A stretch of 64,000 bases of DNA from Fuerstiella marisgermanici (GTDB lineage Bacteria; Planctomycetota; Planctomycetia; Planctomycetales; Planctomycetaceae), in NCBI RefSeq assembly GCF_001983935.1, contig NZ_CP017641.1, forward strand, positions 558,001-622,000, in the 5' to 3' direction. Below, in pieces: positions 1 through 64,000 of this stretch. Below the pieces are notes generated by a model. It made no database searches, had not been told where the DNA came from, and saw only the letters and a list, made by a program, of their open reading frames with translations. Both the position numbers and the translations under genes were made by a program. The first letter of the stretch is position 1, and the number at the start of each line of letters is the position of its first letter.

Positions 1-47
1 CCGGCCAACTGGCGTAGTTGAGCTTCGTACAAAACTTCAATCTTCAT
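1..47 (-). CDS. moaD: MoaD/ThiS-like sulfur-carrier protein, N-terminal fragment (runs off the left edge)
   Basis: Reading the minus strand from an ATG at 45-47 gives MKIEVLYEAQLRQLA before the window ends. This matches the usual start of MoaD, the small subunit of molybdopterin synthase (beta strand, then a FAQLRE-like helix start). A GGAG Shine-Dalgarno sequence sits 7 bases upstream of the ATG, inside the end of uvrA, and the start overlaps the uvrA stop by 11 bases, which suggests translational coupling. The C-terminal Gly-Gly that would carry sulfur lies outside the window. Only 15 residues are visible, so a related ThiS-fold protein is possible. Confidence 0.5.
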   Translation of the reverse strand, partial: MKIEVLYEAQLRQLA

Positions 48-2922
48 GACGTGACTCCACTTGTGTTTGTTGCGTTATCCGGCCTCCAAGACGGCCGGCT
101 CCTGGTCCCATTTCGATCACATGGTCGACATGCCGGATCACAGCGGCATCGTGTTCAATCACGATGATCGAATGACCGATCTCCACCAAATGATTCAGGC
201 ACTTCATCAACGCGGCAATGTCCTGTCCGTGCAAACCTGTTGACGGTTCGTCCAGTATGAACAACGTGCGGCCTTGTTCTGATGAGGCAGTTTTTGTCGC
301 CTGTCGGTTGGCGGTTGGCGGTTCTCCGGAATCGAAATCCACACCGGCCAACAGCGCGGCGATTCGCAGTCGCTGGCATTCGCCTCCTGACAACGTGGCC
401 ACCGGTCGTCCCAAACGAATATAGCCCAGCCCGGCTTGCCGAAGCGCGTTGAGTCGCTGCTGAATGCGGCGGTGCCCGTTGAAAAACGTGAACGCTTCCT
501 CGGCCGTCATTTGCAAAATGTCGTGAATGCTGCGATCGCGGTATCGCACGTCAAGAACTTCAGGCCGAAAGCGTCGCCCCGCGCAGGCTTCGCATGTGGT
601 CTGAATGTCGGCGAGGAACTGCATTTCGATCGTGACCACGCCGTGACCGTCGCACACCTCGCAGCGGCCGCCTTTTGACGAATTGAAGCTGAACATGCCC
701 GGCTTATAGTTTCGCTTCTTTGCTTCGTGAGTTTCCGACATCACTTTGCGAATGTCGTCGAAGCACCCCATCACCGTCGCCGGGATGGAACGTCGTGAAC
801 GTGGCAACGGGCTTTGATCCAGCAGCACCACGTTGGAAATCGCATCGACGCCACTCAGAGATTCAATGCGGCCATGGTCTTCAGAATCCAGCGGCAATCC
901 CAGCGATTTTCGCAGTGCCGGATACAACGAATCGACCACCAGTGAGCTCTTCCCACTCCCGCTGACGCCAGTCACAGCGCAGATGACGCCCAACGGAATT
1001 CGGCCGGTCAGGTCCTGAATGTTGTGGCATGTGAGCCCGCTGAAATTCAGCCATTGTTCTGCAACGCGTCGTGTCGTGCGACGATTATCTTCTGGCAAAG
1101 CAGCATCAGCGTCTAAGGTAAGAAGTCGTCCGGTCGCGGTGTTGCCGTCTTCCACCAGTGCGGCGGGCGTCCCCTGGAAAACGACTTCGCCGCCCGCCTC
1201 GCCTGCTCCCGGCCCGATCTCGACGATCTGGTCGGCGGCCTGGATGAAGTCGCAATCGTGTTCGACAACCACGACCGTATTTCCTGCCCGCTGCAGGTTC
1301 TTTGTCGCCGTGATGATTTTTGCGGTGTCGTCTGCGTGCAGGCCGCTGGTTGGTTCATCCAAAACGTAGAGCGTGTTAATCAAACCGGAGCCCAGCGCCG
1401 CGGTCAAGACGACTCGCTGAGCTTCACCGCCAGACAACGTTGCCATAGAGCGTGCTAGTGACAGGTAGCCGAGGCCGCTGTCGATCAGAAACTGCAGGCG
1501 TGTGCGAAGCTGACGAATCACGGCTGACAGTGACGACTGCAAATCGGAGGACACAGCCGCCAGTGATTCGTCCAGCCATGCTGCAAGTTCGTCTAATTCC
1601 AGTTCCCCGGCTTCGGTAATCGTTCTGTCGCCAAATTGCACGGTTGCGGCGTTTATAGATAGGCGACTTCCCTGGCAGTCGGGGCACGTCAACCATGAAC
1701 GCCACCGATTCAAAAATACGGATACGCCCTGCTTGTATCGATGCCGTACCAGCCACCTGTGAAAGCCCACAAGTCCTCCAAAGTCCCGCTCCGGTACTCC
1801 GTCGTGAATCACTTGCCGATGTCTGTCGGTCAGTTCGGAAAATGGAACGTCACACGGGATGTCAAACGCCGAAGCCAGCTCCAGCAGTTCGTCCAGTTCG
1901 TGCCGATATGCAGGCGTGGTCCATGGTTGAATCGCACCGTCCCGCAGGCTGAGCGACGTGTCCGGAACGACTTTCTCAAACGTTAGCCCGGATATCTGCC
2001 CGAAGCCTTCACACGTTTCGCACGCTCCCAGCGGCGACAGAAAATTCAACGATTCCGACGTAGGCACCGGAAACTGACGATCACAGACCGGGCAAAATAG
2101 TTCACGCGACAATCGAACGGCTGTCCACTCTTTGCCGTCAATCAATTCAGCAGCGGCGCTGTCAGAGTCGTCACCCGCGTCAATCAACGCGAAGCAGGTG
2201 CCGTCGGTCTGAGTGAACGCCTGTTCGATGGATTCGCTGATACGAGTGGTCGAAGCTTTATCGATGCGGATTCGATCCGCCACGATTCGAACATTCGGCG
2301 CTTCACCGTCGACGGATTCCAGAGACTCAGTGGCCCCGGCGACGATGGCTCGTGTGTAGCCGCGCTGCAGATACTCCTGCGGATCAATACCGTCCGCCGC
2401 CGCGAACACCAACATCGCTCGCCGACCGGCGCCCACGTTCAGCAAGTGCTGCGCGGCCTGGTCGGGCGTCATGGACACGGCCAAAACCGAGCAATCCGGG
2501 CACGTGACCTGACCAGCTTTCGCAAACAACACTCGCAGGTAGTCCAGAAGCTCCGTCCGAGTCCCAATGGTGCTGCGGCTGCTGTGCCCGCGCGCGTTCT
2601 GTCGAATTGCGATTGCGGGGGGAATACCTTCAATGCGATCCACGTCCGGCCGTTCGACGCGGTCCAGAAACTGGCGTGCGTAAGGCGAGAACGTTTCGAC
2701 GTAACGTCGCTGGCCTTCCGCGAACAACGTGTCGAATGCCAGGCTGCTTTTGCCAGAACCGCTCACGCCACAAATGACCGTCAACGCGTTTCGGCGGATT
2801 TTCAGGTCGAAGTTCTTCAGGTTGTGGACTCGCACCCCCGTGAGTTCGATCGCAGCCTGTGTCGGCGACATCGGAAGGCATGTTGCATGCGGAGGTGCTT
2901 CTGGCGGGACGGTGCTAGTCAT
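37..2922 (-). CDS. uvrA: Excinuclease ABC subunit A (UvrA family)
   Basis: UvrA is the damage-recognition ATPase of nucleotide excision repair and works with UvrB. The 961-residue length is normal for the family (about 940). Seen in order: Walker A GVSGSGKS near residues 52-59; an inserted region; a CxxC...CxxC zinc module (CPVC...CETC); the ABC signature LSGGEAQR with YVLDEPTSGLH; a second Walker A GVSGSGKSS near 655; a second zinc module (CEVC...CEAC); and the signature LSGGECQR with LFILDEPSTGLH. Both ABC modules look intact. The first Walker B neighbourhood reads TSGLH where most UvrA proteins have SIGLH, so this may be a paralogue rather than the housekeeping copy. It starts inside the last codons of the upstream phosphoesterase gene (8-base overlap) and overlaps the downstream MoaD-like gene. 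Confidence 0.88.
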   Translation of the reverse strand: MTSTVPPEAPPHATCLPMSPTQAAIELTGVRVHNLKNFDLKIRRNALTVICGVSGSGKSSLAFDTLFAEGQRRYVETFSPYARQFLDRVERPDVDRIEGIPPAIAIRQNARGHSSRSTIGTRTELLDYLRVLFAKAGQVTCPDCSVLAVSMTPDQAAQHLLNVGAGRRAMLVFAAADGIDPQEYLQRGYTRAIVAGATESLESVDGEAPNVRIVADRIRIDKASTTRISESIEQAFTQTDGTCFALIDAGDDSDSAAAELIDGKEWTAVRLSRELFCPVCDRQFPVPTSESLNFLSPLGACETCEGFGQISGLTFEKVVPDTSLSLRDGAIQPWTTPAYRHELDELLELASAFDIPCDVPFSELTDRHRQVIHDGVPERDFGGLVGFHRWLVRHRYKQGVSVFLNRWRSWLTCPDCQGSRLSINAATVQFGDRTITEAGELELDELAAWLDESLAAVSSDLQSSLSAVIRQLRTRLQFLIDSGLGYLSLARSMATLSGGEAQRVVLTAALGSGLINTLYVLDEPTSGLHADDTAKIITATKNLQRAGNTVVVVEHDCDFIQAADQIVEIGPGAGEAGGEVVFQGTPAALVEDGNTATGRLLTLDADAALPEDNRRTTRRVAEQWLNFSGLTCHNIQDLTGRIPLGVICAVTGVSGSGKSSLVVDSLYPALRKSLGLPLDSEDHGRIESLSGVDAISNVVLLDQSPLPRSRRSIPATVMGCFDDIRKVMSETHEAKKRNYKPGMFSFNSSKGGRCEVCDGHGVVTIEMQFLADIQTTCEACAGRRFRPEVLDVRYRDRSIHDILQMTAEEAFTFFNGHRRIQQRLNALRQAGLGYIRLGRPVATLSGGECQRLRIAALLAGVDFDSGEPPTANRQATKTASSEQGRTLFILDEPSTGLHGQDIAALMKCLNHLVEIGHSIIVIEHDAAVIRHVDHVIEMGPGAGRLGGRITQQTQVESRHED

Positions 2923-3697
2923 TGTCAGGCACGTACTTCACAGTCGGCAGACGACCCACATGAGTTTCAAAGTCAGCCCCGTCGAATTCGATGACTCGAT
3001 AGCCCGGTGCGTCGGCCGCAAAGTTCGGCGTTGCACCGGCCGGGTCAAACTGAATTCCGGTAGAAGGAGTTGTGAACACCGCCGCGTTGCCAATGGTCGA
3101 TTGAAATTCGTGATGGACGTGGCCGCAACAGATCAGTCGAATGCGATCGTCGTTCTTAACGACCTCCTGCAGTAATTCGCGACCGTTCAGTCCGATCGCA
3201 TCCATCCATTCGCTACCAATTTCTACGGGCGGATGATGCAGGAACAAGGCGACAGATGGCTGGTCGCTGGCCGACAGTCGTTCGGTCAGCCAGGCGATTT
3301 GTCGCTCTTCGATGTTACCTGCGACTTCGCCGGGAACATGAGTATCAAGGCCCAACAGCAGCCAGTCGCCGGCGGTTCGTTGGAAATTAATTCTGTCGCT
3401 GTCACTCCTGGCAACACGATCGGAAAAAACCTGCCGCAGAACAGCGCGGTCGTCATGGTTGCCGGGGATCTGTGACAGCCGATCACTCCACGGCGCAAGA
3501 ATGTCTCGCACGGCCTGGTAGCTTTCCGGGCGTTCATCATGAGTATGATCGCCCGTGATGATCACGTGATCAAATGGCTGTTCCGTGGCCAGCACATGAA
3601 CCACGACGTCCTGGAGAGACTCCCGCGTGGGAATCCCCTTGAGACGCACGTTAGGCGCAGCAAAAATGTGAAGGTCGGTCAGTTGCAAAATTCGCAT
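2915..3697 (-). CDS. Metallophosphoesterase, CpdA/Icc-like cyclic nucleotide phosphodiesterase
   Basis: A 260-residue calcineurin-like phosphoesterase. The dinuclear-metal motifs are all present: DLH at residues 8-10, GDHTHD near 48, GNHDD near 79, HHPP near 153 and GHVHH near 192. This arrangement and length fit the class III cAMP phosphodiesterase CpdA (Icc), a cytoplasmic enzyme. Related enzymes also cleave glycerophosphodiesters or other phosphodiesters, so the substrate is not fixed by sequence. No signal peptide is seen. Its stop codon overlaps the start of uvrA (ATGACTAG arrangement), so the two are probably co-transcribed, although no functional link is known. Confidence 0.8.
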   Translation of the reverse strand: MRILQLTDLHIFAAPNVRLKGIPTRESLQDVVVHVLATEQPFDHVIITGDHTHDERPESYQAVRDILAPWSDRLSQIPGNHDDRAVLRQVFSDRVARSDSDRINFQRTAGDWLLLGLDTHVPGEVAGNIEERQIAWLTERLSASDQPSVALFLHHPPVEIGSEWMDAIGLNGRELLQEVVKNDDRIRLICCGHVHHEFQSTIGNAAVFTTPSTGIQFDPAGATPNFAADAPGYRVIEFDGADFETHVGRLPTVKYVPDND

Positions 3698-3767
3698 TCG
3701 ATGATCGGCTTCCGGTGACTATCCTGTCGTGTCGGTGGTGCGGGAACAAACGGGCGTTGATTGCTGA

Positions 3768-5861
3768 CTAGCGTTGTCCCGTCCAGCGGTCGTTGTTTGC
3801 CAGCTTGTCGATAAACTGAGACAGGTCTTTATCGCTTTTGTCGATTCGGACCCTGGACTTCCGCAACGCCAGAGCCACAAAGTCAGCCGGGGCCAACGTG
3901 CGGCTCGCATTAAGGTATATGGGGAATTCGTCTCGTGTGGTGTTCAGTTTGGAAAACTGCCCTTCGACGCCGTCGCCGCTGAAGAGTATGGCGGTGAGTG
4001 CGAGCCATCCCGAGGTGCCTTCACCTTCGACCACGACGTTCTGCAATTTCGGACTTTGTGCCCTGAGCAACGACAACGCACTGCGAATGTCCCAAACTCG
4101 CATTGCGTCCGCTGTTGTGCCGATCAACTGAAAGCGTCGGCGAATCTGGATCTGCTTTCGCTCGTCGCCCGTCCATGCATGAGGGCCGACTCCGCGCGGA
4201 CAAAACACAGCGACGGCGGAACCGGATTTGATGTGCTCTTTAATCTCGGCCGCGATGTCGTCGCCTTCTGCTTTGCTATCGGCTTCCGCCAGACATTGCT
4301 GCTTGTAGTTGTTCCACTGTTGGTCGTTGAGAATAACAAGCTTCACTGCTTTGAGGTCTGAGATCTTTGATTGCAGGTCCCCTTCGCCAGCATCGCTGCC
4401 GACGGGAACGATGACGTCCACGAACAGCGGCACTGATGCCTGGCTCTCAAAATGCAAACGCATGCCTTGTGCGCTTTGGTCACCATTCAGAATTTGCTTA
4501 GACAGTTTTAGTGGCTTCGATTCTGTGACGGCTTCCGTCGTTGGCAATTCAGAATCCTTAGGCCAGGCCGCGAAGCTTTGGTTTTTTAGGTCTGCCAGTG
4601 ACTGTTCGGTCCATTCTTTCTGGTGGTCCAGAATCCGTTTTAAGTGTCGAGCATCAGCAGGCTGAGATTGGGGCGCAAAATCTTCGTCGATGCTGGTCAC
4701 TCGTTCGTCCGCAGGCAGCGTTTCGAAGACTTTTAGTTGAGCCGGTTCGAACAGTTTTTCTGCAGTGATGGAAATCAGACCCTCATCGTTTTTCAGCCAG
4801 CGGTTCAGCCAACGGAAGGCATGGATGCGAAGTTCCTGAGTGTCCTTGTGCGGACCTTCAGTGATGTGCAAACCGAGTTGCCGTGGCTTTTCGTACAGAT
4901 CGTAAATGTGCCTCACTTCACGATGCACGGCGACGACGCCTTCCAGCGGAAAAATGCTGTCCTTGTCGCTGTTGCTGATCAGCAGCGGGCGAGGTGCCAC
5001 CAACGCGGCGACTTTCGCGTAATCCCAGCGGTACGTGTTGACCATGTACATGCAATCGCAATGCCCTTCGACACAGCCATCGACGACGTGGTTTCGCAGA
5101 TTTGTGATTCCGGCAACCGGAATGGCACACTTGATGCGGTCGTCCAGTGCAGAAATCCACCAACTGTATGCGCCGCCACCGGACCGGCCGGTAACACCAA
5201 AACGCTCTTTATCGACTTCGGGCCGAGTTTCGAGATAGTCCAAAGCTCGCATACAATTCCATGCTTCAACGCCGGCGGGCGAGTAGCCTCGTGAATTCCA
5301 CCACCAGCGATTATGGCGATAGGTTCCGTGGTGAATGCCTAAGATTTCACCAAGCTGAATCGTGTCGATCGTGAGGCACGTGTAGCCATTGCGAGCAAAC
5401 CATGCTCCATGATGCTGGTAGCCCGCTTTATTTCCGAAGCTGATGTCACCGTCACGAACTCGAGCGTGTCCGCAAACATACAGGACCGTGGGCAGCCGTT
5501 CTTCGATTTTCTTCGGACGGTAAAAATTGCCTGTGACGTATAGTCCAGGCATCGATTGGAAATGCAGCTTTTCGACAATGAAGTCTTCGTGCTCAACAGT
5601 TCCCGTGATTTTCACATCCAGCGGCGTACGTTCTGGAAGCGGGTTCATGCCCAGCATGTCGAACAGGTCTGCTCGAAGTTTTGGCTTTGCCTGTTCCCAT
5701 TCCTCCAGCGTTTTGTATTTCAACAGCGAGTTCTGTTGTTCCAGCTTCGTGACTTCGTTTTCGAAGTAGTTGGCGAGTTCGGGGTTGCCGTCAAGTGAAC
5801 GGTCTGCAGCGAACAGCGTTGGGCCAACGATCAGGAATAGCAATAGGACGTGGCGAGTCAT
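3768..5861 (-). CDS. Secreted tandem alpha/beta hydrolase of the acetylxylan esterase (AXE1/abhydrolase_7) type
   Basis: About 697 residues. I chose the ATG at 5859-5861 because it is followed by a clear signal peptide (MTRHVLLLFLIVGPTLFAAD). The reading frame stays open 129 codons further upstream but would run into the divergent gene at 6060. The first hydrolase domain has the nucleophile elbow GRSGGG near residue 225, an acidic residue in SNSDKDSIFP and a His in ITEGPHKD, giving a complete Ser-Asp-His set. This family deacetylates xylan and other acetylated sugars. The second half repeats the fold: the segment RVWDIRSALSLL resembles the helix before the first elbow, but the elbow reads GEGTSG, so the Ser position is Gly. 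The second domain is therefore probably not catalytic. It is probably exported to the periplasm. Confidence 0.75.
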   Translation of the reverse strand: MTRHVLLLFLIVGPTLFAADRSLDGNPELANYFENEVTKLEQQNSLLKYKTLEEWEQAKPKLRADLFDMLGMNPLPERTPLDVKITGTVEHEDFIVEKLHFQSMPGLYVTGNFYRPKKIEERLPTVLYVCGHARVRDGDISFGNKAGYQHHGAWFARNGYTCLTIDTIQLGEILGIHHGTYRHNRWWWNSRGYSPAGVEAWNCMRALDYLETRPEVDKERFGVTGRSGGGAYSWWISALDDRIKCAIPVAGITNLRNHVVDGCVEGHCDCMYMVNTYRWDYAKVAALVAPRPLLISNSDKDSIFPLEGVVAVHREVRHIYDLYEKPRQLGLHITEGPHKDTQELRIHAFRWLNRWLKNDEGLISITAEKLFEPAQLKVFETLPADERVTSIDEDFAPQSQPADARHLKRILDHQKEWTEQSLADLKNQSFAAWPKDSELPTTEAVTESKPLKLSKQILNGDQSAQGMRLHFESQASVPLFVDVIVPVGSDAGEGDLQSKISDLKAVKLVILNDQQWNNYKQQCLAEADSKAEGDDIAAEIKEHIKSGSAVAVFCPRGVGPHAWTGDERKQIQIRRRFQLIGTTADAMRVWDIRSALSLLRAQSPKLQNVVVEGEGTSGWLALTAILFSGDGVEGQFSKLNTTRDEFPIYLNASRTLAPADFVALALRKSRVRIDKSDKDLSQFIDKLANNDRWTGQR

Positions 5862-6059
5862 GGAAGGGGCCTTAGATGACAGCGGTGGGAATGCGAGCAG
5901 ATTCAGAATGAACAGTTTGACGAAAAACCGCCAAAGTTCCACCGGTGTCCACCTGAACTTTCGCGGCGGCCAGAATTCGACAGCAGTCTTGTATTTGCAC
6001 CTGGGTTGCATCAATATCCAGCCACTCATCATTCCTGCCATTTCAATCAAACGCTGCCC

Positions 6060-6650
6060 ATGCATCCGATTCTGAATCGCAACCTGTTTTTGGTCAAAGA
6101 AAAAGTTGGCATGTTCAAAGCGGCCAACAACTTTGACATTTTTGATCCGGAGACGGGCGAGGAAATTATTCATTGCCGCGAAGAACGTCTCGGCCCGATC
6201 ACGAGGATCCTTCGTTTCACGGACTGGAAAACGCTGACGCCATTCCATGTTGACATCCGCACTGTTTCCGGCGAACCCATCCTCAGTGTTCGCCGGGGCG
6301 TGTCCGTGTTTCTATCGACGGTCGACGTGCTGGACGAAGAAGACGATCGTATCGGCGGGTTCAAGCAGAAGCTGTTTTCTCTGGGCGGCGCGTTTCGAGT
6401 TCTCGGCGCGGACGACCAGGAACTCTGCATGCTGAAAGGGAAGTGGACGGGCTGGGATTTTCGGTTTATGGCGGGCGAGACTGAATTGGCTCGTGTTACC
6501 AAGAAATGGGCTGGTCTGGGCAAAGAGTTCTTCACATCAGCCGACAACTACGTCTTAGAGATTTCCAGCGAGGTGCCGCCCGACAATCCTGTTCGGCAAC
6601 TTATCCTTGCGGCCGTCATGTGCATCGACATGGTGTTGAAGGAACGGTGA
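6060..6650 (+). CDS. LURP-one/phospholipid-scramblase-like protein
   Basis: About 196 residues starting at [20 protein letters not shown]. The open frame extends 18 codons upstream, but the ATG at 6060 is the natural start. The pattern [25 protein letters not shown], followed by repeating beta-strand hairpins ([24 protein letters not shown]) and a final hydrophobic helix near residues 178-193, is what LURP-one-related/scramblase-like proteins show: a twelve-stranded barrel around one helix. The role in bacteria is unknown, and membrane association is possible. It is encoded divergently from the esterase at 3768, about 200 bases away. A family call is reasonable, but I would not assign a function. 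Confidence 0.6.
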
Positions 6651-6786
6651 CTTGGGTTGGCCGGCCATTAGTGTTCTCGCGTTGCCGAACCTCGAATTCG
6701 CCTACCAAACGGCAGCGTGCGCGGTGAGCACCTTCGCGCTGACGATCGCAGAGTTACATTCTGTTTTGAATTTGCCGCTGCTGGGC

Positions 6787-7887
6787 ATGCAGGTCATCAT
6801 TGCTGCATGGATTTTTGCGCTGGGAACCTGCTTTGGCAGCTTTCTTAACGTCGTCATCTATCGGCTACCAGCGGGCCTGTCGCTGGGCCGACCTAAGTCA
6901 CGCTGCCCACGATGCGAAACACCTCTGGCGGCGCGAGATAACATTCCGATCTTCGGCTGGCTGATACTGCGAGGCAGGTGTCGGTACTGCGGCCTTCCGA
7001 TTGCCGCTCGCTATCCCATTGTCGAAACCATCTGTGGCATCGTGTTTCTGGTGCTGCTGTTCGGCGAATTATTAAGGGGTGGAGCCAACCTTCCGCTGCG
7101 GGATCCTGATCACTTTCACGTGAATTCGGGTTTCTGGCTGGTGTGGTTTATGAAGTGGGATCTGGCCGGGCTGTACTTGTATCACTGCTTTTTAACGATC
7201 ACCGTACTGGCGGTGTGCATGATCGGCTTCGACCGCCATTTGCCCGTGAGTCGCCTTCGTCAGTTTGCCGTTTTTGTCGGCCTGCTGTGCGGCACAATGT
7301 GGCCGGAATTGCGTCCCGTTCCTGCGTGGCCGTTTCCACAAAGTCTGGAACAAATGCACTGGGGGTTCGTATGGACTGATCCGCTAATCAGCCCCGGTGC
7401 GAAATATTGGACCGGCGTGACGCTGACGGGACTGCTGGACGGCATTGCGGGGCTGGCAGTCGGCGCCTTTATTGGCTGGCTCGTTGTGTGGCAGTTGCAT
7501 GGACAATCTGAATCGGAAACAAGGACGTCAGTTCTGGCAATACGTGACGGATTCGTACTGGCCGGCGTGTTTCTCGGCTGGCAGGCCGTGGGAATGCTGG
7601 CGGTAATCGCGATGCCTCTGCTATTCGTCACGGCGTCTGTCGACAATTCCTTGACGGGTGATCGGCTGATGCGACGGGCGGCCCCCTGCTTTTTCGGGCT
7701 GCTGTTGGCCTTCATTGTTTCATGGCAATTCCTTCACGACGCGAAGTGGATGATTGGCATTGTCGGCTGGTCGTTCTCGCCATGGAACTGGCGCGTAGAC
7801 TGGCTGCTCACATTTGGAACGCTGGCGATCATCGCGGCGATCGGCCGACTGGCTATCGGTCCAGCAAAAACTTCGGAAGCAGCCTGA
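6787..7887 (+). CDS. Prepilin-peptidase-like (A24) membrane protein with degenerate catalytic motif
   Basis: About 366 residues from the ATG at 6787, directly before a first membrane helix ([20 protein letters not shown]). The frame is open from a TTG at 6652, so the start is uncertain. The N-terminal part is a textbook prepilin peptidase/methyltransferase region: [12 protein letters not shown], a C4 metal site CPRC...CRYC, and several membrane helices. The aspartate protease region is altered. The first catalytic segment survives as GFDRHLP, but the second motif, usually GxGDxKL, reads [12 protein letters not shown], so the GxGD signature is lost. It may be a methyltransferase-only or inactive paralogue. 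A second A24 gene with an intact GFGD lies at 35902. Confidence 0.7.
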
Positions 7888-8084
7888 GCTACGTTCAGCC
7901 TAAAACTTCGCCGCCACGCGTGTTCCGGCGGTTACTGCCAGAGTTGACCGTATCGCCTGAAACGGGATAACGCCGCTTAGGTTGGCGGTTGAGTATTCGC
8001 GTTGACCCGGAAAACGCACATGGCTTAACGTCCGTGGCACGCCTTATTGCGAACAGTCACTGTTCAGCCGGAAGAGTTTACATC

Positions 8085-9947
8085 ATGTGCGGAATTGTTG
8101 GCTACGTCGGTTCTCGCCCCGTTTCGGATCTGTTGCTGGAAGGTCTCCATCGGCTGGAATACCGCGGCTACGACAGCGCGGGCATTGCCGTGATGACTGA
8201 TACGGAGATCGTAGTCCGTAAGAAGTCGGGCCGAGTCGGCGAGTTGGCTCAGCTGATCAAGCAACAGCCCGTCGTCGGATCCATCGGTATTGGGCACACG
8301 CGCTGGGCAACTCACGGCGAAACCACGGATGAAAATTCGCACCCGCACCTGGGCGGCAATGGTGAAGTCGTTATTGTTCACAACGGCGTCATCGAAAACT
8401 ATGACTCACTGCGCACGCAACTGCAGACGCTGGGCTACGTCTTTCGATCTCAAACAGACACGGAAGTTGTCGCTCACCTGATCGCACATCACCTGGGCGA
8501 ACAACTGAAACTGTCCGACAGCGAACCTGGTGTGGACGTCTGCCTAAAGGCCGTCCACACGACGCTGGACCGTCTTAAGGGAACATATGGTCTGTGCGCG
8601 ATGTTCCGCGATTGCCCGGACACGCTGATTGCGGCACGGTCGGGGAGTCCGCTTGTCATTGGTGTGGGCAAGGACGAATATTTTCTGGCCAGCGACGCCA
8701 GTCCGCTAGTTGGGTACACGCAGGATGTCGTGTATCTTGCAGACAACGAAGTGGCCGTGCTGCAGCCGTCCAAAATGACGGTTGCGCATCGGACATCTGG
8801 CAGCGTGCAGCCGTCGATCCAAACGCTCGATCAGGTGTCGTCGGACATCGATCTGGGCGACTATCCTCACTACATGCTGAAGGAAATCTTCGAACAGCCT
8901 CAAACCATCGAAAACGCATTGCGCGGCCGTCTGGATTCTGAAGAAGCCACCGCTGTCATCGGCGGACTGAATTTAACAGCGCAGCAGCTACGGACGATTG
9001 ATCGAGTTGTGCTGACGGCCTGCGGCACGAGCTGGCATGCCGGCCTGGTGGGCGAATACCTGCTGGAAGAGTTTGCTCGACTACCGACGGAAGTGGAATA
9101 CGCGAGCGAGCTGCGTTACCGAAATCCGCCGATGAGCGATCGGACGCTCGTCTTCGCGATTACTCAAAGCGGCGAAACCGCCGATACGCTGGCCGCGATG
9201 CGCGAGTGCAAACGCAAAGGCCATCCGACGTTGGCCATCTGTAACGTAGTCGGTTCCACAATCGGTCGCGAAGCTGATGGCGGGATGTATCTGCGAGCTG
9301 GTCCGGAAATTGGTGTGGCATCAACGAAGGCGTTCACTTCCCAGGTGACGGTGCTCACGCTGCTGGCATTGTACCTTGGTCGTATGCGGCACCTGTCGTA
9401 CCCGGCGGGCAAGCGAATCATCAAGCAGCTTCGCGACATGCCGAGTAAGATTGAAGAGGCATTGAAGTGCAACGATCGCGTTGCCGAGATTGCAGCCAAG
9501 TACGCGAAGTACGACAACTATCTGTACCTCGGTCGCCTTTACAACTTTCCTGTGGCCCTGGAAGGTGCGTTGAAGCTGAAGGAGATCAGCTACATCCACG
9601 CGGAAGGTTACCCAGCGGCGGAAATGAAGCACGGCCCGATCGCGCTGGTCGACGAGCAGACACCGAGTGTCTTTATCGTGCCAAAGTGCGGCATTCAGCC
9701 GAAGGTCATCAGCAACATGGAAGAGGTGAAGGCTCGCAAAGGTCCCGTCATTGCGATTGCGTGCGAAGGTGATGCGGAAGTCGCTCGAATTGCTGACGAT
9801 GTGATCTATGTTCCTGACGTGGAAGAATACCTGCAGCCGTTGGTGTGTGCGATTCCATTGCAGCTTCTAAGCTACCACGTCGCATTGTTGCGAGGCTGCA
9901 ACGTCGACCGACCTCGCAACCTGGCCAAGAGTGTGACGGTCGAGTAG
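8085..9947 (+). CDS. glmS: Glutamine--fructose-6-phosphate aminotransferase (isomerizing)
   Basis: Makes glucosamine-6-phosphate from fructose-6-phosphate and glutamine, the first step to UDP-GlcNAc. I chose the ATG at 8085 because the mature enzyme must begin Met-Cys, and the protein there reads MCGIVGYVGSRPV, with Cys2 as the glutaminase nucleophile. A GGAAGAG Shine-Dalgarno sequence lies about 10 bases upstream. The 620-residue length is normal. Visible parts are the class II amidotransferase domain (RLEYRGYDSAG, GHTRWATHG, HNGVIENY), two SIS sugar-isomerase domains (TACGTSWHAG, TQSGETADTL, STKAFTSQV), and the C-terminal AKSVTVE ending. The frame extends 32 codons upstream but is discounted. 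I see no glmS ribozyme in the 200 bases before the gene. Confidence 0.96.
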   Translation: MCGIVGYVGSRPVSDLLLEGLHRLEYRGYDSAGIAVMTDTEIVVRKKSGRVGELAQLIKQQPVVGSIGIGHTRWATHGETTDENSHPHLGGNGEVVIVHNGVIENYDSLRTQLQTLGYVFRSQTDTEVVAHLIAHHLGEQLKLSDSEPGVDVCLKAVHTTLDRLKGTYGLCAMFRDCPDTLIAARSGSPLVIGVGKDEYFLASDASPLVGYTQDVVYLADNEVAVLQPSKMTVAHRTSGSVQPSIQTLDQVSSDIDLGDYPHYMLKEIFEQPQTIENALRGRLDSEEATAVIGGLNLTAQQLRTIDRVVLTACGTSWHAGLVGEYLLEEFARLPTEVEYASELRYRNPPMSDRTLVFAITQSGETADTLAAMRECKRKGHPTLAICNVVGSTIGREADGGMYLRAGPEIGVASTKAFTSQVTVLTLLALYLGRMRHLSYPAGKRIIKQLRDMPSKIEEALKCNDRVAEIAAKYAKYDNYLYLGRLYNFPVALEGALKLKEISYIHAEGYPAAEMKHGPIALVDEQTPSVFIVPKCGIQPKVISNMEEVKARKGPVIAIACEGDAEVARIADDVIYVPDVEEYLQPLVCAIPLQLLSYHVALLRGCNVDRPRNLAKSVTVE

Positions 9948-9979
9948 CTGTTGCCACGCGGAAGCAGCCGCGCGGCTAC
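9944..9979 (+). terminator. Weak hairpin after glmS
   Basis: GTAGC at 9944-9948 pairs with GCTAC at 9975-9979 around an inner CGCGG/CCGCG stem. It overlaps the glmS stop codon and has no T run. It might be a transcription or RNA-stability element. Low certainty. Confidence 0.25.
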
Positions 9980-10029
9980 TTGTGCGACCAGGCGACTGAC
10001 GTTGGCTTCATTCTCGGTGTTCATATCCA

Positions 10030-11478
10030 ATGCCTTCCATTGTTATCGGCCTTGATATTGGGACCACCAGCGTCTCCGCCATCGCAATTTTCGACGACGG
10101 TCGGCCGCCGGAAAGCGTTACGCTACAACACAACGCCACTGTTTCCGGCTTGCCGAACGGCCGCGCCGAGCAGGATCCGTCGAAGTTGCTTAACTCGGCG
10201 GTATCGGCGCTGCAACAGATTTCTGCCGCATGTCGTGAAGCCGATATCGCGGCAATAGGCGTCACCGGGCAGATGCACAGCACCGTGTTGCTGAACCAGC
10301 AGCGACGCACGCTTCGCAACGTTATCACGTGGCAGGATCGGCGATCTCTGGAACCTTGCGAGAATGGTGTTTCGCCGCTGGACGAACTGCTGCGTGCAGT
10401 ACCGTCGGAGCTCATGGACGGCACCGGCTGCCGTCTTTCGCCGGGCTATATGGGCACGACACTGTTTGCTCTGCAGCGGTTGAACGAATTGCCCCAGGAC
10501 ATTCATTCCGTCAGTTTTGTGGCGGATTGGGTTGCGTCTGAACTAAGCGGCCAGTCGCCCGTGACCGACCGATCTCACGCAGCATCGTCGGGTCTATTCG
10601 ACCTTCAGAACGACGGCTGGCAGCCGGACCTGCTGACGGCGGCTTGCGTGATGCCGGACTGGCTGCCGGATGTGCGAGACAGCGGCGAGCGAATCGGAGA
10701 GCTGACTCCGACTATGGCTGACGCGACTGGCATCCGTGCTGGAACACCCATCTGCAACGCAATCGGCGATAACCAGGCGTCCGTTATTAGTTCGCTACCG
10801 TCCGGAGACGACGCGCTGCTGATCAACATAGGCACGGGCGGCCAGATTGTCTGGCGGCTTCCAAGCTTCGAACGCATCAACGGCATGGACACTCGGTACC
10901 TTCCAGCGGCGTCACGCAATCAGGAAGGTTTGTTCATGCTGGTCGGCGCGGGACTGTGCGGCGGCGACGCGGTGGCATGGATCAATCGAACCGTGCGCCA
11001 GTGGCTTTCAGAATTCGGTTGCGAAGTTTCGGAAGCCGACGTCTGGATGTACCTGAACGAGCGTCTGACAGCCGAAGCGCTGGAAACCGAATCGATCACG
11101 TGTGAGCCTTTTTTTGGAGGGACCCGGGTCGATCCTCAGCGGCGTGGTGTGTTTGAGGGAGTTGGCCTGCACAACTTTACTCCGGCCAACATTGCCGCCG
11201 GCATTCTGCACGGGATCGCTGAGTCCATGCATGCGGTGTACGTGAGCGCCGAAGGGCGGCGTCCGCATCCGTTGCGAACGATCAGCATGGCCGGCAACGG
11301 AGCTCGCCGTAATCCATTGCTGGTGGATGCGGTGTCCCGTTGTTTTGGTGTGCCCGTCACGGTTTCGCCATGTCAGGAAGAAGCGGCGACCGGGGCTGCG
11401 ATGCTGGCCGGCGTGCACGCGGGCCTGTGGCCCGATATCGATGCCGCGCGGCAATTCTGTATTGTGGAAGACGCTTAA
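10030..11478 (+). CDS. FGGY-family carbohydrate kinase (xylulokinase/sedoheptulokinase-like)
   Basis: A 482-residue cytoplasmic sugar kinase of the actin-like ATPase superfamily. Visible motifs: phosphate-1 loop GLDIGTTSVSA at residues 7-17, GVTGQMHS near 78, the substrate-side WQDRR near 104, the phosphate-2 loop INIGTGGQ near 265, and the adenosine motif MAGNGARRNPLL near 420. Full length for the family. The GQMHS segment and overall spacing fit xylulokinase or sedoheptulokinase, but the sugar cannot be decided by eye. It follows glmS by about 80 bases on the same strand and is closed by a strong bidirectional hairpin. Confidence 0.8.
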   Translation: MPSIVIGLDIGTTSVSAIAIFDDGRPPESVTLQHNATVSGLPNGRAEQDPSKLLNSAVSALQQISAACREADIAAIGVTGQMHSTVLLNQQRRTLRNVITWQDRRSLEPCENGVSPLDELLRAVPSELMDGTGCRLSPGYMGTTLFALQRLNELPQDIHSVSFVADWVASELSGQSPVTDRSHAASSGLFDLQNDGWQPDLLTAACVMPDWLPDVRDSGERIGELTPTMADATGIRAGTPICNAIGDNQASVISSLPSGDDALLINIGTGGQIVWRLPSFERINGMDTRYLPAASRNQEGLFMLVGAGLCGGDAVAWINRTVRQWLSEFGCEVSEADVWMYLNERLTAEALETESITCEPFFGGTRVDPQRRGVFEGVGLHNFTPANIAAGILHGIAESMHAVYVSAEGRRPHPLRTISMAGNGARRNPLLVDAVSRCFGVPVTVSPCQEEAATGAAMLAGVHAGLWPDIDAARQFCIVEDA

Positions 11479-11481
11479 CGA

Positions 11482-11517
11482 GAAGAAGCCCGGCTTTTGA
11501 CAAAGCCGGGCTTCTTC
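11482..11517. terminator. Bidirectional terminator-like hairpin between convergent genes
   Basis: A perfect 16-base inverted repeat (11482-11497 and 11502-11517, arm GAAGAAGCCCGGCTTT) with a 4-base loop. It lies exactly between the ends of the sugar kinase (plus) and the RNA-binding protein gene (minus). The arms end in short A- and T-rich runs, so it can work in both directions. Confidence 0.75.
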
Positions 11518-11554
11518 GATGTTGATTCGATCACTTACGTGGCCGAAGCGTCCC

Positions 11555-11860
11555 TTAGTAACGGCCGCCGCCGCCACCTCCGTAACCGCCGCCACCACCG
11601 CCACCGCCGCGGCGATCTTCGCGTGGGCGAGCTTCGTTGACAACAATCTGACGTCCGTCGAGGTCAGAACCGTTCAGAGCCTGAATGGCGTCATCGCCAC
11701 CAGTTTCCATTTCAACAAAGCCAAATCCCTTGGACCGACCCGTCTCACGGTCACTAATGACCTTTGCAGACGTGACTTGTCCGAACTGAGCAAATGCCTG
11801 CTCCAGTCCCTCAGACGTGGTCCCCCAAGCAAGGCTACCCACAAAAATGTTCTTACTCAT
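11555..11860 (-). CDS. RRM-domain RNA-binding protein with glycine-rich tail
   Basis: A 101-residue single RRM protein. RNP2 is IFVGSL at residues 5-10 and RNP1 is KGFGFVEM near 44-51; the aromatic residues that stack on RNA bases are present. The tail from about residue 83 is almost pure glycine with Tyr and Arg. Such small glycine-rich RRM proteins occur in cyanobacteria, planctomycetes and others and are often cold-responsive; that role is known for the family and inferred here. AAGGG lies upstream of the ATG as a Shine-Dalgarno sequence. Monocistronic, with a 320-base upstream region that could hold control elements. Confidence 0.9.
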   Translation of the reverse strand: MSKNIFVGSLAWGTTSEGLEQAFAQFGQVTSAKVISDRETGRSKGFGFVEMETGGDDAIQALNGSDLDGRQIVVNEARPREDRRGGGGGGGGYGGGGGGRY

Positions 11861-12182
11861 TCACTCAACCCTTGAGCTTTTCAGCTACCAAAACACTTAC
11901 GTTGCTGTCACACGACAGCCTACAAAACGCTGAATTTGACAACGCCGCCCTCCTTTCAGGTTCCCTCACAATAGACGTGTTCTGCAGCAAAATCCTGAAC
12001 CGACGTCGCCGACTTCCGGATAACTATGCACTCACCTCGAATGTTCGAAGTACCTTAAGTTGAGCAAATCTCAAACTCAGATCTGCTGAAGCTACCCGCA
12101 CGGGGGAAGAATAGCAACACCACCTGGCCAACCTGGCAAGAATGTTCTGCAGAAACTGTCGTCGAGAACAACCCCGAAAAGG
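11861..12182. other. Intergenic region upstream of the RRM gene
   Basis: No open frame of note. It should hold the promoter and leader of the RRM gene (minus). On the minus strand it contains TTGTGAGGGAACCTGA (plus coordinates 11956-11971). A near copy with one extra G lies upstream of the DUF1080 gene at 16353-16369, also on the minus strand. I see no other structure. Confidence 0.4.
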
Positions 12183-12470
12183 CTACCCGCGGAACATTGC
12201 GGCTCGCGATTGCTGCATTTCGTAGGTGAACTGCATGATGTCGTAGGCGTTAAGTTCGCACAGCAGACGGGTCACTTTGGCGTGAGTTTCGTCGTCGAGA
12301 GTGTCTTCGACTTCCTTCATGACGTCGGCTAGACGAGCTTCCTGATCACTGATTTCCTTGTCAGAAATCACGCCGTCCTGGAACGCTCGGACAAAGCCTT
12401 CCAGTTGTTTAGCGTAGTCGTCGATCAGGGGTTCGTTGGTGTCGGGATCAATCCAGCTTTTACGGGCCAT
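12183..12470 (-). CDS. Small conserved-looking acidic protein, unknown function
   Basis: 95 residues, beginning MARKSWIDPDTNEPLIDDYA. It is mostly predicted helix, acidic, with no membrane segment, signal peptide or metal site that I can see. Two helical stretches (about 20-55 and 58-90) look amphipathic. It lies 83 bases downstream of the AAA ATPase gene on the same strand, and the gap contains a hairpin, so it may be the last gene of that transcript and a partner or adaptor of the ATPase. I do not recognise the family. Confidence 0.6.
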   Translation of the reverse strand: MARKSWIDPDTNEPLIDDYAKQLEGFVRAFQDGVISDKEISDQEARLADVMKEVEDTLDDETHAKVTRLLCELNAYDIMQFTYEMQQSRAAMFRG

Positions 12471-12508
12471 GGTGCGACTTTCGGGTTTGGAGTTTGGAGA
12501 CTGCTGCG

Positions 12509-12554
12509 GAGTTCAAGTTTCGATTCCAATCCTGAAATTTCGAAATCTGAACTC
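12509..12554 (-). terminator. Hairpin between the AAA ATPase and the 95-residue protein gene
   Basis: GAGTTCA at 12509-12515 pairs with TGAACTC at 12548-12554, with further A/T-rich pairing inside. It begins at the stop codon of the ATPase gene. No clear T run follows on the minus strand. It could be a processing or partial termination site. Confidence 0.3.
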
Positions 12555-14326
12555 TACAACTGTTCAACAAGGTTTCTCATCGTCGTCAACTGCTGCTGCA
12601 ATTGGGCGCGGCCGCCTTCGGATTCCAGCGTATCACGCCATTCGTCGTTCAGGAAGTCGGTCTGAGTGCATTCCAGAACGGCCGCCAGTTCCTGCATGTC
12701 TTTCTCCAGGCCCTGAGCTGCAGGAATGAATTCACTGAGCGATTTTTCGATATCGTCTTTACTCACCGTCGTCCGCCCGTCCAGCAATGCCACGCGTCGA
12801 GCCGTCAGCACCACGCTTTCGATATCTGCACCACTTAGTTCCTTGTGGCGGTCGTCCAGCTTTAGCGAATCCGTTTCTATCGCGACTTTGTTCTTGCGGC
12901 CCATGACCTCGAACATGTTCAGAATTTCCTGTTCGTTGTCCGGGTAAAATAACGGGATATGCACTTCCGCTCGTCCCTGGCGTTTTAGGTCGATCGGGAG
13001 TAGATCCGGGCGGCAGGTCAAAAGCATCCACATGATGCGGCCTCGATACCGAGTGTCGCCCATTTGCTGAGCGATCATCGAAAAGACCCGGCCGCTGGTT
13101 CCCGAATCGCCACTTTGATTTCGATCGCCCAGCGCCGCATCGGCTTCGTCGATGATCACAATCACCGGGCCAAGACTTCGAAGCACGGTTAGAACTCGCT
13201 GCAGGTTGCCTTCGGATTCGCCGACGTACTTGCTGCGAAAGTTCTTCAGCTTCACGCACGGAATGCCAATTGATCCGGCGTAGCATTCCGCCAGAAATGT
13301 TTTGCCTGTCCCGACCGGACCGCAAATCAGATAACCCATCGGCGCGGCGTCGGAATGTCCGCTACTGATCAGCTTTGCATCCTGCCTTAGCCGTCGACAC
13401 GCGGCTTCGTGTCCGACCACCAGATCCAGCGTGTGCTTCGGTTCGACGAATTCCAGAAACCCGCTGCACTGGCGTTCAATGGCCGTCTTCTTGAGGTTAC
13501 GAAACTGAGTCGCGGTCGCTCCGCCGGTGCGCGCCGCCTGGGCCAACAACTGCTCAAGACTTAGCAGGCTTAGTCCGTTTGAATTGCCAATCAGTTGAGA
13601 CTTCGTCAGTTTGTCGCCGCTGCCATCTTCCGGCACCTTGTCCGCGTTGGCGTCGATGAAACGCTGGCGAGCCGAAGCATCCGGCATGGGTACTTCAATC
13701 GCGGTGATGAAGGGGCTTTGAGCCAGCCGATCATTCACCTCGGACAGGCTTTCACTGATCAGGAAAAACGCCATGTTGATTCGGCGAATGTACGGGTTGC
13801 GAGCCCAGTCTAAAAAGCGGACGACTCGCGACGCAATGGTGCCGGAAATCTGGACGGGTTCGCCCGGTGGCACAAGGTATTGACCGTAGTCGAACACGAC
13901 CGCCAATCGTTTGCGCTGCTCGGGTTTTTCTTCCAGCAGGTAACGTTCGATCATCTGATCCAGCGTGGCCAGAATGTCATCCGGCTTACGCGACCAGTTG
14001 CGGTAGTGACCGAACAGTCCGGTTAGCTCCCGCATCATTTCCTGATGGCGATCCGAATCCCTTCCCGCCAGCGCCTGCAGGCCCTTGCTGAGATTGTGCT
14101 GCAAGACAATGTCCCAGCGGCCGAACAGATATTCGCCCAAGAATTCCGTAACACTCAGGAACTGTGTTTCGCCGTTGGCTTCGCACGGCACCAGATCATG
14201 GATATTTCCGTGGAGGATGAAGAAGCACGAGTTACCGGAAAAGTAAGACTCCGCAATCTCCCGCGCCCAGGATGGGTACCAGTCGGGCAAGTCGAGATTG
14301 GCGGGTTGAGAATCAGGGTCCGGCAT
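12554..14326 (-). CDS. Classical AAA ATPase, Vps4/katanin-like catalytic domain with divergent N-terminal half
   Basis: 590 residues. The C-terminal half is a classical AAA domain: Walker A GPVGTGKT near 334, the pore-loop region SKYVGESEGNLQRVL near 365, Walker B VIIDEADAAL near 393, and the second region of homology TCRPDLLPIDLKRQGRAE carrying arginine-finger positions. It ends with a helical lid LSGADIESVVLTAR. The SKxxGESE pattern is typical of the Vps4/spastin/katanin group and of p97-type ATPases. The first half (FILHGNIHDL, VVFDYGQYLVPPGE) resembles a degenerate ATPase or substrate domain without a Walker A motif. It probably acts as a hexamer that unfolds or disassembles a protein partner. 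The gene upstream encodes PspA/IM30, whose superfamily includes ESCRT-III, the Vps4 substrate. Confidence 0.78.
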   Translation of the reverse strand: MPDPDSQPANLDLPDWYPSWAREIAESYFSGNSCFFILHGNIHDLVPCEANGETQFLSVTEFLGEYLFGRWDIVLQHNLSKGLQALAGRDSDRHQEMMRELTGLFGHYRNWSRKPDDILATLDQMIERYLLEEKPEQRKRLAVVFDYGQYLVPPGEPVQISGTIASRVVRFLDWARNPYIRRINMAFFLISESLSEVNDRLAQSPFITAIEVPMPDASARQRFIDANADKVPEDGSGDKLTKSQLIGNSNGLSLLSLEQLLAQAARTGGATATQFRNLKKTAIERQCSGFLEFVEPKHTLDLVVGHEAACRRLRQDAKLISSGHSDAAPMGYLICGPVGTGKTFLAECYAGSIGIPCVKLKNFRSKYVGESEGNLQRVLTVLRSLGPVIVIIDEADAALGDRNQSGDSGTSGRVFSMIAQQMGDTRYRGRIMWMLLTCRPDLLPIDLKRQGRAEVHIPLFYPDNEQEILNMFEVMGRKNKVAIETDSLKLDDRHKELSGADIESVVLTARRVALLDGRTTVSKDDIEKSLSEFIPAAQGLEKDMQELAAVLECTQTDFLNDEWRDTLESEGGRAQLQQQLTTMRNLVEQL

Positions 14327-14611
14327 TTTGATGATCAGATTCTGTCAAGTAAGGAGACAGGCAACTTCGGCAATCCGATTCGTTGCAAACAATTCGTGGC
14401 CCCGAATGGAACTGCAGAATTTAGCCTTGGGCGTAAGTTCACAGGAAGCGATCACCTAAGAATGTGTAACGCCCTGATTAGGCGATAGCGGATTCAAATG
14501 ATGAACTTGCTGTCGCCCGTTCAGGGCATTGATGACGTTTCGGGATAAATCCGATGACTCACGCCATCGGCTGCGCGCTGTCGCCCATCCAAGCCAACCG
14601 CGGCCCACCTA

Positions 14612-15361
14612 TCAATTCGTTTCCGTCTGCCTCTGAGCCGGACCGAGATCCTTCGCCTCTTCCGCCACATTGGCTGTGGACGGTGTGATCATGCCCATGT
14701 CCATTTCGAACTGCTTTAAGGCGTCGTTGGCCATCGCCGCTTCCATGGCTTCTTCGCGTTCAATATCGGCAATGCCTTCATCCGACAGGTCTGCCGCCAC
14801 TTTGGCTTTGGCTCGGTTCTTATCGATCTTCTCCTGCAGCACCGATTCGATCTGCCCAAGATCCGTTGTCACGTCGAAGTTGAATGTCGTCGCCAGATCG
14901 GCCAGTTCTGCTTCGGCTCGGCTGAGCTTCAGTTCTGCGTCGTACTTTGAAATCTTGTCTTTGATCTCGCCGACCTTCTTGGTGGCGTTCTTGATTTTGC
15001 GGACATTGTTGTCGTATGCCTTTTCGTGCATCTCCAACTGTTCAACGTTCTCAGCCATCTCGGCCTTGGCCTTCTGCAGCTCCAACGCAAACTTCGATGC
15101 GGTATCACGATCGCCGGATTGCAGATACGCCTTGATCTTGGCTTCCAGTTGAGCCACGTGCTTTTTGTTGCCGTCGACCTGACGAGCCACTTTTCGCACC
15201 AGCGCCTGATATTCGGCGAGGCCGTCCTTGCCGGACTTCAGCTGCTCAATAGCCTGATCGTACTCGTACTGCATTTGAGCGATCGGGTCGGCCGTCCAAA
15301 AAAAGTTGGCCAGCTTGTTCATTTGTGCTTTAAACGAACGCCAGATCTTTCCGATGATCAT
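14612..15361 (-). CDS. pspA: PspA/IM30 (Vipp1) family membrane-remodelling protein
   Basis: 249 residues, largely coiled coil. The N-terminus IIGKIWRSFKAQMNKLANFF is a likely amphipathic membrane-binding helix, followed by the usual ADPIAQMQYEYDQAIEQLK opening of PspA/IM30 and long charged helices rich in Ala, Lys and Glu to about residue 215. The tail is a short acidic and polar stretch. PspA and Vipp1 form helical or ring polymers on membranes and belong to the ESCRT-III superfamily (established). It is 285 bases upstream of the AAA ATPase gene on the same strand. No PspF-type regulator or PspB/PspC is nearby. Confidence 0.82.
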   Translation of the reverse strand: MIIGKIWRSFKAQMNKLANFFWTADPIAQMQYEYDQAIEQLKSGKDGLAEYQALVRKVARQVDGNKKHVAQLEAKIKAYLQSGDRDTASKFALELQKAKAEMAENVEQLEMHEKAYDNNVRKIKNATKKVGEIKDKISKYDAELKLSRAEAELADLATTFNFDVTTDLGQIESVLQEKIDKNRAKAKVAADLSDEGIADIEREEAMEAAMANDALKQFEMDMGMITPSTANVAEEAKDLGPAQRQTETN

Positions 15362-15454
15362 GAATCTAATTCCTGAAGGGCTTGCTGATGGTAAGTTGAG
15401 AGGAGCCTGGTTGTGAACGAATGATGGGAGAGTTCGGATCAGAGTTTTTTGGTC

Positions 15455-15521
15455 GTTTAACCCGTAGCCGAAGGCGCAGGCGGTGAAAGATGACGCCTGC
15501 GCCTTCGGCTACGGGTTAAAC
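15455..15521. repeat. Long palindrome, GTTTAACCCG family, copy 1
   Basis: Perfect 28-base inverted arms (15455-15482 and 15494-15521) with an 11-base loop. The arms begin and end with GTTTAACCCGTAGCCGAAGG and its complement. It lies between pspA and the DUF1080 gene. A relative with the same outer sequence is at 21934-22048, so this is a dispersed repeat. It may also terminate the DUF1080 transcript. Confidence 0.8.
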
Positions 15522-15547
15522 AAAACGGCTGGCTTCTTCAGCGCGGG

Positions 15548-16174
15548 CTAGTCCGCCAACGGCATCACTTCCACCTTGCGGATGTTCACAACGCTGCCGG
15601 GGTCATGCTGCTGAAACGCGAAGTGACCTTCTTTGAACGTCTTGTCAAAGTCCAGGTACTCGTACAGTTCGTTGCCGTCGACCGTTACCTTAATACGAGT
15701 CACTTCGCGGCCGCGCCAGACATCGTCGCGTACTTCGAGGTCGTAGGTGAACCACGTGTCCGGCTTCACGTGTTGTTTGTAAACGTGGCACATGCCATAG
15801 ATCGAACCCGTGCGGATGGGGTCCGTGTGCGTGCTGTCGATCTGAGCTTCGTAGCCGTCTGTGAAGCCCGGCTTGCGAGTGGTCCGGAAATACAATCCCG
15901 AGTTGCCGCCATCGTTAATCTTCACTTCGGCTCGATAACGAAAGTTCTTGTACGGGCCTTTCGTGTTGACCAGCATCGATGCAGCGCCGGTGCCGGTGAG
16001 TGCTCCGTCTTTGACTTCCCACTTGCTGTCGTCACGGCCAACCTTCTCCCAGCCGTCCATCGTCTTTCCGTCGAACAGCGACGTCCATTTTTCTTCCTGA
16101 GCGGAGGCGTCTGAAAGGCAGCAAGCTGCACACAGCAGCGTAGCAACGACGAAAGCGAAACGAGTGGTTTTCAT
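15548..16174 (-). CDS. Secreted DUF1080 (3-keto-disaccharide hydrolase-like) protein
   Basis: 208 residues with a signal peptide (MKTTRFAFVVATLLCAACCLSDASAQ). The mature part begins WTSLFDGKTMDGWEKVG, the hallmark of DUF1080, followed by NSGLYFRTTRKPG, DGYEAQID and a C-terminal GHFAFQQHDPGSVVNIRKVEVMPL. The fold is a concanavalin-like beta sandwich. Members include enzymes acting on 3-keto-sugars, and the family is greatly expanded in planctomycetes. It is likely periplasmic, and the substrate is unknown. Divergent from the DUF1501 gene. Confidence 0.85.
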   Translation of the reverse strand: MKTTRFAFVVATLLCAACCLSDASAQEEKWTSLFDGKTMDGWEKVGRDDSKWEVKDGALTGTGAASMLVNTKGPYKNFRYRAEVKINDGGNSGLYFRTTRKPGFTDGYEAQIDSTHTDPIRTGSIYGMCHVYKQHVKPDTWFTYDLEVRDDVWRGREVTRIKVTVDGNELYEYLDFDKTFKEGHFAFQQHDPGSVVNIRKVEVMPLAD

Positions 16175-16620
16175 TATGAGTTTCCAAATGCTTTGAATGA
16201 GTTAGGGCGGTCTACACAGTTCAACACGCGACATTGAAACAGATGTCCGCAGGGTTTTCGAGTCAACCGCCGGTGGATTCATTGGGCAGCGTGCATCCGT
16301 AAGTCGGGGCGTTTCTGGATGTTGCTACAGCGTCCGCAAATATACTGAGCTCTCAGGTTCCCCTCACAAAACGCCCGGAATTTCCGGGACAATCCCGTTG
16401 TCCCAGCTGGGGGAATGCACCCGCAAGGGCAACGGTTTGCGTATCTTCTTGACGCCCCGGTCTGCGATGCTTACCCTTATATCCGGTAGCCGTCGTCGCA
16501 AACTGTGGCGAAACACGGTTTTCCGACGATACATACTTACGTATACGCTCCTGGTCTCGCCCCCTGACAGCGCCTCTTCCCGCCTCGCTGTCGACGCATT
16601 GTTTTAACAAGGTGTCTCAC
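16175..16620. other. Divergent intergenic region with two overlapping small hairpins
   Basis: Between the DUF1080 (minus) and DUF1501 (plus) starts. It contains CCCGGAA-T-TTCCGGG (16374-16388) overlapping GGGACAA-TCCCG-TTGTCCC (16386-16404); the two stems share three Gs and cannot form together. The minus strand also carries a TTGTGAGGGGAACCTGA motif at 16353-16369, shared with the RRM upstream region. No gene seen. Confidence 0.4.
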
Positions 16621-17970
16621 ATGCTGAACATTTACGGCAAAGCAGCAAAGTATTGCGACGGCGTTTCGCGGCGCAACTTTATGAAGATCGGTGGCCTGTC
16701 GACGGGCGCCATCGGCGGGCTGTCATTGGCCGACATGTTGCGTGCGGAAGACGGGTCGACCAGGAAGAACTCCGAGAAGTCGATCATCAATATTTTTCTG
16801 GCCGGCGGCCCGCCTCACCAGGATATGTGGGACATCAAGACGGAAGCGCCGTCTGAAATTCGTGGCGAGTTTGGTCCCATCGATACGGCCGTGCCGGGAA
16901 TTCAGATTGGAGAGTGCTTTCCAAAACTGGCGGCGATGATGGACAAGCTGGTTGTTGTTCGATCAGTGGTCGGGTGCTCAGGCGGTCATGATGCGTTTCA
17001 ATGCTTTAGTGGTTGGGACCGTCGCAACCTGAATTCGATTGGCGGTCGGCCAAGCATCGGAAGCGTGTTGTCGAAGCTGCGAGGACCGACGTCGCCATCA
17101 ATACCTTCTACCGTTGCCTTGTGCGCGAAGACGCGCCACGTGCCGTGGTCTGAGCCTGGTGATCCGGGTTTTCTGGGAGCCGCTCATCAGGCGTTTCGTC
17201 CAAATGGCGAAGGCATGGACAACCTGACTCTGAACGGAATCACGCTGGACCGACTGCAGAATCGCGGACAACTGCTCACCAGCCTTGACGGCATGAAACG
17301 CAGCGCTGACGCCAGCGGCATGATGGACGGAATGGATGCGTTTTCTCAAGCCGCGTTCGGTGTCCTTACATCGAGTCAGTTGGCGGACGCATTGGACATT
17401 TCGAAAGAACCGGCCGAAGTCCGCGAACGCTACGGCGACGGCAAGCCGTATCAGTATCAGTACGATGGTGCTCCGACGTGCAACGACCACATCCTTTTAG
17501 CGCGTCGACTGGTCGAAGCGGGCGTGCGGTCCGTGACGCTGTCGTTTGGTCGCTGGGATAGTCATGGCAAGAATTTTGACCTTGTGCGAGACCACGGTAC
17601 GAAGCTGGACCAGGCCGTCAGCGCGTTGGTGCAGGACCTGGACGAACGCGGCATGCTGGACAACGTCACGGTTCTGGTCTGGGGCGAATTCGGTCGCACA
17701 CCGCGCATCAACGCGAATGCCGGACGAGACCACTGGCCTCAGGTTAGTTGTGCTCTAATGGCGGGCGGTGGCATGCGAACTGGCCAGGCGATCGGATCTA
17801 CAAACCGACTAGGCGAACGAGCCGTCAGCCGTCCTGTCGACATGCAGGAAATCGTCGCCACGGCCTATCACAACCTGGGTCTGGATCCGATGAACACAAC
17901 CATCGCAGACCCGAGCGGTCGGCCGCAGTTTCTGGTCGACATTCGTGAGCCAATGGCGGAACTGGTGTGA
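16621..17970 (+). CDS. Tat-exported DUF1501 protein
   Basis: About 449 residues from the ATG at 16621, with AAGG 8 bases upstream; a GTG 9 bases earlier is in frame but less likely. The N-terminus has a twin-arginine signal, SRRNFMKIGGLSTGAIGGLS, so the protein is probably exported folded. The body has the DUF1501 pattern: IINIFLAGGPPHQDMWDIK, GQxxFPKLAAMMDKLVVVRS-like, SGGHDAFQ, and a C-terminal LVWGEFGRTPRIN...GRDHWP resembling sulfatase/alkaline phosphatase-fold metal sites. DUF1501 genes in planctomycetes usually pair with a PSCyt/DUF1553 gene; here it stands alone. Confidence 0.85.
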   Translation: MLNIYGKAAKYCDGVSRRNFMKIGGLSTGAIGGLSLADMLRAEDGSTRKNSEKSIINIFLAGGPPHQDMWDIKTEAPSEIRGEFGPIDTAVPGIQIGECFPKLAAMMDKLVVVRSVVGCSGGHDAFQCFSGWDRRNLNSIGGRPSIGSVLSKLRGPTSPSIPSTVALCAKTRHVPWSEPGDPGFLGAAHQAFRPNGEGMDNLTLNGITLDRLQNRGQLLTSLDGMKRSADASGMMDGMDAFSQAAFGVLTSSQLADALDISKEPAEVRERYGDGKPYQYQYDGAPTCNDHILLARRLVEAGVRSVTLSFGRWDSHGKNFDLVRDHGTKLDQAVSALVQDLDERGMLDNVTVLVWGEFGRTPRINANAGRDHWPQVSCALMAGGGMRTGQAIGSTNRLGERAVSRPVDMQEIVATAYHNLGLDPMNTTIADPSGRPQFLVDIREPMAELV

Positions 17971-17987
17971 TCGGACTCGACCTTCGA

Positions 17988-18091
17988 CTACAGCGTTTCA
18001 CGCTGACTTGTGGCCGCGGAAATCGGTTTTGGTCCTACGTGGGACGGTTCCCACGAGCCAGGACCGTCCACAACAAAACGTAGGTTGCTCT
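17988..18091 (+). repeat. Dispersed structured repeat, copy A
   Basis: 104 bases, from just after the DUF1501 gene to the fabZ stop codon. It contains a small stem AGCGT-TTC-ACGCT and a larger one CGTGGGA...TCCCACG. Copy B (32871-32974, opposite strand) differs at 12 positions by my hand alignment, and copy C (57397-57485) is more diverged. The stems are kept or changed in a compensating way. Confidence 0.8.
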
Positions 18092-18515
18092 AGACGCTGG
18101 TCGACGCACAGACAAATTCCAGCCGCGCCGTGACTTTGCCGTCGACCGTAACTTTGCCCTTCATGTAGAAGGCGTTCGACAGTCGTTCCGTCAGTTCAGC
18201 TTCGACTGTGATCGTGTCGCCGGGGCGAATCAGCTTGCGGAATTGAGTGTTATTCTGACGCGTGACGACTGGAACTTTGTCGTCACCGACGTCGCTGATT
18301 TTCGAAATCAGAACGGCCCCTGCCTGAAAGCAGGCTTCACATTGCAGCACGCCCGGAAATACGGGAAACGACGGGTAGTGCCCCTGAAAAACGGGCAGAT
18401 CCGCTGGCAAATGCTTAGTGGCGACGATCCGTGAGTCACTGATTTCCGTCACCTCATCCAGCCACAAGAAAGGTGGCCGGTGAGGGATGCACTGCATGAT
18501 TTCCTGAGTGTTCAT
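18090..18515 (-). CDS. 3-hydroxyacyl-ACP dehydratase, FabZ-type hotdog protein
   Basis: 141 residues, normal for FabZ. The start MNTQEIMQCIPHRPPFLWLDEV matches the FabZ N-terminus, and the active-site segment GHYPSFPVFPGVLQCEACFQ holds the catalytic His and Glu in the usual spacing (normally HFPxxPxxPGVLxxEAxAQ). It dehydrates 3-hydroxyacyl-ACP in fatty acid synthesis. Several divergences from consensus (CEACFQAG, QNNTQFRK) suggest a paralogue, perhaps for a specialised acyl chain. It starts one base after the stop of the NtrC-like regulator, so the two are surely co-transcribed. Confidence 0.8.
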   Translation of the reverse strand: MNTQEIMQCIPHRPPFLWLDEVTEISDSRIVATKHLPADLPVFQGHYPSFPVFPGVLQCEACFQAGAVLISKISDVGDDKVPVVTRQNNTQFRKLIRPGDTITVEAELTERLSNAFYMKGKVTVDGKVTARLEFVCASTSV

Positions 18516-18516
18516 C

Positions 18517-19857
18517 CTACAGTTCGATCTTCAGCTCTTCGATCTTCCGGTACAGGCTCGACAGCCCCAGCTTCAGCCGCTTGGCCGCTTCCTTTTTGTC
18601 TGGGCACTGCTTCAGTACGCGAGTGATGTGGAGCCGCTCATAATGTCGCAGAGCCGAACGCAGGTCGTCGGTGTCGGGCAACGCCGTACCGATACCCAGC
18701 AGATCCGGTGGAAGATCTGAAGGTTGAATTTCGTCCCCTTCGCACATCATGACCGCTCGTTCGATCGCGTTGTCCAGCTGGCGGACGTTGCCCTTCCAGT
18801 GAGCGGCCATCAACGTGCGAATCGTTTCGCTGGTCGCGCCCGTCACGCGTTTGCCCATCGCTTCGGAATGCCGCGTCATAAAGTATTCGACAAGTTCCGG
18901 GATGTCGTCCAAGCGTTCTCGCAATGGCGGAATGCGAATTTTGACGCCGTCCAGTCGATAGAACAAATCTTCCTGAAAGTTCGTATCCGCCACTTCACGC
19001 ATGAGGTCTCGCGATGTGGCCGCGATGATGCGAGCCGTAACCTTTACGGTTTCTGAAGCACCGGCCGGCATGATTTCCTGGTACTCGATCGCCCGAAGAA
19101 GTTCCGACTGTGTACCGGGCGGTAACTGAGCGATCTCGTCGAGAAACACGGTGCCTTCGCCCGCCGTACGAAACAGTCCTGGCTGTCCATCGTCGACGCC
19201 GAAGAGCTGCGATTCCAAAAGTTCAACCGGCCGTGTGCCGCAGTTGACGGCAAGGAATTTTTCGTCCTTGTTCGGGCCCGCCATATGGATTTCGCGAGCG
19301 AACAATTCTTTGCCGGTCCCGGTTTCACCCACCAGCAACACGTTAGAATTTGTTGCGGCGACTTTGCGAATCGTGTTCAGCGTGTCCTGCAATACTCGGC
19401 TGCTGCCGATGATCTGATCGAACCCCGCACGACGGTCCAGGTCTTTTCTCAGCCGCTGGTTTTCGACGTACAGATCCTGAAACTTAAACAGTCGCTTCAG
19501 GCGGTTAACCAGCTCGTCAAAAATAACGGGTTTCACAAGGTAGTCGAACGCTCCGGCGGTGAAGGCTTCGACCGCGTTTTCGACCGTTGCGTAGGCAGAG
19601 ATAATCAGTACAAACATGGCCGGGTTCAGGCGATGCAGTCGACGGAGCAGTTGCACGCCGTCGCCGTCCGGCAACTGGACGTCACAAATTCCGACATCGA
19701 AGTCGCGTTCACGGACCAGGTTCAGTGCGTCGGTCACGTTGGCCGCGGTCGCCACTTCGAACCCTTCTCCTGCGAGAAACTCAGAAAGCGTCTCGCGGAT
19801 GATATCTTCATCCTCAACGATCAGGATCGACTTGTTAAAGAACGATGGGTCGGGCAC
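18517..19857 (-). CDS. NtrC-like response regulator lacking the GAFTGA loop
   Basis: 446 residues from a GTG at 19855-19857, which has AAAGG 8 bases upstream; a TTG 18 bases earlier is the alternative. An N-terminal receiver has the acidic pocket (VEDED), the phospho-acceptor Asp in GICDVQLPDGDG and the Lys in YLVKPV. The central AAA+ domain has Walker A VGETGTGKE and Walker B TVFLDEIAQLP. Between them, where sigma-54 activators carry GAFTGA, this protein reads FGVDDGQPGLFRTAGEG. The C-terminus is a Fis-type helix-turn-helix (KKEAAKRLKLGLSSLYRKI). Without GAFTGA it probably does not remodel sigma-54 in the usual way. Two dyads lie in its upstream region. Confidence 0.85.
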   Translation of the reverse strand: MPDPSFFNKSILIVEDEDIIRETLSEFLAGEGFEVATAANVTDALNLVRERDFDVGICDVQLPDGDGVQLLRRLHRLNPAMFVLIISAYATVENAVEAFTAGAFDYLVKPVIFDELVNRLKRLFKFQDLYVENQRLRKDLDRRAGFDQIIGSSRVLQDTLNTIRKVAATNSNVLLVGETGTGKELFAREIHMAGPNKDEKFLAVNCGTRPVELLESQLFGVDDGQPGLFRTAGEGTVFLDEIAQLPPGTQSELLRAIEYQEIMPAGASETVKVTARIIAATSRDLMREVADTNFQEDLFYRLDGVKIRIPPLRERLDDIPELVEYFMTRHSEAMGKRVTGATSETIRTLMAAHWKGNVRQLDNAIERAVMMCEGDEIQPSDLPPDLLGIGTALPDTDDLRSALRHYERLHITRVLKQCPDKKEAAKRLKLGLSSLYRKIEELKIEL

Positions 19858-20189
19858 TCTATCAACCTTTTGCAACGGTATATTGAGATCCGCGAAACTG
19901 CGGATCGGGGACCGGTACTGGAGTTCGGGAACTGTCCCGAGGTGAAAACGATTTTCTCGCTGTCGAGATAATTGCAGCCTGGGTTCTGGTATTCAATCCG
20001 TGAGTGACGGAAACCCGGGAGAAGTCGAAACTTGCGTTGCGGTTTGCCGAAGAAAGCGGAAATTGCCCCGATACCGTTCGTTGAGAATGTTGCGAGACGG
20101 AGTGTCTTGGCCACAAACTTGCATAGAATACCCCTACACATTTCCCTACCCGCCAGACACGACCTAACGCACTTGCTGATCCAGCCATC
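19858..20189. promoter_or_regulatory. Divergent control region with two dyads
   Basis: Between the NtrC-like gene (minus) and the SCO1 gene (plus). GATCCGC-GAAACT-GCGGATC at 19887-19906 and TCGGGA-ACTG-TCCCGA at 19925-19940 are perfect inverted repeats close to the regulator's start; either could be an operator or a leader hairpin. On the plus strand, TAGAAT near 20125 may be a -10 box for the SCO1 gene. No gene seen. Confidence 0.4.
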
Positions 20190-21701
20190 ATGAAACCAAA
20201 CACCCCCAGCCCCGCCCCCCCGCCAGCTCGCAACGGACTTTCAAACGCCACGTTGCTAATCGGAGCAGTTCTCTGGACTGCCGTGTTTGCCAGCGGCATC
20301 TTTGTCTGGAAATCTCGCAGCGAAGCCATTGAAGCCGCCCAGGCCAGCGAGGCTCAGGCCGACGAACCCGGCGCGGACGAAATTGTTAAGCCGGGGGAGC
20401 AGAAGGCGTCGGTTAAACTTAGCTTTCCTGCCAAAAGGCTGCCGGACTTCGAATTCGACAAAGCCACAGGCGGCACGCTAAGTCTCGACGATCTGAAGGG
20501 CAAACGCTGGGTAGCGAGCTTCGTGTTTAGTCGCTGCACCACAAGCTGCCCGGTGATCACCGCGGCCGTCATGCGGCTACATGACCGAGTCGAAAAGTCG
20601 GCTCCCGACGTGATGTTTGTCAGCTTTACCGTCGATCCGAAGTATGACACTGCGGATGTATTCCGTGAATATTCAGAAACCTTTACCAAAGGCAACCGAG
20701 ACCGCTGGAAGTTCCTGACCGGCAGCCAACAACAAATCTACGAACTCATCGTGAAAGGCTTTGGTCTGTACGTGAAGGAAAACCTCGGCGAGTCGCGGCT
20801 TCCGGGACTTGAGGTCGCTCATTCCAATCGCGTGGTCCTGGTCAACGAAGACGGCATCCCCGTCGGCACCTTTCTTGGCACCAACGAAGGCGACATGGCC
20901 AAGCTGCGTCGCATTCTGTCAGGTCGGGAAGAATTTCCGCAGCCCGGTCCGGCCTCCAGTCCCGGCCTGACTTTCTCGAGAACTGACGGCGGTCCAATGG
21001 ACATTCAGTTTCAGGTGCAACCGGTCAAGTCGAACGACGAAAGCGAAGCAGACGACTCGCCATCGCCTGCTGATGAATCAGCTGATACACCGTCAGGTGA
21101 AGCCACGACCGAAGAATCAACAAGCGACGAAGAACAAAGTGGTGCTGCCCCACCAGCAGGTTCCAGCAATGGTGATGACGATGCTTCCGAAGACAAGTCC
21201 ACGTCGGCTGTTGATCACAATGCAATCATCGATCAGAAGCTGCCAGCCTGGGCCAGGCCGCTGCCGACTGTGAACGCGAGCCTCAACACACTGGCGGGCA
21301 TCCTGTTGTTGTGCGGTCTCGCGGCGATTAAGTCTGGTCACAAGACAATTCATCGCAACCTGATGATCACTGCGTTCTTGACGTCGGCCGCGTTTTTGGC
21401 ATCCTATTTGACCTACCACTATGCGTTGGGCGAATACACGGGAGAACACGGCAAACGGTTTACCGGTGCAGGTGTGTGGGCGATCGTGTATCAGCTTGTA
21501 TTGTGGCCACACATTATTTTGGCGGTGTTCGTTCCGTTTCTGGCGATCGCCGTCTTCCGCCACGCCTTCGCAGAACGCTGGGACGCTCACAAACGACTGG
21601 CCCGCATCACGTTTCCCATTTGGATGTACGTGTCTGTTACGGGCGTCGTGATCTACGGAATGCTGTACCACTGGCCATGGCCGGCACCGGCGGACGTGTA
21701 G
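20190..21701 (+). CDS. SCO1/SenC copper chaperone fused to DUF420 membrane domain
   Basis: 503 residues. A membrane anchor near residues 22-38 is followed by a thioredoxin-like SCO domain (about 75-260) with the copper ligands CTTSCP and a His in AHSNRVVLV. Next is an acidic, low-complexity linker rich in Glu, Asp and Ser (about 275-345). The last 150 residues are a four-helix membrane domain (LAGILLLCGLAAIKSGHKTI, TYHYALGEY, WPHIILAVFVP, WMYVSVTGVVIYGML) with conserved-looking His residues, as in DUF420/CtaM-like proteins of cytochrome oxidase biogenesis. Both halves point to assembly of the copper centre of a heme-copper oxidase. No oxidase genes are in the window. Confidence 0.85.
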   Translation: MKPNTPSPAPPPARNGLSNATLLIGAVLWTAVFASGIFVWKSRSEAIEAAQASEAQADEPGADEIVKPGEQKASVKLSFPAKRLPDFEFDKATGGTLSLDDLKGKRWVASFVFSRCTTSCPVITAAVMRLHDRVEKSAPDVMFVSFTVDPKYDTADVFREYSETFTKGNRDRWKFLTGSQQQIYELIVKGFGLYVKENLGESRLPGLEVAHSNRVVLVNEDGIPVGTFLGTNEGDMAKLRRILSGREEFPQPGPASSPGLTFSRTDGGPMDIQFQVQPVKSNDESEADDSPSPADESADTPSGEATTEESTSDEEQSGAAPPAGSSNGDDDASEDKSTSAVDHNAIIDQKLPAWARPLPTVNASLNTLAGILLLCGLAAIKSGHKTIHRNLMITAFLTSAAFLASYLTYHYALGEYTGEHGKRFTGAGVWAIVYQLVLWPHIILAVFVPFLAIAVFRHAFAERWDAHKRLARITFPIWMYVSVTGVVIYGMLYHWPWPAPADV

Positions 21702-22234
21702 CCGCAACACCCTTCGGCAAGTGATTTTTTAATCCGCATTGAATTCACTCTAACAAGCTGCAAGGCACGGAGATCCGGACGACGCGAGTCTGTTGGTCGA
21801 CGACGCCATCAGCGCGGCACATCACGCGGGGAACGTGAATTAAATAAGTGACGGTGTCTTCCCTCACGAAAACGACCTCCGCACGATCAGATTTCCGGGG
21901 GGGCGTCATCATAAGAAAGCCGAATTGCTTCCCATCGTTTAACCCGCAGCCGGAGGCGTGGCCGGGGACGGCTGTGCCGCAGCGGAAGCTGAAGATTTAT
22001 GGACCCCGATCAGAGGACGCCTGCGCCTGCGGCTGCGGGTTAAACGATGTCTTGGACGCGCCATGCGAGATCCGTCAGTAATTTAATCGACGTCCCGAGC
22101 GTGATGGCCACGTAGCCGTCATCGCTCCGCATGACGAGCCGCGCAAGGCTTGCATTCGCCCAACAGAAGGCGCCGTCCGAACGGTTGAGCCGCGATCGAT
22201 GTTTTCCCACCACCCACAATATTGCGGCGGCGTC
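21702..22234. other. Intergenic region holding a palindromic repeat
   Basis: No convincing gene; open frames here are short and in other frames than their neighbours. The main content is the GTTTAACCCG-family element at 21934-22048. Confidence 0.4.
21934..22048. repeat. Long palindrome, GTTTAACCCG family, copy 2
   Basis: 25-base inverted arms with one mismatch (21934-21958 and 22024-22048) and a 65-base spacer that is itself GC-rich and partly self-complementary. The outer bases match the element at 15455-15521. It lies between convergent gene ends. Confidence 0.75.
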
Positions 22235-24319
22235 TCACTTGGGTTCGATACCGGCTGCTGGAGGCATTTTCTCTTCGTATTCGGCGGGCTTTGGCTCTTG
22301 TTCGCGTGCGGGAGTGCGATCTCTCGAAGGTCGCTGAAAAGGTCGCTGAAGCCGAGCATCGCCCAGGCGGTCGTCGTCCGGCTCCGACCGCATCGGTGTA
22401 TCTTTCGGCAATTCGTCCGGGGGATAGAAGTCATTTGGGTTGTACGGAGTTGGATCCACCGGTGCCTTCACCGCGTCCATCGGCAGGAAGCGGTCTTCCG
22501 GTAGCGACATCATGCGGTCTAACTGTTGAGTCACAATCTGATCCTTCTTCTGCTTGCGTTCGGTGACTTGTCGAGACGCTTCTTCCAGGCGTTTGCGAAG
22601 TTCCGTCAGCAGAGCCTCCCGCGCCTTTTGTTCGGCATCGAACTTCTGTTGCAGCAGTTCCTTGAGCGGAGTCCGCATGTTTTCCCGAGTCCGACGGTCT
22701 CCAGCAGCCAGCAGATCGGTGACGAGTTTTGCGATTGCCTGATCGACCGGCGCGACGGCCGGGCTGGGCGAGGCACCAGCACGAGGTGGAAGATTGTCCG
22801 GAGCAAAAAGTGGATCTGGTAGCGGCGATGGCGCACGGTTACGCGGGGACCGATTCTCCAACGAATCGCGTGGGGCGTTGAAGAGGAAGGGGACACCCGA
22901 ATTCTTATTGGGGGGCGTCTCTGGGAAGTCACGTGAGTCAGAATCTGGCGGCATCCATCTTCCGCGTGCGCCGAAATCATCTGTTCGCTGCTCTCTTAGA
23001 TGAACCTCGATTTCGCCCAGATTCACCAAGTTGTCCGCATCGTCACCACCCGCTTGCTCCGACACTTTGGCGATGTCTGACGCGAGAGCTTCGTAAGTGC
23101 TGATGGCCTTTCCCTCGTCATTAATGTCTCGCTGTTTCAACATCAACAGCGAGACGTTGTATGCCCCTGCTGTCAGCACACACTCAAACGCGCCGTTGCG
23201 ACCAACATTCTCAGACACATTCCGGCTGGGTAGCATTTCTCGTTTCCCGCCCGGACGTCCCCAGACGACCGTTTTTCTCACGGCCTGTTCCAACGTCTGC
23301 CCTGCATAGAGCTTCTCCCACTCCCGATCCACGAGCGAGTTGAACGACACCATCAACTCAGCCTGTCCAGCCTCGACGCCGTTGGCCGTTCTGTTGACAG
23401 TCACGCGACGTTCGAAGATTTCGTCCGTCAGCTTGATGCGGCCTTTCACGGTGATGACGGAGAAATCAAATACGTTTTCTGACGGAGCATCCTGCGGGAA
23501 TGGATTCGGCCCGGCCTTATTTGGCACTGCACTCTGCCACCACTGCACGTTACCAGCCACTTTGGGATCAGTATCGTTTTCGCCCTCTTTCTCCGGCGCC
23601 GCCAGCTTCAGCCGGAGTCGCCCGGGCGGCAGCTTCGTGAATGTGTACTCACCGTTTTCTCCAATGTCGACGGTCTGAGTAATCGAGACGAGCGGCGGCC
23701 CATGTACTCGCTCATTGGCGTCCAGATTCAGCATAGCCGGACTGAATGGGAACGATTCCCAGCGAGCCGACACGCGGCGCTCAGCGGGCGGCTTTTTGTT
23801 GAGTGTAATTCTCCCCGACGCCTGGCTCCACGGTTGAAGCTTGATGACTTTTTTACCGTTCGATTCTTGGAACCCTTTGGCCGTCGGCGCATGAATGGCG
23901 TATCCCGATTCATGAACGATCACAAACTTCGTGGGACTGGTTACAGGCGTTTCGAACGTGCCGTCGTCGTTAACTGGAATGCTCCGCCGCTCTTGTTGTT
24001 GAGAAGGTAAGAAATGATCTGCCTGCGAAATCTTGATTTCTGATGATGCATCGCCAGCAATGTGAATATTCACCATGTCGCCCCGGTACACTTCCACTTG
24101 AGCTAGTCCGGCCGGTTCGCCAGAGGGGGTGTGAACGACGAAGTTAGTTGGCGCTAATGGCTCTGAGTCGAACGGAATATTACCAGCAAACGGCATAGCA
24201 GGCTCCAATGAGTTTGCAGGCCGACGGTTCGGCCTGTCAAAGTCATCGCGTTGCCCTACCGCAACCGTGGTCAGCCCGGAGCACAGCACGGTCAGCAATG
24301 TTAGAGTCGTCACTCGCAT
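22235..24319 (-). CDS. Large secreted protein with carboxypeptidase-regulatory-like segments, unknown function
   Basis: 694 residues with a signal peptide (MRVTTLTLLTVLCSGLTTVAVG). The middle contains beta-sandwich segments of the regulatory-domain type (VDIGENGEYTFTKLPPGRLRLKL, VTVNRTANGVEAGQAELMV). It then has a long linker rich in Pro, Asp, Asn and Arg, a coiled coil near 565-635 (LKELLQQKFDAEQKAREALL and on), and a charged Pro-rich tail. No catalytic motif seen. It is probably periplasmic or surface exposed. I do not recognise a specific family. Confidence 0.65.
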   Translation of the reverse strand: MRVTTLTLLTVLCSGLTTVAVGQRDDFDRPNRRPANSLEPAMPFAGNIPFDSEPLAPTNFVVHTPSGEPAGLAQVEVYRGDMVNIHIAGDASSEIKISQADHFLPSQQQERRSIPVNDDGTFETPVTSPTKFVIVHESGYAIHAPTAKGFQESNGKKVIKLQPWSQASGRITLNKKPPAERRVSARWESFPFSPAMLNLDANERVHGPPLVSITQTVDIGENGEYTFTKLPPGRLRLKLAAPEKEGENDTDPKVAGNVQWWQSAVPNKAGPNPFPQDAPSENVFDFSVITVKGRIKLTDEIFERRVTVNRTANGVEAGQAELMVSFNSLVDREWEKLYAGQTLEQAVRKTVVWGRPGGKREMLPSRNVSENVGRNGAFECVLTAGAYNVSLLMLKQRDINDEGKAISTYEALASDIAKVSEQAGGDDADNLVNLGEIEVHLREQRTDDFGARGRWMPPDSDSRDFPETPPNKNSGVPFLFNAPRDSLENRSPRNRAPSPLPDPLFAPDNLPPRAGASPSPAVAPVDQAIAKLVTDLLAAGDRRTRENMRTPLKELLQQKFDAEQKAREALLTELRKRLEEASRQVTERKQKKDQIVTQQLDRMMSLPEDRFLPMDAVKAPVDPTPYNPNDFYPPDELPKDTPMRSEPDDDRLGDARLQRPFQRPSRDRTPAREQEPKPAEYEEKMPPAAGIEPK

Positions 24320-24413
24320 GAAAGGTCTTTCGTTTCTTGAGTCTTCGTTCCACTTCAGCCGTCTGAAGCGGTTCGTGTTTTTTAGCGGTTATGTCAAAGC
24401 CTGAGTTTAGGAT

Positions 24414-24474
24414 TAGCCGACGGGCGCTAGCACCGGTTGTCAAGCGAACAACCGGGGCTAGCGCCCGTCGGCTA
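24414..24474. repeat. Long palindrome, TAGCCGACGGGCGCTAGC type
   Basis: 27-base arms (24414-24440 and 24448-24474) with one mismatch and a 7-base loop. It lies upstream of the large secreted protein and downstream of the kinase gene, so it could also end the kinase transcript. Single copy in this window. Confidence 0.75.
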
Positions 24475-24569
24475 TTATTTCGAGCCGAAGTCGCCAACCA
24501 TGGGCTTACGGCGGAGGCCGATCATGGCCGTCTTTGCTGGCGTTAAACAACGGATACGGCTGTGTGCTC

Positions 24570-26057
24570 TCATCGGTTTTCCAGTCGTTCAAGGTCTGAT
24601 TCAATCAACTGCAGGAGCCCATCCAGTTCGCGGCCGTCCACGTCCGTCACCTGAGGTGAGACGTTCTGCCGTTCTGATTGCACAGGAGTTTCGACCACCG
24701 GTGTGGACTCGATGATCATCGAACCGTCTGCCACAGGTGCAGCGTGTTGGTGTTTTCGCTTGAGTTGATCCAATTCGGGGGGACTCAAAACGGCTTGCAA
24801 CACTGGCACCGCATCCTTTGGGGGGCCGACTTCCATCGGCGGCCACCAAAGTCGCACGGCCCAAACCGACAGCAGCGCGACTGCGACGCCTGCCGCCCAC
24901 ACCGATGCTCGTTTCATGTTTGCCGTGCCTGCAGCTTTGCTTTCGCTTGCCGCTGTGCCGTCTCGACGTCGCAGAGGTGTCCCGCTCGCTTTTGGCATTG
25001 CGGCCGTGAGTCGTTTCTCTGCCGCCGCAGCGTTGGGAAGTCGTTTGGCTGCGTCGAAGGCGTGCAGCGATTCCACCAGTTGACTCAGCCAACCAGGCAC
25101 GTCGTCCAGTAGCGACGCCAGCTTCGGTGGTGGTAAGTGGCCGACTTTGCGAACCGTTTCTGTCCCCGATAATTCCGCCACCGGAGGTCGGCCGGTCAAC
25201 ATCGCGAACAACAGAGCTCCCAGGCTAAACAAATCGCTCCGCGAATCGGTGGGTTCGCCGCGGGCCTGTTCCGGTGCCATAAACTGAGGCGTGCCGGCGA
25301 GAGATCCGGAACGCGTCAGCGTGGCATCGTCGACAGCGCGAGCCAATCCGAAGTCGGTGATGACGGCTCGTTCTGTGTCGCCCGAAAGCAGAATGTTGGC
25401 AGGCTTGATGTCGCGATGAATCAGTCCCTGCGCATGTGCCGCCTGCAATCCGGCCGCTACCTGTCGGGCCACGCGCAACGCTTCCAGAGGCGCCAATGCC
25501 CCGAAACGTTTTAGGCGTTCTTCCAGTGACGGACCAGGCAAGTACGGCATCACCAGATACGGCAGACTCTGATATTCGGCCACCTGATACACGGCGATCA
25601 CGTTGTCATGCACGACTGCCGCCGCCGCTTTGGCTTCGCGAGCAAAACGGATTCTGGCATTTTCGGATGCGGCAAGGTTGGGCGACAGAACTTTCACCGC
25701 CACGAAGCGGTCCAGAGCCGGGTCGCGAGCTTTGAAGACAACTCCCATGCCCCCGACGCCGACGCAGCCGCTGACTTCGAACGGGCCGATGCGTCCCAGC
25801 ATGCGAGGATCATCGGTCGGTCCCAGCAACGCCAGTGGCCAGGCTGGAGCGGCATTCACTGGCTCAACATCTTCGTCGAATGCATCGGGTCTTAAAGCCG
25901 TCGCGACTGACGACCAGTCATCGCTGGAACCTGCCGAATCCGCCAACCGCTGCCGGCATTCGTCGCACACGTTCAGGTGCTGTTCCAACGCGACTTCGTC
26001 CTGTGGAGACAGCAGGTCGTCGAGGTATGCTGGAATATGGTCGGGGTGGCAGGACAT
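24570..26057 (-). CDS. Membrane Ser/Thr protein kinase with N-terminal zinc-finger (zf-HC2-like) domain
   Basis: About 495 residues. I chose the ATG at 26055-26057, where the protein begins MSCHPDHIPAYLDDLLSPQD; the upstream open frame crosses a repeat and is discounted. Residues 1-45 are an anti-sigma-like zinc finger (His...CDEC). The Hanks-type kinase domain follows: glycine loop GVGGMGVVFKA, VAVKVL, catalytic HRDIKPANILL, DFGLARA, and APEQARGE. A membrane helix (VWAAGVAVALLSVWAVRLWW) precedes a short outer tail. The neighbouring ECF sigma factor and the zinc finger suggest that the kinase binds and controls that sigma factor; this sigma/kinase pairing is common in planctomycetes. Confidence 0.9.
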   Translation of the reverse strand: MSCHPDHIPAYLDDLLSPQDEVALEQHLNVCDECRQRLADSAGSSDDWSSVATALRPDAFDEDVEPVNAAPAWPLALLGPTDDPRMLGRIGPFEVSGCVGVGGMGVVFKARDPALDRFVAVKVLSPNLAASENARIRFAREAKAAAAVVHDNVIAVYQVAEYQSLPYLVMPYLPGPSLEERLKRFGALAPLEALRVARQVAAGLQAAHAQGLIHRDIKPANILLSGDTERAVITDFGLARAVDDATLTRSGSLAGTPQFMAPEQARGEPTDSRSDLFSLGALLFAMLTGRPPVAELSGTETVRKVGHLPPPKLASLLDDVPGWLSQLVESLHAFDAAKRLPNAAAAEKRLTAAMPKASGTPLRRRDGTAASESKAAGTANMKRASVWAAGVAVALLSVWAVRLWWPPMEVGPPKDAVPVLQAVLSPPELDQLKRKHQHAAPVADGSMIIESTPVVETPVQSERQNVSPQVTDVDGRELDGLLQLIESDLERLENR

Positions 26058-26099
26058 CTTAAGTTTCAGAGTCTCGGTTTCGTGAATGCGGTGGCATGT

Positions 26100-26290
26100 T
26101 GACGGACGCCATGTGTGGTTCACCTCCCCCAAAGCGAAGCTTAGTGCGGAGGTCGGACGAGCGAAGCGACGTCCGGGAGGGGGCTTGCATTGGCACGCAC
26201 CGACAACGAGGTGGCGGACCCTGCCCCGATCTTGCTTCGCTCGATCGACCCCTCCCACAATAAATTGTGGGAGGGGTGCTAGCGGGAGTT
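26100..26290. repeat. Compound palindromic repeat between sigma factor and kinase genes
   Basis: Contains CCTCCCCC...GGGAGGGGG pairing around 26106-26177 and a strong 14-base palindrome ACCCCTCCCACAAT/ATTGTGGGAGGGGT (26248-26261, 26264-26277). The stretch GCTTCGCTCGATCGACCCC leading into the palindrome recurs in altered form at 29499-29520. It occupies almost the whole 250-base gap between the ECF sigma factor and its likely partner kinase. Confidence 0.65.
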
Positions 26291-26307
26291 GTGAGTTGCA
26301 CATTTCG

Positions 26308-26901
26308 TCACGTGAATCCTGATTCGTGGACCGCCTTGCGAATTCGTTTCAACACACGACTTCGAGACGCATAGACAACTCCCACCGAAACGCCCAATTC
26401 ATTCGCCACCGTCTCAACAGCACGGCCATGAACGGTGGTTTCTTCGAAGGCTGCCCATACAGTCGACGTGCAGTTGGCTCGTACTTCTGCCGCAGCGGAT
26501 CGATAAAGCATCAGGCGTTCTTCGTGTTGCCACGTTTGTTCTGCCGTGACGTCGTCTGTTGGCACTTCCTGCAGAAGATTCAGGACCTCAGATTTGCCCG
26601 ACCCACGTTGGCGGTGGTCTCGTTCAATCAGCTTGAGTGCGGCGTTGCGTGTGACTTGAGCCATCCAACTGCGAAACCGTCCCCGCTGCAAATCCGGCGG
26701 ACGGCGATGGAACGTGTCGGCCACCGATTGCAGAACTCGCTGAGTCGCATCGTCCGCATCGGCATCCTGCAGGCCCATGCGGCGAGCGAATCGGAACACG
26801 GCCGGTCGGTACAGTTTTAGAAATTCTTCCCAGACTTTCTGGTCATCACCATCACGCAACTGCAACAACAGACTTGCGGAAGTGAGGGGCCAGAGGGACA
26901 T
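26308..26901 (-). CDS. ECF-type RNA polymerase sigma factor
   Basis: 197 residues. Region 2 is visible in YRPAVFRFARRMGLQDADADDATQRVL and FRSWMAQVTRNAALK, the segments that bind the -10 element and core polymerase. Region 4 has a helix-turn-helix (VETVANELGVSVGVVYASRS). No anti-sigma factor gene of the classical kind is adjacent; the next gene downstream on the strand is the zinc-finger kinase. This matches planctomycete ECF groups encoded with Ser/Thr kinases. Confidence 0.88.
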   Translation of the reverse strand: MSLWPLTSASLLLQLRDGDDQKVWEEFLKLYRPAVFRFARRMGLQDADADDATQRVLQSVADTFHRRPPDLQRGRFRSWMAQVTRNAALKLIERDHRQRGSGKSEVLNLLQEVPTDDVTAEQTWQHEERLMLYRSAAAEVRANCTSTVWAAFEETTVHGRAVETVANELGVSVGVVYASRSRVLKRIRKAVHESGFT

Positions 26902-27140
26902 CGGCTTGGGTTCTGGGATTGAGGGTTTTGAATCAGCAGATTGTGTATGGAATCCGGCTCGACGGAAAATCTGACACGCTGCGGCTCAGAAAACGCAATT
27001 CTTCCGACAATTGGCGACAAACGCCACTGTCCTGGCCACGTGGAGACATCGCTGGGTGCCTCCACGCCTTGCTGTGCCGTGGATTTCGCCAGAAATCCTG
27101 AGCTGCGTTCGAATCGCAGGAACTCTGGCGAGTCCCTCTA

Positions 27141-27182
27141 CGATGCGGGGCGCATCCTAACCGGCGAATGATCCCCGCATCG
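27141..27182 (+). promoter_or_regulatory. Two mutually exclusive hairpins around the MFS gene start
   Basis: CGATGCGGGG (27141-27150) pairs perfectly with CCCCGCATCG (27173-27182), enclosing the candidate ATG at 27168. GATGCG (27142-27147) can instead pair with CGCATC (27151-27156). The two stems compete for the same bases. This may be an attenuator, or a repeat that means the real start is further downstream. Confidence 0.35.
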
Positions 27183-28613
27183 GTCAACGTAGAGAACTCA
27201 TTAAACGGGGCGGCCACTTTGTTGGAGCGCGCGGCGGCTGGTGTTAGACTGGTCTCGAACGTCCGCAGAGCAAACGTTGCTCGCACCAAACGAACAGGCC
27301 GGCCCCCATTGCGATACGACTATATCACACTAACGATCACGCAGCGTGCGTTGCAGGGGATAGCGCTTGGGTGGATTTTTGTTTCGGTGAGCCCGCCGGT
27401 TGGTAGCGTTGACAGTACTGCCGCTGTGATGGCTGTTTTATGTCTCGCGACTGCCGCTTGTGGAATGGGCATCGGGACGGCTGTGGACCGATGGATTCGC
27501 ACGGCCCGATCCTCACGCGTCGCGACCATCATCAGCCTGCTGGCAATCGCCTTGGGGCTGTTGACCGGTTTGATGATCTCCAGCCCGAATGCGACCGTGA
27601 TATCTGCTCTGCTGATCGGTTTTGGATCGGGAACCGACTGGTCATCGACGGCCGAACTGGCTCGCCAGGCGTTCCCCAACCGTCGACGCTGGTACGGCAT
27701 GAGGTACTGGACGATGGCGTTTGTTGCTGGCATTGCCACCGTCTTGCTTATCGGCGCGGGGACAGGTGTTGCGGTCACTGCGGCCATGGTTGCGATTGGT
27801 CTGATCCCGGCTTACAGCGGCCTGCCTTCGCCCTCCGCAGAAAACGTAGAAACGGCTGCTGAGTCGCCTCCTGCTGAACGTGCGCCTGCTGAATCTGCGG
27901 CGATCGCACAGGAACCGGCCAGCGAAACTGCTGAAACCGATGACAACGCCGAATGCGATGCGACCGAATGCTGCGGTGGCTCCGGCCGAGCGTTCGTTGC
28001 GCCGAAGTTCTGGCACGGCGTGCTGCTATCGGCTATTGGCTTTGCCGCCCTGTTCGGACCAATCGCCTTGCTGCTGAGTACGGCTGCCGGGGCGGCAGAT
28101 GGCATGTCCATGCGCATCGCGGTTGCTGGCGGCTTGCTGGCGGGATTCTGCCTGATGCTGAATACTGCTCCGCGAGCCGGCTATACCATCACACTGTTGC
28201 CGTTTCTGACGTTGGGTGTCGTTTTGTCAGGAGTGCTCGGCATACTTGAGACACCTTTCGAAGGGGAATGGATTGCCCGTTTTTTGCATGCGGTTTTTGC
28301 AGGCGGTGTCGTGTGCGGTATGTCTGCGTTGACTGGCGAATTGTTTCCGGACTGTGCAACGGATCCGCAACGAACTCGAACGATCACCGTCGCTCTGTTT
28401 GCGACGACTCTGTTGCTGCTGGCTCGCGGGTTGATCGGGTACCTAACCAATTCCACTGCGACGTTGCACTTTGTTGATTGCGGCGTGTTTGTGGTCGGGC
28501 TGCTGGCCATTCGAGCGATTCCGGTTCCGGTGATTTCAAGTCTCGGCAAAGCAGACAACGCGGACGATGATGACGAAGAGCTGAACGATGTGATCGCGTC
28601 GTTGAATGCTTAA
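27168..28613 (+). CDS. MFS-like membrane transporter with a Cys-rich acidic central loop
   Basis: Up to 481 residues. About twelve hydrophobic segments are seen, in two groups separated by a loop near residues 220-285 that is rich in Ala, Glu and Pro and carries NAECDATECCGGSG. The fold resembles the major facilitator superfamily, including an RWYGMRYW segment before the sixth or so helix. The first 45 residues are not hydrophobic and start inside a palindrome, so translation may begin later at a GTG or TTG. The substrate is unknown; the Cys cluster could bind metal. It is preceded by a 266-base region. Confidence 0.6.
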   Translation: MIPASVNVENSLNGAATLLERAAAGVRLVSNVRRANVARTKRTGRPPLRYDYITLTITQRALQGIALGWIFVSVSPPVGSVDSTAAVMAVLCLATAACGMGIGTAVDRWIRTARSSRVATIISLLAIALGLLTGLMISSPNATVISALLIGFGSGTDWSSTAELARQAFPNRRRWYGMRYWTMAFVAGIATVLLIGAGTGVAVTAAMVAIGLIPAYSGLPSPSAENVETAAESPPAERAPAESAAIAQEPASETAETDDNAECDATECCGGSGRAFVAPKFWHGVLLSAIGFAALFGPIALLLSTAAGAADGMSMRIAVAGGLLAGFCLMLNTAPRAGYTITLLPFLTLGVVLSGVLGILETPFEGEWIARFLHAVFAGGVVCGMSALTGELFPDCATDPQRTRTITVALFATTLLLLARGLIGYLTNSTATLHFVDCGVFVVGLLAIRAIPVPVISSLGKADNADDDDEELNDVIASLNA

Positions 28614-28615
28614 CG

Positions 28616-29437
28616 TCACTTCAGGAGACGCAGCAGTTCAAACAGCCATGCCGTGAAGGCATCGTCGATACTGCCCGCCACGTGAGCCACTTCGCTGTGA
28701 TCCAGCGGAGCATCCGAAAGGCCACTGGCCACATTCGTGATGCAGGAAACGCCGAGAACATCGATGCCTCGTTCTGCGGCAACAATCGATTCTGGAACCG
28801 TGCTCATCCCCACCGCATCCACGCCCAGCGTTTGCAGCATGCGGACTTCGGCCGGCGTTTCGTAACACGGACCGGACATCATCGCGTACACGCCGCAATG
28901 CAACGTAAGCGGTGTATTGATGCTTTTTGCCCGTTCAATTAGCTGAGGACTCCACAGGCGGCCGCACGAACGTCCCCGCGCATCGCCGTGCCTGAGTTGC
29001 ACGTTGGCAAAGGACCAGTGGCCATCAATGAGCATCAGGTCACCCGGTCGGAATGCCGCAGCAATTCCTCCGGCGGCATTTGTGACGATAAGTCGCTGGA
29101 CAGAAAGCTGGGCCAGCATGCGCGCTACGAAAGTGACTTTTTCCAGCGAATGACCTTCGTAGGAATGCACTCGCCCCTGAAAAAGCAACACGCCTGAAAG
29201 GTGGCCGCTGCCGATGACGACTCGACCGGCATGTCCGGCCACATTGGAGGTGGGCAGGTGAGGCAGGTCGGCGTAGTTGACAGCGATACCGCCGTCGGCC
29301 ATTGCAATTTCGCCGGGGCTGCCAAGGCCGGAGCCCAGAATGACGGCCGTGTGAAACTGAGGATTCAAGCCACCGGCCTGCGCGATGCGTTGCAGTTCGC
29401 GCGCGGCGGGCTTGCAGTCTGACAAAGACGTCGGCAT
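28616..29437 (-). CDS. punA: Purine nucleoside phosphorylase (inosine-guanosine family)
   Basis: 273 residues, normal for trimeric type PNP. It cleaves purine nucleosides with phosphate to base and ribose-1-phosphate. Motifs: VILGSGLG near 31 (phosphate binding), GRVHSYEGH near 89, VTNAAGGI near 117, GPCYETPAE near 195 (base and ribose contacts), VGMSTVPE near 215, and CITNVASG near 240. These are the standard family markers. The gene ends 2 bases from the end of the convergent MFS gene. A palindromic repeat lies between it and the thiol peroxidase gene upstream. Confidence 0.92.
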   Translation of the reverse strand: MPTSLSDCKPAARELQRIAQAGGLNPQFHTAVILGSGLGSPGEIAMADGGIAVNYADLPHLPTSNVAGHAGRVVIGSGHLSGVLLFQGRVHSYEGHSLEKVTFVARMLAQLSVQRLIVTNAAGGIAAAFRPGDLMLIDGHWSFANVQLRHGDARGRSCGRLWSPQLIERAKSINTPLTLHCGVYAMMSGPCYETPAEVRMLQTLGVDAVGMSTVPESIVAAERGIDVLGVSCITNVASGLSDAPLDHSEVAHVAGSIDDAFTAWLFELLRLLK

Positions 29438-29513
29438 GTGTGCGTTGTCACTTATTGACGTGGCAAGCGACTTCTACACAGAAGCCGTGCCCCGAAATCG
29501 CTTCGTTCGATTG

Positions 29514-29542
29514 CCCCTCCCGGCAACAAATTGCGGGAGGGG
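29514..29542. repeat. CCCCTCCCG palindrome, same family as 26248
   Basis: Left arm 29514-29526 and right arm 29531-29542 (one extra G on the left). It is preceded by CGAAATCGCTTCGTTCGATT, which resembles the bases before the 26248 palindrome. It may end the thiol peroxidase transcript, although no T run follows. Confidence 0.6.
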
Positions 29543-29583
29543 TTACCTTCAGAAAAGCGGTTTCAGGGCGTTCAGCCAATCCG

Positions 29584-30102
29584 TTACGACTTCGCAGCAG
29601 CCAGTGCAGCGTCGTAGTTGGGATGCTCAGCGATTTCTGAAACGTATTCGACGTGCTTCAGATTTCCGTCGCCACCGACAACGAATACGGCGCGAGCGAG
29701 GCAGCGGTCGAGTGGGCCGCCTTTGATGAGCACTCCGTAATCTTCGCCGAACTTCGAGCAGCGATGAGCGCTAAGCGTTTTGACGTTTTCGACACCTTCC
29801 GCACCACACCAACGCTTTTGGCCGAATGGCAGGTCCATACTGACAACCAGCACTTCCACGTCGCTTAGTTCGCCGGCGGCGACGTTGAACTTGCGAGTTT
29901 CTTCGTGGCAGGTGGCGGTGTCCAGCGATGGCACGGTGGCGATCACTCGAGTTTTTCCGGCGCTGCTGGCCAAAGTGACTTCTGCCAGCCCGTTATCCTG
30001 CAGTGAAAAATCAGGAGCGGCACTGCCGACAGTGAGGGCGGCACCGGCCAGATCAACGGGGTTACCTTTGAGCGTAACCGCTCCACTTCGTACTTCAGAC
30101 AT
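29584..30102 (-). CDS. tpx: Thiol peroxidase (atypical 2-Cys peroxiredoxin)
   Basis: 172 residues from the ATG at 30100-30102; a TTG one codon earlier is not needed. It reduces hydrogen peroxide and alkyl hydroperoxides using thioredoxin. The peroxidatic Cys lies in VPSLDTATCHEETRKFN near 64, the family signature, and the resolving Cys in KRWCGAEGVENVKTLSAHR near 98. The start GAVTLKGNPVDLAG and the APDFSLQD segment are typical of Tpx. Cytoplasmic or periplasmic location is not clear; no signal peptide is present. Confidence 0.95.
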   Translation of the reverse strand: MSEVRSGAVTLKGNPVDLAGAALTVGSAAPDFSLQDNGLAEVTLASSAGKTRVIATVPSLDTATCHEETRKFNVAAGELSDVEVLVVSMDLPFGQKRWCGAEGVENVKTLSAHRCSKFGEDYGVLIKGGPLDRCLARAVFVVGGDGNLKHVEYVSEIAEHPNYDAALAAAKS

Positions 30103-30238
30103 CAAGATTCTCCGGTTTCAAATTCGGACTGCTGACTTCTTGTTTCGGCGCGTAGTATGGCTTTTCCCAGTGGGGATGCAACCACGCCGTGAAGGCCGTC
30201 CGATTTGAAATCGAAGTCTTTTGTTCAGGTTATTCAGC

Positions 30239-30787
30239 TTAGTGATGGTCGCATTTTTCGCAACGCTGGTCTGGTGCTCGCAGCAGATAGGCGGGGCCGT
30301 ACTTGGAATGCCCGTCGTGTAGCGTGTGCGGCGTGTAATCCATGCGGAACGGATCACATGGCCGAGCGAACAGGTCGCCGTAGCCACGTGGGCGGAACTG
30401 CTGTGGGGCACAGCGCTGCCAGGCGGTCAGGGTTGCCGCTCGCGGTCGATGCCAGCGTGTGAACGCATGCATAGGCGACGGAAAATGTTTGAATCCGTAG
30501 CCCGGTGAAGCTGGCGACCCGATGTCGGCCGTTTGCCGATATTGGTCGAAACCGTTGATTTGGTCCGGATGGACAGAGTGCGATTCAAACTGCGGCGGCA
30601 TCCCATGCGGCGGGTGGATGTGGTCGGGGTGCACACTTGCCAGACGCGTTGGATTCGTCGCCGACACGGCGGTTGTTGTATTCGCAGTGGTCTCATCGCC
30701 GGGAACTCGAGGTTCGTCAGCCGACCCACGGCTTACCAGGGCGAGAATCGCAACAACAAAAACAGCGGGCGGTGTGAGTGAACGCAT
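30239..30787 (-). CDS. Small secreted His/Pro-rich protein, unknown
   Basis: 182 residues from the ATG at 30785-30787, which begins a signal peptide (MRSLTPPAVFVVAILALVSRGSAD). The mature part is rich in His, Pro, Tyr and Arg with repeated HPDHIHPPHG and SVHPDQ segments. It ends CEKCDHH, a possible metal-binding tail. No known family recognised. The open frame upstream is discounted because it lacks a signal. Confidence 0.6.
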   Translation of the reverse strand: MRSLTPPAVFVVAILALVSRGSADEPRVPGDETTANTTTAVSATNPTRLASVHPDHIHPPHGMPPQFESHSVHPDQINGFDQYRQTADIGSPASPGYGFKHFPSPMHAFTRWHRPRAATLTAWQRCAPQQFRPRGYGDLFARPCDPFRMDYTPHTLHDGHSKYGPAYLLRAPDQRCEKCDHH

Positions 30788-31328
30788 CCTGCTTCTCTCC
30801 GCAAAATTTCGGCAATGGAGCACGACAATCCGTTCGCCCTCCTTCACCACTAAGGATCGTCCTTGCCTGAGACAGGCCTGCAGAAAGTATTGGTCGTCGT
30901 GTTAGTGAGGGGCCAACCCGCGTTGATCAGAGCGACGGTAGCGATTTAGCGGGCTGTCCGGCTCCACAGCTTGCTGTACCAGCAAACCTCGTGCTTACCC
31001 GATCGACAATTGCAGAGGCAATCGACACAGTTTGCCGGACCGGAATTACAAGACATGTCAATGAAAACACTGAATCGCGTGCGTCTACGGACACTCATCG
31101 ACGTTAAGGTTCACAACTGTGAGATGCGTCGTTAAACTGCGGGCCGAATCCCGACCGCCCGCGTTCGTTTCGAGTTCCCCCATGCCTTCCCACAACTCCG
31201 TCGCCCCTGAAACCGCTCTTGATGTTGCGATGGAGGCTGCTGCCATTACAAATTCTCGCGTGACGAACAAGAAGCCATCCGACGGCCAACGCCTACTGTT
31301 TCGCCGGTCTGACCGGACGAATAAATTG
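30788..31328. other. Intergenic region before fabH
   Basis: No gene supported. The fabH frame is open back to 31119, but the sequence there does not resemble the family. It should contain promoters for fabH (plus) and the small secreted protein (minus); I cannot place them. Confidence 0.35.
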
Positions 31329-32303
31329 ATGCATATCGGGATTCGCTCGATCGGTTCCTGCGTTCCGGACCGCATCGTCGACAATTCCGAACTGGAAACA
31401 GCCTACGGCTTCGAACCTGGCTGGATCGAACGGCGAACCGGGATCAAACAGCGTCGCTATGCGGCCGACGATGAAGGCACCAGCGACCTGGCTGTGCGAG
31501 CGGCTCGCAAAGCCATTGAGAAAGCCGACGTCGATCCGGCTGACATTGACCTTCTGCTGATTGGGACGTTTACGCCCGATTACACCTGTCCGTCCACCGC
31601 GTGCCTTGTGCAGCAGAAGCTGGGCCTGGACGCACCGGCCGTGGACCTGCAGGCGGCGTGTTCCGGCTTTATGTACGCACTTGCCACGGGGGCTCAGTTT
31701 GTCGCCACCGGAAATTCCAAGCTGGCTCTGGTGATCGGTGCGGACATCAATAGCCGAATCGTAGAACCCTCCGACAAAGGCACCGCACCGTTGTTTGGCG
31801 ACGGTGCTGGCGCTGTGTTGCTGGAGGCCGGTTCGGCCGACCAGGGATTAGTCTGTTATCAACTGGGAGCCGACGGTGCCGGAGGCGGCATGTTGGATCG
31901 CCCGGTTGGCGGGACCAGTCGTCCAATCACGGCTGAATCCGTCGCGGCGGGGCAGCACTTTCTGAAGATGGACGGTCGCAACGTGTTTAAGTGGGCCATT
32001 CAGGCAGTGACGGATTCCATAGAAACGGTGATGCGGAAAGCGGATGTTTGCGTCGACGACGTCAAGCTGTTCGTGCTGCACCAGGCGAATATCCGCATCA
32101 TCGATCACGCGATGAAGGTGTTGAACATTCCTCCCGAAAAGGTGTTCAACAATCTGGATCGCGTCGGCAACACGTCTGCAGCGTCCATCCCGCTGGCATT
32201 GGACGAAGCTGTCGAACAAGGCAACATCAACCCCGGCGATCTTGTCCTGATGTGCGGCTTCGGCGCAGGACTCACATGGGGCACCGGCCTCTTCCGCTGG
32301 TAA
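31329..32303 (+). CDS. fabH: 3-oxoacyl-ACP synthase III
   Basis: 324 residues from the ATG at 31329, where the protein begins MHIGIRSIGSCVPDRIVDN, the usual start of FabH. The frame stays open 70 codons upstream but without family features. It initiates fatty acid synthesis by condensing acetyl-CoA with malonyl-ACP. The catalytic triad is present: Cys in LQAACSGFMYAL near 113, His in LHQANIRIID near 250, and Asn in VGNTSAASIPLAL near 281. GWIERRTGIKQRRYA is also typical. Other fatty acid genes are not adjacent; the FabZ-like gene is 13 kb away. Confidence 0.92.
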   Translation: MHIGIRSIGSCVPDRIVDNSELETAYGFEPGWIERRTGIKQRRYAADDEGTSDLAVRAARKAIEKADVDPADIDLLLIGTFTPDYTCPSTACLVQQKLGLDAPAVDLQAACSGFMYALATGAQFVATGNSKLALVIGADINSRIVEPSDKGTAPLFGDGAGAVLLEAGSADQGLVCYQLGADGAGGGMLDRPVGGTSRPITAESVAAGQHFLKMDGRNVFKWAIQAVTDSIETVMRKADVCVDDVKLFVLHQANIRIIDHAMKVLNIPPEKVFNNLDRVGNTSAASIPLALDEAVEQGNINPGDLVLMCGFGAGLTWGTGLFRW

Positions 32304-32450
32304 GCTGAAACTGCGCGAAGCGGGCTGCGTTCGGCCTTCGTTCATTCGGGACGTGGTAAATTGCGCCAGAAACCCCTATCTGCAGTGGAATCGCTGGAAC
32401 TCTAACAGTCCCACTGCAGATCGCCGCGGTCCAACCAGCGGAAGCGGCTA

Positions 32451-32837
32451 TCAGCCGATCATCGGCGTCGCTCGTTTCACAAGTTGCAGCGGAAGTCCCC
32501 ACGGGTCGCGCAGCATGGCAAATGTATCATCGCCCAGTTGATGAATGTCAGCGACGATCGTTGCACCGGCTTTGACCAGGCGAGCGGTATCGGCAGCGAC
32601 ATCCGTGGATACGAATGCGAGGTGCAATTCGGCCGGATTCATATTGCGGTAATCCGGTAAAGGCGCATCGCGGTTGCCGTAGATTTCAATCATGACGGTA
32701 CCGCTATCGTCGGCCAAAAAATGGGCATACGGAGCGTCTGTTGTGCGACGGCGGATTTGCAGCCCCAGATGTTCGACATACCAGCGAGCCATCAGGACAG
32801 GTTCTTCGACGTTGAAGGCCGTGTGTTCGATTTTCAT
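32451..32837 (-). CDS. VOC/glyoxalase-like protein
   Basis: 128 residues with the paired beta-alpha-beta-beta-beta pattern of the vicinal oxygen chelate fold: IEHTAFNVEEPVLMARWYVEHLG, then TVMIEIYG, ELHLAFVSTDVAADTARLVKAG and TFAMLRDPWGLPLQLVKR. His and Glu residues that could bind a metal are in IEHTAF, IEIYG, LHLAF and near the end. It could be a glyoxalase, a dioxygenase or a resistance-type protein; the substrate is unknown. Confidence 0.75.
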   Translation of the reverse strand: MKIEHTAFNVEEPVLMARWYVEHLGLQIRRRTTDAPYAHFLADDSGTVMIEIYGNRDAPLPDYRNMNPAELHLAFVSTDVAADTARLVKAGATIVADIHQLGDDTFAMLRDPWGLPLQLVKRATPMIG

Positions 32838-32870
32838 AGATGTAACTTAGAGTTCCAAAGAAGTTGCTTT

Positions 32871-32974
32871 AGAGCAATTTACGTTTTGTTGTGGACGGTT
32901 ATGGCTCGTAGGAACCGGCCCACGTAGGGCAAGAAACGATTTCCGCGGCCGCAAGTCAGCGCGAAACGCTGTAG
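32871..32974 (-). repeat. Dispersed structured repeat, copy B
   Basis: Reverse-complement copy of 17988-18091, the same 104-base length with 12 differences by hand alignment. It fills the gap between the VOC gene start and the glnD end. Confidence 0.8.
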
Positions 32975-32980
32975 GTGTTT

Positions 32981-35776
32981 TTAACCGCTCTCCCAGTCTC
33001 GTCGCAGGTCCCATAACTCCTGCATCATCGCCGCTTTTAGTTCTTCGATTTTCTCTTCTGATTCCAGTTTGCAGCCGTTTTGATCAGCCACGTAGAACAC
33101 GTCGACCACCTGGTCAACATTCGTGGCGATGCGTGCCAGTTCGACTGACAGGCCGTGTTGGTGAAGTGTCAGTGCCAGCGTATACAGAAGGCCGGGGCTG
33201 TCCTGAGCGAACACATCGATGACCGTGTAGTGTTCTGAACAGTCGTTGTCGACGGACACACGCGGGTCGACAGGAGCCAGCGCGTGCACTTTGCGAGTCA
33301 GGCGAAACAGGCCACTGCGCCGGAACACGTGGTCCACCGTCGTGCGTCCGGTCAGTACATCCGACAACGTGTCGCACACTTCTTTGATGCGATGTTCTGC
33401 TACCTTGCCGATAAAGTCGTTATCGCTAACCAGAAACGACGCGATTAAAGTTGAGCCCGCAGTGGTGCAGGTTTGCACAGAATGGATGTCCATCCTCAGG
33501 CCCGAAAGCACGCCTGCCACGCGATGAAAGCTGTTGGCTTCGTGATCTCCACCCGCGAAAATGCGAAAGGTCACGGTGTCCATTTCCGGATCGTACGCAC
33601 CTTCGATCTTCACTTCGTCCCGGCCCAGCTGCTGAATGACGTCCAAGTCGCGAGCAATGCGATCGGGGGATTCCGTCATCAGGTAAAACGGTGGCAGAGC
33701 GTCCAGCTGACGGTCAATCCATTCGGGAAACGCTTCTTTTTCTTCGACGATGATGTCTGTGACAACGCTGTCGGTATCCGGAGCACGGACAGGCACGATC
33801 GAAGACCGAACGTGTTCGCGGACCAGCTGCAGGCGTTCGCGTTCCAGGTGATTGATGGGGCGACCGCTTAAGATCAGCATCGTGCGGTTGTACAGATCAG
33901 CCAGCAATTCGCCCTTCCAGTCCGTCCAGACATCGGGGCCCACGGCCTTGATGTCGGCAGCACTCAACACGTACAGCATTCGCAGCAGTTCCGGGGCGCC
34001 GACCAGTCGAGCGAAATCGACTAGCAGAGCCTGGTCGGTGACGTCGCGGCGAAACGCGAGATCCGGCATGGTCAGATGATAGCGGACGAGAAACATCATC
34101 ATCCGCTTTTTGTTTTCCGGTGTCTGCAATCGCAGGGCGACGTCTTCTGCAATCTGTTCACCGATGAGGCTGTGATCTCCGTCACGGCCTTTGCCGATAT
34201 CGTGCAGGATCAACGCCGTGTGCAATGTCGCTTTGTGCCGCACGCTGTTGTAGGCCGTCCCCAAAGCGGAATCGTCGTCGACAAATTTGACGACCTCATC
34301 AATGGTCTTTAGCGTATGTTCGTCAACCGTGAAGCTGTGGTAGTGGTTGAACTGCATCAGACAACGGATCTCACCGATGGCCGGGATCAACCAGTCCAGC
34401 ACATTGGTTTCGAACATGGCTCGCAACGTGAGCGGCAGGCCACTGGCAGATCTAAGAATCGTTCGAAACTGACTGCAGGATTTTCTCGACGGTTCAGCCG
34501 GTAGACGACTGGCCAGTTTGCCGATGATTCGTCGCAGGTCAGCCGACAGAACCACTTGCTGTTCCGCGGCCGCTTCGAAGACATCCATCACAGTGTCCGG
34601 CGTCTTTTTCATCTGTGCGGCGAATTCATCAGAAGCACTTAACACGCCGTCAAGAATCGTCAGCCCGTCCGGAACTCGCGCCGACACGATTACGTTTTTC
34701 AGCCGCCCAAACAGAGTCGGACGCTGCTCGGTCTCGGTCACTCGGCGAGCGATCTCAGCAACTTGTGACGTCCGCAGGAAATATTCCTGCATGAAAATTT
34801 CGACCGCTTTGCGTTTGTCGGAATTCGTTTCACCGCGACTGCGGACGATCTCCAGTTGGAGGTCACGAGTCAGGACATCCTGTTTCAATCCGGCGCGACA
34901 ATGCAGATCCAGCCGCAGCGACGTCAGAAACTCGTCGGCCTGACTTAGGGCCGCCAGTTCCTGAGTTCGGATGGCAGAATGTTCCAGCAGTGTCGATGGA
35001 TCGGAATCACCGAATTGAGCGAACGCGACCCAGCGAAGCAAATGCAGATCACGTAGCCCACCGGGTGAGCGTTTGATGTCCGGTTCAAGCTGATTGACGG
35101 AATTGCCGCGAGCCAGCCAGTCTTCTCGTCGAGCAGCCACGCAGGCGTCGACAAAACGATCGACCGGGTCGCGAAAGACCTTTTTCTGAACCAGCTCATA
35201 CACAGAATCGAACAGGGTCCGGTCGCCCATCAGGTAACGCATATCGACCAGCGAAGTTGCGAACGGCACATCCTGTTTCGCGAACTGAACGACATCATTG
35301 GGAGTTCTGATGCTGTGACCGAGCTGAAAGCCGGTGTCCCAGCAGTCTCGCACAAACGCTGACAGAATCGGTTCGAATGACGAGGCCATGCGAGCCGACG
35401 CAACCAGCAGCAGATCGATGTCCGAATACGGAGCCGGTCGTCGCCGACCGTTGCCGCCCACGCAGATAACGGAAAACTGCGCGCCTTCTACGATACCCGA
35501 AGACGTCAGATGAACGCCCATCATCAAACGCAGCAGTTCGTCCAACTGGTCCGAGTACCAATTGCAGATATCAATTCCAGCCTCGCCGGCAGCGTGTCGA
35601 GCGGCGACTTCGGTTCGCAGCTTCTTTAAAAATTCACGTCGTGCCTGAATGTTGGAACAGTCAAGTTCTACGGTCGATGTGTCGCTCACAGGGTACTCAG
35701 ACGTTAGAAAATGCGATCTGCAAAAGTCAGACGAAGCCGGAAGCTTCGCGGATTGCCAGTTTATCGGCGTCCTCAT
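32981..35776 (-). CDS. glnD: Bifunctional PII uridylyltransferase/uridylyl-removing enzyme
   Basis: About 931 residues from the ATG at 35774-35776; a GTG at 35785 and another at 35689 are alternatives. GlnD senses glutamine and adds or removes UMP on PII proteins. Domains in order: nucleotidyltransferase with GGNGRRRPAPYSDIDLLLV near 110-130; a helical linker; an HD domain with HTLKTIDEVV and LILHDIGKGRDGDHS near 490-540; and two C-terminal ACT domains (LSGLRMDIHSVQT; VIDVFAQDSPGLLYTLALTL). The motif is GGNGR where many GlnD proteins have GGYGR. No PII gene or glutamine synthetase is in the window. Confidence 0.92.
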   Translation of the reverse strand: MRTPINWQSAKLPASSDFCRSHFLTSEYPVSDTSTVELDCSNIQARREFLKKLRTEVAARHAAGEAGIDICNWYSDQLDELLRLMMGVHLTSSGIVEGAQFSVICVGGNGRRRPAPYSDIDLLLVASARMASSFEPILSAFVRDCWDTGFQLGHSIRTPNDVVQFAKQDVPFATSLVDMRYLMGDRTLFDSVYELVQKKVFRDPVDRFVDACVAARREDWLARGNSVNQLEPDIKRSPGGLRDLHLLRWVAFAQFGDSDPSTLLEHSAIRTQELAALSQADEFLTSLRLDLHCRAGLKQDVLTRDLQLEIVRSRGETNSDKRKAVEIFMQEYFLRTSQVAEIARRVTETEQRPTLFGRLKNVIVSARVPDGLTILDGVLSASDEFAAQMKKTPDTVMDVFEAAAEQQVVLSADLRRIIGKLASRLPAEPSRKSCSQFRTILRSASGLPLTLRAMFETNVLDWLIPAIGEIRCLMQFNHYHSFTVDEHTLKTIDEVVKFVDDDSALGTAYNSVRHKATLHTALILHDIGKGRDGDHSLIGEQIAEDVALRLQTPENKKRMMMFLVRYHLTMPDLAFRRDVTDQALLVDFARLVGAPELLRMLYVLSAADIKAVGPDVWTDWKGELLADLYNRTMLILSGRPINHLERERLQLVREHVRSSIVPVRAPDTDSVVTDIIVEEKEAFPEWIDRQLDALPPFYLMTESPDRIARDLDVIQQLGRDEVKIEGAYDPEMDTVTFRIFAGGDHEANSFHRVAGVLSGLRMDIHSVQTCTTAGSTLIASFLVSDNDFIGKVAEHRIKEVCDTLSDVLTGRTTVDHVFRRSGLFRLTRKVHALAPVDPRVSVDNDCSEHYTVIDVFAQDSPGLLYTLALTLHQHGLSVELARIATNVDQVVDVFYVADQNGCKLESEEKIEELKAAMMQELWDLRRDWESG

Positions 35777-35901
35777 TGGAAACACAGGGCGGATGGTGAG
35801 AACCTATTCGAAAACCTGTGGCTACGCAGTTTTCGAATCGGTTATAGACCCCCTACTCAATACATCGCATACTTCGCAGGCATTTTGCCAGAAAATTGAG
35901 C

Positions 35902-36900
35902 ATGAATCTGATTGCCCTCGCGATCATTGGCGGAATTCTTGGACGGCTTGCGGCTGGCTGGGCAGCCGTGCTTTTGTGGGACATGAATTCCGGCGGGCTT
36001 TTAGAATGCAGCGCCTGCCATGCAAAGGTTTCTCGGTTTCAACGCTGGGTGCGTTTGCGGCCATATCGCTGCAAGTGCGGGAAAGCGAGTACGATCTTCT
36101 GGCCACTGGGCTCAACCTTCGCATTGGCGCCTACGTTCGCTTTGTTTGGATGGCTGCTGTTGGATGTGAATTGCCAGGCAGTTCATGAAGTACGCCCGGA
36201 TTCGCCTTTGTGGGCCAGTCGGCTGCCATTTCATCTGACGCTTATTTTCCTGCTTTGGGTGGCCACGCTCACCGACCTGCTGGATTATGTTGTCCCCGAC
36301 GAAGTCGTGTATGTCGGCATTTTCATTGGCGTCGTCAGCGCGTTTGCTACGGGTGAATTGCAGATGATTCACATTTGGGTGAACTGGGATGAGGCATTGG
36401 TGACGACCAGCGGACCATATTTGCCAGACTGGATGAAAAACCATCAGCACTTACACGGTCTTGCATGGAGTCTGGCCGGGCTGGCGTGCGGTGCGTCGCT
36501 GACGTGGCTGGTACGAACGCTGTCGCACTGGCTTCTTGGTCAACCGGCTCTGGGGTTTGGCGACGTCACGTTGATGGCGTTGATCGGTTCGTTTATCGGC
36601 TGGCAACCGACGCTGTGCGTGCTGGCAATTGCGCCGCTGGTGGGAGTCGTCATCGGAATCACAGTCCGCTTAACCACGGGGCGCAGCTTTATCGCTTATG
36701 GCCCGTACCTGGCTGCGTCAGCTTTGATCGTGATTTGCAGCTGGCGTTGGCTGTGGGCCGACTATTGGATGCTGCGAGACATCTTCAGTCACTGGCCAAC
36801 GATCGTGGGCATGATTGTCGGGTCGCTTGCCGCATTAACAATCATGCTGCTTGGCCTGCAGGTTTTTCGCAGGCTGCCGGCCGACAGGATGCGGAAGTAG
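35902..36900 (+). CDS. Prepilin peptidase (A24) with intact GFGD motif and atypical N-terminal region
   Basis: 332 residues from the ATG at 35902; a TTG 6 bases upstream is also in frame. A membrane protein with about eight helices. The two catalytic Asp regions are recognisable: TLTDLLDYVVPDEV near 135 and LGFGDVTLMALIGSFIGWQ near 220. The N-terminal part is unusual: instead of [12 protein letters not shown] with two CxxC pairs, it reads GRLAAGWAAVLLWDMNSGG followed by ECSACHAK...RCKCGK. It probably processes type IV pilin-like or pseudopilin precursors at the inner membrane. Its complement, with a normal N-terminus but no GxGD, is at 6787. Confidence 0.78.
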   Translation: MNLIALAIIGGILGRLAAGWAAVLLWDMNSGGLLECSACHAKVSRFQRWVRLRPYRCKCGKASTIFWPLGSTFALAPTFALFGWLLLDVNCQAVHEVRPDSPLWASRLPFHLTLIFLLWVATLTDLLDYVVPDEVVYVGIFIGVVSAFATGELQMIHIWVNWDEALVTTSGPYLPDWMKNHQHLHGLAWSLAGLACGASLTWLVRTLSHWLLGQPALGFGDVTLMALIGSFIGWQPTLCVLAIAPLVGVVIGITVRLTTGRSFIAYGPYLAASALIVICSWRWLWADYWMLRDIFSHWPTIVGMIVGSLAALTIMLLGLQVFRRLPADRMRK

Positions 36901-36924
36901 CAGTGCGGTGTTGTTAGGGGGGGC

Positions 36925-37425
36925 TTAGATCATGTCCAGCTTGCGATGCCTTCGCGACGGAGGCTTGGCGCATTCAGAACAGATGCCGTGAGCTTCCAGG
37001 CGGTGTCCCGTCATGCGAAAGCCCATTTCCAGGGATACTTTATCCAGAATCGCCGAAATGTCCTCATTGCGAAACTCGATCAGTTTATCGCACTTCTGGC
37101 AGATGAAGTGATCGTGTTGAGGGTAGCCGTAGTCATGCTCGTAGACTTCCCGATCATTCGCGCGAGCGACCTTGCGAATGAGGCCGGCTTCTTCGAGCTG
37201 CGTGACCGTTCTGTAAACGGTGGCCCGACTCACTCGGTTACCGTCCTGCGGTTTGTCCAGGCGTGACGCGATGTCTTCGCAGTCGAAATGATCATGGTCT
37301 GAAAAAATTTCGCGCACGATTGTGTCGCGTTCATGAGTCAGACGCATGCCGCGTGTGACCAGAAATTCTCTGAACTTTTCGACGGGAGTTACCGCAACTT
37401 GTTTGGGAACGAGCTTGCCCACCAT
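36925..37425 (-). CDS. Fur-family metal-dependent repressor
   Basis: 166 residues from the ATG at 37423-37425; a GTG three codons upstream is possible. The DNA-binding part shows RGMRLTHERDTIVREIF and RVSRATVYRTVTQLEEAGLIRK, the Fur winged helix. The dimer and metal part has YPQHDHFICQKCDKLIEF and a second CSEC pair, the structural zinc site. It could sense iron, zinc or peroxide (Fur, Zur or PerR); the visible residues do not decide. It is slightly longer than the usual 140-150 residues because of a basic tail. Confidence 0.88.
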   Translation of the reverse strand: MVGKLVPKQVAVTPVEKFREFLVTRGMRLTHERDTIVREIFSDHDHFDCEDIASRLDKPQDGNRVSRATVYRTVTQLEEAGLIRKVARANDREVYEHDYGYPQHDHFICQKCDKLIEFRNEDISAILDKVSLEMGFRMTGHRLEAHGICSECAKPPSRRHRKLDMI

Positions 37426-37589
37426 GTACCTCACAACAAGGGCAAGGCCCTTGACCCAAAGTTGAGCTGACGCACGAAGACACTTCCGTGGGTTGCTCTG
37501 AAAACTCGACTCAATATGAACTGCGTCTACGACATCAGCGCGCGTACGTGCTGACAGTTAGTGACTGTTTGCTGACGTATGATAGCCGA

Positions 37590-37862
37590 CTAGGCCGTGT
37601 CATTCTCGTCTTTGATCGCTTCACGCATTCGATTCATTGCTTTTTCCAGCAAATCATCTGAATCGTAGACACCAGCATCGATTGCAGCACGAATTGTCTT
37701 CAATTTTTCCTGCCGCAGCGCCTGAACTTCTTCTTCAGAGAGCCCGTCTGCTTCGAGGTTTTTTCCGGCCGCATCGTCCTCAGACGGATCGTCGGTTTCA
37801 CGCTCTGGCATGGTGTGAAGCATCGATTCTGCGAGTTTCGATCGATCGGACGAAGTTCTCAT
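37590..37862 (-). CDS. FlgM-like anti-sigma factor domain protein
   Basis: 90 residues, acidic. The C-terminal part EKLKTIRAAIDAGVYDSDDLLEKAMNRMREAI resembles the sigma-28-binding helices of FlgM (typically KVxxIKxAIxxGxYxVDxxxIAxKLL). The N-terminal half is disordered-looking and Glu/Asp-rich, also like FlgM. If correct, it restrains the flagellar sigma factor. No flagellar genes are nearby, so this is a tentative call. Confidence 0.45.
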   Translation of the reverse strand: MRTSSDRSKLAESMLHTMPERETDDPSEDDAAGKNLEADGLSEEEVQALRQEKLKTIRAAIDAGVYDSDDLLEKAMNRMREAIKDENDTA

Positions 37863-38012
37863 GATGGAGGCTCAATTCGCGAAGGGCCGGTGGGCTTCGG
37901 AATGCAGCGGTGCCCGCAATCGTAGGACAGCTATGCGGGGTCGTCTACTTAAAAGCCGCCAATTCGCACCCTGTCGCCAGTCAATCGCCTGCCGGGCGAC
38001 GCAACTAATTGC

Positions 38013-38840
38013 CTAATCAGACTTTGCTTCCGCCTCGACATCTGCCAAATTCGTCGGCTGGTGCGCGAAAATGGCCAGAATCCCCGCCGGAACCTCGAAT
38101 CGCTCCGGCTTCTTCTCGACTTTGCGATTCAATTTGCTGGCCAGTTTGTCGCCTTTTTTCCGGACCGCTCGACGAAGAATGCCTTCCCAGATGTTGCCAT
38201 ATTCCCGAACGGCACTCCCTTTGGCATTACTGATGCGCCGCAGACTGAAATCCTCCAACCGCACTCGAGTTCGCTCAACGTGCGGCAGAACTCGTAGCTT
38301 GTTTTTGCCGTCATCAGTTTTCGTCAACTGGGTGCGAAACTGAACGTCTACGACGACAGACACGTCCGCCCACGTTTCGGCGCTGACGCTGTACAACTTC
38401 GCACCCAGACTCCAGCCCTGTTGCCGTCCCGTGGCGTTTAACCGCATTGACGAACGAATGCGATATCGCGGAACGCTTTGTTCTTCTCGAGGCAGCAGCG
38501 ATACGGAAAGTTGGAAGTGCTTCTCGGGATCGATCAGCTTTGCATCTACGCGTTGCCATGTCCCATGATTGACATTCTTCCAGCGACGCGATGTGTGAAT
38601 CTTCAAGCCATCACGTTCGATGTTTAGGCCTGATTGAATCCGCTTCTCTTTGCCCCAGTCGTCATCATCGGTGTAGGTGTCCGGCAGCATGACCAACGCC
38701 ATGCCTCGCAGGAATTCGGTCGCCTGAGCCGAAAGCGGCGTTTCCGTTTTTGGGCCGACGGTGATTTCGTCGGCGATCAGCGTTTTGCTGTGAAGCAGTG
38801 CGAAGGTAATCAGCGGGAGAATCAGCATGCGGTTTGTCAT
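38013..38840 (-). CDS. Secreted protein of unknown function
   Basis: About 275 residues from the ATG at 38838-38840, with a signal peptide (MTNRMLILPLITFALLHSKTLIADE). The mature part is rich in beta-strand patterns and charged residues (LNIERDGLKIHTSRRWKNVNHG; YRIRSSMRLNATGRQQGW) and ends in a basic then acidic helix. No catalytic motif or family recognised. Probably periplasmic. Confidence 0.6.
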   Translation of the reverse strand: MTNRMLILPLITFALLHSKTLIADEITVGPKTETPLSAQATEFLRGMALVMLPDTYTDDDDWGKEKRIQSGLNIERDGLKIHTSRRWKNVNHGTWQRVDAKLIDPEKHFQLSVSLLPREEQSVPRYRIRSSMRLNATGRQQGWSLGAKLYSVSAETWADVSVVVDVQFRTQLTKTDDGKNKLRVLPHVERTRVRLEDFSLRRISNAKGSAVREYGNIWEGILRRAVRKKGDKLASKLNRKVEKKPERFEVPAGILAIFAHQPTNLADVEAEAKSD

Positions 38841-38879
38841 CACTCATCCTCCGTTATGGCTGTACGAGGTCCCGCCAAC

Positions 38880-39953
38880 CTATTGCGAATACGGTCCGCT
38901 GCCAACCAACTGCTGTTCTGAAAAACCTGCCGCGATGCAATCTCTGATCGCGGCGACGGCTGCAACAACGTCATCCTGAGACACATCCAAATGAGTTGCC
39001 GCACGCATTTTCTGGCCACCCATCGGGCCAATTTGCACGCCTCGCTGCTTTAACGCGGCCGCCAATTGCACGGCTGTTCCCAATTCTGCGTCTACTTCGA
39101 AGAACACCAAATTCGATTCTGTAAGATCGGCGTCTGCATGAATGCCATCGACTTCGGCCAGCAGTGTCGCCATCTGTTTGGCATTATCGTGATCTTCGGC
39201 AAGACGGTCCACATGACTTTCTAAAGCGTAAATTGCTGCTGCCGCGACGATTCCGGCCTGTCGCAGAGCGCCACCGAACATTTTTCGAGCCCGGCGGGCC
39301 AGGCGGATCTGGTCCGCTGACCCAGCCAGAATGGAACCCATCGGGCAGCCGAGTCCCTTGCTGAAGCAGATTGAAATGGTGTCGAAGCAGGCGGCCATGT
39401 CGGCCGGTGAATAGTTACCTGCGACACATGCATTGAAGAACCTCGCGCCATCCAGATGCATCTTTAGGTTTTGCGACTGAGCCCAGTCTGATACCTGTTG
39501 CATCTGCTGAAGGGGGTACACGAAACCGCCCGCAATGTTGGTCGTGTTTTCAAGGCAGACCAGCCGTGTGCGGCAATAATGCTGATCATCGTGTCGAGGT
39601 TTGTCAGCCAGATCGTCGACACTCAGCATGCCTTTCGGCGCATCGATTTGCCGAACCGTGACGCCGCTAAGTGCCGCCGGCGCACCGGTTTCGAAGATGC
39701 CGATGTGGCCTGTCGAATTGATCAGCAGTTCGTCGCCGGGCACGCAATGGACTCGGACACCCATTTGATTGCTTTGAGTGCCCGAGCACGCGAAGACTGC
39801 GGCTTCTTTGCCCAGCAGGTCTGCGACCATGGCTTCCAGCCGATTGACAGTTGGGTCGTCCCCTGTCATGTCGTCACCCACTTCCGCGTCAAACATGGCT
39901 CGCTTCATTTCGAGCGTCGGTTTGGTGACTGTATCGCTGCGTAAATCGATCAT
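38880..39953 (-). CDS. ltaE: Low-specificity L-threonine aldolase
   Basis: 357 residues from the ATG at 39951-39953, where the protein starts MIDLRSDTVTKPTLEMKRAM, the family's standard opening. A PLP enzyme that splits threonine or allo-threonine to glycine and acetaldehyde. DDPTVNRLE, ACSGTQSNQMG, LENTTNIAGG, HLDGARFFNA and the PLP-lysine region CFSKGLGCPMGS near 195 are all present. Divergent from hisD, with a 206-base shared upstream region. Confidence 0.92.
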   Translation of the reverse strand: MIDLRSDTVTKPTLEMKRAMFDAEVGDDMTGDDPTVNRLEAMVADLLGKEAAVFACSGTQSNQMGVRVHCVPGDELLINSTGHIGIFETGAPAALSGVTVRQIDAPKGMLSVDDLADKPRHDDQHYCRTRLVCLENTTNIAGGFVYPLQQMQQVSDWAQSQNLKMHLDGARFFNACVAGNYSPADMAACFDTISICFSKGLGCPMGSILAGSADQIRLARRARKMFGGALRQAGIVAAAAIYALESHVDRLAEDHDNAKQMATLLAEVDGIHADADLTESNLVFFEVDAELGTAVQLAAALKQRGVQIGPMGGQKMRAATHLDVSQDDVVAAVAAIRDCIAAGFSEQQLVGSGPYSQ

Positions 39954-40159
39954 GGTGAGGTTCCGGTGAGCTGCCAGGGGCCGCAATTGTATTGGGTTCG
40001 TTCGCAGGAAAAATACTCAGCGATGGGACAATGCGACAGTCCGTGACGGGAAACAGATCAATTCCCACGAAAATCGAAGGTTCGAGACTGCAATTTTGCG
40101 GCCACGGCGGTTCAATCTGAAATCGCCAGCCCAACAGGAAACCGGGTACTTTCGACAAG

Positions 40160-41545
40160 ATGACCGAAACCACCACACTCAACATCCCCTTCATCGACTG
40201 CCGCCAGGGCAGCGCGACCGAGTTGTTTCAGCAACTGCGAGACAAGCTTAGCCCGCGCGGGGACGTGGTGTCTGAAGCCGGTCGCCAACGCACGATCGAA
40301 CTCTTCGGCGAAGCACTCAGCCCGCGCGAAGTGGTGCAACGCATTTGTGAAGACGTGCGTGAAAAGGGACTCGACGCCGTCCTGGACTACACGGCTCGAC
40401 TGGACGGCAAGCAATTAACGCCAGGCACAATTCGCGTCCGACCGGAAGAATTCGAAGCCGCCACCAAAGCCGTATCCCCCGAATTTCTGCAGACGGTCCG
40501 TCGCATCCGTGACAACGTCACCGAGTTTCAGGCAGCCGTTCTGCCCGTCGACGCAAAGGTGACTCGCAGCCTGAACGGCGGCACGGTCGAATTGCGGCAA
40601 CGACATCTGCCGATGAAGCGAGTGGGCATCTGCGTGCCAGGCGGCGCGGCGGCGTATCCTTCCACCGTGCTAATGACCGCAGTGCCTGCGAAAACTGCGG
40701 GCGTGCCGGAGATCGCAATCGTTGTTCCGCCGACGGATTTTGGCGGATACAACGACGACATGCTGGCCACGTGCCACGAAATTGGGATCACAGAAGTCTA
40801 TCGCGTTGGCGGGGCCCAGGCCGTTGCGGCAATGGCTTACGGTGTGGACGGGATTGATCGCGTCGACAAGATTGTTGGTCCGGGAAATCTGTTCGTGGCG
40901 CTGGCTAAGCAACGTGTGTTCGGCGACGTCGACATCGACAGCATCGCCGGTCCAAGTGAGGTCATCGTGCTGGCTGATGAGACGGCTCGACCAGACTTCA
41001 TTGCGGCGGACTTAATTTCGCAAGCCGAACACAGTCCGGGTTCCGGAGTGCTGATCACCTGGCATCAACCACTGATCGAACAGGTGCGAGCGGCATTGCA
41101 AACGCAGCTTGCGAAACTTCAGCGTGGCGACCTCGCGGGGCGGTGCCTGGAAGACTACGGCGCGCTGATCCTGGCTCGCAACGCTGACGAGGCGGCCGAA
41201 TTGACGGACCGGTTGGCTCCTGAGCATCTGCACATTTCAATGGACGATGCGGAATCGATGCTGTCGAAAATTCAGAATGCCGGCGCCATTTTTATGGGCC
41301 ATTTCACACCGGTCGCTCTTGGCGATTACATTGCCGGACCATCGCACGTACTGCCCACCGGTGGCACGGCTCGCTTTGCCAACGGATTGGCATCGACCGA
41401 CTTTATGAAACGCAGTTCTGTAATTTGTTATGATCAGGCAGCTCTTGAAGGCGATGCCAAATCCGTACGACTCATCGCGGAAAAAGAGGGACTGACCGCT
41501 CACAGTGCCAGCGTCGACATTCGCCTGAATTCCACAGAAAACTGA
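40160..41545 (+). CDS. hisD: Histidinol dehydrogenase
   Basis: 461 residues (usual about 430). It oxidises histidinol to histidine in two NAD-dependent steps using a zinc ion. Family motifs: VGICVPGGAAAYPSTVLMTAVPA near 155, GIDRVDKIVGPGNLFVALAK near 232, the zinc-ligand region SQAEHSPGSG near 292, the catalytic Glu-His in RLAPEHLHISMDDAE near 353, and GPSHVLPTGGTARF near 393. The N-terminus has an extra 20-30 residues. It is followed 19 bases on by a TIM-barrel isomerase gene. Other his genes are absent here. Confidence 0.93.
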   Translation: MTETTTLNIPFIDCRQGSATELFQQLRDKLSPRGDVVSEAGRQRTIELFGEALSPREVVQRICEDVREKGLDAVLDYTARLDGKQLTPGTIRVRPEEFEAATKAVSPEFLQTVRRIRDNVTEFQAAVLPVDAKVTRSLNGGTVELRQRHLPMKRVGICVPGGAAAYPSTVLMTAVPAKTAGVPEIAIVVPPTDFGGYNDDMLATCHEIGITEVYRVGGAQAVAAMAYGVDGIDRVDKIVGPGNLFVALAKQRVFGDVDIDSIAGPSEVIVLADETARPDFIAADLISQAEHSPGSGVLITWHQPLIEQVRAALQTQLAKLQRGDLAGRCLEDYGALILARNADEAAELTDRLAPEHLHISMDDAESMLSKIQNAGAIFMGHFTPVALGDYIAGPSHVLPTGGTARFANGLASTDFMKRSSVICYDQAALEGDAKSVRLIAEKEGLTAHSASVDIRLNSTEN

Positions 41546-41564
41546 AAACCGTAAACTGTCTCCC

Positions 41565-42383
41565 ATGATTAAATCTGCTGTCACGATCAGTATTGTTGAA
41601 GAAGCTCGCAAAGGTCCCTTCGTCTTTCACGATGACGTTCCGGCAGCCTGCGAGAAAGCTGCCGAACTTGGCTTCGACGCGGTTGAGCTGTTTGCACCGT
41701 CCGCTGATGCCATTACGGCTCAACCACTGGACGAACTTCTGCAGCAGCACAAGTTGAACCTGGCCGCGGTTGGTACCGGTGCAGGTATGGTCAAGCATGG
41801 TCTGCATCTTTGCGATGCCGACTCCGGTCGCCGCGAACAGGCGCGTGATTTTATTCGAGGCATCATCGACGCTGGAGCTCCCTTCAAGGCACCAGCAATC
41901 ATCGGATCGATGCAGGGGCGTTGGGACGACATGACCGACAAAGAAACGGCACTCGGCTATTTGCGAGACAGCTTGAACGAACTTGGTGCTCACGCCGCCA
42001 GTTTGGGTGTGCCGCTGATTTATGAGCCACTAAACCGCTACGAAACGAATCTGGCGACCACGATGAAAGAAGGCGTGGAGTTGCTGGCTCCACTGACGAC
42101 TGACAACGTCAAACTGCTGGCAGACCTGTTTCACATGAACATCGAAGAAGCCAACATCGCCGATGGCTTACGCGATGGCGGCAAGCACATCGGTCACGTT
42201 CACTTTGTTGATTCCAATCGGCAGGCCGCCGGTCGAGGGCACATGGACTACGCACCGATTGCGAAGGCTTTGGCCGACATCGGCTATGACGGCTATTGCT
42301 GTGCCGAAGCGTTTCCGATTCCGGATTCTGTTGAGACGGCTCGGCAGACGATCGAAACGTTCAAAGCCGTTTTCCGTTCGTAA
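41565..42383 (+). CDS. Sugar-phosphate isomerase/epimerase-like TIM-barrel protein (hydroxypyruvate isomerase type)
   Basis: 272 residues of the xylose-isomerase-like AP endonuclease superfamily. Metal-site residues are visible: Glu in IYEPLNRYETN near 147, Asp-His in LADLFHMNIEE near 182, His in GHVHFVDSN near 207, and Glu in CAEAFPI near 248. These fit epimerases and hydroxypyruvate isomerase. It sits between hisD and an RbsD/FucU gene (50 bases), which supports a sugar-interconversion role. The substrate is unknown. Confidence 0.78.
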   Translation: MIKSAVTISIVEEARKGPFVFHDDVPAACEKAAELGFDAVELFAPSADAITAQPLDELLQQHKLNLAAVGTGAGMVKHGLHLCDADSGRREQARDFIRGIIDAGAPFKAPAIIGSMQGRWDDMTDKETALGYLRDSLNELGAHAASLGVPLIYEPLNRYETNLATTMKEGVELLAPLTTDNVKLLADLFHMNIEEANIADGLRDGGKHIGHVHFVDSNRQAAGRGHMDYAPIAKALADIGYDGYCCAEAFPIPDSVETARQTIETFKAVFRS

Positions 42384-42432
42384 CCGCCACTCCGCAATAC
42401 CGCCAGAGCCCTTTCATCTATAAGTTTCACCC

Positions 42433-42885
42433 ATGCTAAAATCCGAACTTATTCACCCCGAAATTTCGGCCATCATCGCTCAAGCGGGACACAGTTCCAG
42501 GATTTTGATCGCGGATGGCAACTACCCGGCCTCATCAGCGATCGGTTCCGGTGCGAAACTGGTCAGCCTGAATCTCGCGCCTGGCCTTGTGACCGTGTCG
42601 CAGGTATTGAAGGTACTGCTGACGGCGATTCCCATCGAAGCCGTCAATACGATGGGCATGCCGGACGACGATCCGTACAAACTCGACACCGATCCGCCCG
42701 CGTGGGACGCGTATCGAGGAATCCTGGCAGCAGCCAAATCAACGGTAGAACTCAAACCCATTGAACGTTGGGACTTCTACGACGCTGTCGCCTCCCGCGA
42801 TCACGTGCTGACGATACAAACGGGCGACCAGGCGCTCTGGGCAAACCTGTTGCTCACCGTGGGCGTGCGTCAGGCGGGAGAATAG
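42433..42885 (+). CDS. RbsD/FucU-family sugar mutarotase
   Basis: 150 residues. It catalyses interconversion of sugar anomers (ribopyranose or fucose). The start LIHPEISAIIAQAGHSSRILIADGNYP holds the conserved His and the ADGNYP loop, and the end WDFYDAVASRDHVLTIQTGD with the ANLLLTVG segment is typical of FucU. Length is normal. It lies 50 bases after the TIM-barrel isomerase gene and is followed by a terminator. Confidence 0.85.
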   Translation: MLKSELIHPEISAIIAQAGHSSRILIADGNYPASSAIGSGAKLVSLNLAPGLVTVSQVLKVLLTAIPIEAVNTMGMPDDDPYKLDTDPPAWDAYRGILAAAKSTVELKPIERWDFYDAVASRDHVLTIQTGDQALWANLLLTVGVRQAGE

Positions 42886-42941
42886 GGCTTTCAGGGCGGA
42901 AACTGGCTTTGAGCCGTTTTGCCAATCTGTACTACACTGCG

Positions 42942-42985
42942 ACCGGCGGCTTGTTCCTTTGGGAAACAGTCGCCGGTTTTGTTTT
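42942..42985 (+). terminator. Rho-independent terminator after the RbsD/FucU gene
   Basis: ACCGGCG (42942-42948) pairs with CGCCGGT (42971-42977), with an inner TGTTCC/GGGAAACA stem, followed by TTTTGTTTT. It lies about 55 bases after the mutarotase stop codon. Confidence 0.75.
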
Positions 42986-43121
42986 GTGGAGAGGTTCCAC
43001 AAGCCATTCTCGCTCCGTGCCATCGCGGCCCTCGATAAGTCGGGGTGCGGCCAACGGACGTCCACGCGGGCCATCGAACCTAAGTCAGGCGGCTGATGAA
43101 TATGCCGCCATGGAGCTAAGT

Positions 43122-44006
43122 ATGTCATTCCGCCTTGTTGCTCTGCTGCCACTGCTTTGCTGCACGCTTCTGAATACCACGTCGGCCCAGGAACAGCTTC
43201 GCTGGAAGTTTCGTTCCGGTGACCACCTGGAATACACCGTCGTGCAAAACATGAATACATCCATGAAGTTTGGTGAACAGGAAGTGAATTCCAAATTCAA
43301 CCAGACGATCGACATGTCGTGGGACATTCAAAGTGTGGCGGCCAGCGGTGACACAGTGCTGAATCAGATCTTCAATCGAGTTCGCCTGCAGATGGTTGGA
43401 GGACCAGCTGGCGAAATCGAATTCGACACAGCGACGAAAGAAGCTCCGACGAATCCTATTGTCAAACAGTTGGGGACAGTGTTTGGCAACATTGTCGGCC
43501 AGAAGTTTCAGGTGACCATGAAACCAACGGGACAGGTCGACAACGTCACTGTGCCCGAACAACTGTTGGAGGCCGTTCGACAGTCAGAAGCCGGCAAGCA
43601 GGGAGCTCTGACAGAAAGCATGCTGAAAGACATGATGAAGCAGTCGGCGGTAATGCTGCCGACGCAGCCTGTGGGGCCTGGCAGCAAGTGGAAAAGCGAA
43701 CAGGAAGTTCAGATGCCGTTCGGCACCATGACAATTGTGTCCTCAATGAACTTCGTGCAGAAAGACGCCAACGGAAACGCGGTCATCGATTTCGTGCCGA
43801 CTGTCAACATCTCCCCACGCGACGGAGCTCCGACGAAAATGAGCCTCGACGAATCGAACGGGCGCGGGCGAATCATTTTTGATATTGCCAGAGGCCGAGT
43901 TGTCCAGACTCAGCTTGACTTGACCCTGAAAATGACGGTCGAACAAAGCGGACAAAAACTTCCTCAGACTATTCGCAACGTCACGTCAATGACCCTGGCA
44001 CAGTAG
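43122..44006 (+). CDS. Secreted DUF6263-like protein
   Basis: About 294 residues from the ATG at 43122, which has GGAG 6 bases upstream and starts a signal peptide (MSFRLVALLPLLCCTLLNTTSAQ). An ATG 12 bases earlier is in frame, and the much longer upstream frame overlaps the mutarotase gene and is rejected. The mature part shows LRWKFRSGDHLEYTVVQNM, a central helical stretch, PVGPGSKWKSEQEVQMPFG, and GRGRIIFDIARGRVVQTQLDLTLKM, a lipocalin-like beta pattern typical of such planctomycete secreted proteins. Function unknown. Confidence 0.7.
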   Translation: MSFRLVALLPLLCCTLLNTTSAQEQLRWKFRSGDHLEYTVVQNMNTSMKFGEQEVNSKFNQTIDMSWDIQSVAASGDTVLNQIFNRVRLQMVGGPAGEIEFDTATKEAPTNPIVKQLGTVFGNIVGQKFQVTMKPTGQVDNVTVPEQLLEAVRQSEAGKQGALTESMLKDMMKQSAVMLPTQPVGPGSKWKSEQEVQMPFGTMTIVSSMNFVQKDANGNAVIDFVPTVNISPRDGAPTKMSLDESNGRGRIIFDIARGRVVQTQLDLTLKMTVEQSGQKLPQTIRNVTSMTLAQ

Positions 44007-44095
44007 ATAAGCGACAAAAAACTCAGCGTCGCCGCATTCTGAAATGCCAGGGCAGGTAAGGTCTGGCCACCGCCAGACTTCGCCATATTCCAGCC

Positions 44096-44140
44096 AGCCG
44101 CAGTCTCTTTCTCAGCGAAAGGAACTGCGGCTCGTTTTTT
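44096..44140 (+). terminator. Rho-independent terminator
   Basis: AGCCGCAGT (44096-44104) pairs with ACTGCGGCT (44124-44132), followed by CGTTTTTTG. About 90 bases after the DUF6263-like gene. A smaller hairpin GTCTGGC/GCCAGAC lies just before it (44061-44078). Confidence 0.8.
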
Positions 44141-44288
44141 GTGTACAGACATCTTCGAGCCTATCATGAACGTTGCTAACCCGTGGCTGTGACGCCGTAC
44201 TGAATCCCCGTTCGCACGGTGGCTTATTGAGGCCGTTGAACGTGGTACTTCCTTTGCTTCGAATATTCACTCAAAAACGACTGCATCC

Positions 44289-44858
44289 GTGAAACGCATT
44301 TTTCTGACACTGGCGCTTATCGCCACCGCGTTCCTGATCACCGCCGTCGTGTTGGGACTGAACATCGGTGGGCTGTACTTTCCCGATTCCGACGAACTCA
44401 ATCCCGAAACGCAGTCGCAAATTAGTACTCATATGCTCGTGGGCGTAGGAGCACTTGTGTTTGCGTTTCTGGTACACGCCATCAGCCTGACGTACTTTAT
44501 GGGCACGGGACGCTGGATCGAAGAAACCAGCAATGCGTATTCGCTGGACGCCTCATTCCACAAGCAGAATCAGAAAATCAAATACGGTACTTTGCCCGGT
44601 TCGACGCTATGCATGCTGCTTCTGGTCGCAACGGCCGCGTTGGGCGCCGTCGCTGACCCGGCCACTCCTGCATCGCTTGATGGAACGCTGGGGATGACGA
44701 GTGCTCAGATTCATTTCTTCACTGCGATTGGGACTTGCATCATCAACCTGATCGTGAATTTTTCACAGTTCGTTGCAATCTCGAAGAATGCGAATGTTGT
44801 CGAAGCCGTGCTGGCTGAAGTGCATCGGATTCGTACGGAACGTGGTCTGCCCGTGTGA
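44289..44858 (+). CDS. Four-helix membrane protein, unknown
   Basis: 189 residues from a GTG. Hydrophobic segments lie near 4-28, 48-72, 102-122 and 140-165 with short loops; the last region ends in a charged helix (VVEAVLAEVHRIRTERG). A MGTGRWIEETSNAY loop follows the second helix. I do not recognise the family. Likely an inner-membrane protein of respiratory or housekeeping type. Monocistronic. Confidence 0.6.
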   Translation: MKRIFLTLALIATAFLITAVVLGLNIGGLYFPDSDELNPETQSQISTHMLVGVGALVFAFLVHAISLTYFMGTGRWIEETSNAYSLDASFHKQNQKIKYGTLPGSTLCMLLLVATAALGAVADPATPASLDGTLGMTSAQIHFFTAIGTCIINLIVNFSQFVAISKNANVVEAVLAEVHRIRTERGLPV

Positions 44859-44954
44859 CGCGACCAACGTGGTCGTGGTTCCCGCTGCCGCAATTTCGTG
44901 ACGCCTGGGAAACATCCAGGCCATGGCAGGAGTTCAACTAACTTGCAGGATTCC

Positions 44955-46067
44955 ATGCTCCAAGACCTGCCCGAAACAACGGCCGCGATTCAGAATGGAA
45001 TCGAACGGCAGATGCACACCGGTGTTCAGGTGTATGTAAGCCTGAACGGACAGCCGGTCGTTAATGACGCCATCGGCATGGCTACTGCAGACCGAGCGAT
45101 GTCGTCCGAAACCATAATGCTGTGGCGGTCGGCGGGAAAGCCAATCACAGCTGCTGCGATATGTCGATTGTGGGAACAGGGCGATCTCTCACTGGATTCT
45201 CCGTTAAGTGAGTACCTGCCGGAAGCCGCCCACAGCGTACTCGGCGATGTCACCATTCAGCAGATCCTGACTCACACGTCCGGCATCCCGCTAATCGACA
45301 CACATTGGCCGACTGCTGGCTGGGACGACATTGTTGCTCGCATCGAACGTCAGGTAACGCATGTGGGGAGCTTGACTGATGACGGGGCTTATCAGCCGCA
45401 AAGTACCTGGTTCTTGCTGGGCGAAATTCTGCAACGCACGGATGCGGCGCAGCGAAAGTTTCAGGATATCGTCGCGGACGACGTACTACAGGCGATTGGG
45501 ATTCGTGAGGCCTGGTGTGGTCTGCCGGAATCGCTGCTTCCAGAAATTCAGGAGCGACTTCCGGATTTCTACGTCCGCGAAAAGGGTCGGCTGGTTCACA
45601 GCGATTACGGAACGCCGCCGTGGTTGACTCAGCCTTCCCCCGGCGGAAACATGCGAGGTCCCGTGCGAGAACTCGGGCGGTTTTACGAAATGCTGCTGCA
45701 CGACGGCAAAGTGGCAGACGGAGGGCATTATCTGCAGCCTGCGACCGTTGCCAGCATGACGTCGCGACATCGCACGGACACGCACGACACCACGTTTCAA
45801 CATGCAGTTGATTTTGGCCTTGGCCTGATCATCGATTCCAATCACCACGGCCACGCGACGGTGCCTTACGGATTCGGGCAGTATTGTTCTGAACGAACCT
45901 TCGGGCACGGCGGAGCTCAATGTGCGATGGGCTTTTGTGATCCGGATGCCAAACTCGTGGTTGCATGGGCGGCCAACGGCTTCTGTGGCGAGGGCCAACA
46001 CCAACGCCGCAACCGAGCCATCAATGAAGCAGTCTATCAGGATCTGGGACTCGCCAAGCAGCGGTAA
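44955..46067 (+). CDS. Serine hydrolase of the beta-lactamase/class C esterase family
   Basis: About 370 residues from the ATG at 44955 (AGGA upstream); the earlier GTG at 44898 is less likely. The nucleophile motif SxxK is SAGKPITAAAI near 64. The usual YxN position reads YQPQSTWFLLGEIL, so the second residue pattern is altered. FGHGG near 325 is the third motif (HxG). HTSGIPLID is also typical. Such proteins are esterases or peptidases rather than antibiotic-resistance enzymes. No signal peptide is seen, so it is likely cytoplasmic. Confidence 0.8.
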   Translation: MLQDLPETTAAIQNGIERQMHTGVQVYVSLNGQPVVNDAIGMATADRAMSSETIMLWRSAGKPITAAAICRLWEQGDLSLDSPLSEYLPEAAHSVLGDVTIQQILTHTSGIPLIDTHWPTAGWDDIVARIERQVTHVGSLTDDGAYQPQSTWFLLGEILQRTDAAQRKFQDIVADDVLQAIGIREAWCGLPESLLPEIQERLPDFYVREKGRLVHSDYGTPPWLTQPSPGGNMRGPVRELGRFYEMLLHDGKVADGGHYLQPATVASMTSRHRTDTHDTTFQHAVDFGLGLIIDSNHHGHATVPYGFGQYCSERTFGHGGAQCAMGFCDPDAKLVVAWAANGFCGEGQHQRRNRAINEAVYQDLGLAKQR

Positions 46068-46314
46068 ATGAAGCCACCAACGCCATCGCGTTCGAAGGCA
46101 GCCTTATGAAGAAAAAAATTTCACTCGGCTGCCCTGTCGGTTTGGTAGCTGGACGAATGTTTCTTCGCGGCGCAAAATAGGGCTCCGGTTGCGGAGTCAA
46201 ATTTTGACTTCGCGGACTCCCACCTCCCCATATCGATCCCACCCTGATCGCGGCTTTGCCTTCGAACTTCCCCAACGGCGAAAGCAATCGCGCGTTCAAA
46301 AGAAAGATTCAATT

Positions 46315-47721
46315 ATGCCTCAGCACACACAAAGCGATATCAGCCGCCGACTCTTCCTTGGAACCTCAGCCGCGTCGATTGCGGCTGGAATGCTGCCAGC
46401 AGGTGCTGTCGCGAATCAGTCGGCAGGCAACCTGCGAATTGGCACGTTCCGCTTTAACGTGACACCGCCAATGGGGCATTCTTTGTGCGGTGGGTGGATC
46501 AAGCCAGTGGTCGCGGTGGATGATCCGCTGGAAGCGATCGGTTATGTCATCGTCGGTGCCGGCAAACCAATCGTCGTGTGCGTTGTCGACTGGACAGGCA
46601 TTCTGAACACCGCTCACGTGCAGTGGCGGCAGGCACTGGCCGATGGGGCGGGAACGAGCATCGACCGAGTCGCCGTGCATTGCGTTCATCAGCACAACGC
46701 TCCGTTTGCCTGCGTCGATGCCGAACAGATTATCCTCGATCAGGGCGACTTGCCTCACATTGTAGAACTCGACTTTTTCCGAAAATGCCTGGACGCAGGC
46801 CGGGCGGCTGTCGGCAAAGCCATGAAAGAAACTCAACCCGTCACTCACGTCGCCACCGGCGAAGCGAAGGTTGAAAAGGTGGCCGGTAACCGTCGTATTT
46901 TGGGACCGGACGGCAAAGTGGCGTCGCAACGCGGTAGCAGTTCAAAAAGTGCAGAACATCAACGTCTGCCGGAGGGCCTGATTGACCCCATGTTAAAGAC
47001 TGTGGCGTTCTACAACAACGACCGCAAAATTGCCGCCAGCCACTATTATGCGTGTCATCCGATGAGCTACTACGGCGACGGCCGAGTCAGTGCAGACTTC
47101 TGCGGGCTTGCTCGCAAAGAACGGCAGAAGCAGGAACCGGATTGCGTTCACATGTACTTTAACGGTTGCGGTGGCAACATCGGAGCGGGCAAGTACAACG
47201 ACGGTTCCAAAGAGATGCGTCCCGTGTTAACGAAGCGAATTCTGGACGGCATCGTTGGTTCGGAAGAGCAGCTGAAGCCGCAGCCGATCAACTCGATTTC
47301 GTGGGAAGCTCACGACATCATGCCTCCTGCGGATCTGGAACGATATGACGAGGACCAATTGATGAAGCAGATTTCCGACAGCAAGCAGCGGGTTGTCAGT
47401 CGCAACAGACCGTCTTACACGGTTGCGTATATCCGCCGAGCGGCCGAAAAGCTGCCGATCACGCTTAGTTCACTGCACGTTAACGATGCATCGCTTGTGC
47501 ACTTGCCGTCCGAAAGCTTTGTCGAATACCAGTTGGGCGCTCAGGCTGCGGCCCCGGATCGCTTTGTCGCATGTGCGGCTTATGGCGATGGAGGTCCGTG
47601 GTACATTCCGAAGGCTGAATGCTATCCGCAAGGCGGCTATGCCGTGGACGTGGCCTGGTGCAAGCCCGTGATTGACGACATGCTGACCGGCGGAATCAAA
47701 GAACTGTTGGCTCGTGCCTGA
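46315..47721 (+). CDS. Tat-exported neutral-ceramidase-like protein
   Basis: About 468 residues from the ATG at 46315. The twin-arginine signal SRRLFLGTSAASIAAGM directs export. The body begins LRIGTFRFNVTPPMGHSLCG, as in neutral/alkaline ceramidase-like proteins of planctomycetes, with the metal-site-like CVHQHNAPF near 120, ACHPMSYYGDG near 243 and FNGCGGNIG near 281. Ceramidases hydrolyse the amide bond of ceramide, but the bacterial planctomycete members are uncharacterised, so the substrate is open. Confidence 0.7.
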   Translation: MPQHTQSDISRRLFLGTSAASIAAGMLPAGAVANQSAGNLRIGTFRFNVTPPMGHSLCGGWIKPVVAVDDPLEAIGYVIVGAGKPIVVCVVDWTGILNTAHVQWRQALADGAGTSIDRVAVHCVHQHNAPFACVDAEQIILDQGDLPHIVELDFFRKCLDAGRAAVGKAMKETQPVTHVATGEAKVEKVAGNRRILGPDGKVASQRGSSSKSAEHQRLPEGLIDPMLKTVAFYNNDRKIAASHYYACHPMSYYGDGRVSADFCGLARKERQKQEPDCVHMYFNGCGGNIGAGKYNDGSKEMRPVLTKRILDGIVGSEEQLKPQPINSISWEAHDIMPPADLERYDEDQLMKQISDSKQRVVSRNRPSYTVAYIRRAAEKLPITLSSLHVNDASLVHLPSESFVEYQLGAQAAAPDRFVACAAYGDGGPWYIPKAECYPQGGYAVDVAWCKPVIDDMLTGGIKELLARA

Positions 47722-47789
47722 GTGAACGTGGGAAGCGAGTTGAGTGAGTCGTTGCTTGCGGCTCCTCACACCCGTTTCCCTTTCTTTTG

Positions 47790-48785
47790 TCACGCCTGCC
47801 TGCTGGCAATCAACTTTCCGAGTCGTCCGAGATCGTCGGAACTGCCGAACGCAAACAGACTGTCGCCCGCGTGAATCGTGATGTCACCGGGCGGCGGGAA
47901 GTGCTTTTCTCCCGTACTGCGGCGAACGCCCAGTAGCATGATGCCCGATTCACGCAGCGTTGTGTCGCGCAGTTTCTGATTCACCAATGGCGAATCATCC
48001 GGCACCTGGACATCGGCAATTTCCCAGTCGACACCTTCGCTCTCGGCGACTTCCACAAAGTTTTCGATGCTGGGCGAAAGCATAAAGCGAGCCATCCGAA
48101 TCGCGCCGGATGACAACGGGTTGATGACGCGTGTGGCACCTGCCTGAGTGAACTTCTGGGCCGCTCGGTCGTCGCTGGCTCGAGCAACAATTTGCAGATC
48201 CTGGGATAGCAGCCGCGCTGACAACACCGCGTAGAGGTTGTCGGCATCGGTCGGCAGGACCGTCGTCAAAGCACGAGCACGGTCGATGCCGGCCTGGCTT
48301 AAGACTTCGTCCTGGGTTGCGTCGCCAATCAGGTACAGCCAGCCCTGCTGCTGCATTTCTGTGGTGAACAGATCTTCGTTTTCATCAATGACCACAAATG
48401 GCTGACGGCGGTCGCGCAGGTAGGTGCAAAGCTCCCGCCCCATTCGCCCGAAACCACAGATGATGAAGTGATTGGTAAGCTTTTGAATCTTCTTTTCCAT
48501 TCGCCGCCGCTCCAGAAGCATTCGAAGGTCTGCGTTAACCAGAATCTGCCCAAATTGAAAACCGCTGTAGGCAAACACGCCCAGTCCGCAGGCCAGATAC
48601 ACGATGACAAACGCCATCGTACTGTCGTCCAACGGTTCTGGTTCCTGTGACCCAACCGTCGACAGTAAAATGAAGGCCTGATAGAAGCACCTTAATAACG
48701 ACTGCCCGGTCAACAGATGCAACCCTGCCGCACCGGACAGCAGTATTGCAAAAATCAGAAATGGAATTTGGATCAGTCGCCGCAT
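47790..48785 (-). CDS. Two-helix potassium channel with RCK (TrkA-N/TrkA-C) domains and altered selectivity filter
   Basis: 331 residues. Two membrane helices (about 5-24 and 57-82) flank a pore loop CFYQAFILLSTVGSQEPEPL near 33-52. The filter reads TVGSQE, where potassium channels have TVGYG or TVGFG. The cytoplasmic part is a Rossmann RCK domain (FIICGFGRMGRELCTYL near 108, VVIDEN, GDATQDEVLSQAGIDRARAL) and a TrkA-C domain (GIMLLGVRR, GDSLFAFGS). It is probably a gated cation channel; ion selectivity may differ from potassium. Confidence 0.85.
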   Translation of the reverse strand: MRRLIQIPFLIFAILLSGAAGLHLLTGQSLLRCFYQAFILLSTVGSQEPEPLDDSTMAFVIVYLACGLGVFAYSGFQFGQILVNADLRMLLERRRMEKKIQKLTNHFIICGFGRMGRELCTYLRDRRQPFVVIDENEDLFTTEMQQQGWLYLIGDATQDEVLSQAGIDRARALTTVLPTDADNLYAVLSARLLSQDLQIVARASDDRAAQKFTQAGATRVINPLSSGAIRMARFMLSPSIENFVEVAESEGVDWEIADVQVPDDSPLVNQKLRDTTLRESGIMLLGVRRSTGEKHFPPPGDITIHAGDSLFAFGSSDDLGRLGKLIASRQA

Positions 48786-48893
48786 TAGGTGCTCTCACGA
48801 ATCCGCCGAGTTCAAACCTCTTCCGATTTCGCGGCCGTTCCAGAAGCTTTCATGATGTGCATATGGAAAGCCACGACCATCGCGGCGACTTGC

Positions 48894-51422
48894 CTACGAC
48901 AATCGCACGACTCGTCGTAATGCCCATTCCAGCCCCAGCAGGCCAATTGCAAGGTACATCAGCCAGTCGCGGTCCCACAGCGTTTTCAATTGTTCATCAA
49001 TCACAACCGGTTCGCTGCGGTCGGGAAGCAGGTCGGATAGTTGAGTGGCCGCTTCGGCAAGGGTGAGGTACTGGCCGCCCGTGTTCTCGGTTAGCTTTGT
49101 GAGTAACTGAACGTCCTGCGACGGGTTTTCGGATTCCAGATTCGGCAGGACAACTTCAATGCTGGCCTGAAGTACGTCACTGGATTCCGGAACTGGCACC
49201 GTGACTCGGTAAGCTCCCTGGCGAGTTGGTCGGAATGTATTCACAAACTGACCGGGGCGACGCGGGTCACCTCGAAGCTGATCGGGCACACTGGCGGGAC
49301 GGCCATCAGAATCGATAATCGAAACGGCGATGGATTCGCGTTGCAGTGGCTGAAGCCGAGCATCATATAGCTGGGCCCGAATGGTGACTGTTTGGCCGGG
49401 CGACACTTCGGTACGGTCCAAAAGCAGCAGACCACGACTGCGACCTCGGCTGCGACGTCCCTGGCCAACGTCGCGAATCATGCCCGTCCAGAACCGCTGA
49501 TGGCCTTCTGCACTAATGGATCTTAGCCGCCACGTTTCGGCGGACGACACAAACATCGTTCGACCTTTGCCGTAGAACTGAGTCGCCAGAAACGGTGGTT
49601 GGCCGGTCTGCGTGCGAGCACGAGGGTTGCCGTATTCGGCCAGCACGACGGCTCCGTCTCGCAACGCTTTCACGGGATATGATCGGTAGATACCTTCGAA
49701 CGTCTTCCACAAATCGACGTCCGATTTCCCGGTGGCGTCTGCGATCTTGAGGAATTCCGTCGTGCGGCCTTCCGGTGTCAGCAGCACAGGCCACGACTTG
49801 TCGGCTCGCTGAGTCACACGCAATTCCGGCAGCACGCGGTTAAGCACAACAGGATACAGCACGGCGATTTCGCGAAGTTTCTCCGCGTCCCGAGCCAGTT
49901 CCGGCGTGAACAATTCGCCAGCGACAAACACGATGCCTCCGGAATGTTCTTCCACCCAGCGGTTCAAAAACTTCTGCTGTTGAGGCGAAAGTAATCCCCA
50001 GTTGGCGTCGAACGCGACAATCACATCGTACTCGAATAACTCGGCTTCTGTTTTTGGAAACGCGGTCAGTACCTTTTCGGCCTCCTGAGAAACGAAGCCG
50101 ATGTTCTCTGAGGCAATACTCTGCAGCCACACATCTGATTCGATACCGCTGTGCCGGAACAGCATATTGCGGACGAAGCGGTAGTCTCGCATGGGCCCGC
50201 TGGAAATGATCAGCACCTTCTGTTTGCGATCAGTGACCTCGATTTCGCGGCGGCGTTGATTGTCGTCCAGTGTCAGTTCGGTGATCTCTCCGTCCTTCAA
50301 TTCCGCAACAGCGACGTATTCGTACTTGCCTGGCACGTTTAGCTGTTGCTGGAATTCCACTTCGGTCGGGACTTCCTCTTCAGGAAAACGAAACGCTTCT
50401 TCGGCCACCTGCTTACGGTCCTTGCCGTCGCTGCCGGAGGACTGCTGAAACAATTTCACGGTGCCGCCCTGTTCGGCCAGGCCGCTGCCCTGCAAAACGA
50501 CGGAGATGTCGAACGGGTCGCCGCGGTGCACGTCGGACGGCGACTGCATACCAGCCAGCCACAGATTCCGTTGAGGTCGCGTAGTGCCGACGCCTATCGA
50601 TATCAATTTTGTGTCGCTGCGTTCCGCGCGAAGCCGAGCCTGTTCGGTGTCGAGCCCCGCGTTGGCTCGACCATCTGTGACGACCACGATGCCAGACAGC
50701 GTTCGCCCCGACATTTGGCCGATGAGTTGATGCAACGTCTCACCCAGTCGCGTCTCCGCTCCAGCCGGTTGCAGAATCTGTTGCCAGCGCAATTTGGTTT
50801 CTGCAGGAGACCGTTCGCCAGTGTCCGCGAGGTCGACTCTTACGACATCGTTCTCCGTTGAGTCAGCTGCGTTTTTGCCGTCGTTGGACTTGTTGGAATC
50901 GCCGACAACAAATGATGTTTCCTGTTCGGAGACCGTCGCTTGCGGGCCGTTTAGTGATGATGCAAAACTGTAGACGGACACGGCGTGCGTTTTGCTAAGT
51001 TCTTCAACAAGTCCCGAATCAATCAGCGCCGCCTGTACCGCCTGAGCTCGCGTTTCGGCGGCTTCTTCGCCTTCATCCTTTGCTTCGTCAGATGCGGGAT
51101 AGGCCATCGACAGCGAGGTGTCGACAAGTATGCCGACCCGTGACTTCTGGATTTGCGTTGTCTGGGTTCGCTGGCGAGGATTCAGCAGGACAAACAAAAT
51201 CAGCAGCAGCACCAGCGTTCGCAACGTCAAGAGTGCGACTCGCCACGGCGTCTTTAAGAACCGTGAATCTCGCAGCGACGTCCACGTGGTCAGCCCGAAC
51301 ACTGCGACGAGTGCTGCCAACAGCAGCAGGATCGATGCGGAGGAGTCCGGCAGGTCGAATTCCAGCGTACGGAAGGATTCCGTTTCTGTTTGAGCCACGC
51401 TTAGCAGATGGCGAATGCTCAT
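48894..51422 (-). CDS. Membrane protein with VWA-like and glutamine-amidotransferase-like domains
   Basis: About 842 residues from the ATG at 51420-51422, whose ATGA overlaps the stop of the upstream gene. Two membrane helices are near the N-terminus (ASILLLLAALVAVFGLTTW and LRTLVLLLILFVLLNP), then a VWA-like domain with the metal-site start VDTSLSMAY near 126. Further on are a domain resembling a class I glutamine amidotransferase fold (YDVIVAFDANWGLL; GGIVFVAGELF), a large periplasmic stretch and a final membrane helix (WLMYLAIGLLGLEWALRR). Last gene of the MoxR cluster. Confidence 0.8.
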   Translation of the reverse strand: MSIRHLLSVAQTETESFRTLEFDLPDSSASILLLLAALVAVFGLTTWTSLRDSRFLKTPWRVALLTLRTLVLLLILFVLLNPRQRTQTTQIQKSRVGILVDTSLSMAYPASDEAKDEGEEAAETRAQAVQAALIDSGLVEELSKTHAVSVYSFASSLNGPQATVSEQETSFVVGDSNKSNDGKNAADSTENDVVRVDLADTGERSPAETKLRWQQILQPAGAETRLGETLHQLIGQMSGRTLSGIVVVTDGRANAGLDTEQARLRAERSDTKLISIGVGTTRPQRNLWLAGMQSPSDVHRGDPFDISVVLQGSGLAEQGGTVKLFQQSSGSDGKDRKQVAEEAFRFPEEEVPTEVEFQQQLNVPGKYEYVAVAELKDGEITELTLDDNQRRREIEVTDRKQKVLIISSGPMRDYRFVRNMLFRHSGIESDVWLQSIASENIGFVSQEAEKVLTAFPKTEAELFEYDVIVAFDANWGLLSPQQQKFLNRWVEEHSGGIVFVAGELFTPELARDAEKLREIAVLYPVVLNRVLPELRVTQRADKSWPVLLTPEGRTTEFLKIADATGKSDVDLWKTFEGIYRSYPVKALRDGAVVLAEYGNPRARTQTGQPPFLATQFYGKGRTMFVSSAETWRLRSISAEGHQRFWTGMIRDVGQGRRSRGRSRGLLLLDRTEVSPGQTVTIRAQLYDARLQPLQRESIAVSIIDSDGRPASVPDQLRGDPRRPGQFVNTFRPTRQGAYRVTVPVPESSDVLQASIEVVLPNLESENPSQDVQLLTKLTENTGGQYLTLAEAATQLSDLLPDRSEPVVIDEQLKTLWDRDWLMYLAIGLLGLEWALRRVVRLS

Positions 51423-53716
51423 GACTTCACCTCCGGGTGAAAACTCATTCGCAACGACAGCAACTGCTCGCCAATCAGTGCGAAGACCAGCAGGCCCAGC
51501 AACAGCCACCTCATTTCTCGTCCCGCGTCACTGGCGGAAAGTTCGTCGGCCACGTCGGCCGTGATGACTCGGACATGTCCACTTTCCACTTGAGTTTCGA
51601 CATCGCTGGCATCGGCGATTGCGAGATTGCTTTCTGAAGCAGGCACGCTTAATGCCAGCCAGGTTTCTTTGCTTTCTCCCTCCAGCTGAAACCGCTTGAC
51701 GCGATACACGCCTGGTCGGTCGGCCTGAGGAATCGAAACGGCCAGCCGCTCTTCCGCAGCTTCTGATGATGATTCATCGGCGCCGTCAGAAGCCTCTGCT
51801 GCCGACACGGGTGTCGCCTGTAATCGCAGGAAGGAGTTTGCTGCTGTTTCTTCATCGGCAAATGGCAGGAACACTTCGATCGATTCTGTGAATTCGCTGA
51901 CCGGCCATTCCAGCTTCAGCGCGTCGCCCAATTCTCGGATCTGCACTGATTCTGTTGGCTTCTGCAGGTACTGATGCAGCAGCAGGTGAGTCACCACGTA
52001 TCCAGGAGCCGCCGGCGCGATCGGCCAGTTGGTCCAGCGGCGTCCGGCAGTGGTCAGGAACGTGATGATTCGACCGGTACCGACGCTGTGTTCGAAAATG
52101 ATTGGATCGCCGTTCTTCAATCGAGCGAGTACTTCGTAGTTCTTTCTTCCCGCTGGTGCATCGGAGCCGCCACTGTCGGCCGTTGTGGCATCCTGCACCT
52201 GAAACCACTGCGACACCTGCAATGCATCGGCAAACGGGCTGTCGGGGATGTTGTAGATCGCAAAGACCGGATGCTGTTCGAAGACCGGATGCTGGAACTG
52301 CGGTTCTTCGCCCTGCACTGGTTTCGGAATGGCTGCCACCGTGCCAAGCGGCACAGGAAACAGATTGACGTCAGCACTTCGCAGCGTCGTATTGTACCAT
52401 GTGCTGTTGGCCTGGTCGTCCGGGAACCACGCGATGCCACCGCCATTGCTGACGTACTTCGCCAACAACTGAGTCGCGTCGGCGGGCAGTTCGCGAATGT
52501 TCAGAAGGTAAATGCAGTCGTAGCCGCTAAGGTCTTCCGACGTCAGCACGTCCGATCGTCGCACGTCGGCGGCCAGGCCCGTCAGCTGAGGATCCGCACT
52601 TAGCGCGGTCGACACGTAGCCGGCATCTTCCTGCCGAGCTTCGTCGTCGACGACCAAAATAGACCGCTTGTCAGTGACATCAACGACCAGAAATCGCGAG
52701 TTGTCTTCGTCCAGAGCGTCTTCTTCCAGGCGAACTTCGACTTCACGATGACCGGCCGCATTGAAAGTGATGTCGTGATCGATGGCGGCTTCTTCACCCG
52801 GTTCGATGTCTGGCAGCAGCACCTTGACGGGCAGCGAGTTGCCATCGACATAAACGGCGGCTCGAAGACCGCTGGATTTCTGTTCGGCATGATTGCGAAA
52901 CGTGAGTTGAACTCGCCAGGGAACGCCCACCGCGACAGCTAAAGTTTCTGACGTCATGCCGGACAGCACCACGTTGTCGGCGGCATCCCGCGCTACCTGG
53001 ATCAGGCTGACTTGCGCATCGATTGCATCCAGCGATTTTAACGCGGCAGTGACTTCCGGTTGCCCGGACCAGTCAGCTTTTCGCAGGTCTGTCAAAACGT
53101 GGACCTGAGGTGCCACGCCGCCATCGCCGGAAAGGATGTTTTCAGCAGCCGCCAACGCCGGAGCGGGCGATGCGGACGTGTACGAACACGTGAGGTTCCT
53201 CAGACGCGGAATCAGTTCCTGTATCAAAGCGTTGTCGAGGGCTCGGTCAGTGACCAGAGGCCGGTCCGGCTGCGTCATCGTGATCACGGTGGCTCGCAGC
53301 GAACCCGATCCACTGCTGCCTTGTGACACCATCTTTTCCAACGTGGCCAAGGCCTGCTGAAAGACCGTTTCGTTGTCCGACTTCTGACGCATCGACAGCG
53401 TATCATCCAGAATCAATACGTGGTGAGTCGTCGCGCCGCGTAGCAGCATTAATCGTGACGGATCCAACACCAGTCGAGCCAGCAGGAAGACAATCAGCAG
53501 CACCGCGAGGACTCGCAGAAACAGGAGGAGGAGTTGCTCGATGATCAGGCGGCGGCGGTTGAGTTCATCGCTTTGCAGCAGAAACTCCATCGCCGCAAAT
53601 TTCACCTTCTTGTAGCGCAGACGGCTAAGCAGGTGAATAATGATCGGCACAGAAGCCAGCGCAGCACCCGGCAGCACGAAGGCGGGGTTCAGGAAAAACT
53701 GCGAGAGCCAGCTCAT
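51419..53716 (-). CDS. BatA-like membrane protein with N-terminal BatA and VWA domains
   Basis: 765 residues. The start FLNPAFVLPGAALASVPIIIHLLSR is the BatA N-terminal helix, followed by a second helix (LLLLFLRVLAVLLIVFLLARLVL). A VWA domain begins with ILDDTLSMRQK near 102. Later regions are beta-rich (adhesion-like) and include an amidotransferase-like segment (YDCIYLLNIRELPAD; GGGIAWFPDDQ), ending with a membrane helix (MRWLLLGLLVFALIGEQLL). These proteins work with MoxR chaperone ATPases at the envelope. Confidence 0.85.
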   Translation of the reverse strand: MSWLSQFFLNPAFVLPGAALASVPIIIHLLSRLRYKKVKFAAMEFLLQSDELNRRRLIIEQLLLLFLRVLAVLLIVFLLARLVLDPSRLMLLRGATTHHVLILDDTLSMRQKSDNETVFQQALATLEKMVSQGSSGSGSLRATVITMTQPDRPLVTDRALDNALIQELIPRLRNLTCSYTSASPAPALAAAENILSGDGGVAPQVHVLTDLRKADWSGQPEVTAALKSLDAIDAQVSLIQVARDAADNVVLSGMTSETLAVAVGVPWRVQLTFRNHAEQKSSGLRAAVYVDGNSLPVKVLLPDIEPGEEAAIDHDITFNAAGHREVEVRLEEDALDEDNSRFLVVDVTDKRSILVVDDEARQEDAGYVSTALSADPQLTGLAADVRRSDVLTSEDLSGYDCIYLLNIRELPADATQLLAKYVSNGGGIAWFPDDQANSTWYNTTLRSADVNLFPVPLGTVAAIPKPVQGEEPQFQHPVFEQHPVFAIYNIPDSPFADALQVSQWFQVQDATTADSGGSDAPAGRKNYEVLARLKNGDPIIFEHSVGTGRIITFLTTAGRRWTNWPIAPAAPGYVVTHLLLHQYLQKPTESVQIRELGDALKLEWPVSEFTESIEVFLPFADEETAANSFLRLQATPVSAAEASDGADESSSEAAEERLAVSIPQADRPGVYRVKRFQLEGESKETWLALSVPASESNLAIADASDVETQVESGHVRVITADVADELSASDAGREMRWLLLGLLVFALIGEQLLSLRMSFHPEVKS

Positions 53717-53811
53717 GAGGTTTCAGGTTTCAGGGGTTCGGGTTTCGGGGAAGACAAAGGGACAGGCCGCGGGGCGATTTCCCCCAACCTGAAACCCTTA
53801 ACGCCGAAACC
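53717..53811. other. Spacer with GGTTTCAGG repeats and their inverted copies
   Basis: Near 53718-53750 are repeated GGTTTCAGG and GGGTTTCGG words; near 53788-53812 the complements CCTGAAACC and CCGAAACCC occur. It can fold back as an imperfect hairpin between the DUF58 stop and the BatA-like start on the minus strand. Confidence 0.4.
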
Positions 53812-54711
53812 CTACTTCCTCATTCCAATTCGAAAATTCAACAAGTGTGACAACACGGCGTCCAGATTTTCGCTGGTGCGGGTTAGGCGATAATCCACCA
53901 GGCTTCCGGCACAACGTCGGCGGATGGTTTCCAGAAACGAATCCAACGCATTTTTGTAGCCGGTTCGCAAAGCCGCCGGGTCGCAGGTCAGCTTGCCGCT
54001 GTCCTCCAGCCCTTCAAAACGCAGTGTGCCGGAATAGTCGAAGTCCAGTTCCTGATCGTCCATTGTATGCACGATCAGCACTTCGTGTTTGCGCTGTTTC
54101 AGCAGTTGCAGTCCACGAAACAACTGTTCTCGATCGCAAAACAGATCGGAAATCAGAATGACAATGCTGCGGTGTGACATCACTTCGGCCGCCGACCGCA
54201 GAACGGAAATGATATCTGTCTGGCCGGTGGCGGTTTCCGCAGACAGTCCCTGCAGAATGCTGTTCAGGTGATTGTGGCGACTGCTGGACGGAATGATCGA
54301 ACGCATTTTCGTGTCGAACAGACCCACGCCGACGGAGTCGTTCTGTTTAAGAATCAACATCGCGAGTGCGGCGGCAACTGTTTGAGCGTAGTCGAACTTC
54401 GTGAGCGGCCCGGAACCGAACTGCATCGATTCGCTGCCGTCCACCAACAGGACGACTCGCACGTTCGTGTCTTCTTCGAACAGTTTCAGGTAGTAGCGGT
54501 CGGTGCGCGACCAGACTTTCCAGTCGATTCGGCGCGCATCGTCTCCTGGCACATACTCTCTGTGCTGCACGAATTCGATAGACTGACCGAAGTACGGACT
54601 TCTGTGCAACCCGGAAACAAACCCCTCGACTACTTTTCGAGCTCGCAGTTCCAGACGAGAAATCTTCGCGATTTCGTCAGGCTGCAAAAATCTTTCCAAG
54701 TCGTGGGTCAC
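53812..54711 (-). CDS. DUF58 protein (MoxR-associated, VWA-like)
   Basis: 299 residues starting at a GTG inside the end of the moxR gene (35-base overlap). DUF58 markers: [21 protein letters not shown] near 28-48, [21 protein letters not shown] near 52-72, and [12 protein letters not shown] near 88 with VWA-type acidic residues. It ends [13 protein letters not shown]. Cytoplasmic; partner of the MoxR ATPase and the membrane VWA proteins in the same operon. Confidence 0.9.
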
Positions 54712-55750
54712 TCGTTAATTCACTTTCCTTGTCAGGAGTTTCCGCAATCAGTCGTTCGATCACTTTGTCGGACGTAATGCCTTCACTTTCGGCCGTAAAG
54801 TTCGGCGTGATGCGGTGTCGCATCACGGGGGCCGCCAAAGCTTTGATGTCTTCGGTCGACACATGCGTGCGGCCGTTCAGGAGGGCTCGCGTTTTGCCGC
54901 CGACCAGCAGGTTTTGCATGGCTCGCGGACCAGCGCCCCAGCCCAGCCATTCGTTGATCCAGTCAGGTGCCCCCGGTTCGCCAACTCGCGTTTGACGTAC
55001 CAATGCCAGTGCATAATTGATCACGTGATCCGTCACGGGAACCTGCCGCACAACGTGTTGGATGTTGACCACTTGTTCGCCGGTCAGCACCGGTTGGATG
55101 TCCACCTTCGTGTCGGATGTCGTTTGCCGAGCGATCTGGCGTTCTTCTGCGAAGGTCGGATACGTAACAAAGACCTTAAACATGAATCGGTCCTGTTGCG
55201 CTTCCGGCAGCGAATAGGTGCCTTCCTGTTCGATCGGGTTTTGAGTCGCCAGCACGAAGAATGGATCGCTAAGCTGATGGATGGTCTGGCCAACCGTCAC
55301 CTGTCGTTCCTGCATGGCTTCCAGCAGCGCGGCCTGGGTCTTTGGCGGCGTGCGGTTGATTTCGTCCGCCAGAACCACGTTGTGGAACAGTGGGCCGGGA
55401 ATGAACCGGAATTCGCGTTCGCCCGTGTCGCGGTTTTCCTGCAGCACGTCGGTGCCGGTAATGTCGGCGGGCATCAGGTCCGGTGTAAACTGGATTCGCG
55501 AAAATGCCATCGACAGGCATTTCGAAAGCGTGCTGATCAGCAGCGTCTTGGCCAGCCCCGGCACACCTTCCAGCAGACAGTGGCCTCGACTGAACAAAGC
55601 GATCAGTAGCTGGTCAATGACGTCTTCCTGCCCAACAATGACCTTGCCGATTTGCTGCCTGAGTTCGCCATGAGCTTTGTGCAGCAGGTCAATGGATTCG
55701 TTCGAGATATCGGCGACCGCCGTTGCGGGTTTCATGTTTTCATCAGACAT
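54677..55750 (-). CDS. MoxR-family AAA ATPase
   Basis: 357 residues. Walker A is EGVPGLAKT near 61, Walker [25 protein letters not shown] near 122, and the sensor region [22 protein letters not shown] near 165. The C-terminal lid reads [18 protein letters not shown]. MoxR proteins are chaperone-like ATPases that activate or insert metal into partner proteins. The gene opens a four-gene operon with DUF58 and two membrane VWA proteins. A hairpin GCGTCTG-AATC-CAGACGC lies 45 bases upstream of the start (55795-55812). Confidence 0.92.
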
Positions 55751-55794
55751 TGAGGTCTCTCAGGCATCAAAATGCCGGGTTGTTCCTTCGCGTT

Positions 55795-55812
55795 GCGTCT
55801 GAATCCAGACGC
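55795..55812. promoter_or_regulatory. Small dyad upstream of moxR
   Basis: Perfect 7-base arms with a 4-base loop, about 45-62 bases before the moxR start. It could be an operator or a leader hairpin. On the minus strand TATGAT slightly further upstream could be a -10 box, but I see no good -35. Confidence 0.3.
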
Positions 55813-55957
55813 CTTGCCAGCGGATCATATCAAACTAGACAGGCTTGAGAATCGAGCGACTTCGGCAACATTCCGCAGCACGGCGATCCTTCAGAAATGC
55901 GGCCACGGTTCGGCAAGTTGGTCAGCTGCCGTCGGACTCGCCGGAAGCGGCGTGAAT

Positions 55958-57166
55958 TCAGGGAGCGGAAGAGGACTCGCCGCCGTTTTCGGCAGGGTTG
56001 TCCCGCACGCTATCGGCGGCTGTTGCCTCGTCGCTGTGCAGGCCTGCATCAGCCGGATCGTCCGGAACCGGCAGGCCGAGGTGCTTGAGCAGGTACCGTT
56101 GAAATGCGTAAATTCGTCCCTCGCGGCTACCGATTACGCCCGTGTGTCGACTGGCTTCCAACCCGCGTTGCTGAGGCGCATAGACACCGCGATCTTCGTT
56201 GTGGACTTCCAGCGTCTTCGCCTTCGCGTATTTCCAGGCCAGCCAGGAAATCGCACTCGCGATCGGGCCACGCTTTAGCCCACGCACAGCAAAGAACCTC
56301 ATGCGAATTTTCACGGTCCGCGGCGAGGTCGGAACATACATTAAGGCGTAGTTGATGGTGTCCGTTGACACCAGCACGAGGTTTGGGTGAATGTGACGGT
56401 GCCGGTATTCCAGCGTTGGCTTGCCGCCCAGCCAACGATTCAGCCGCGCCTGAGCGAACTCCATTTTCGACGTGGCGGTGACCGTTAGGGCTGTGTAGCC
56501 GTCTTGAAGGTCGTGATTCATGGACTCTTCGGCAGGCAGAGTGTCGCCGAAGAAATTCTGGTGCAGAGCCGTCACGTGATACGATTCCAGCGTGTTCTCA
56601 ACGGGCACCTTCCAGTTGCACTCGCAGTCGTAATCCCAGACGTGCGTCATTTTCGACGTCGGCGTTGAAAAAGCCTGCTCGGTTTCATCAAAGAAAGGCG
56701 TCAGCCATTCTCGCAGCGTGGGCCCTTCATGACTGAGCCGCACGAACAGCAGATCGCCGCATGATTCCACGGGAAACATGTTCAGCTGCGAATTCTGACG
56801 ATCCCACGGGCGAAAGCAGCGTGCCTCAGGAATTCGCGCGGTTTGCCCGCTGTCGTTGTACTCCCAACCATGATATTGACAGCGGAGTGTCGGCTGATTT
56901 CCCGAATCAGCACTGGTTAGCAGACAGTGTCGGTGGCAGCAGATGTTTTCGTATGCCAGGAATTGACCATTGGAATTTCGAATCAGCAGCGGAACACCAA
57001 ATAGTTCCAGCGTGAGGAAGTCGCCGTCTCGGGGCAGTTCTGACTTCGCGGCGACAAACTGCCACGCAGGCCGAAACAGACATTCAATTTCCTTGTCGAA
57101 CACATCCCGGTCGGTGTAGTGGACCGGACGCAGCAAGTGTCGCAGGGAATGTTGATGCGTAAACAT
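55958..57166 (-). CDS. Rieske [2Fe-2S] oxygenase, ring-hydroxylating dioxygenase alpha-subunit type
   Basis: 402 residues. The Rieske cluster ligands are Cys-x-His in ENICCHRHC and Cys-xx-His in RCQYHGWEY near 73-101. The mononuclear iron site follows in NWKVPVENTLESYHVTALHQNFF near 185-207. This is the arrangement of alpha subunits such as those acting on aromatic or quaternary-amine substrates. No reductase, ferredoxin or beta subunit is adjacent, so electron donors must come from elsewhere. The C-terminal 40 residues are an acidic Pro/Ser-rich tail. Substrate unknown. Confidence 0.85.
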   Translation of the reverse strand: MFTHQHSLRHLLRPVHYTDRDVFDKEIECLFRPAWQFVAAKSELPRDGDFLTLELFGVPLLIRNSNGQFLAYENICCHRHCLLTSADSGNQPTLRCQYHGWEYNDSGQTARIPEARCFRPWDRQNSQLNMFPVESCGDLLFVRLSHEGPTLREWLTPFFDETEQAFSTPTSKMTHVWDYDCECNWKVPVENTLESYHVTALHQNFFGDTLPAEESMNHDLQDGYTALTVTATSKMEFAQARLNRWLGGKPTLEYRHRHIHPNLVLVSTDTINYALMYVPTSPRTVKIRMRFFAVRGLKRGPIASAISWLAWKYAKAKTLEVHNEDRGVYAPQQRGLEASRHTGVIGSREGRIYAFQRYLLKHLGLPVPDDPADAGLHSDEATAADSVRDNPAENGGESSSAP

Positions 57167-57293
57167 GAAAGCGGATTGTCATGGCTTGATAAAAACGCGA
57201 CTCTGTTGGCGGGCCTGCGGACGAAGCAAATGCCGTGGCCATGAAAGCAAAGACGCACAGTGACGCGATCGCTTACTGTGACTTTAAAAGAAA

Positions 57294-57326
57294 GAACCCG
57301 CGGACGGAAGATGCCGTCGCGGGTTC
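57294..57326 (-). terminator. Rho-independent terminator of the cadherin-repeat gene
   Basis: On the minus strand GAACCCGCG and CGCGGGTTC arms (plus coordinates 57294-57307 and 57314-57326) are followed by TTCTTTCTTTT. It lies about 170 bases downstream of the gene's stop. Confidence 0.75.
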
Positions 57327-57396
57327 TGGTAGGTTGGTATCCTGGATGCTCCGCCGTTCAAAAAGAACTGCGGGAACGTCTTGTATCCAGCGGCTT

Positions 57397-57485
57397 GCAG
57401 CGAATTTCGCTGACTTGTGGCCGCGGAACAATCGTTTCGGACGATGGTGGCTGTTTCACGAGCCCGAACCGTCCTCACTAAAAGG
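57397..57485 (+). repeat. Dispersed structured repeat, copy C (diverged)
   Basis: Shares the core CTGACTTGTGGCCGCGGAA with copies A and B. It keeps the first stem in changed form (AGCGA-ATT-TCGCT instead of AGCGT-TTC-ACGCT), a compensating change. The second half is less similar. It sits just downstream of the cadherin-repeat gene. Confidence 0.6.
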
Positions 57486-57493
57486 GAGACTGC

Positions 57494-60268
57494 TTAGTAG
57501 CCCTTTTTCTTGCCACCGTGGTGTCCGTGGCCGCCTTCTTTCACGTTCTCAACAGCAACTGAGACTGACCGGTTCTGATAGCTTTGGCCGTCAGAGACTC
57601 GTAGAGTCAGCTCGTAGTTATTGTCGCCATTCGCATCGCTCGGATTTTCGAAGTCCGGTGAATTGATGAAGTACAGCCGACCACTCTGACTATCGATCGC
57701 GAACAGGCTCGCGTCTGCTCCACCGACAATCGAATACGTCAGCTGGTCCCCGTCTGCATCGTAAGCGTCTGCGTCACCGACGAACAATTCGTTTTCACGG
57801 TGCCAAACGACTTCGCCCTGCTGCACATTCAGGAAATACGGCGTATTGTTGCCGCCGGTTCCGCCACCGTCGTTACGGTCGGTGACTCGCACAGTCACAT
57901 CGCGATCCTGAGACAGGCTGCCGTCAGAAATTCGCAGTGTGATTTGGTAGTTATTGTTGCCGTCCGCATCGCCTGGGTTTTCAAAGTCTGGTGCGTTGAT
58001 GAAGGAAACGACGCCCGTCTGAGCGTTCACGGTGAACAGAGCCGCGTCTGCTCCGCCAACAATTGAGTAAGTGACCGCGTCGCCGTCAGGGTCAGTTCCA
58101 TCGGCGTCGCCGACCAGAGTTGTGTTCTCCGGCACGGTCACGACTTCGTTCTGTTCCACGTTGGTGAAGTATGGAGCGTTGTTGCTTCCGCCACCATCGT
58201 TACGGTCGGTGACTCGCACAGTCACGTCGCGATCCTGAGACAGGCTGCCGTCAGAAATTCGCAGAGTGATCTGGTAGTTGTTGTTGCCGTCAGCATCGCC
58301 CGGGTTTTCAAAGTCCGGTGCGTTGATGAAGGAAACCACGCCGGTCTGAGCGTTCACCGTGAACAGAGCCGCGTCCGCTCCGCCGACAATCGAGTAGGTG
58401 ACTGCGTCGCCGTCAGGGTCCGTTCCATCGGCATCGCCAACGAGAGTTGTGTTCTCCGGCACGGTCACGACTTCGTTCTGTTCCACGTTGGTGAAGTACG
58501 GAGCATTGTTGCTTCCACCGCCATCGTTACGGTCGGTGACTCGCACAGTCACGTCGCGATTCTGAGACAGGCTGCCGTCGGAAATTCGCAGAGTGATCTG
58601 GTAGTTATTGTTGCCGTCCGCATCGCCCGGGTTTTCGAAGTCCGGTGCGTTGATGAAGGAAACGACGCCGGTCTGAGCGTTCACGGTGAACAGAGCCGCG
58701 TCTGCTCCGCCAGCGATAGAGTACGTTACTGCGTCGCCGTCAGGGTCAGTGCCGTCTGCGTCGCCGACCAGTGTCGTGTTTTCTGGTACAGTGACAATTT
58801 CACCTTCTTCAACGTTGGTGAAGTAAGGTGCTCGGTTAAAGCCGCCTTCGTCAGATCGGTCGGTAACTCGCACAACGACGTTGCGATCCTGCGACAGGCT
58901 GCCGTCAGAAATTCGCAGCGTGATCTGGTAGTCATTGTCGCCATCCGCATCGCCCGGATTTTCGAAGTCCGGTGCGTTGATGAATGACACAACGCCGGTG
59001 TTTGCATCGACAGTAAACAGAGCCGCGTCTGCTCCGCCAGCGATAGAGTACGTTACTGCGTCGCCGTCAGGGTCGGTGCCGTCTGCGTCGCCGACCAGTG
59101 TTGTGTTCTCTGGTACCGTAACAATTTCACCTTCTTCGACGTTGGTGAAGTATGGCGCGTTGTTTGTGCCTTCGTTCTCATCCAGAACCTTCACAACGAC
59201 GTTGCGTTCCTGGACGCCACCATTGCCATCGCTGACAACGAGCGTTACGTGGTAAATGTTGTCGCCATCGGCATCACCCGGATTTTCGAAATCAGGAGCG
59301 TTGATGAACGTGAGTTCGCCCGTTGCCGGATCAATGTTGAAGCTGGCGGTGTCTTCGTTCACTCCACTTCCCGGAGTTCCGAGGGCGTCAGAGAATGAGT
59401 AGGTGAGTGTGTCGCCATCAGGATCCTGTGCATCGGCGTCAATCACCTGAATGGTGTTTTCAACCACCTCGATCATTTGACCTTCGGTGATGTTGGTAAA
59501 CGATGGTGCGTTGTTGCCGCCGCCTTCGTTCACATCATTGACGGTGACCCACAAAGTCTTTTCGACGGTCGCCTGTCCGTCAGAAACAACTACAGTGACG
59601 TCATAGACGTTGTCGCCATTATGATCGAGAGGGTTTTCGAAGTCCGGGGCGTTGATGAATGATAGCTCACCGGTATTTGCGTCGATCTGGAACAGGGCGC
59701 TGTCTGCACCGCCGTTGATCGCATATGTCAGAGTGTCACCGTCAAGGTCGTCGGCGTTGACATCAACGACAAATGTTTCATTTTCGTTGATCTGCAGATA
59801 GGGACTGTCCGGATCCGCAATGGTCGGTGCGTTGTTGCTGCCGTTTAGGAGGTCATCAATCAGGAACAGTTGATCCAGAAACTGAACCACTTCCACGTTG
59901 CTCACAAGCGTCGTTTGTTGAGCGTTGCTGATTTCAATGATGCCGTCGCCGCGATCGATGATGTTAAAATCGCTCACGTCGTAATTCAGAAACTGCAGCG
60001 TGTCTTCGCCTTCTCCGCCATCGACAACGTTAGTGCCACTGATCGTGATGAAGCGATCATTGCCGTCACCGCCATGCAGCACATTGTCGCCACCGAGTCC
60101 GATAAGTTTGTCATCGCCATCCAGCCCGTCAGCGGATTGTCCGTTGTAGTACGCGACAAGAACGTCGTCGCCATCGGTGCCCGTGACGTCGGCGGCTGAG
60201 GCGGACATAAGGATCATCGGTTCAAACGATTCGACCTGAGCGGAGTTGTTCTTGGCTGCTTGTTTCAT
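57494..60268 (-). CDS. Large cadherin-repeat surface protein with LEPR-like N-terminus
   Basis: About 924 residues from the ATG at 60266-60268, where the protein begins MKQAAKNNSAQVESFEPMIL and continues MSASAADV, close to the LEPRxLMSA motif of large exported planctomycete proteins. A GD-rich calcium-binding-like stretch follows (GTDGDDVLV, GLDGDDKLIG, GGDGNDRF). From about residue 140 come eight or so cadherin-like repeats of about 109 residues, each with NAP-F/Y, ADGTDPDGDAVTYSI, FINAPDFENPGDADG and ITLRISDGSLSQ; DxD-type sites suggest calcium binding. The C-terminus is His/Gly/Lys-rich (GGHGHHGGKKKGY). Probably an adhesion or surface-layer protein. It has its own terminator. Confidence 0.82.
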   Translation of the reverse strand: MKQAAKNNSAQVESFEPMILMSASAADVTGTDGDDVLVAYYNGQSADGLDGDDKLIGLGGDNVLHGGDGNDRFITISGTNVVDGGEGEDTLQFLNYDVSDFNIIDRGDGIIEISNAQQTTLVSNVEVVQFLDQLFLIDDLLNGSNNAPTIADPDSPYLQINENETFVVDVNADDLDGDTLTYAINGGADSALFQIDANTGELSFINAPDFENPLDHNGDNVYDVTVVVSDGQATVEKTLWVTVNDVNEGGGNNAPSFTNITEGQMIEVVENTIQVIDADAQDPDGDTLTYSFSDALGTPGSGVNEDTASFNIDPATGELTFINAPDFENPGDADGDNIYHVTLVVSDGNGGVQERNVVVKVLDENEGTNNAPYFTNVEEGEIVTVPENTTLVGDADGTDPDGDAVTYSIAGGADAALFTVDANTGVVSFINAPDFENPGDADGDNDYQITLRISDGSLSQDRNVVVRVTDRSDEGGFNRAPYFTNVEEGEIVTVPENTTLVGDADGTDPDGDAVTYSIAGGADAALFTVNAQTGVVSFINAPDFENPGDADGNNNYQITLRISDGSLSQNRDVTVRVTDRNDGGGSNNAPYFTNVEQNEVVTVPENTTLVGDADGTDPDGDAVTYSIVGGADAALFTVNAQTGVVSFINAPDFENPGDADGNNNYQITLRISDGSLSQDRDVTVRVTDRNDGGGSNNAPYFTNVEQNEVVTVPENTTLVGDADGTDPDGDAVTYSIVGGADAALFTVNAQTGVVSFINAPDFENPGDADGNNNYQITLRISDGSLSQDRDVTVRVTDRNDGGGTGGNNTPYFLNVQQGEVVWHRENELFVGDADAYDADGDQLTYSIVGGADASLFAIDSQSGRLYFINSPDFENPSDANGDNNYELTLRVSDGQSYQNRSVSVAVENVKEGGHGHHGGKKKGY
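57856..59163 (-). repeat. Tandem 327-bp repeats inside the cadherin gene
   Basis: Four units of exactly 327 bases (109 codons); anchor words recur at 57871, 58198, 58525 and, altered, 58852. The two units nearest the 3' end of the gene encode nearly identical protein and the next two differ at a few residues. Outlying cadherin repeats on the N-terminal side have diverged more. The pattern suggests recent duplication or gene conversion. Confidence 0.8.
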
Positions 60269-60623
60269 GACGATTTCCGGTTCCTTATCAGAAAATGGGC
60301 GAGTCAGCGCGAGGACTGGCTTGCGTTGATGACGCCGGAGTATTTCTGGGCCGGATAGGCAAAGACAGAGATTTTTAGGGGTATTACTCGGTCCACAGTG
60401 GGGGCCGTCCGATTCTCCTTTTCGTAACGACACGTTGCGTTTTGGCATCATTGTTGATGTCAAAATGCAACACGCCCGCGCGAGTCATGCAGGCCGCGTG
60501 AACAGGCCGCAATTCGAAAGTTTCCTCGGCCGCTGCAACTCGTAGAAAATTTCCTACAATGCGACCCGCCAACAATTCGCCCGGACACGAAGTTTGTGAC
60601 ATTTCCACAATGAAAGCCGAACA
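60269..60623. promoter_or_regulatory. Divergent region with a long palindrome
   Basis: Between the cadherin gene (minus) and the isomerase gene (plus). It holds a 17-base imperfect palindrome (60434-60450 and 60455-60471; left arm GTTGCGTTTTGGCATCA). Both mismatches become G-U pairs in plus-strand RNA, so a stable hairpin would form in a transcript going right. TACAAT near 60554 may be a -10 box for the isomerase gene. No gene seen. Confidence 0.45.
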
Positions 60624-61544
60624 ATGCAATTAGGATTCGTCTCCGCCATCCTGCCGGACCTTAGCTTCGAAGACGTCCTGAAGACCGCCGCCGACATTGG
60701 CTATGACTGTGTCGAAGTCATGTGCTGGCCGGTCGGCAAAGCCACTCGACGCTACGCCGGGGTCACTCATATCGACGTCACCGACTTTGACGATGCGGCC
60801 GCCGCGAAGGTGCATGAACTGACCGCGAAGTATGGCGTGTCTGTGAGTGCACTGGGCTACTATCCGAACGCTCTGACACCGGACCAGGACGAAGCCGAAA
60901 CGTCGGTCGAACACATCCGTAAGGTCATCGCAGCGGCCGGTAAGCTGGGTGTGAACCGGATGACCACCTTCATTGGTCGCGACTGGACAAAATCTGTCGA
61001 CGACAACTTCCCGAAATTCGAAGCGACGTGGAAGCCGCTTATCGCGTTTGCGGAAGAAGCTGGCGTAAAGGTGGGCATCGAAAACTGCCCCATGATTTTC
61101 GGCACGGATGAATGGCCGGGCGGCAAAAATCTGATGCACAGCCCCGCGATTTTCCGTCGTATGTTTGAAGCGATTCCCAGCGATCACTTCGGCTTGAATT
61201 ACGACCCCTCGCATCCCGTGTGGCTACAGATGGACTACCTGAAACCGATGCGGGAGTTCGCTCACAAGCTGTTTCACATGCATGCGAAAGACGTTCGAGT
61301 CGACCAGCACCTTCTTGATGACCTCGGCATTCTGGCTCACCCCAACGATTATCATTCGCCCAAACTGCCGGGTATGGGCGACGTTGACTGGGGCAAGTTC
61401 TTCTCGGTTCTGACAGACACCGGATACAACGGCCCCATCTGCGTTGAAGTCGAAGACCGATCCTACGAAGATTCGCTCGAAAACCGAAAACGAGCGTTGA
61501 TTCAAAGCCACACATATCTGCGGAACTTTGTGCCAAAGTCATGA
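60624..61544 (+). CDS. Sugar-phosphate isomerase/epimerase-like TIM-barrel protein
   Basis: 306 residues, xylose-isomerase-like barrel. Metal residues: Glu in VGIENCPM near 152, Asp-His in NYDPSHPVW near 193, His in FHMHAKDV near 221, and Glu in CVEVEDRS near 276. The start [20 protein letters not shown] is typical. It overlaps the next gene, deoC, by four bases (ATGA), so the two are translated together. Function is likely epimerisation or isomerisation of a sugar derivative; the substrate is open. Confidence 0.82.
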
Positions 61545-62266
61545 CTTACACGTACACCGATATCTCCAAGATGATCGATCATTCGCTGTTGCAGCCGATG
61601 ATGGATCAGGACGCGCTGGAATCCGGCATCAAGCTGGCTCTGGCTTACGACGCGGCCAGCGTATGCATTATGCCATACTACCTGAAACGCTGTGCCGACC
61701 TGCTGGCAGGCAGTTCAGTGATGCCGTCCACCACGATTGGGTTTCCGCATGGCGGTCATACGACCGCGATCAAGCAGGCCGAAGCCGAACAAGCGATTGC
61801 GGACGGGTGTCAGGAACTGGACATGGTCGTCAATATTTCGCAGGTCTTAAGCGGGAAATGGGACTATGTGACGACCGACATCAAAGCTGTCATTGAGGTG
61901 GCTCACGCAGCGAAACGGAAGGTGAAAGTCATCTTCGAAAACTGCTACCTGACTGACGACCAAAAGATTCGTCTGTGCAAAATCTGCAGTGAACTGAATG
62001 CGGACTGGGTGAAGACGTCAACGGGTTACGGCACCAGCGGAGCGACGATCGAAGACCTCACCTTGATGAGAAAACACGCGGCTGACCACGTGCAGGTGAA
62101 AGCTGCCGGCGGCGTCCGGGAACTCGATAAGTTGCTGGAAGTGCGCGACATCGGCGTGTCACGGGTCGGAGCCAGTGCGACGAAAGTGATTCTGGACGAA
62201 TGCCGCAAACGGCTGGAGCTGGAGCCAATTTTAGTGGCCGATGCGACCGAAATTTCGGGGTACTGA
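61541..62266 (+). CDS. deoC: Deoxyribose-phosphate aldolase (DeoC)
   Basis: 241 residues. Splits 2-deoxyribose-5-phosphate to glyceraldehyde-3-phosphate and acetaldehyde. The family pattern is clear: IDHSLLQP near 12, ASVCIMPYY near 38, [20 protein letters not shown] near 63-82, ELDMVVNIS near 92, the Lys in [11 protein letters not shown], and the Schiff-base Lys in [18 protein letters not shown] near 155. [10 protein letters not shown] is also standard. It overlaps the isomerase gene and is followed 5 bases later by an acyl-CoA ligase, so the acetaldehyde or a related product may be passed on. Confidence 0.93.
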
Positions 62267-62271
62267 TTAAC

Positions 62272-63564
62272 GTGGATCAAACTATTGAAGACGTGTGGCA
62301 AAGTCGTGAGCTGATCGAGCAAATCCAGGCTCGGCGGCTGGCCGAAATGCTCGAAGCCATTATCCCTCGCAATCGGTTCTACACTTCCAAATTCGAAGCG
62401 GCGGGTGTTGACGTGGCCAGTGTGAAAACGCTGGAAGACCTTCGCAAACTGCCGCTTACAACCAAGCAGGAACTCGTCGATTCTCAGACGCAGCAGCCGC
62501 CGTATGGCGCGAATCTGTCGTACCCGTCGACGTCCTACACTCGGCTGCATCAAACGTCGGGCACCACCGGGCGTCCGATGAGATGGATGGATACGGCTGC
62601 AAGCTGGGACTGGATCATGGAATGCTGGCGGCAGATTTATCTGCTGGCCGGTTTAACCAAACACGACCGGCTGTTCTTTCCGTTTTCATTTGGCCCGTTT
62701 ATTGGTTTTTGGGCGGCGTTTGAAGGAGCGTCTCGGCTGGGCAACTTTGTCATCGCTGGCGGTGGGATGTCGACGGAAATTCGTCTGCACGCCATGATCG
62801 AAAATGAAGCCACTGTTGTCTGTTGTACTCCGACCTACGCGCTTCGCATGGCGGAAGTCGCAGCTCAGGAAGGCATCGATCTAAAGGAATCCAGTGTCCG
62901 CATGTTGATTGTCGCGGGCGAACCTGGTGGAGCCATCCCGGCCACTCGCACCCGCATCGAATCTGCCTGGGACGCTCGTGTCATTGATCACTGGGGCATG
63001 ACGGAAATTGCCTCTCTGGGAGTCGAAAGTGAAGATCGTCCCGGCGGTATGTATCTTCTGGAAACAGAAATGATTGCCGAGATCGTCGATCCGGAAACAC
63101 TCGAACCCGTCGCGCCGGGCGAAGTTGGTGAGCTGCTCATCACGAATCTTGGCCGCCTTGGCTCACCGCTGATACGCTACCGCACGCGAGATCTTGTGCA
63201 GGCCAGCACAGACGAAGATCCGTCCGGCCGCAAATTACAGTGGCTGGCGGGCGGGATTCTGGGGCGATCAGACGACATGGTGACCGTGCGCGGAAACAAT
63301 GTGTTTCCGTCCAGCGTTGAGGCCGTGTTGCGAGAGATCGACGCCGTGGCGGAATTCCGGATCGACGTGAAGACCGTGCGAGCCATGCATGAGCTGTGTA
63401 TTACGGTCGAACCAACAACGGAAGCGGAGGCTGAGGGACTGCAGAACGTAGTCAAAGCATCCCTGCGAAAACGGCTGGGATTTGCCTGCGAAGTAGCTCT
63501 TGCGGACCCCGGCGAACTTCCGCGATTTGAGCTTAAGGGGCGGCGGTTTCACAGGGAAACATAG
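62272..63564 (+). CDS. Phenylacetate-CoA ligase-like AMP-forming ligase
   Basis: 430 residues from a GTG at 62272, 5 bases after the deoC stop; a longer frame would overlap deoC by 67 bases. An adenylate-forming enzyme of the PaaK group: RLAEMLEAIIPRNRFYTSKF, RKLPLTTKQELVDSQ, the phosphate loop LHQTSGTTGRPMRW near 97, DHWGMTEIASLG near 242, SPLIRYRTRDL near 300, and GRSDDMVTVRGNNVFPSSVE near 332. It would activate a carboxylic acid to its CoA thioester. The acid is unknown; aryl acids are typical for the family. Confidence 0.85.
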   Translation: MDQTIEDVWQSRELIEQIQARRLAEMLEAIIPRNRFYTSKFEAAGVDVASVKTLEDLRKLPLTTKQELVDSQTQQPPYGANLSYPSTSYTRLHQTSGTTGRPMRWMDTAASWDWIMECWRQIYLLAGLTKHDRLFFPFSFGPFIGFWAAFEGASRLGNFVIAGGGMSTEIRLHAMIENEATVVCCTPTYALRMAEVAAQEGIDLKESSVRMLIVAGEPGGAIPATRTRIESAWDARVIDHWGMTEIASLGVESEDRPGGMYLLETEMIAEIVDPETLEPVAPGEVGELLITNLGRLGSPLIRYRTRDLVQASTDEDPSGRKLQWLAGGILGRSDDMVTVRGNNVFPSSVEAVLREIDAVAEFRIDVKTVRAMHELCITVEPTTEAEAEGLQNVVKASLRKRLGFACEVALADPGELPRFELKGRRFHRET

Positions 63565-63678
63565 CCGCGATTTTCGAACACTTCCGCCCGCCTGCGCGTT
63601 AAGATATTGCAGCGGTCTGCCTGTCAGTCCGTGCAGTCGATCGCGTTCTGCGTACCTAGTCTTCGGATCAATCCTGTT

Positions 63679-64000
63679 ATGCGCATTCTTCTCGCCCTCC
63701 TGATCAGTTGTTTTGCCTGCTCAACGGCCGATGCCGCTCTGCCGCCGGAAGTTCGCAGACAACTTACGGACCTCAACCGCGAACTCCGTCCGGTCCTCGG
63801 CATGCTTCGGCAAAACAAGGTGGACGAAGCTCAGGCCATTATTCAGAAGGTCGAAACCGAACTGGCTGGGCTGAACATTGCGGAAGACGAAAAAGATCGC
63901 AGCCTGTCATTGCTGCAATCTTCGATCGCCCGAGCCAAAGCCGCGATCCCTGTCAGCTTTGAACAGGAAGTGGCACCGATCCTGAAGGCGAACTGCCTGG
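63679..64000 (+). CDS. Secreted planctomycete cytochrome c-domain protein, N-terminal part (runs off the right edge)
   Basis: About 107 codons are visible from an ATG at 63679. A signal peptide (MRILLALLISCFACSTADAA) is followed by a helical region and then VSFEQEVAPILKANCL at the window edge. FEQEVxPILxxxCxxCH is the start of the PSCyt (planctomycete cytochrome c, PF07635-type) domain, so a CxxCH haem motif should follow just outside the window. Downstream domains, often DUF1549/DUF1553 or others, cannot be seen. It lies 115 bases after the CoA ligase gene. Confidence 0.7.
   Translation, partial: MRILLALLISCFACSTADAALPPEVRRQLTDLNRELRPVLGMLRQNKVDEAQAIIQKVETELAGLNIAEDEKDRSLSLLQSSIARAKAAIPVSFEQEVAPILKANCL

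Follow-up and report, generated by a model that had tools for sequence, protein, structure and literature searches.

A conserved trio of PspA, a two-domain AAA+ ATPase and a small helical protein in Fuerstiella marisgermanici: a candidate PspA-remodelling system

Gene organisation of the locus

The window (the whole 64,000-nt stretch of Fuerstiella marisgermanici DNA that was analysed) carries on its minus strand, in the direction of transcription, pspA, the gene of an AAA+ ATPase and a gene for a 95-residue protein. The relevant features are:

14612..15361, minus strand: pspA, 249 aa, a member of the divergent PspA/IM30 clade that accompanies the AAA ATPase
14639..14653, minus strand: PspA tail motif KDLGP, residues 237-241, pattern [KR]-x-[LIM]-G-P
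12554..14326, minus strand: two-domain AAA+ ATPase (P0001), 590 aa, PF00004
13457..14278, minus strand: N-terminal AAA-like half of the ATPase, approximately residues 17-290, Walker A absent, GN-x-x-DL conserved
12737..13456, minus strand: active AAA domain, approximately residues 291-530, with Walker A (336-343), pore loop KYVGE, Walker B, sensor 1 and arginine fingers R449/R452
12183..12470, minus strand: small helical protein gene, 95 aa, the constant third partner
15455..15521, no strand assigned: perfect inverted repeat of 28 nt upstream of pspA, its arms separated by 11 nt

The three reading frames, their order and strand had been proposed in a preliminary description of this DNA, and all three are found at these coordinates. 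The gap between pspA and the ATPase gene, given there as 285 bases, indeed measures 285 nt. It is wider than in the 64 relatives' loci with a close pspA, where it ranges from -4 to 259 nt with a median of 81. A scan of this gap revealed no inverted repeat and no terminator-like site. The whole promoter/terminator scan returned 3 promoter-like sites (shuffle mean 1.6) and 4 terminator-like sites (shuffle mean 4.8) and as a whole resembles shuffled background; no RNA family reached the gathering threshold in the window. The inverted repeat upstream of pspA may be a boundary of the transcription unit. An imperfect third arm of this repeat is located at 22018-22039.

Conservation of the gene order and the transporter operon

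Relatives were collected via the ATPase, and the best 80 of the 134 loci found, mostly from Planctomycetota, were named and compared. pspA lies less than 400 nt upstream of the ATPase gene in 64/80 loci and 4.3-4.9 kb upstream in another seven, with four transporter-operon genes in between (one of them a misplaced ORF in locus L132). In three loci the contig edge intervenes, and in the remaining six no pspA was detected by HMM although the contig extends at least 1 kb upstream. The small gene was matched by HMM less than 400 nt downstream of the ATPase gene in 69/80 loci, with two more at an edge and nine where it was not found. Some ORFs called in these loci start too early.

The order pspA-ATPase-small gene is thus kept across Planctomycetota, and records from Acidobacteria and Myxococcota hold the same genes in one run, in which pspA and the ATPase gene flank the transporter genes. 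Loss of the gene order beyond close relatives had been set beforehand as the outcome that would count against a functional module, and the order proved to be conserved much more widely. The arrangement of the trio is far beyond chance. The same distribution weakens an argument of the preliminary description, which saw a role for the system in the elaborate inner membranes of planctomycetes, since the system also occurs in records titled Acidobacteria and Myxococcales.

In many relatives the trio is a part of a longer operon, which encodes an NMT1/OmpA binding protein (PBP-OmpA), an ABC permease, an ABC ATPase and a coiled-coil protein. All four genes are present in 34/80 loci (L132, with its misplaced permease ORF, included) and the PBP-OmpA gene in 51/80. 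Pfam assigns these products to OmpA (45.9 bits), NMT1 (36.8), BPD_transp_1 (70.4) and ABC_tran (98.2). The coiled-coil protein has no Pfam match; its kinship to PspA or Snf7 was considered and found no support, with an hhalign probability against PspA of 0.9%. In the F. marisgermanici genome the four transporter-operon genes are located at two other loci, not beside the trio; these four further genes of the system and the link to an ABC importer had escaped the preliminary description.

Co-occurrence of the components

Among 100 genomes of the same family, 13 were ATPase-positive and 87 ATPase-negative. The PspA clade (profile A4), the small protein and PBP-OmpA were each found in 12/13 positive genomes versus 0/87 of the others, and the coiled-coil protein in 11/13 versus 1/87. 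Across the phylum, where the top three ATPase and top six PspA candidates were scored per genome, the ATPase is present in 47/50 genomes with the PspA clade and in 18/342 without it. Fisher tests applied to these counts ignore relatedness. The 18 of 65 ATPase-positive genomes lacking the clade mostly carry distant ATPases, the exceptions being G158, G102, G185 and G202 with ATPase matches of 1.6e-121 or better. Three genomes have a clade PspA but yielded no ATPase match; of these, G278 and G225 nonetheless carry the tail motif described below.

PspA clade, small protein and ATPase co-occur genome by genome, sometimes on different contigs; in G081, for example, the small gene is on a different contig from the ATPase gene. 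Together with the conserved order, this supports a dedicated PspA/ATPase pair.

The ATPase resembles a two-ring motor with a probably inactive first half

The 590-aa product matches the AAA family (PF00004) with 81.4 bits against a cut-off of 21.2. The classical AAA domain with its SKYVGESE pore-loop region and arginine-finger segment, noted in the preliminary description, was confirmed: SKYVGESE, the arginine region KRQGR, Walker A (GPVGTGKT) and Walker B (IIDEAD) all occur and vary little across an alignment of 50 homologues, so that Walker A, Walker B and a second region of homology with arginine fingers, the hallmarks of a classical AAA+ protein, are all there. G339, T340, G341, K342, D393, E394, R449 and R452 are invariant in 50/50 homologues; the Walker A lysine, the Walker B acids, the pore-loop glycine and both arginines are kept in every row.

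The N-terminal half is different. A P-loop pattern occurs there in only 1/50 aligned rows, while its model alternates strands and helices in the manner of an AAA domain and aligns with p97 D1 from residue 17. Viewed within the model of the whole chain (pLDDT 88.0), it looks like a second, dead AAA domain. This P-loop-less domain had been overlooked in the preliminary description. The model superposes on both rings of p97 (5c18_B, Z 22.5, 462 residues aligned, rmsd 8.5), and two-ring chains in general align over 451-475 residues (Z 20.8-22.5, rmsd 5.8-9.7). Chains of p97, Rix7, NVL and AFG2 cover both halves, from residues 13-18 to 548-578.

The preliminary description took the protein for a Vps4-type ATPase, and this assignment was not supported. 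A Pfam scan of the sequence found no MIT domain at E up to 1 and no Vps4_C region. Vps4 and CdvC have a single AAA domain, whereas here two-ring chains align over both halves: the layout is that of Cdc48, Rix7 and NVL with a dead first domain. Given the missing MIT domain and the whole-chain fit to p97/Cdc48, we reject Vps4 membership. NCBIfam scores for PAN (86.6 bits) and CDC48 (80.8) exceed that for CdvC (39.8), all being far under cut-off, and the phmmer search of solved sequences gave Cdc48, AFG2 and Rix7 and nothing named Vps4 among the 60 of 266 matches listed. The active domain alone scores Z 22.0 against both yeast Vps4 (3eih) and Cdc48 (3cf0); as the fold search cannot separate the two for this domain, we base no claim on it there.

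The small protein

The 95-aa protein has no significant Pfam match and no NCBIfam or PDB match that holds. Its model (pLDDT 91.2) consists of helices 37-55 and 60-93. Scanning 50 members of the family gave weak matches spread among 59 families, including GvpG (14 members, best 0.0026), VPS28 (2 members, best 0.0067) and TerB (1 member, 0.0091), which we regard as the chance matches of a helical protein. Foldseek returned nothing at E 0.001, and a comparison with VIA covered 8 chains. A detached MIT-like adaptor was considered as a possible identity.

A conserved C-terminal tail motif in the PspA clade

The identification of pspA was borne out by the PspA_IM30 profile (PF04012), which matches residues 2-216 with 39.2 bits (cut-off 33.9) and places the protein in the ESCRT-III superfamily; since the PspA profile matched no solved chain at E 0.001, the fold is assigned from Pfam only.

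Near its C-terminus the protein carries the K-x-(L/I/M)-G-P motif, a candidate docking tag judging by its conservation. The strict form is present in 61/71 close AAA-linked PspAs (71 distinct loci) and a loose form in 69/71. In divergent PspAs the motif is found in 19/19 when P, H or the chain end may follow the glycine, and in 14/19 with P; a 148-aa PspA-like ORF without the motif in L202, 2.7 kb off, was left out of these 19, and in many stretches of the divergent set no PspA was found. The motif occurs in 0/31 control PspAs from other PspA clades (one of them, L257, cut at the contig end) and in 0.3% of shuffled tails. The looser pattern [KR]x[LIM]G matches 8/31 controls, inside the C-terminal helix.

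Clade PspAs encoded on contigs apart from the ATPase also carry the motif, either with the proline (G108, G364, two in G172, G301, G359) or as K-x-(I/L)-G without it (G117, G212, G228, G242, G256, G270, G282, G423). The phylum search gave the strict motif in 40/52 PspAs, with L315 counted among the 40; the 52 share members with both the 71 and the 19. The strict match of L315 is a chain-end RELG, its actual tail reading KTIGK, and the loose match of L317 sits in the helix, this protein having no tail motif. Some PspA and ATPase matches contain an internal TGA; in 4/4 PspAs checked for recoding, the codon is an ordinary stop after QKTMG. In those four, a start resembling that of the coiled-coil protein is visible by eye within about 70 nt past the TGA stop. 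The tail motif could also be a clade trait with another role.

Proposed mechanism and its alternatives

We lean, with modest confidence, towards a PspA/AAA system of membrane remodelling that has the trio as its cytoplasmic core and in which a tail-recognising two-ring motor disassembles PspA. Gene conservation, phyletic co-occurrence, the domain make-up, the P-loop loss in the first half and a tail motif absent from the other PspAs checked are the observations behind it. PspA, as an ESCRT-III superfamily protein, would polymerise on the cytoplasmic side of the inner membrane. The ATPase would act as a hexameric AAA+ motor whose first ring is dead and whose second is active, recognising the C-terminal K-x-(L/I/M)-G-P tail of PspA, threading it by the Y-V-G pore loop and extracting subunits from the polymer. 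The motor, a Cdc48-like machine with a Vps4-like task, probably takes the PspA coat apart. The third, helical partner may be an obligate cofactor, its likeliest role being to serve the motor as adaptor or regulator. As an ABC importer with an OmpA-domain binding protein often accompanies the system, remodelling probably takes place at this transporter or at membrane-wall contacts. In this scheme we infer that PspA polymerises, that the ATPase is a hexamer which recognises the tail and disassembles the polymer, what the small protein does and which cargo is transported. Of the ESCRT-III/Vps4-like module put forward in the preliminary description, the dedicated PspA/ATPase pair is supported by synteny and co-occurrence and the membership in Vps4 is not supported.

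The ATPase might instead serve the ABC importer by assembling, gating or recycling a complex of PBP-OmpA, permease and coiled-coil protein, PspA being a scaffold and not the substrate. We consider this unlikely, though the transporter genes are common to the operon in many relatives and both PBP-OmpA and the coiled-coil protein co-occur with the ATPase even when split off. Moreover, the ATPase gene of the Acidobacteria and Myxococcota loci has the coiled-coil gene for its neighbour in place of pspA, and 692-954 nt separate pspA from the ATPase gene in L209, L211, L213 and L214, a space opened in L209, L211 and L214 by a coiled-coil-like start. However, the window and the 14 nearest loci (L054-L067) keep the motor with pspA, the four genes not being found within reach (6/14 offer less than 2 kb of downstream sequence), pspA lies 12-121 nt upstream in L204-L208 and L212, and the tail motif sits on PspA.

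Shared regulation in a stress regulon could also hold the trio together as a neighbourhood without direct physical link. The 285-nt gap permits separate promoters, and neither a terminator nor a convincing promoter was found; that the genes are conserved in several phyla and co-occur even when spread over different contigs makes this explanation, together with the tail motif, decidedly improbable. Least credible of all is an archaeal origin of the ATPase as a true bacterial Vps4. The active domain alone does superpose on 3eih over 262 residues with rmsd 3.2, and the part of Ravi et al. compared here (PMC11237479) reports that Vps4-like ATPases, in other gene neighbourhoods, were transferred to bacteria, but the whole-chain fit, the missing MIT domain and the profile and phmmer results given above all stand against it.

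PspA disassembly by the motor remains our preferred reading. Its fullest form is an independently evolved bacterial counterpart of ESCRT-III/Vps4, with a Cdc48-like motor with a dead first ring, recognition of a tail tag, an obligate 95-aa cofactor and a peptidoglycan-anchored ABC importer; we put this forward tentatively, as possible and rather doubtful. If true, bacteria would possess a cycle of ESCRT-III disassembly that relies on a defined signal for recognition.

Comparison with known systems

Like eukaryotic and archaeal ESCRT-III with Vps4/CdvC, the system pairs an ESCRT-III-superfamily polymer protein with an AAA motor, and the polymer protein bears a short C-terminal motif. It differs in being bacterial and in its motor, which has two rings, a dead first half and no MIT match. 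The PspA tail K-x-(L/I/M)-G-P is unlike the MIM1 and MIM2 forms.

Two stacked AAA domains spanning the whole chain are shared with Cdc48/p97, AFG2 and Rix7/NVL. In contrast to these, the first half has no Walker A and the protein is linked to PspA; the N-domain of the Cdc48 type is also missing, as the first AAA-like half begins after only about 17 residues. The classical Psp system (PspF-PspABC) likewise combines PspA with an AAA+ partner, but PspF is a transcription activator of the NtrC type (as described in the compared part of PMC11237479), whereas a Pfam scan of the present ATPase found no DNA-binding domain.

The closest precedent is that of Ravi et al. (2024; PMC11237479). In the part compared, they describe PspA next to a two-AAA+-domain protein whose N-terminal copy is inactive (named examples AEY64321.1 and OGG56892.1), as well as longer operons with an ABC ATPase, a permease and a PBPB-OmpA protein, and propose ESCRT-like ATP-dependent remodelling. 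The trio has this PspA/two-AAA arrangement, and the longer operons occur in its relatives, the F. marisgermanici genome holding those genes at two other loci. The pairing, the transporter operon and the ESCRT-like role are therefore already published. The coiled-coil protein may be their "Snf7 homologue with a TM segment", though no homology to PspA was found. The strings "planctomycet", "acidobacteri" and "myxococc" are absent from the main text of PMC11237479, and its section 18 says nothing of a third, small gene, of a tail motif in PspA or of a multi-locus split. We did not find the constant small protein, the split operon or the K-x-(L/I/M)-G-P motif in print, in searches that were not aimed at the small gene and covered neither preprints nor supplements. 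The small partner gene, the scattered transporter genes and the conserved PspA tail signal are new leads. The system combines a dedicated motor and a defined clade of PspA with a constant small partner, and its tail motif of five residues could be removed as a simple test.

Conserved gene order around the ATPase

pspA, an AAA ATPase gene and a 95-residue gene lie in this order on one strand, as the preliminary description had proposed, and the first two products score above the Pfam cut-offs for PspA_IM30 and AAA. The small protein had no family match in the Pfam search.

14612-15361, minus strand, pspA (249 aa; PspA_IM30, 39.2 bits, cut-off 33.9)
12554-14326, minus strand, AAA ATPase (590 aa; AAA, 81.4 bits, cut-off 21.2)
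12183-12470, minus strand, small gene (95 aa)

When genome contigs were scanned with the ATPase alignment, 134 relatives emerged, and the best 80 were taken as named loci. These 80 are mostly from Planctomycetota, the nearest named records being Fuerstiella MAGs and uncultured Planctomycetaceae (80-83% identity across the ATPase, in a listing that may omit the window's own genome); the other titles are Acidobacteria, Myxococcales, Kofleriaceae, Deltaproteobacteria (one) and "bacterium" (two). pspA is located within 400 nt upstream of the ATPase gene in 64 of the 80 loci and 4.3-4.9 kb upstream in seven (three Acidobacteria, three Myxococcales/Kofleriaceae and one "bacterium"). A contig edge occupies its expected place in three loci, and it was not found in six (L089, L094, L113, L120, L128 and L133, the last of which starts within a long operon). 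The small gene follows within 400 nt in 69 loci, with a contig edge in two and no such gene found in nine. In the 64 close loci the distance between pspA and the ATPase gene is 81 nt in the median and 259 nt at most, and the 285 nt gap in the window exceeds them all.

Upstream of pspA lies a perfect inverted repeat (15455-15521), 28 nt in each arm, with the arms 11 nt apart; a third, imperfect arm at 22018-22039 suggests that this hairpin may recur in the genome as a repeated element. The next reading frame after the small gene on the same strand (11555-11860) seems, by eye, to encode a small protein with an RNA-recognition motif and a tail rich in glycine.

Transporter genes and a split operon

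Genes coding for a PBP-OmpA binding protein, an ABC permease, an ABC ATPase and a coiled-coil protein are all within reach in 34 of the same 80 loci. In 26 loci pspA and the ATPase gene come first, then PBP-OmpA, permease, ABC ATPase and coiled-coil; any small gene found there comes after the ATPase gene. In six the order is pspA, PBP-OmpA, permease, ABC ATPase, coiled-coil, ATPase. None of the four genes was found in 24 loci, including all 14 of those nearest to the window (L054-L067, 67-83% identity), six of which have less than 2 kb downstream. The genome of the window, a single contig (C1) of 8.92 Mb, carries these genes away from pspA and the ATPase gene, in two places:

C1:8498585-8501601, PBP-OmpA and permease
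C1:336201-338067, ABC ATPase and coiled-coil protein

Genome G047 looks like an intermediate stage, since its PBP-OmpA and coiled-coil genes lie 1.8 kb apart on one contig and the pspA-ATPase-small gene trio on another. The transporter resembles taurine/sulfonate/nitrate importers, at scores below the curated NCBIfam cut-offs.

Architecture of the ATPase and the small protein

In an alignment of 50 homologues, the Walker A, K-Y-V-G-E pore loop, Walker B, R449 and R452 of the C-terminal half are nearly or fully invariant. In the predicted model (mean pLDDT 88.0), strands and helices follow one another in the N-terminal half as in an AAA domain, and a conserved G-N-x-x-D-L comes after the first strand; 49 of the 50 homologues have no G-x4-GK[ST] P-loop there, and the lone match, in locus L071, was taken as chance. 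The preliminary description had likened the enzyme to Vps4-type ATPases. The second half alone does superpose on Vps4 (3eih, Z 22.0, 262 residues, rmsd 3.2). The full model, in which the N-terminal half was compared only as part of the whole chain, superposes on the two rings of p97 (5c18_B, Z 22.5, 462 residues, rmsd 8.5) and also on Rix7, NVL and AFG2. Among the best 60 of 266 PDB chains matched by sequence are Cdc48/p97, AFG2, NVL and Rix7; no chain of these 60 bears the name Vps4. We read the ATPase as Cdc48-like, a two-ring protein whose first ring is dead and which lacks an MIT domain, and not as a member of the Vps4 family.

Remote homologues (about 26% identity, tblastn over residues 18-561) at loci L049 (genome G061) and L050 (G007) share the GN-x-x-DL half. 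The fetched stretches around them contain no match to the PspA of the window, which suggests that the family with a dead first half is wider than the PspA system.

The small protein is confidently modelled (pLDDT 91.2) as short helices followed by two long ones, with no match at E 0.001 among solved structures. W6, D32, G33, E39, Q43, E55, H63, T67 and M79 are invariant over 50 members. As a constant partner of the ATPase, the small protein may be an adaptor or regulator.

Co-occurrence across genomes

An ATPase orthologue (identity of at least 55%) is present in 13 of 100 genomes of the same family. The PspA clade, the small protein and the PBP-OmpA protein are each found in 12 of these 13 vs none of the other 87, and the coiled-coil protein in 11 vs one, in tests which ignore relatedness. 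All misses among the positive genomes fall in G016 and G098, both fragmented, with the contig of the trio cut; in G081 the small gene is present, though on a different contig. Five genera include positive as well as negative genomes, the negative of one of them (g57) being only 66% complete. A coiled-coil protein of 47% identity is encoded at G005:C393:3801-4655, in a family genome assembly (86% complete) where no ATPase orthologue, PspA clade member, small protein or PBP-OmpA was found.

Among 392 genomes of the phylum, with E up to 1e-20 for a wider PspA clade and up to 1e-40 for the ATPase, 50 have the PspA clade and 65 the ATPase: 47 both, three PspA alone and 18 the ATPase alone, in a comparison that likewise ignores relatedness and scored only a few candidates per genome. 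The ATPase matches in these 18 are mostly weak, the exceptions being G158, G102, G185 and G202. Functional pairing of PspA with the ATPase is well supported.

A conserved motif in the PspA tail

The C-terminal part of PspA is variable save for K-x-(L/I/M)-G, followed in most by P (KDLGP, residues 237-241, in the window). A strict pattern, [KR]x[LIM]G and then P, H or the chain end within the last 45 residues, matched 61 of 71 close PspAs, all with P. It matched all 19 divergent ones (24-29% BLASTP identity to the PspA of the window), 14 with P; locus L202, whose 148-aa PspA-like reading frame lies 2.7 kb away and lacks the motif, was kept outside this set. Eight of the ten remaining close PspAs have K-x-L-G without P, and those of L119 and L123 have no motif. 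The strict pattern occurs in 0.3% of shuffled tails and in none of 31 control PspAs (two paralogues from the genome of the window and all 29 other loci from a search of the bacterial family with PF04012, some from ATPase-positive genomes, L257 being cut by a contig end). Without its last position, the pattern matches 69 of 71 close, 19 of 19 divergent and 8 of 31 control PspAs, the eight control matches sitting in an apparent C-terminal helix. The divergent tails are alanine/proline-rich and of unequal length, so that the motif persists in a region with little other conservation, as short linear motifs do.

Of 52 PspA matches in the phylum, which overlap the close and divergent sets, 40 carry the strict and all 52 the loose pattern, L315 and L317 being doubtful. 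The motif is retained in PspA-clade members on contigs other than that of the ATPase and in two of the three phylum genomes with the PspA clade alone. It is absent from the two other PspAs of the window's genome (L168:3967-4686 and L169:5375-5917); by eye, each of these adjoins a sigma-factor-like gene, and the DNA retrieved around them showed no AAA gene nearby. In the lineage of L209, L210, L211 and L214 PspA ends exactly at QKTMG, without proline, and a coiled-coil gene appears by eye to start closely behind it, suggesting the order pspA, coiled-coil, ATPase.

The ATPase may read the tail motif. That a two-ring motor with a dead first ring recognises this tail and takes the PspA polymer apart, with the small protein as a cofactor, is a scheme we put forward tentatively and with some doubt.

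Comparison with known systems

A literature search, with supplements and preprints outside its scope, listed nothing closer than Ravi et al. (2024; PMC11237479), whose section 18 makes no mention of the small gene, the tail motif or the split. That paper describes bacterial PspA alongside a protein that has two AAA+ domains, of which the N-terminal one is inactive, and longer operons that include an ABC ATPase, a permease and PBPB-OmpA. Its authors propose ATP-dependent remodelling comparable to ESCRT-III/Vps4, so the idea of the preliminary description had already been published in outline.
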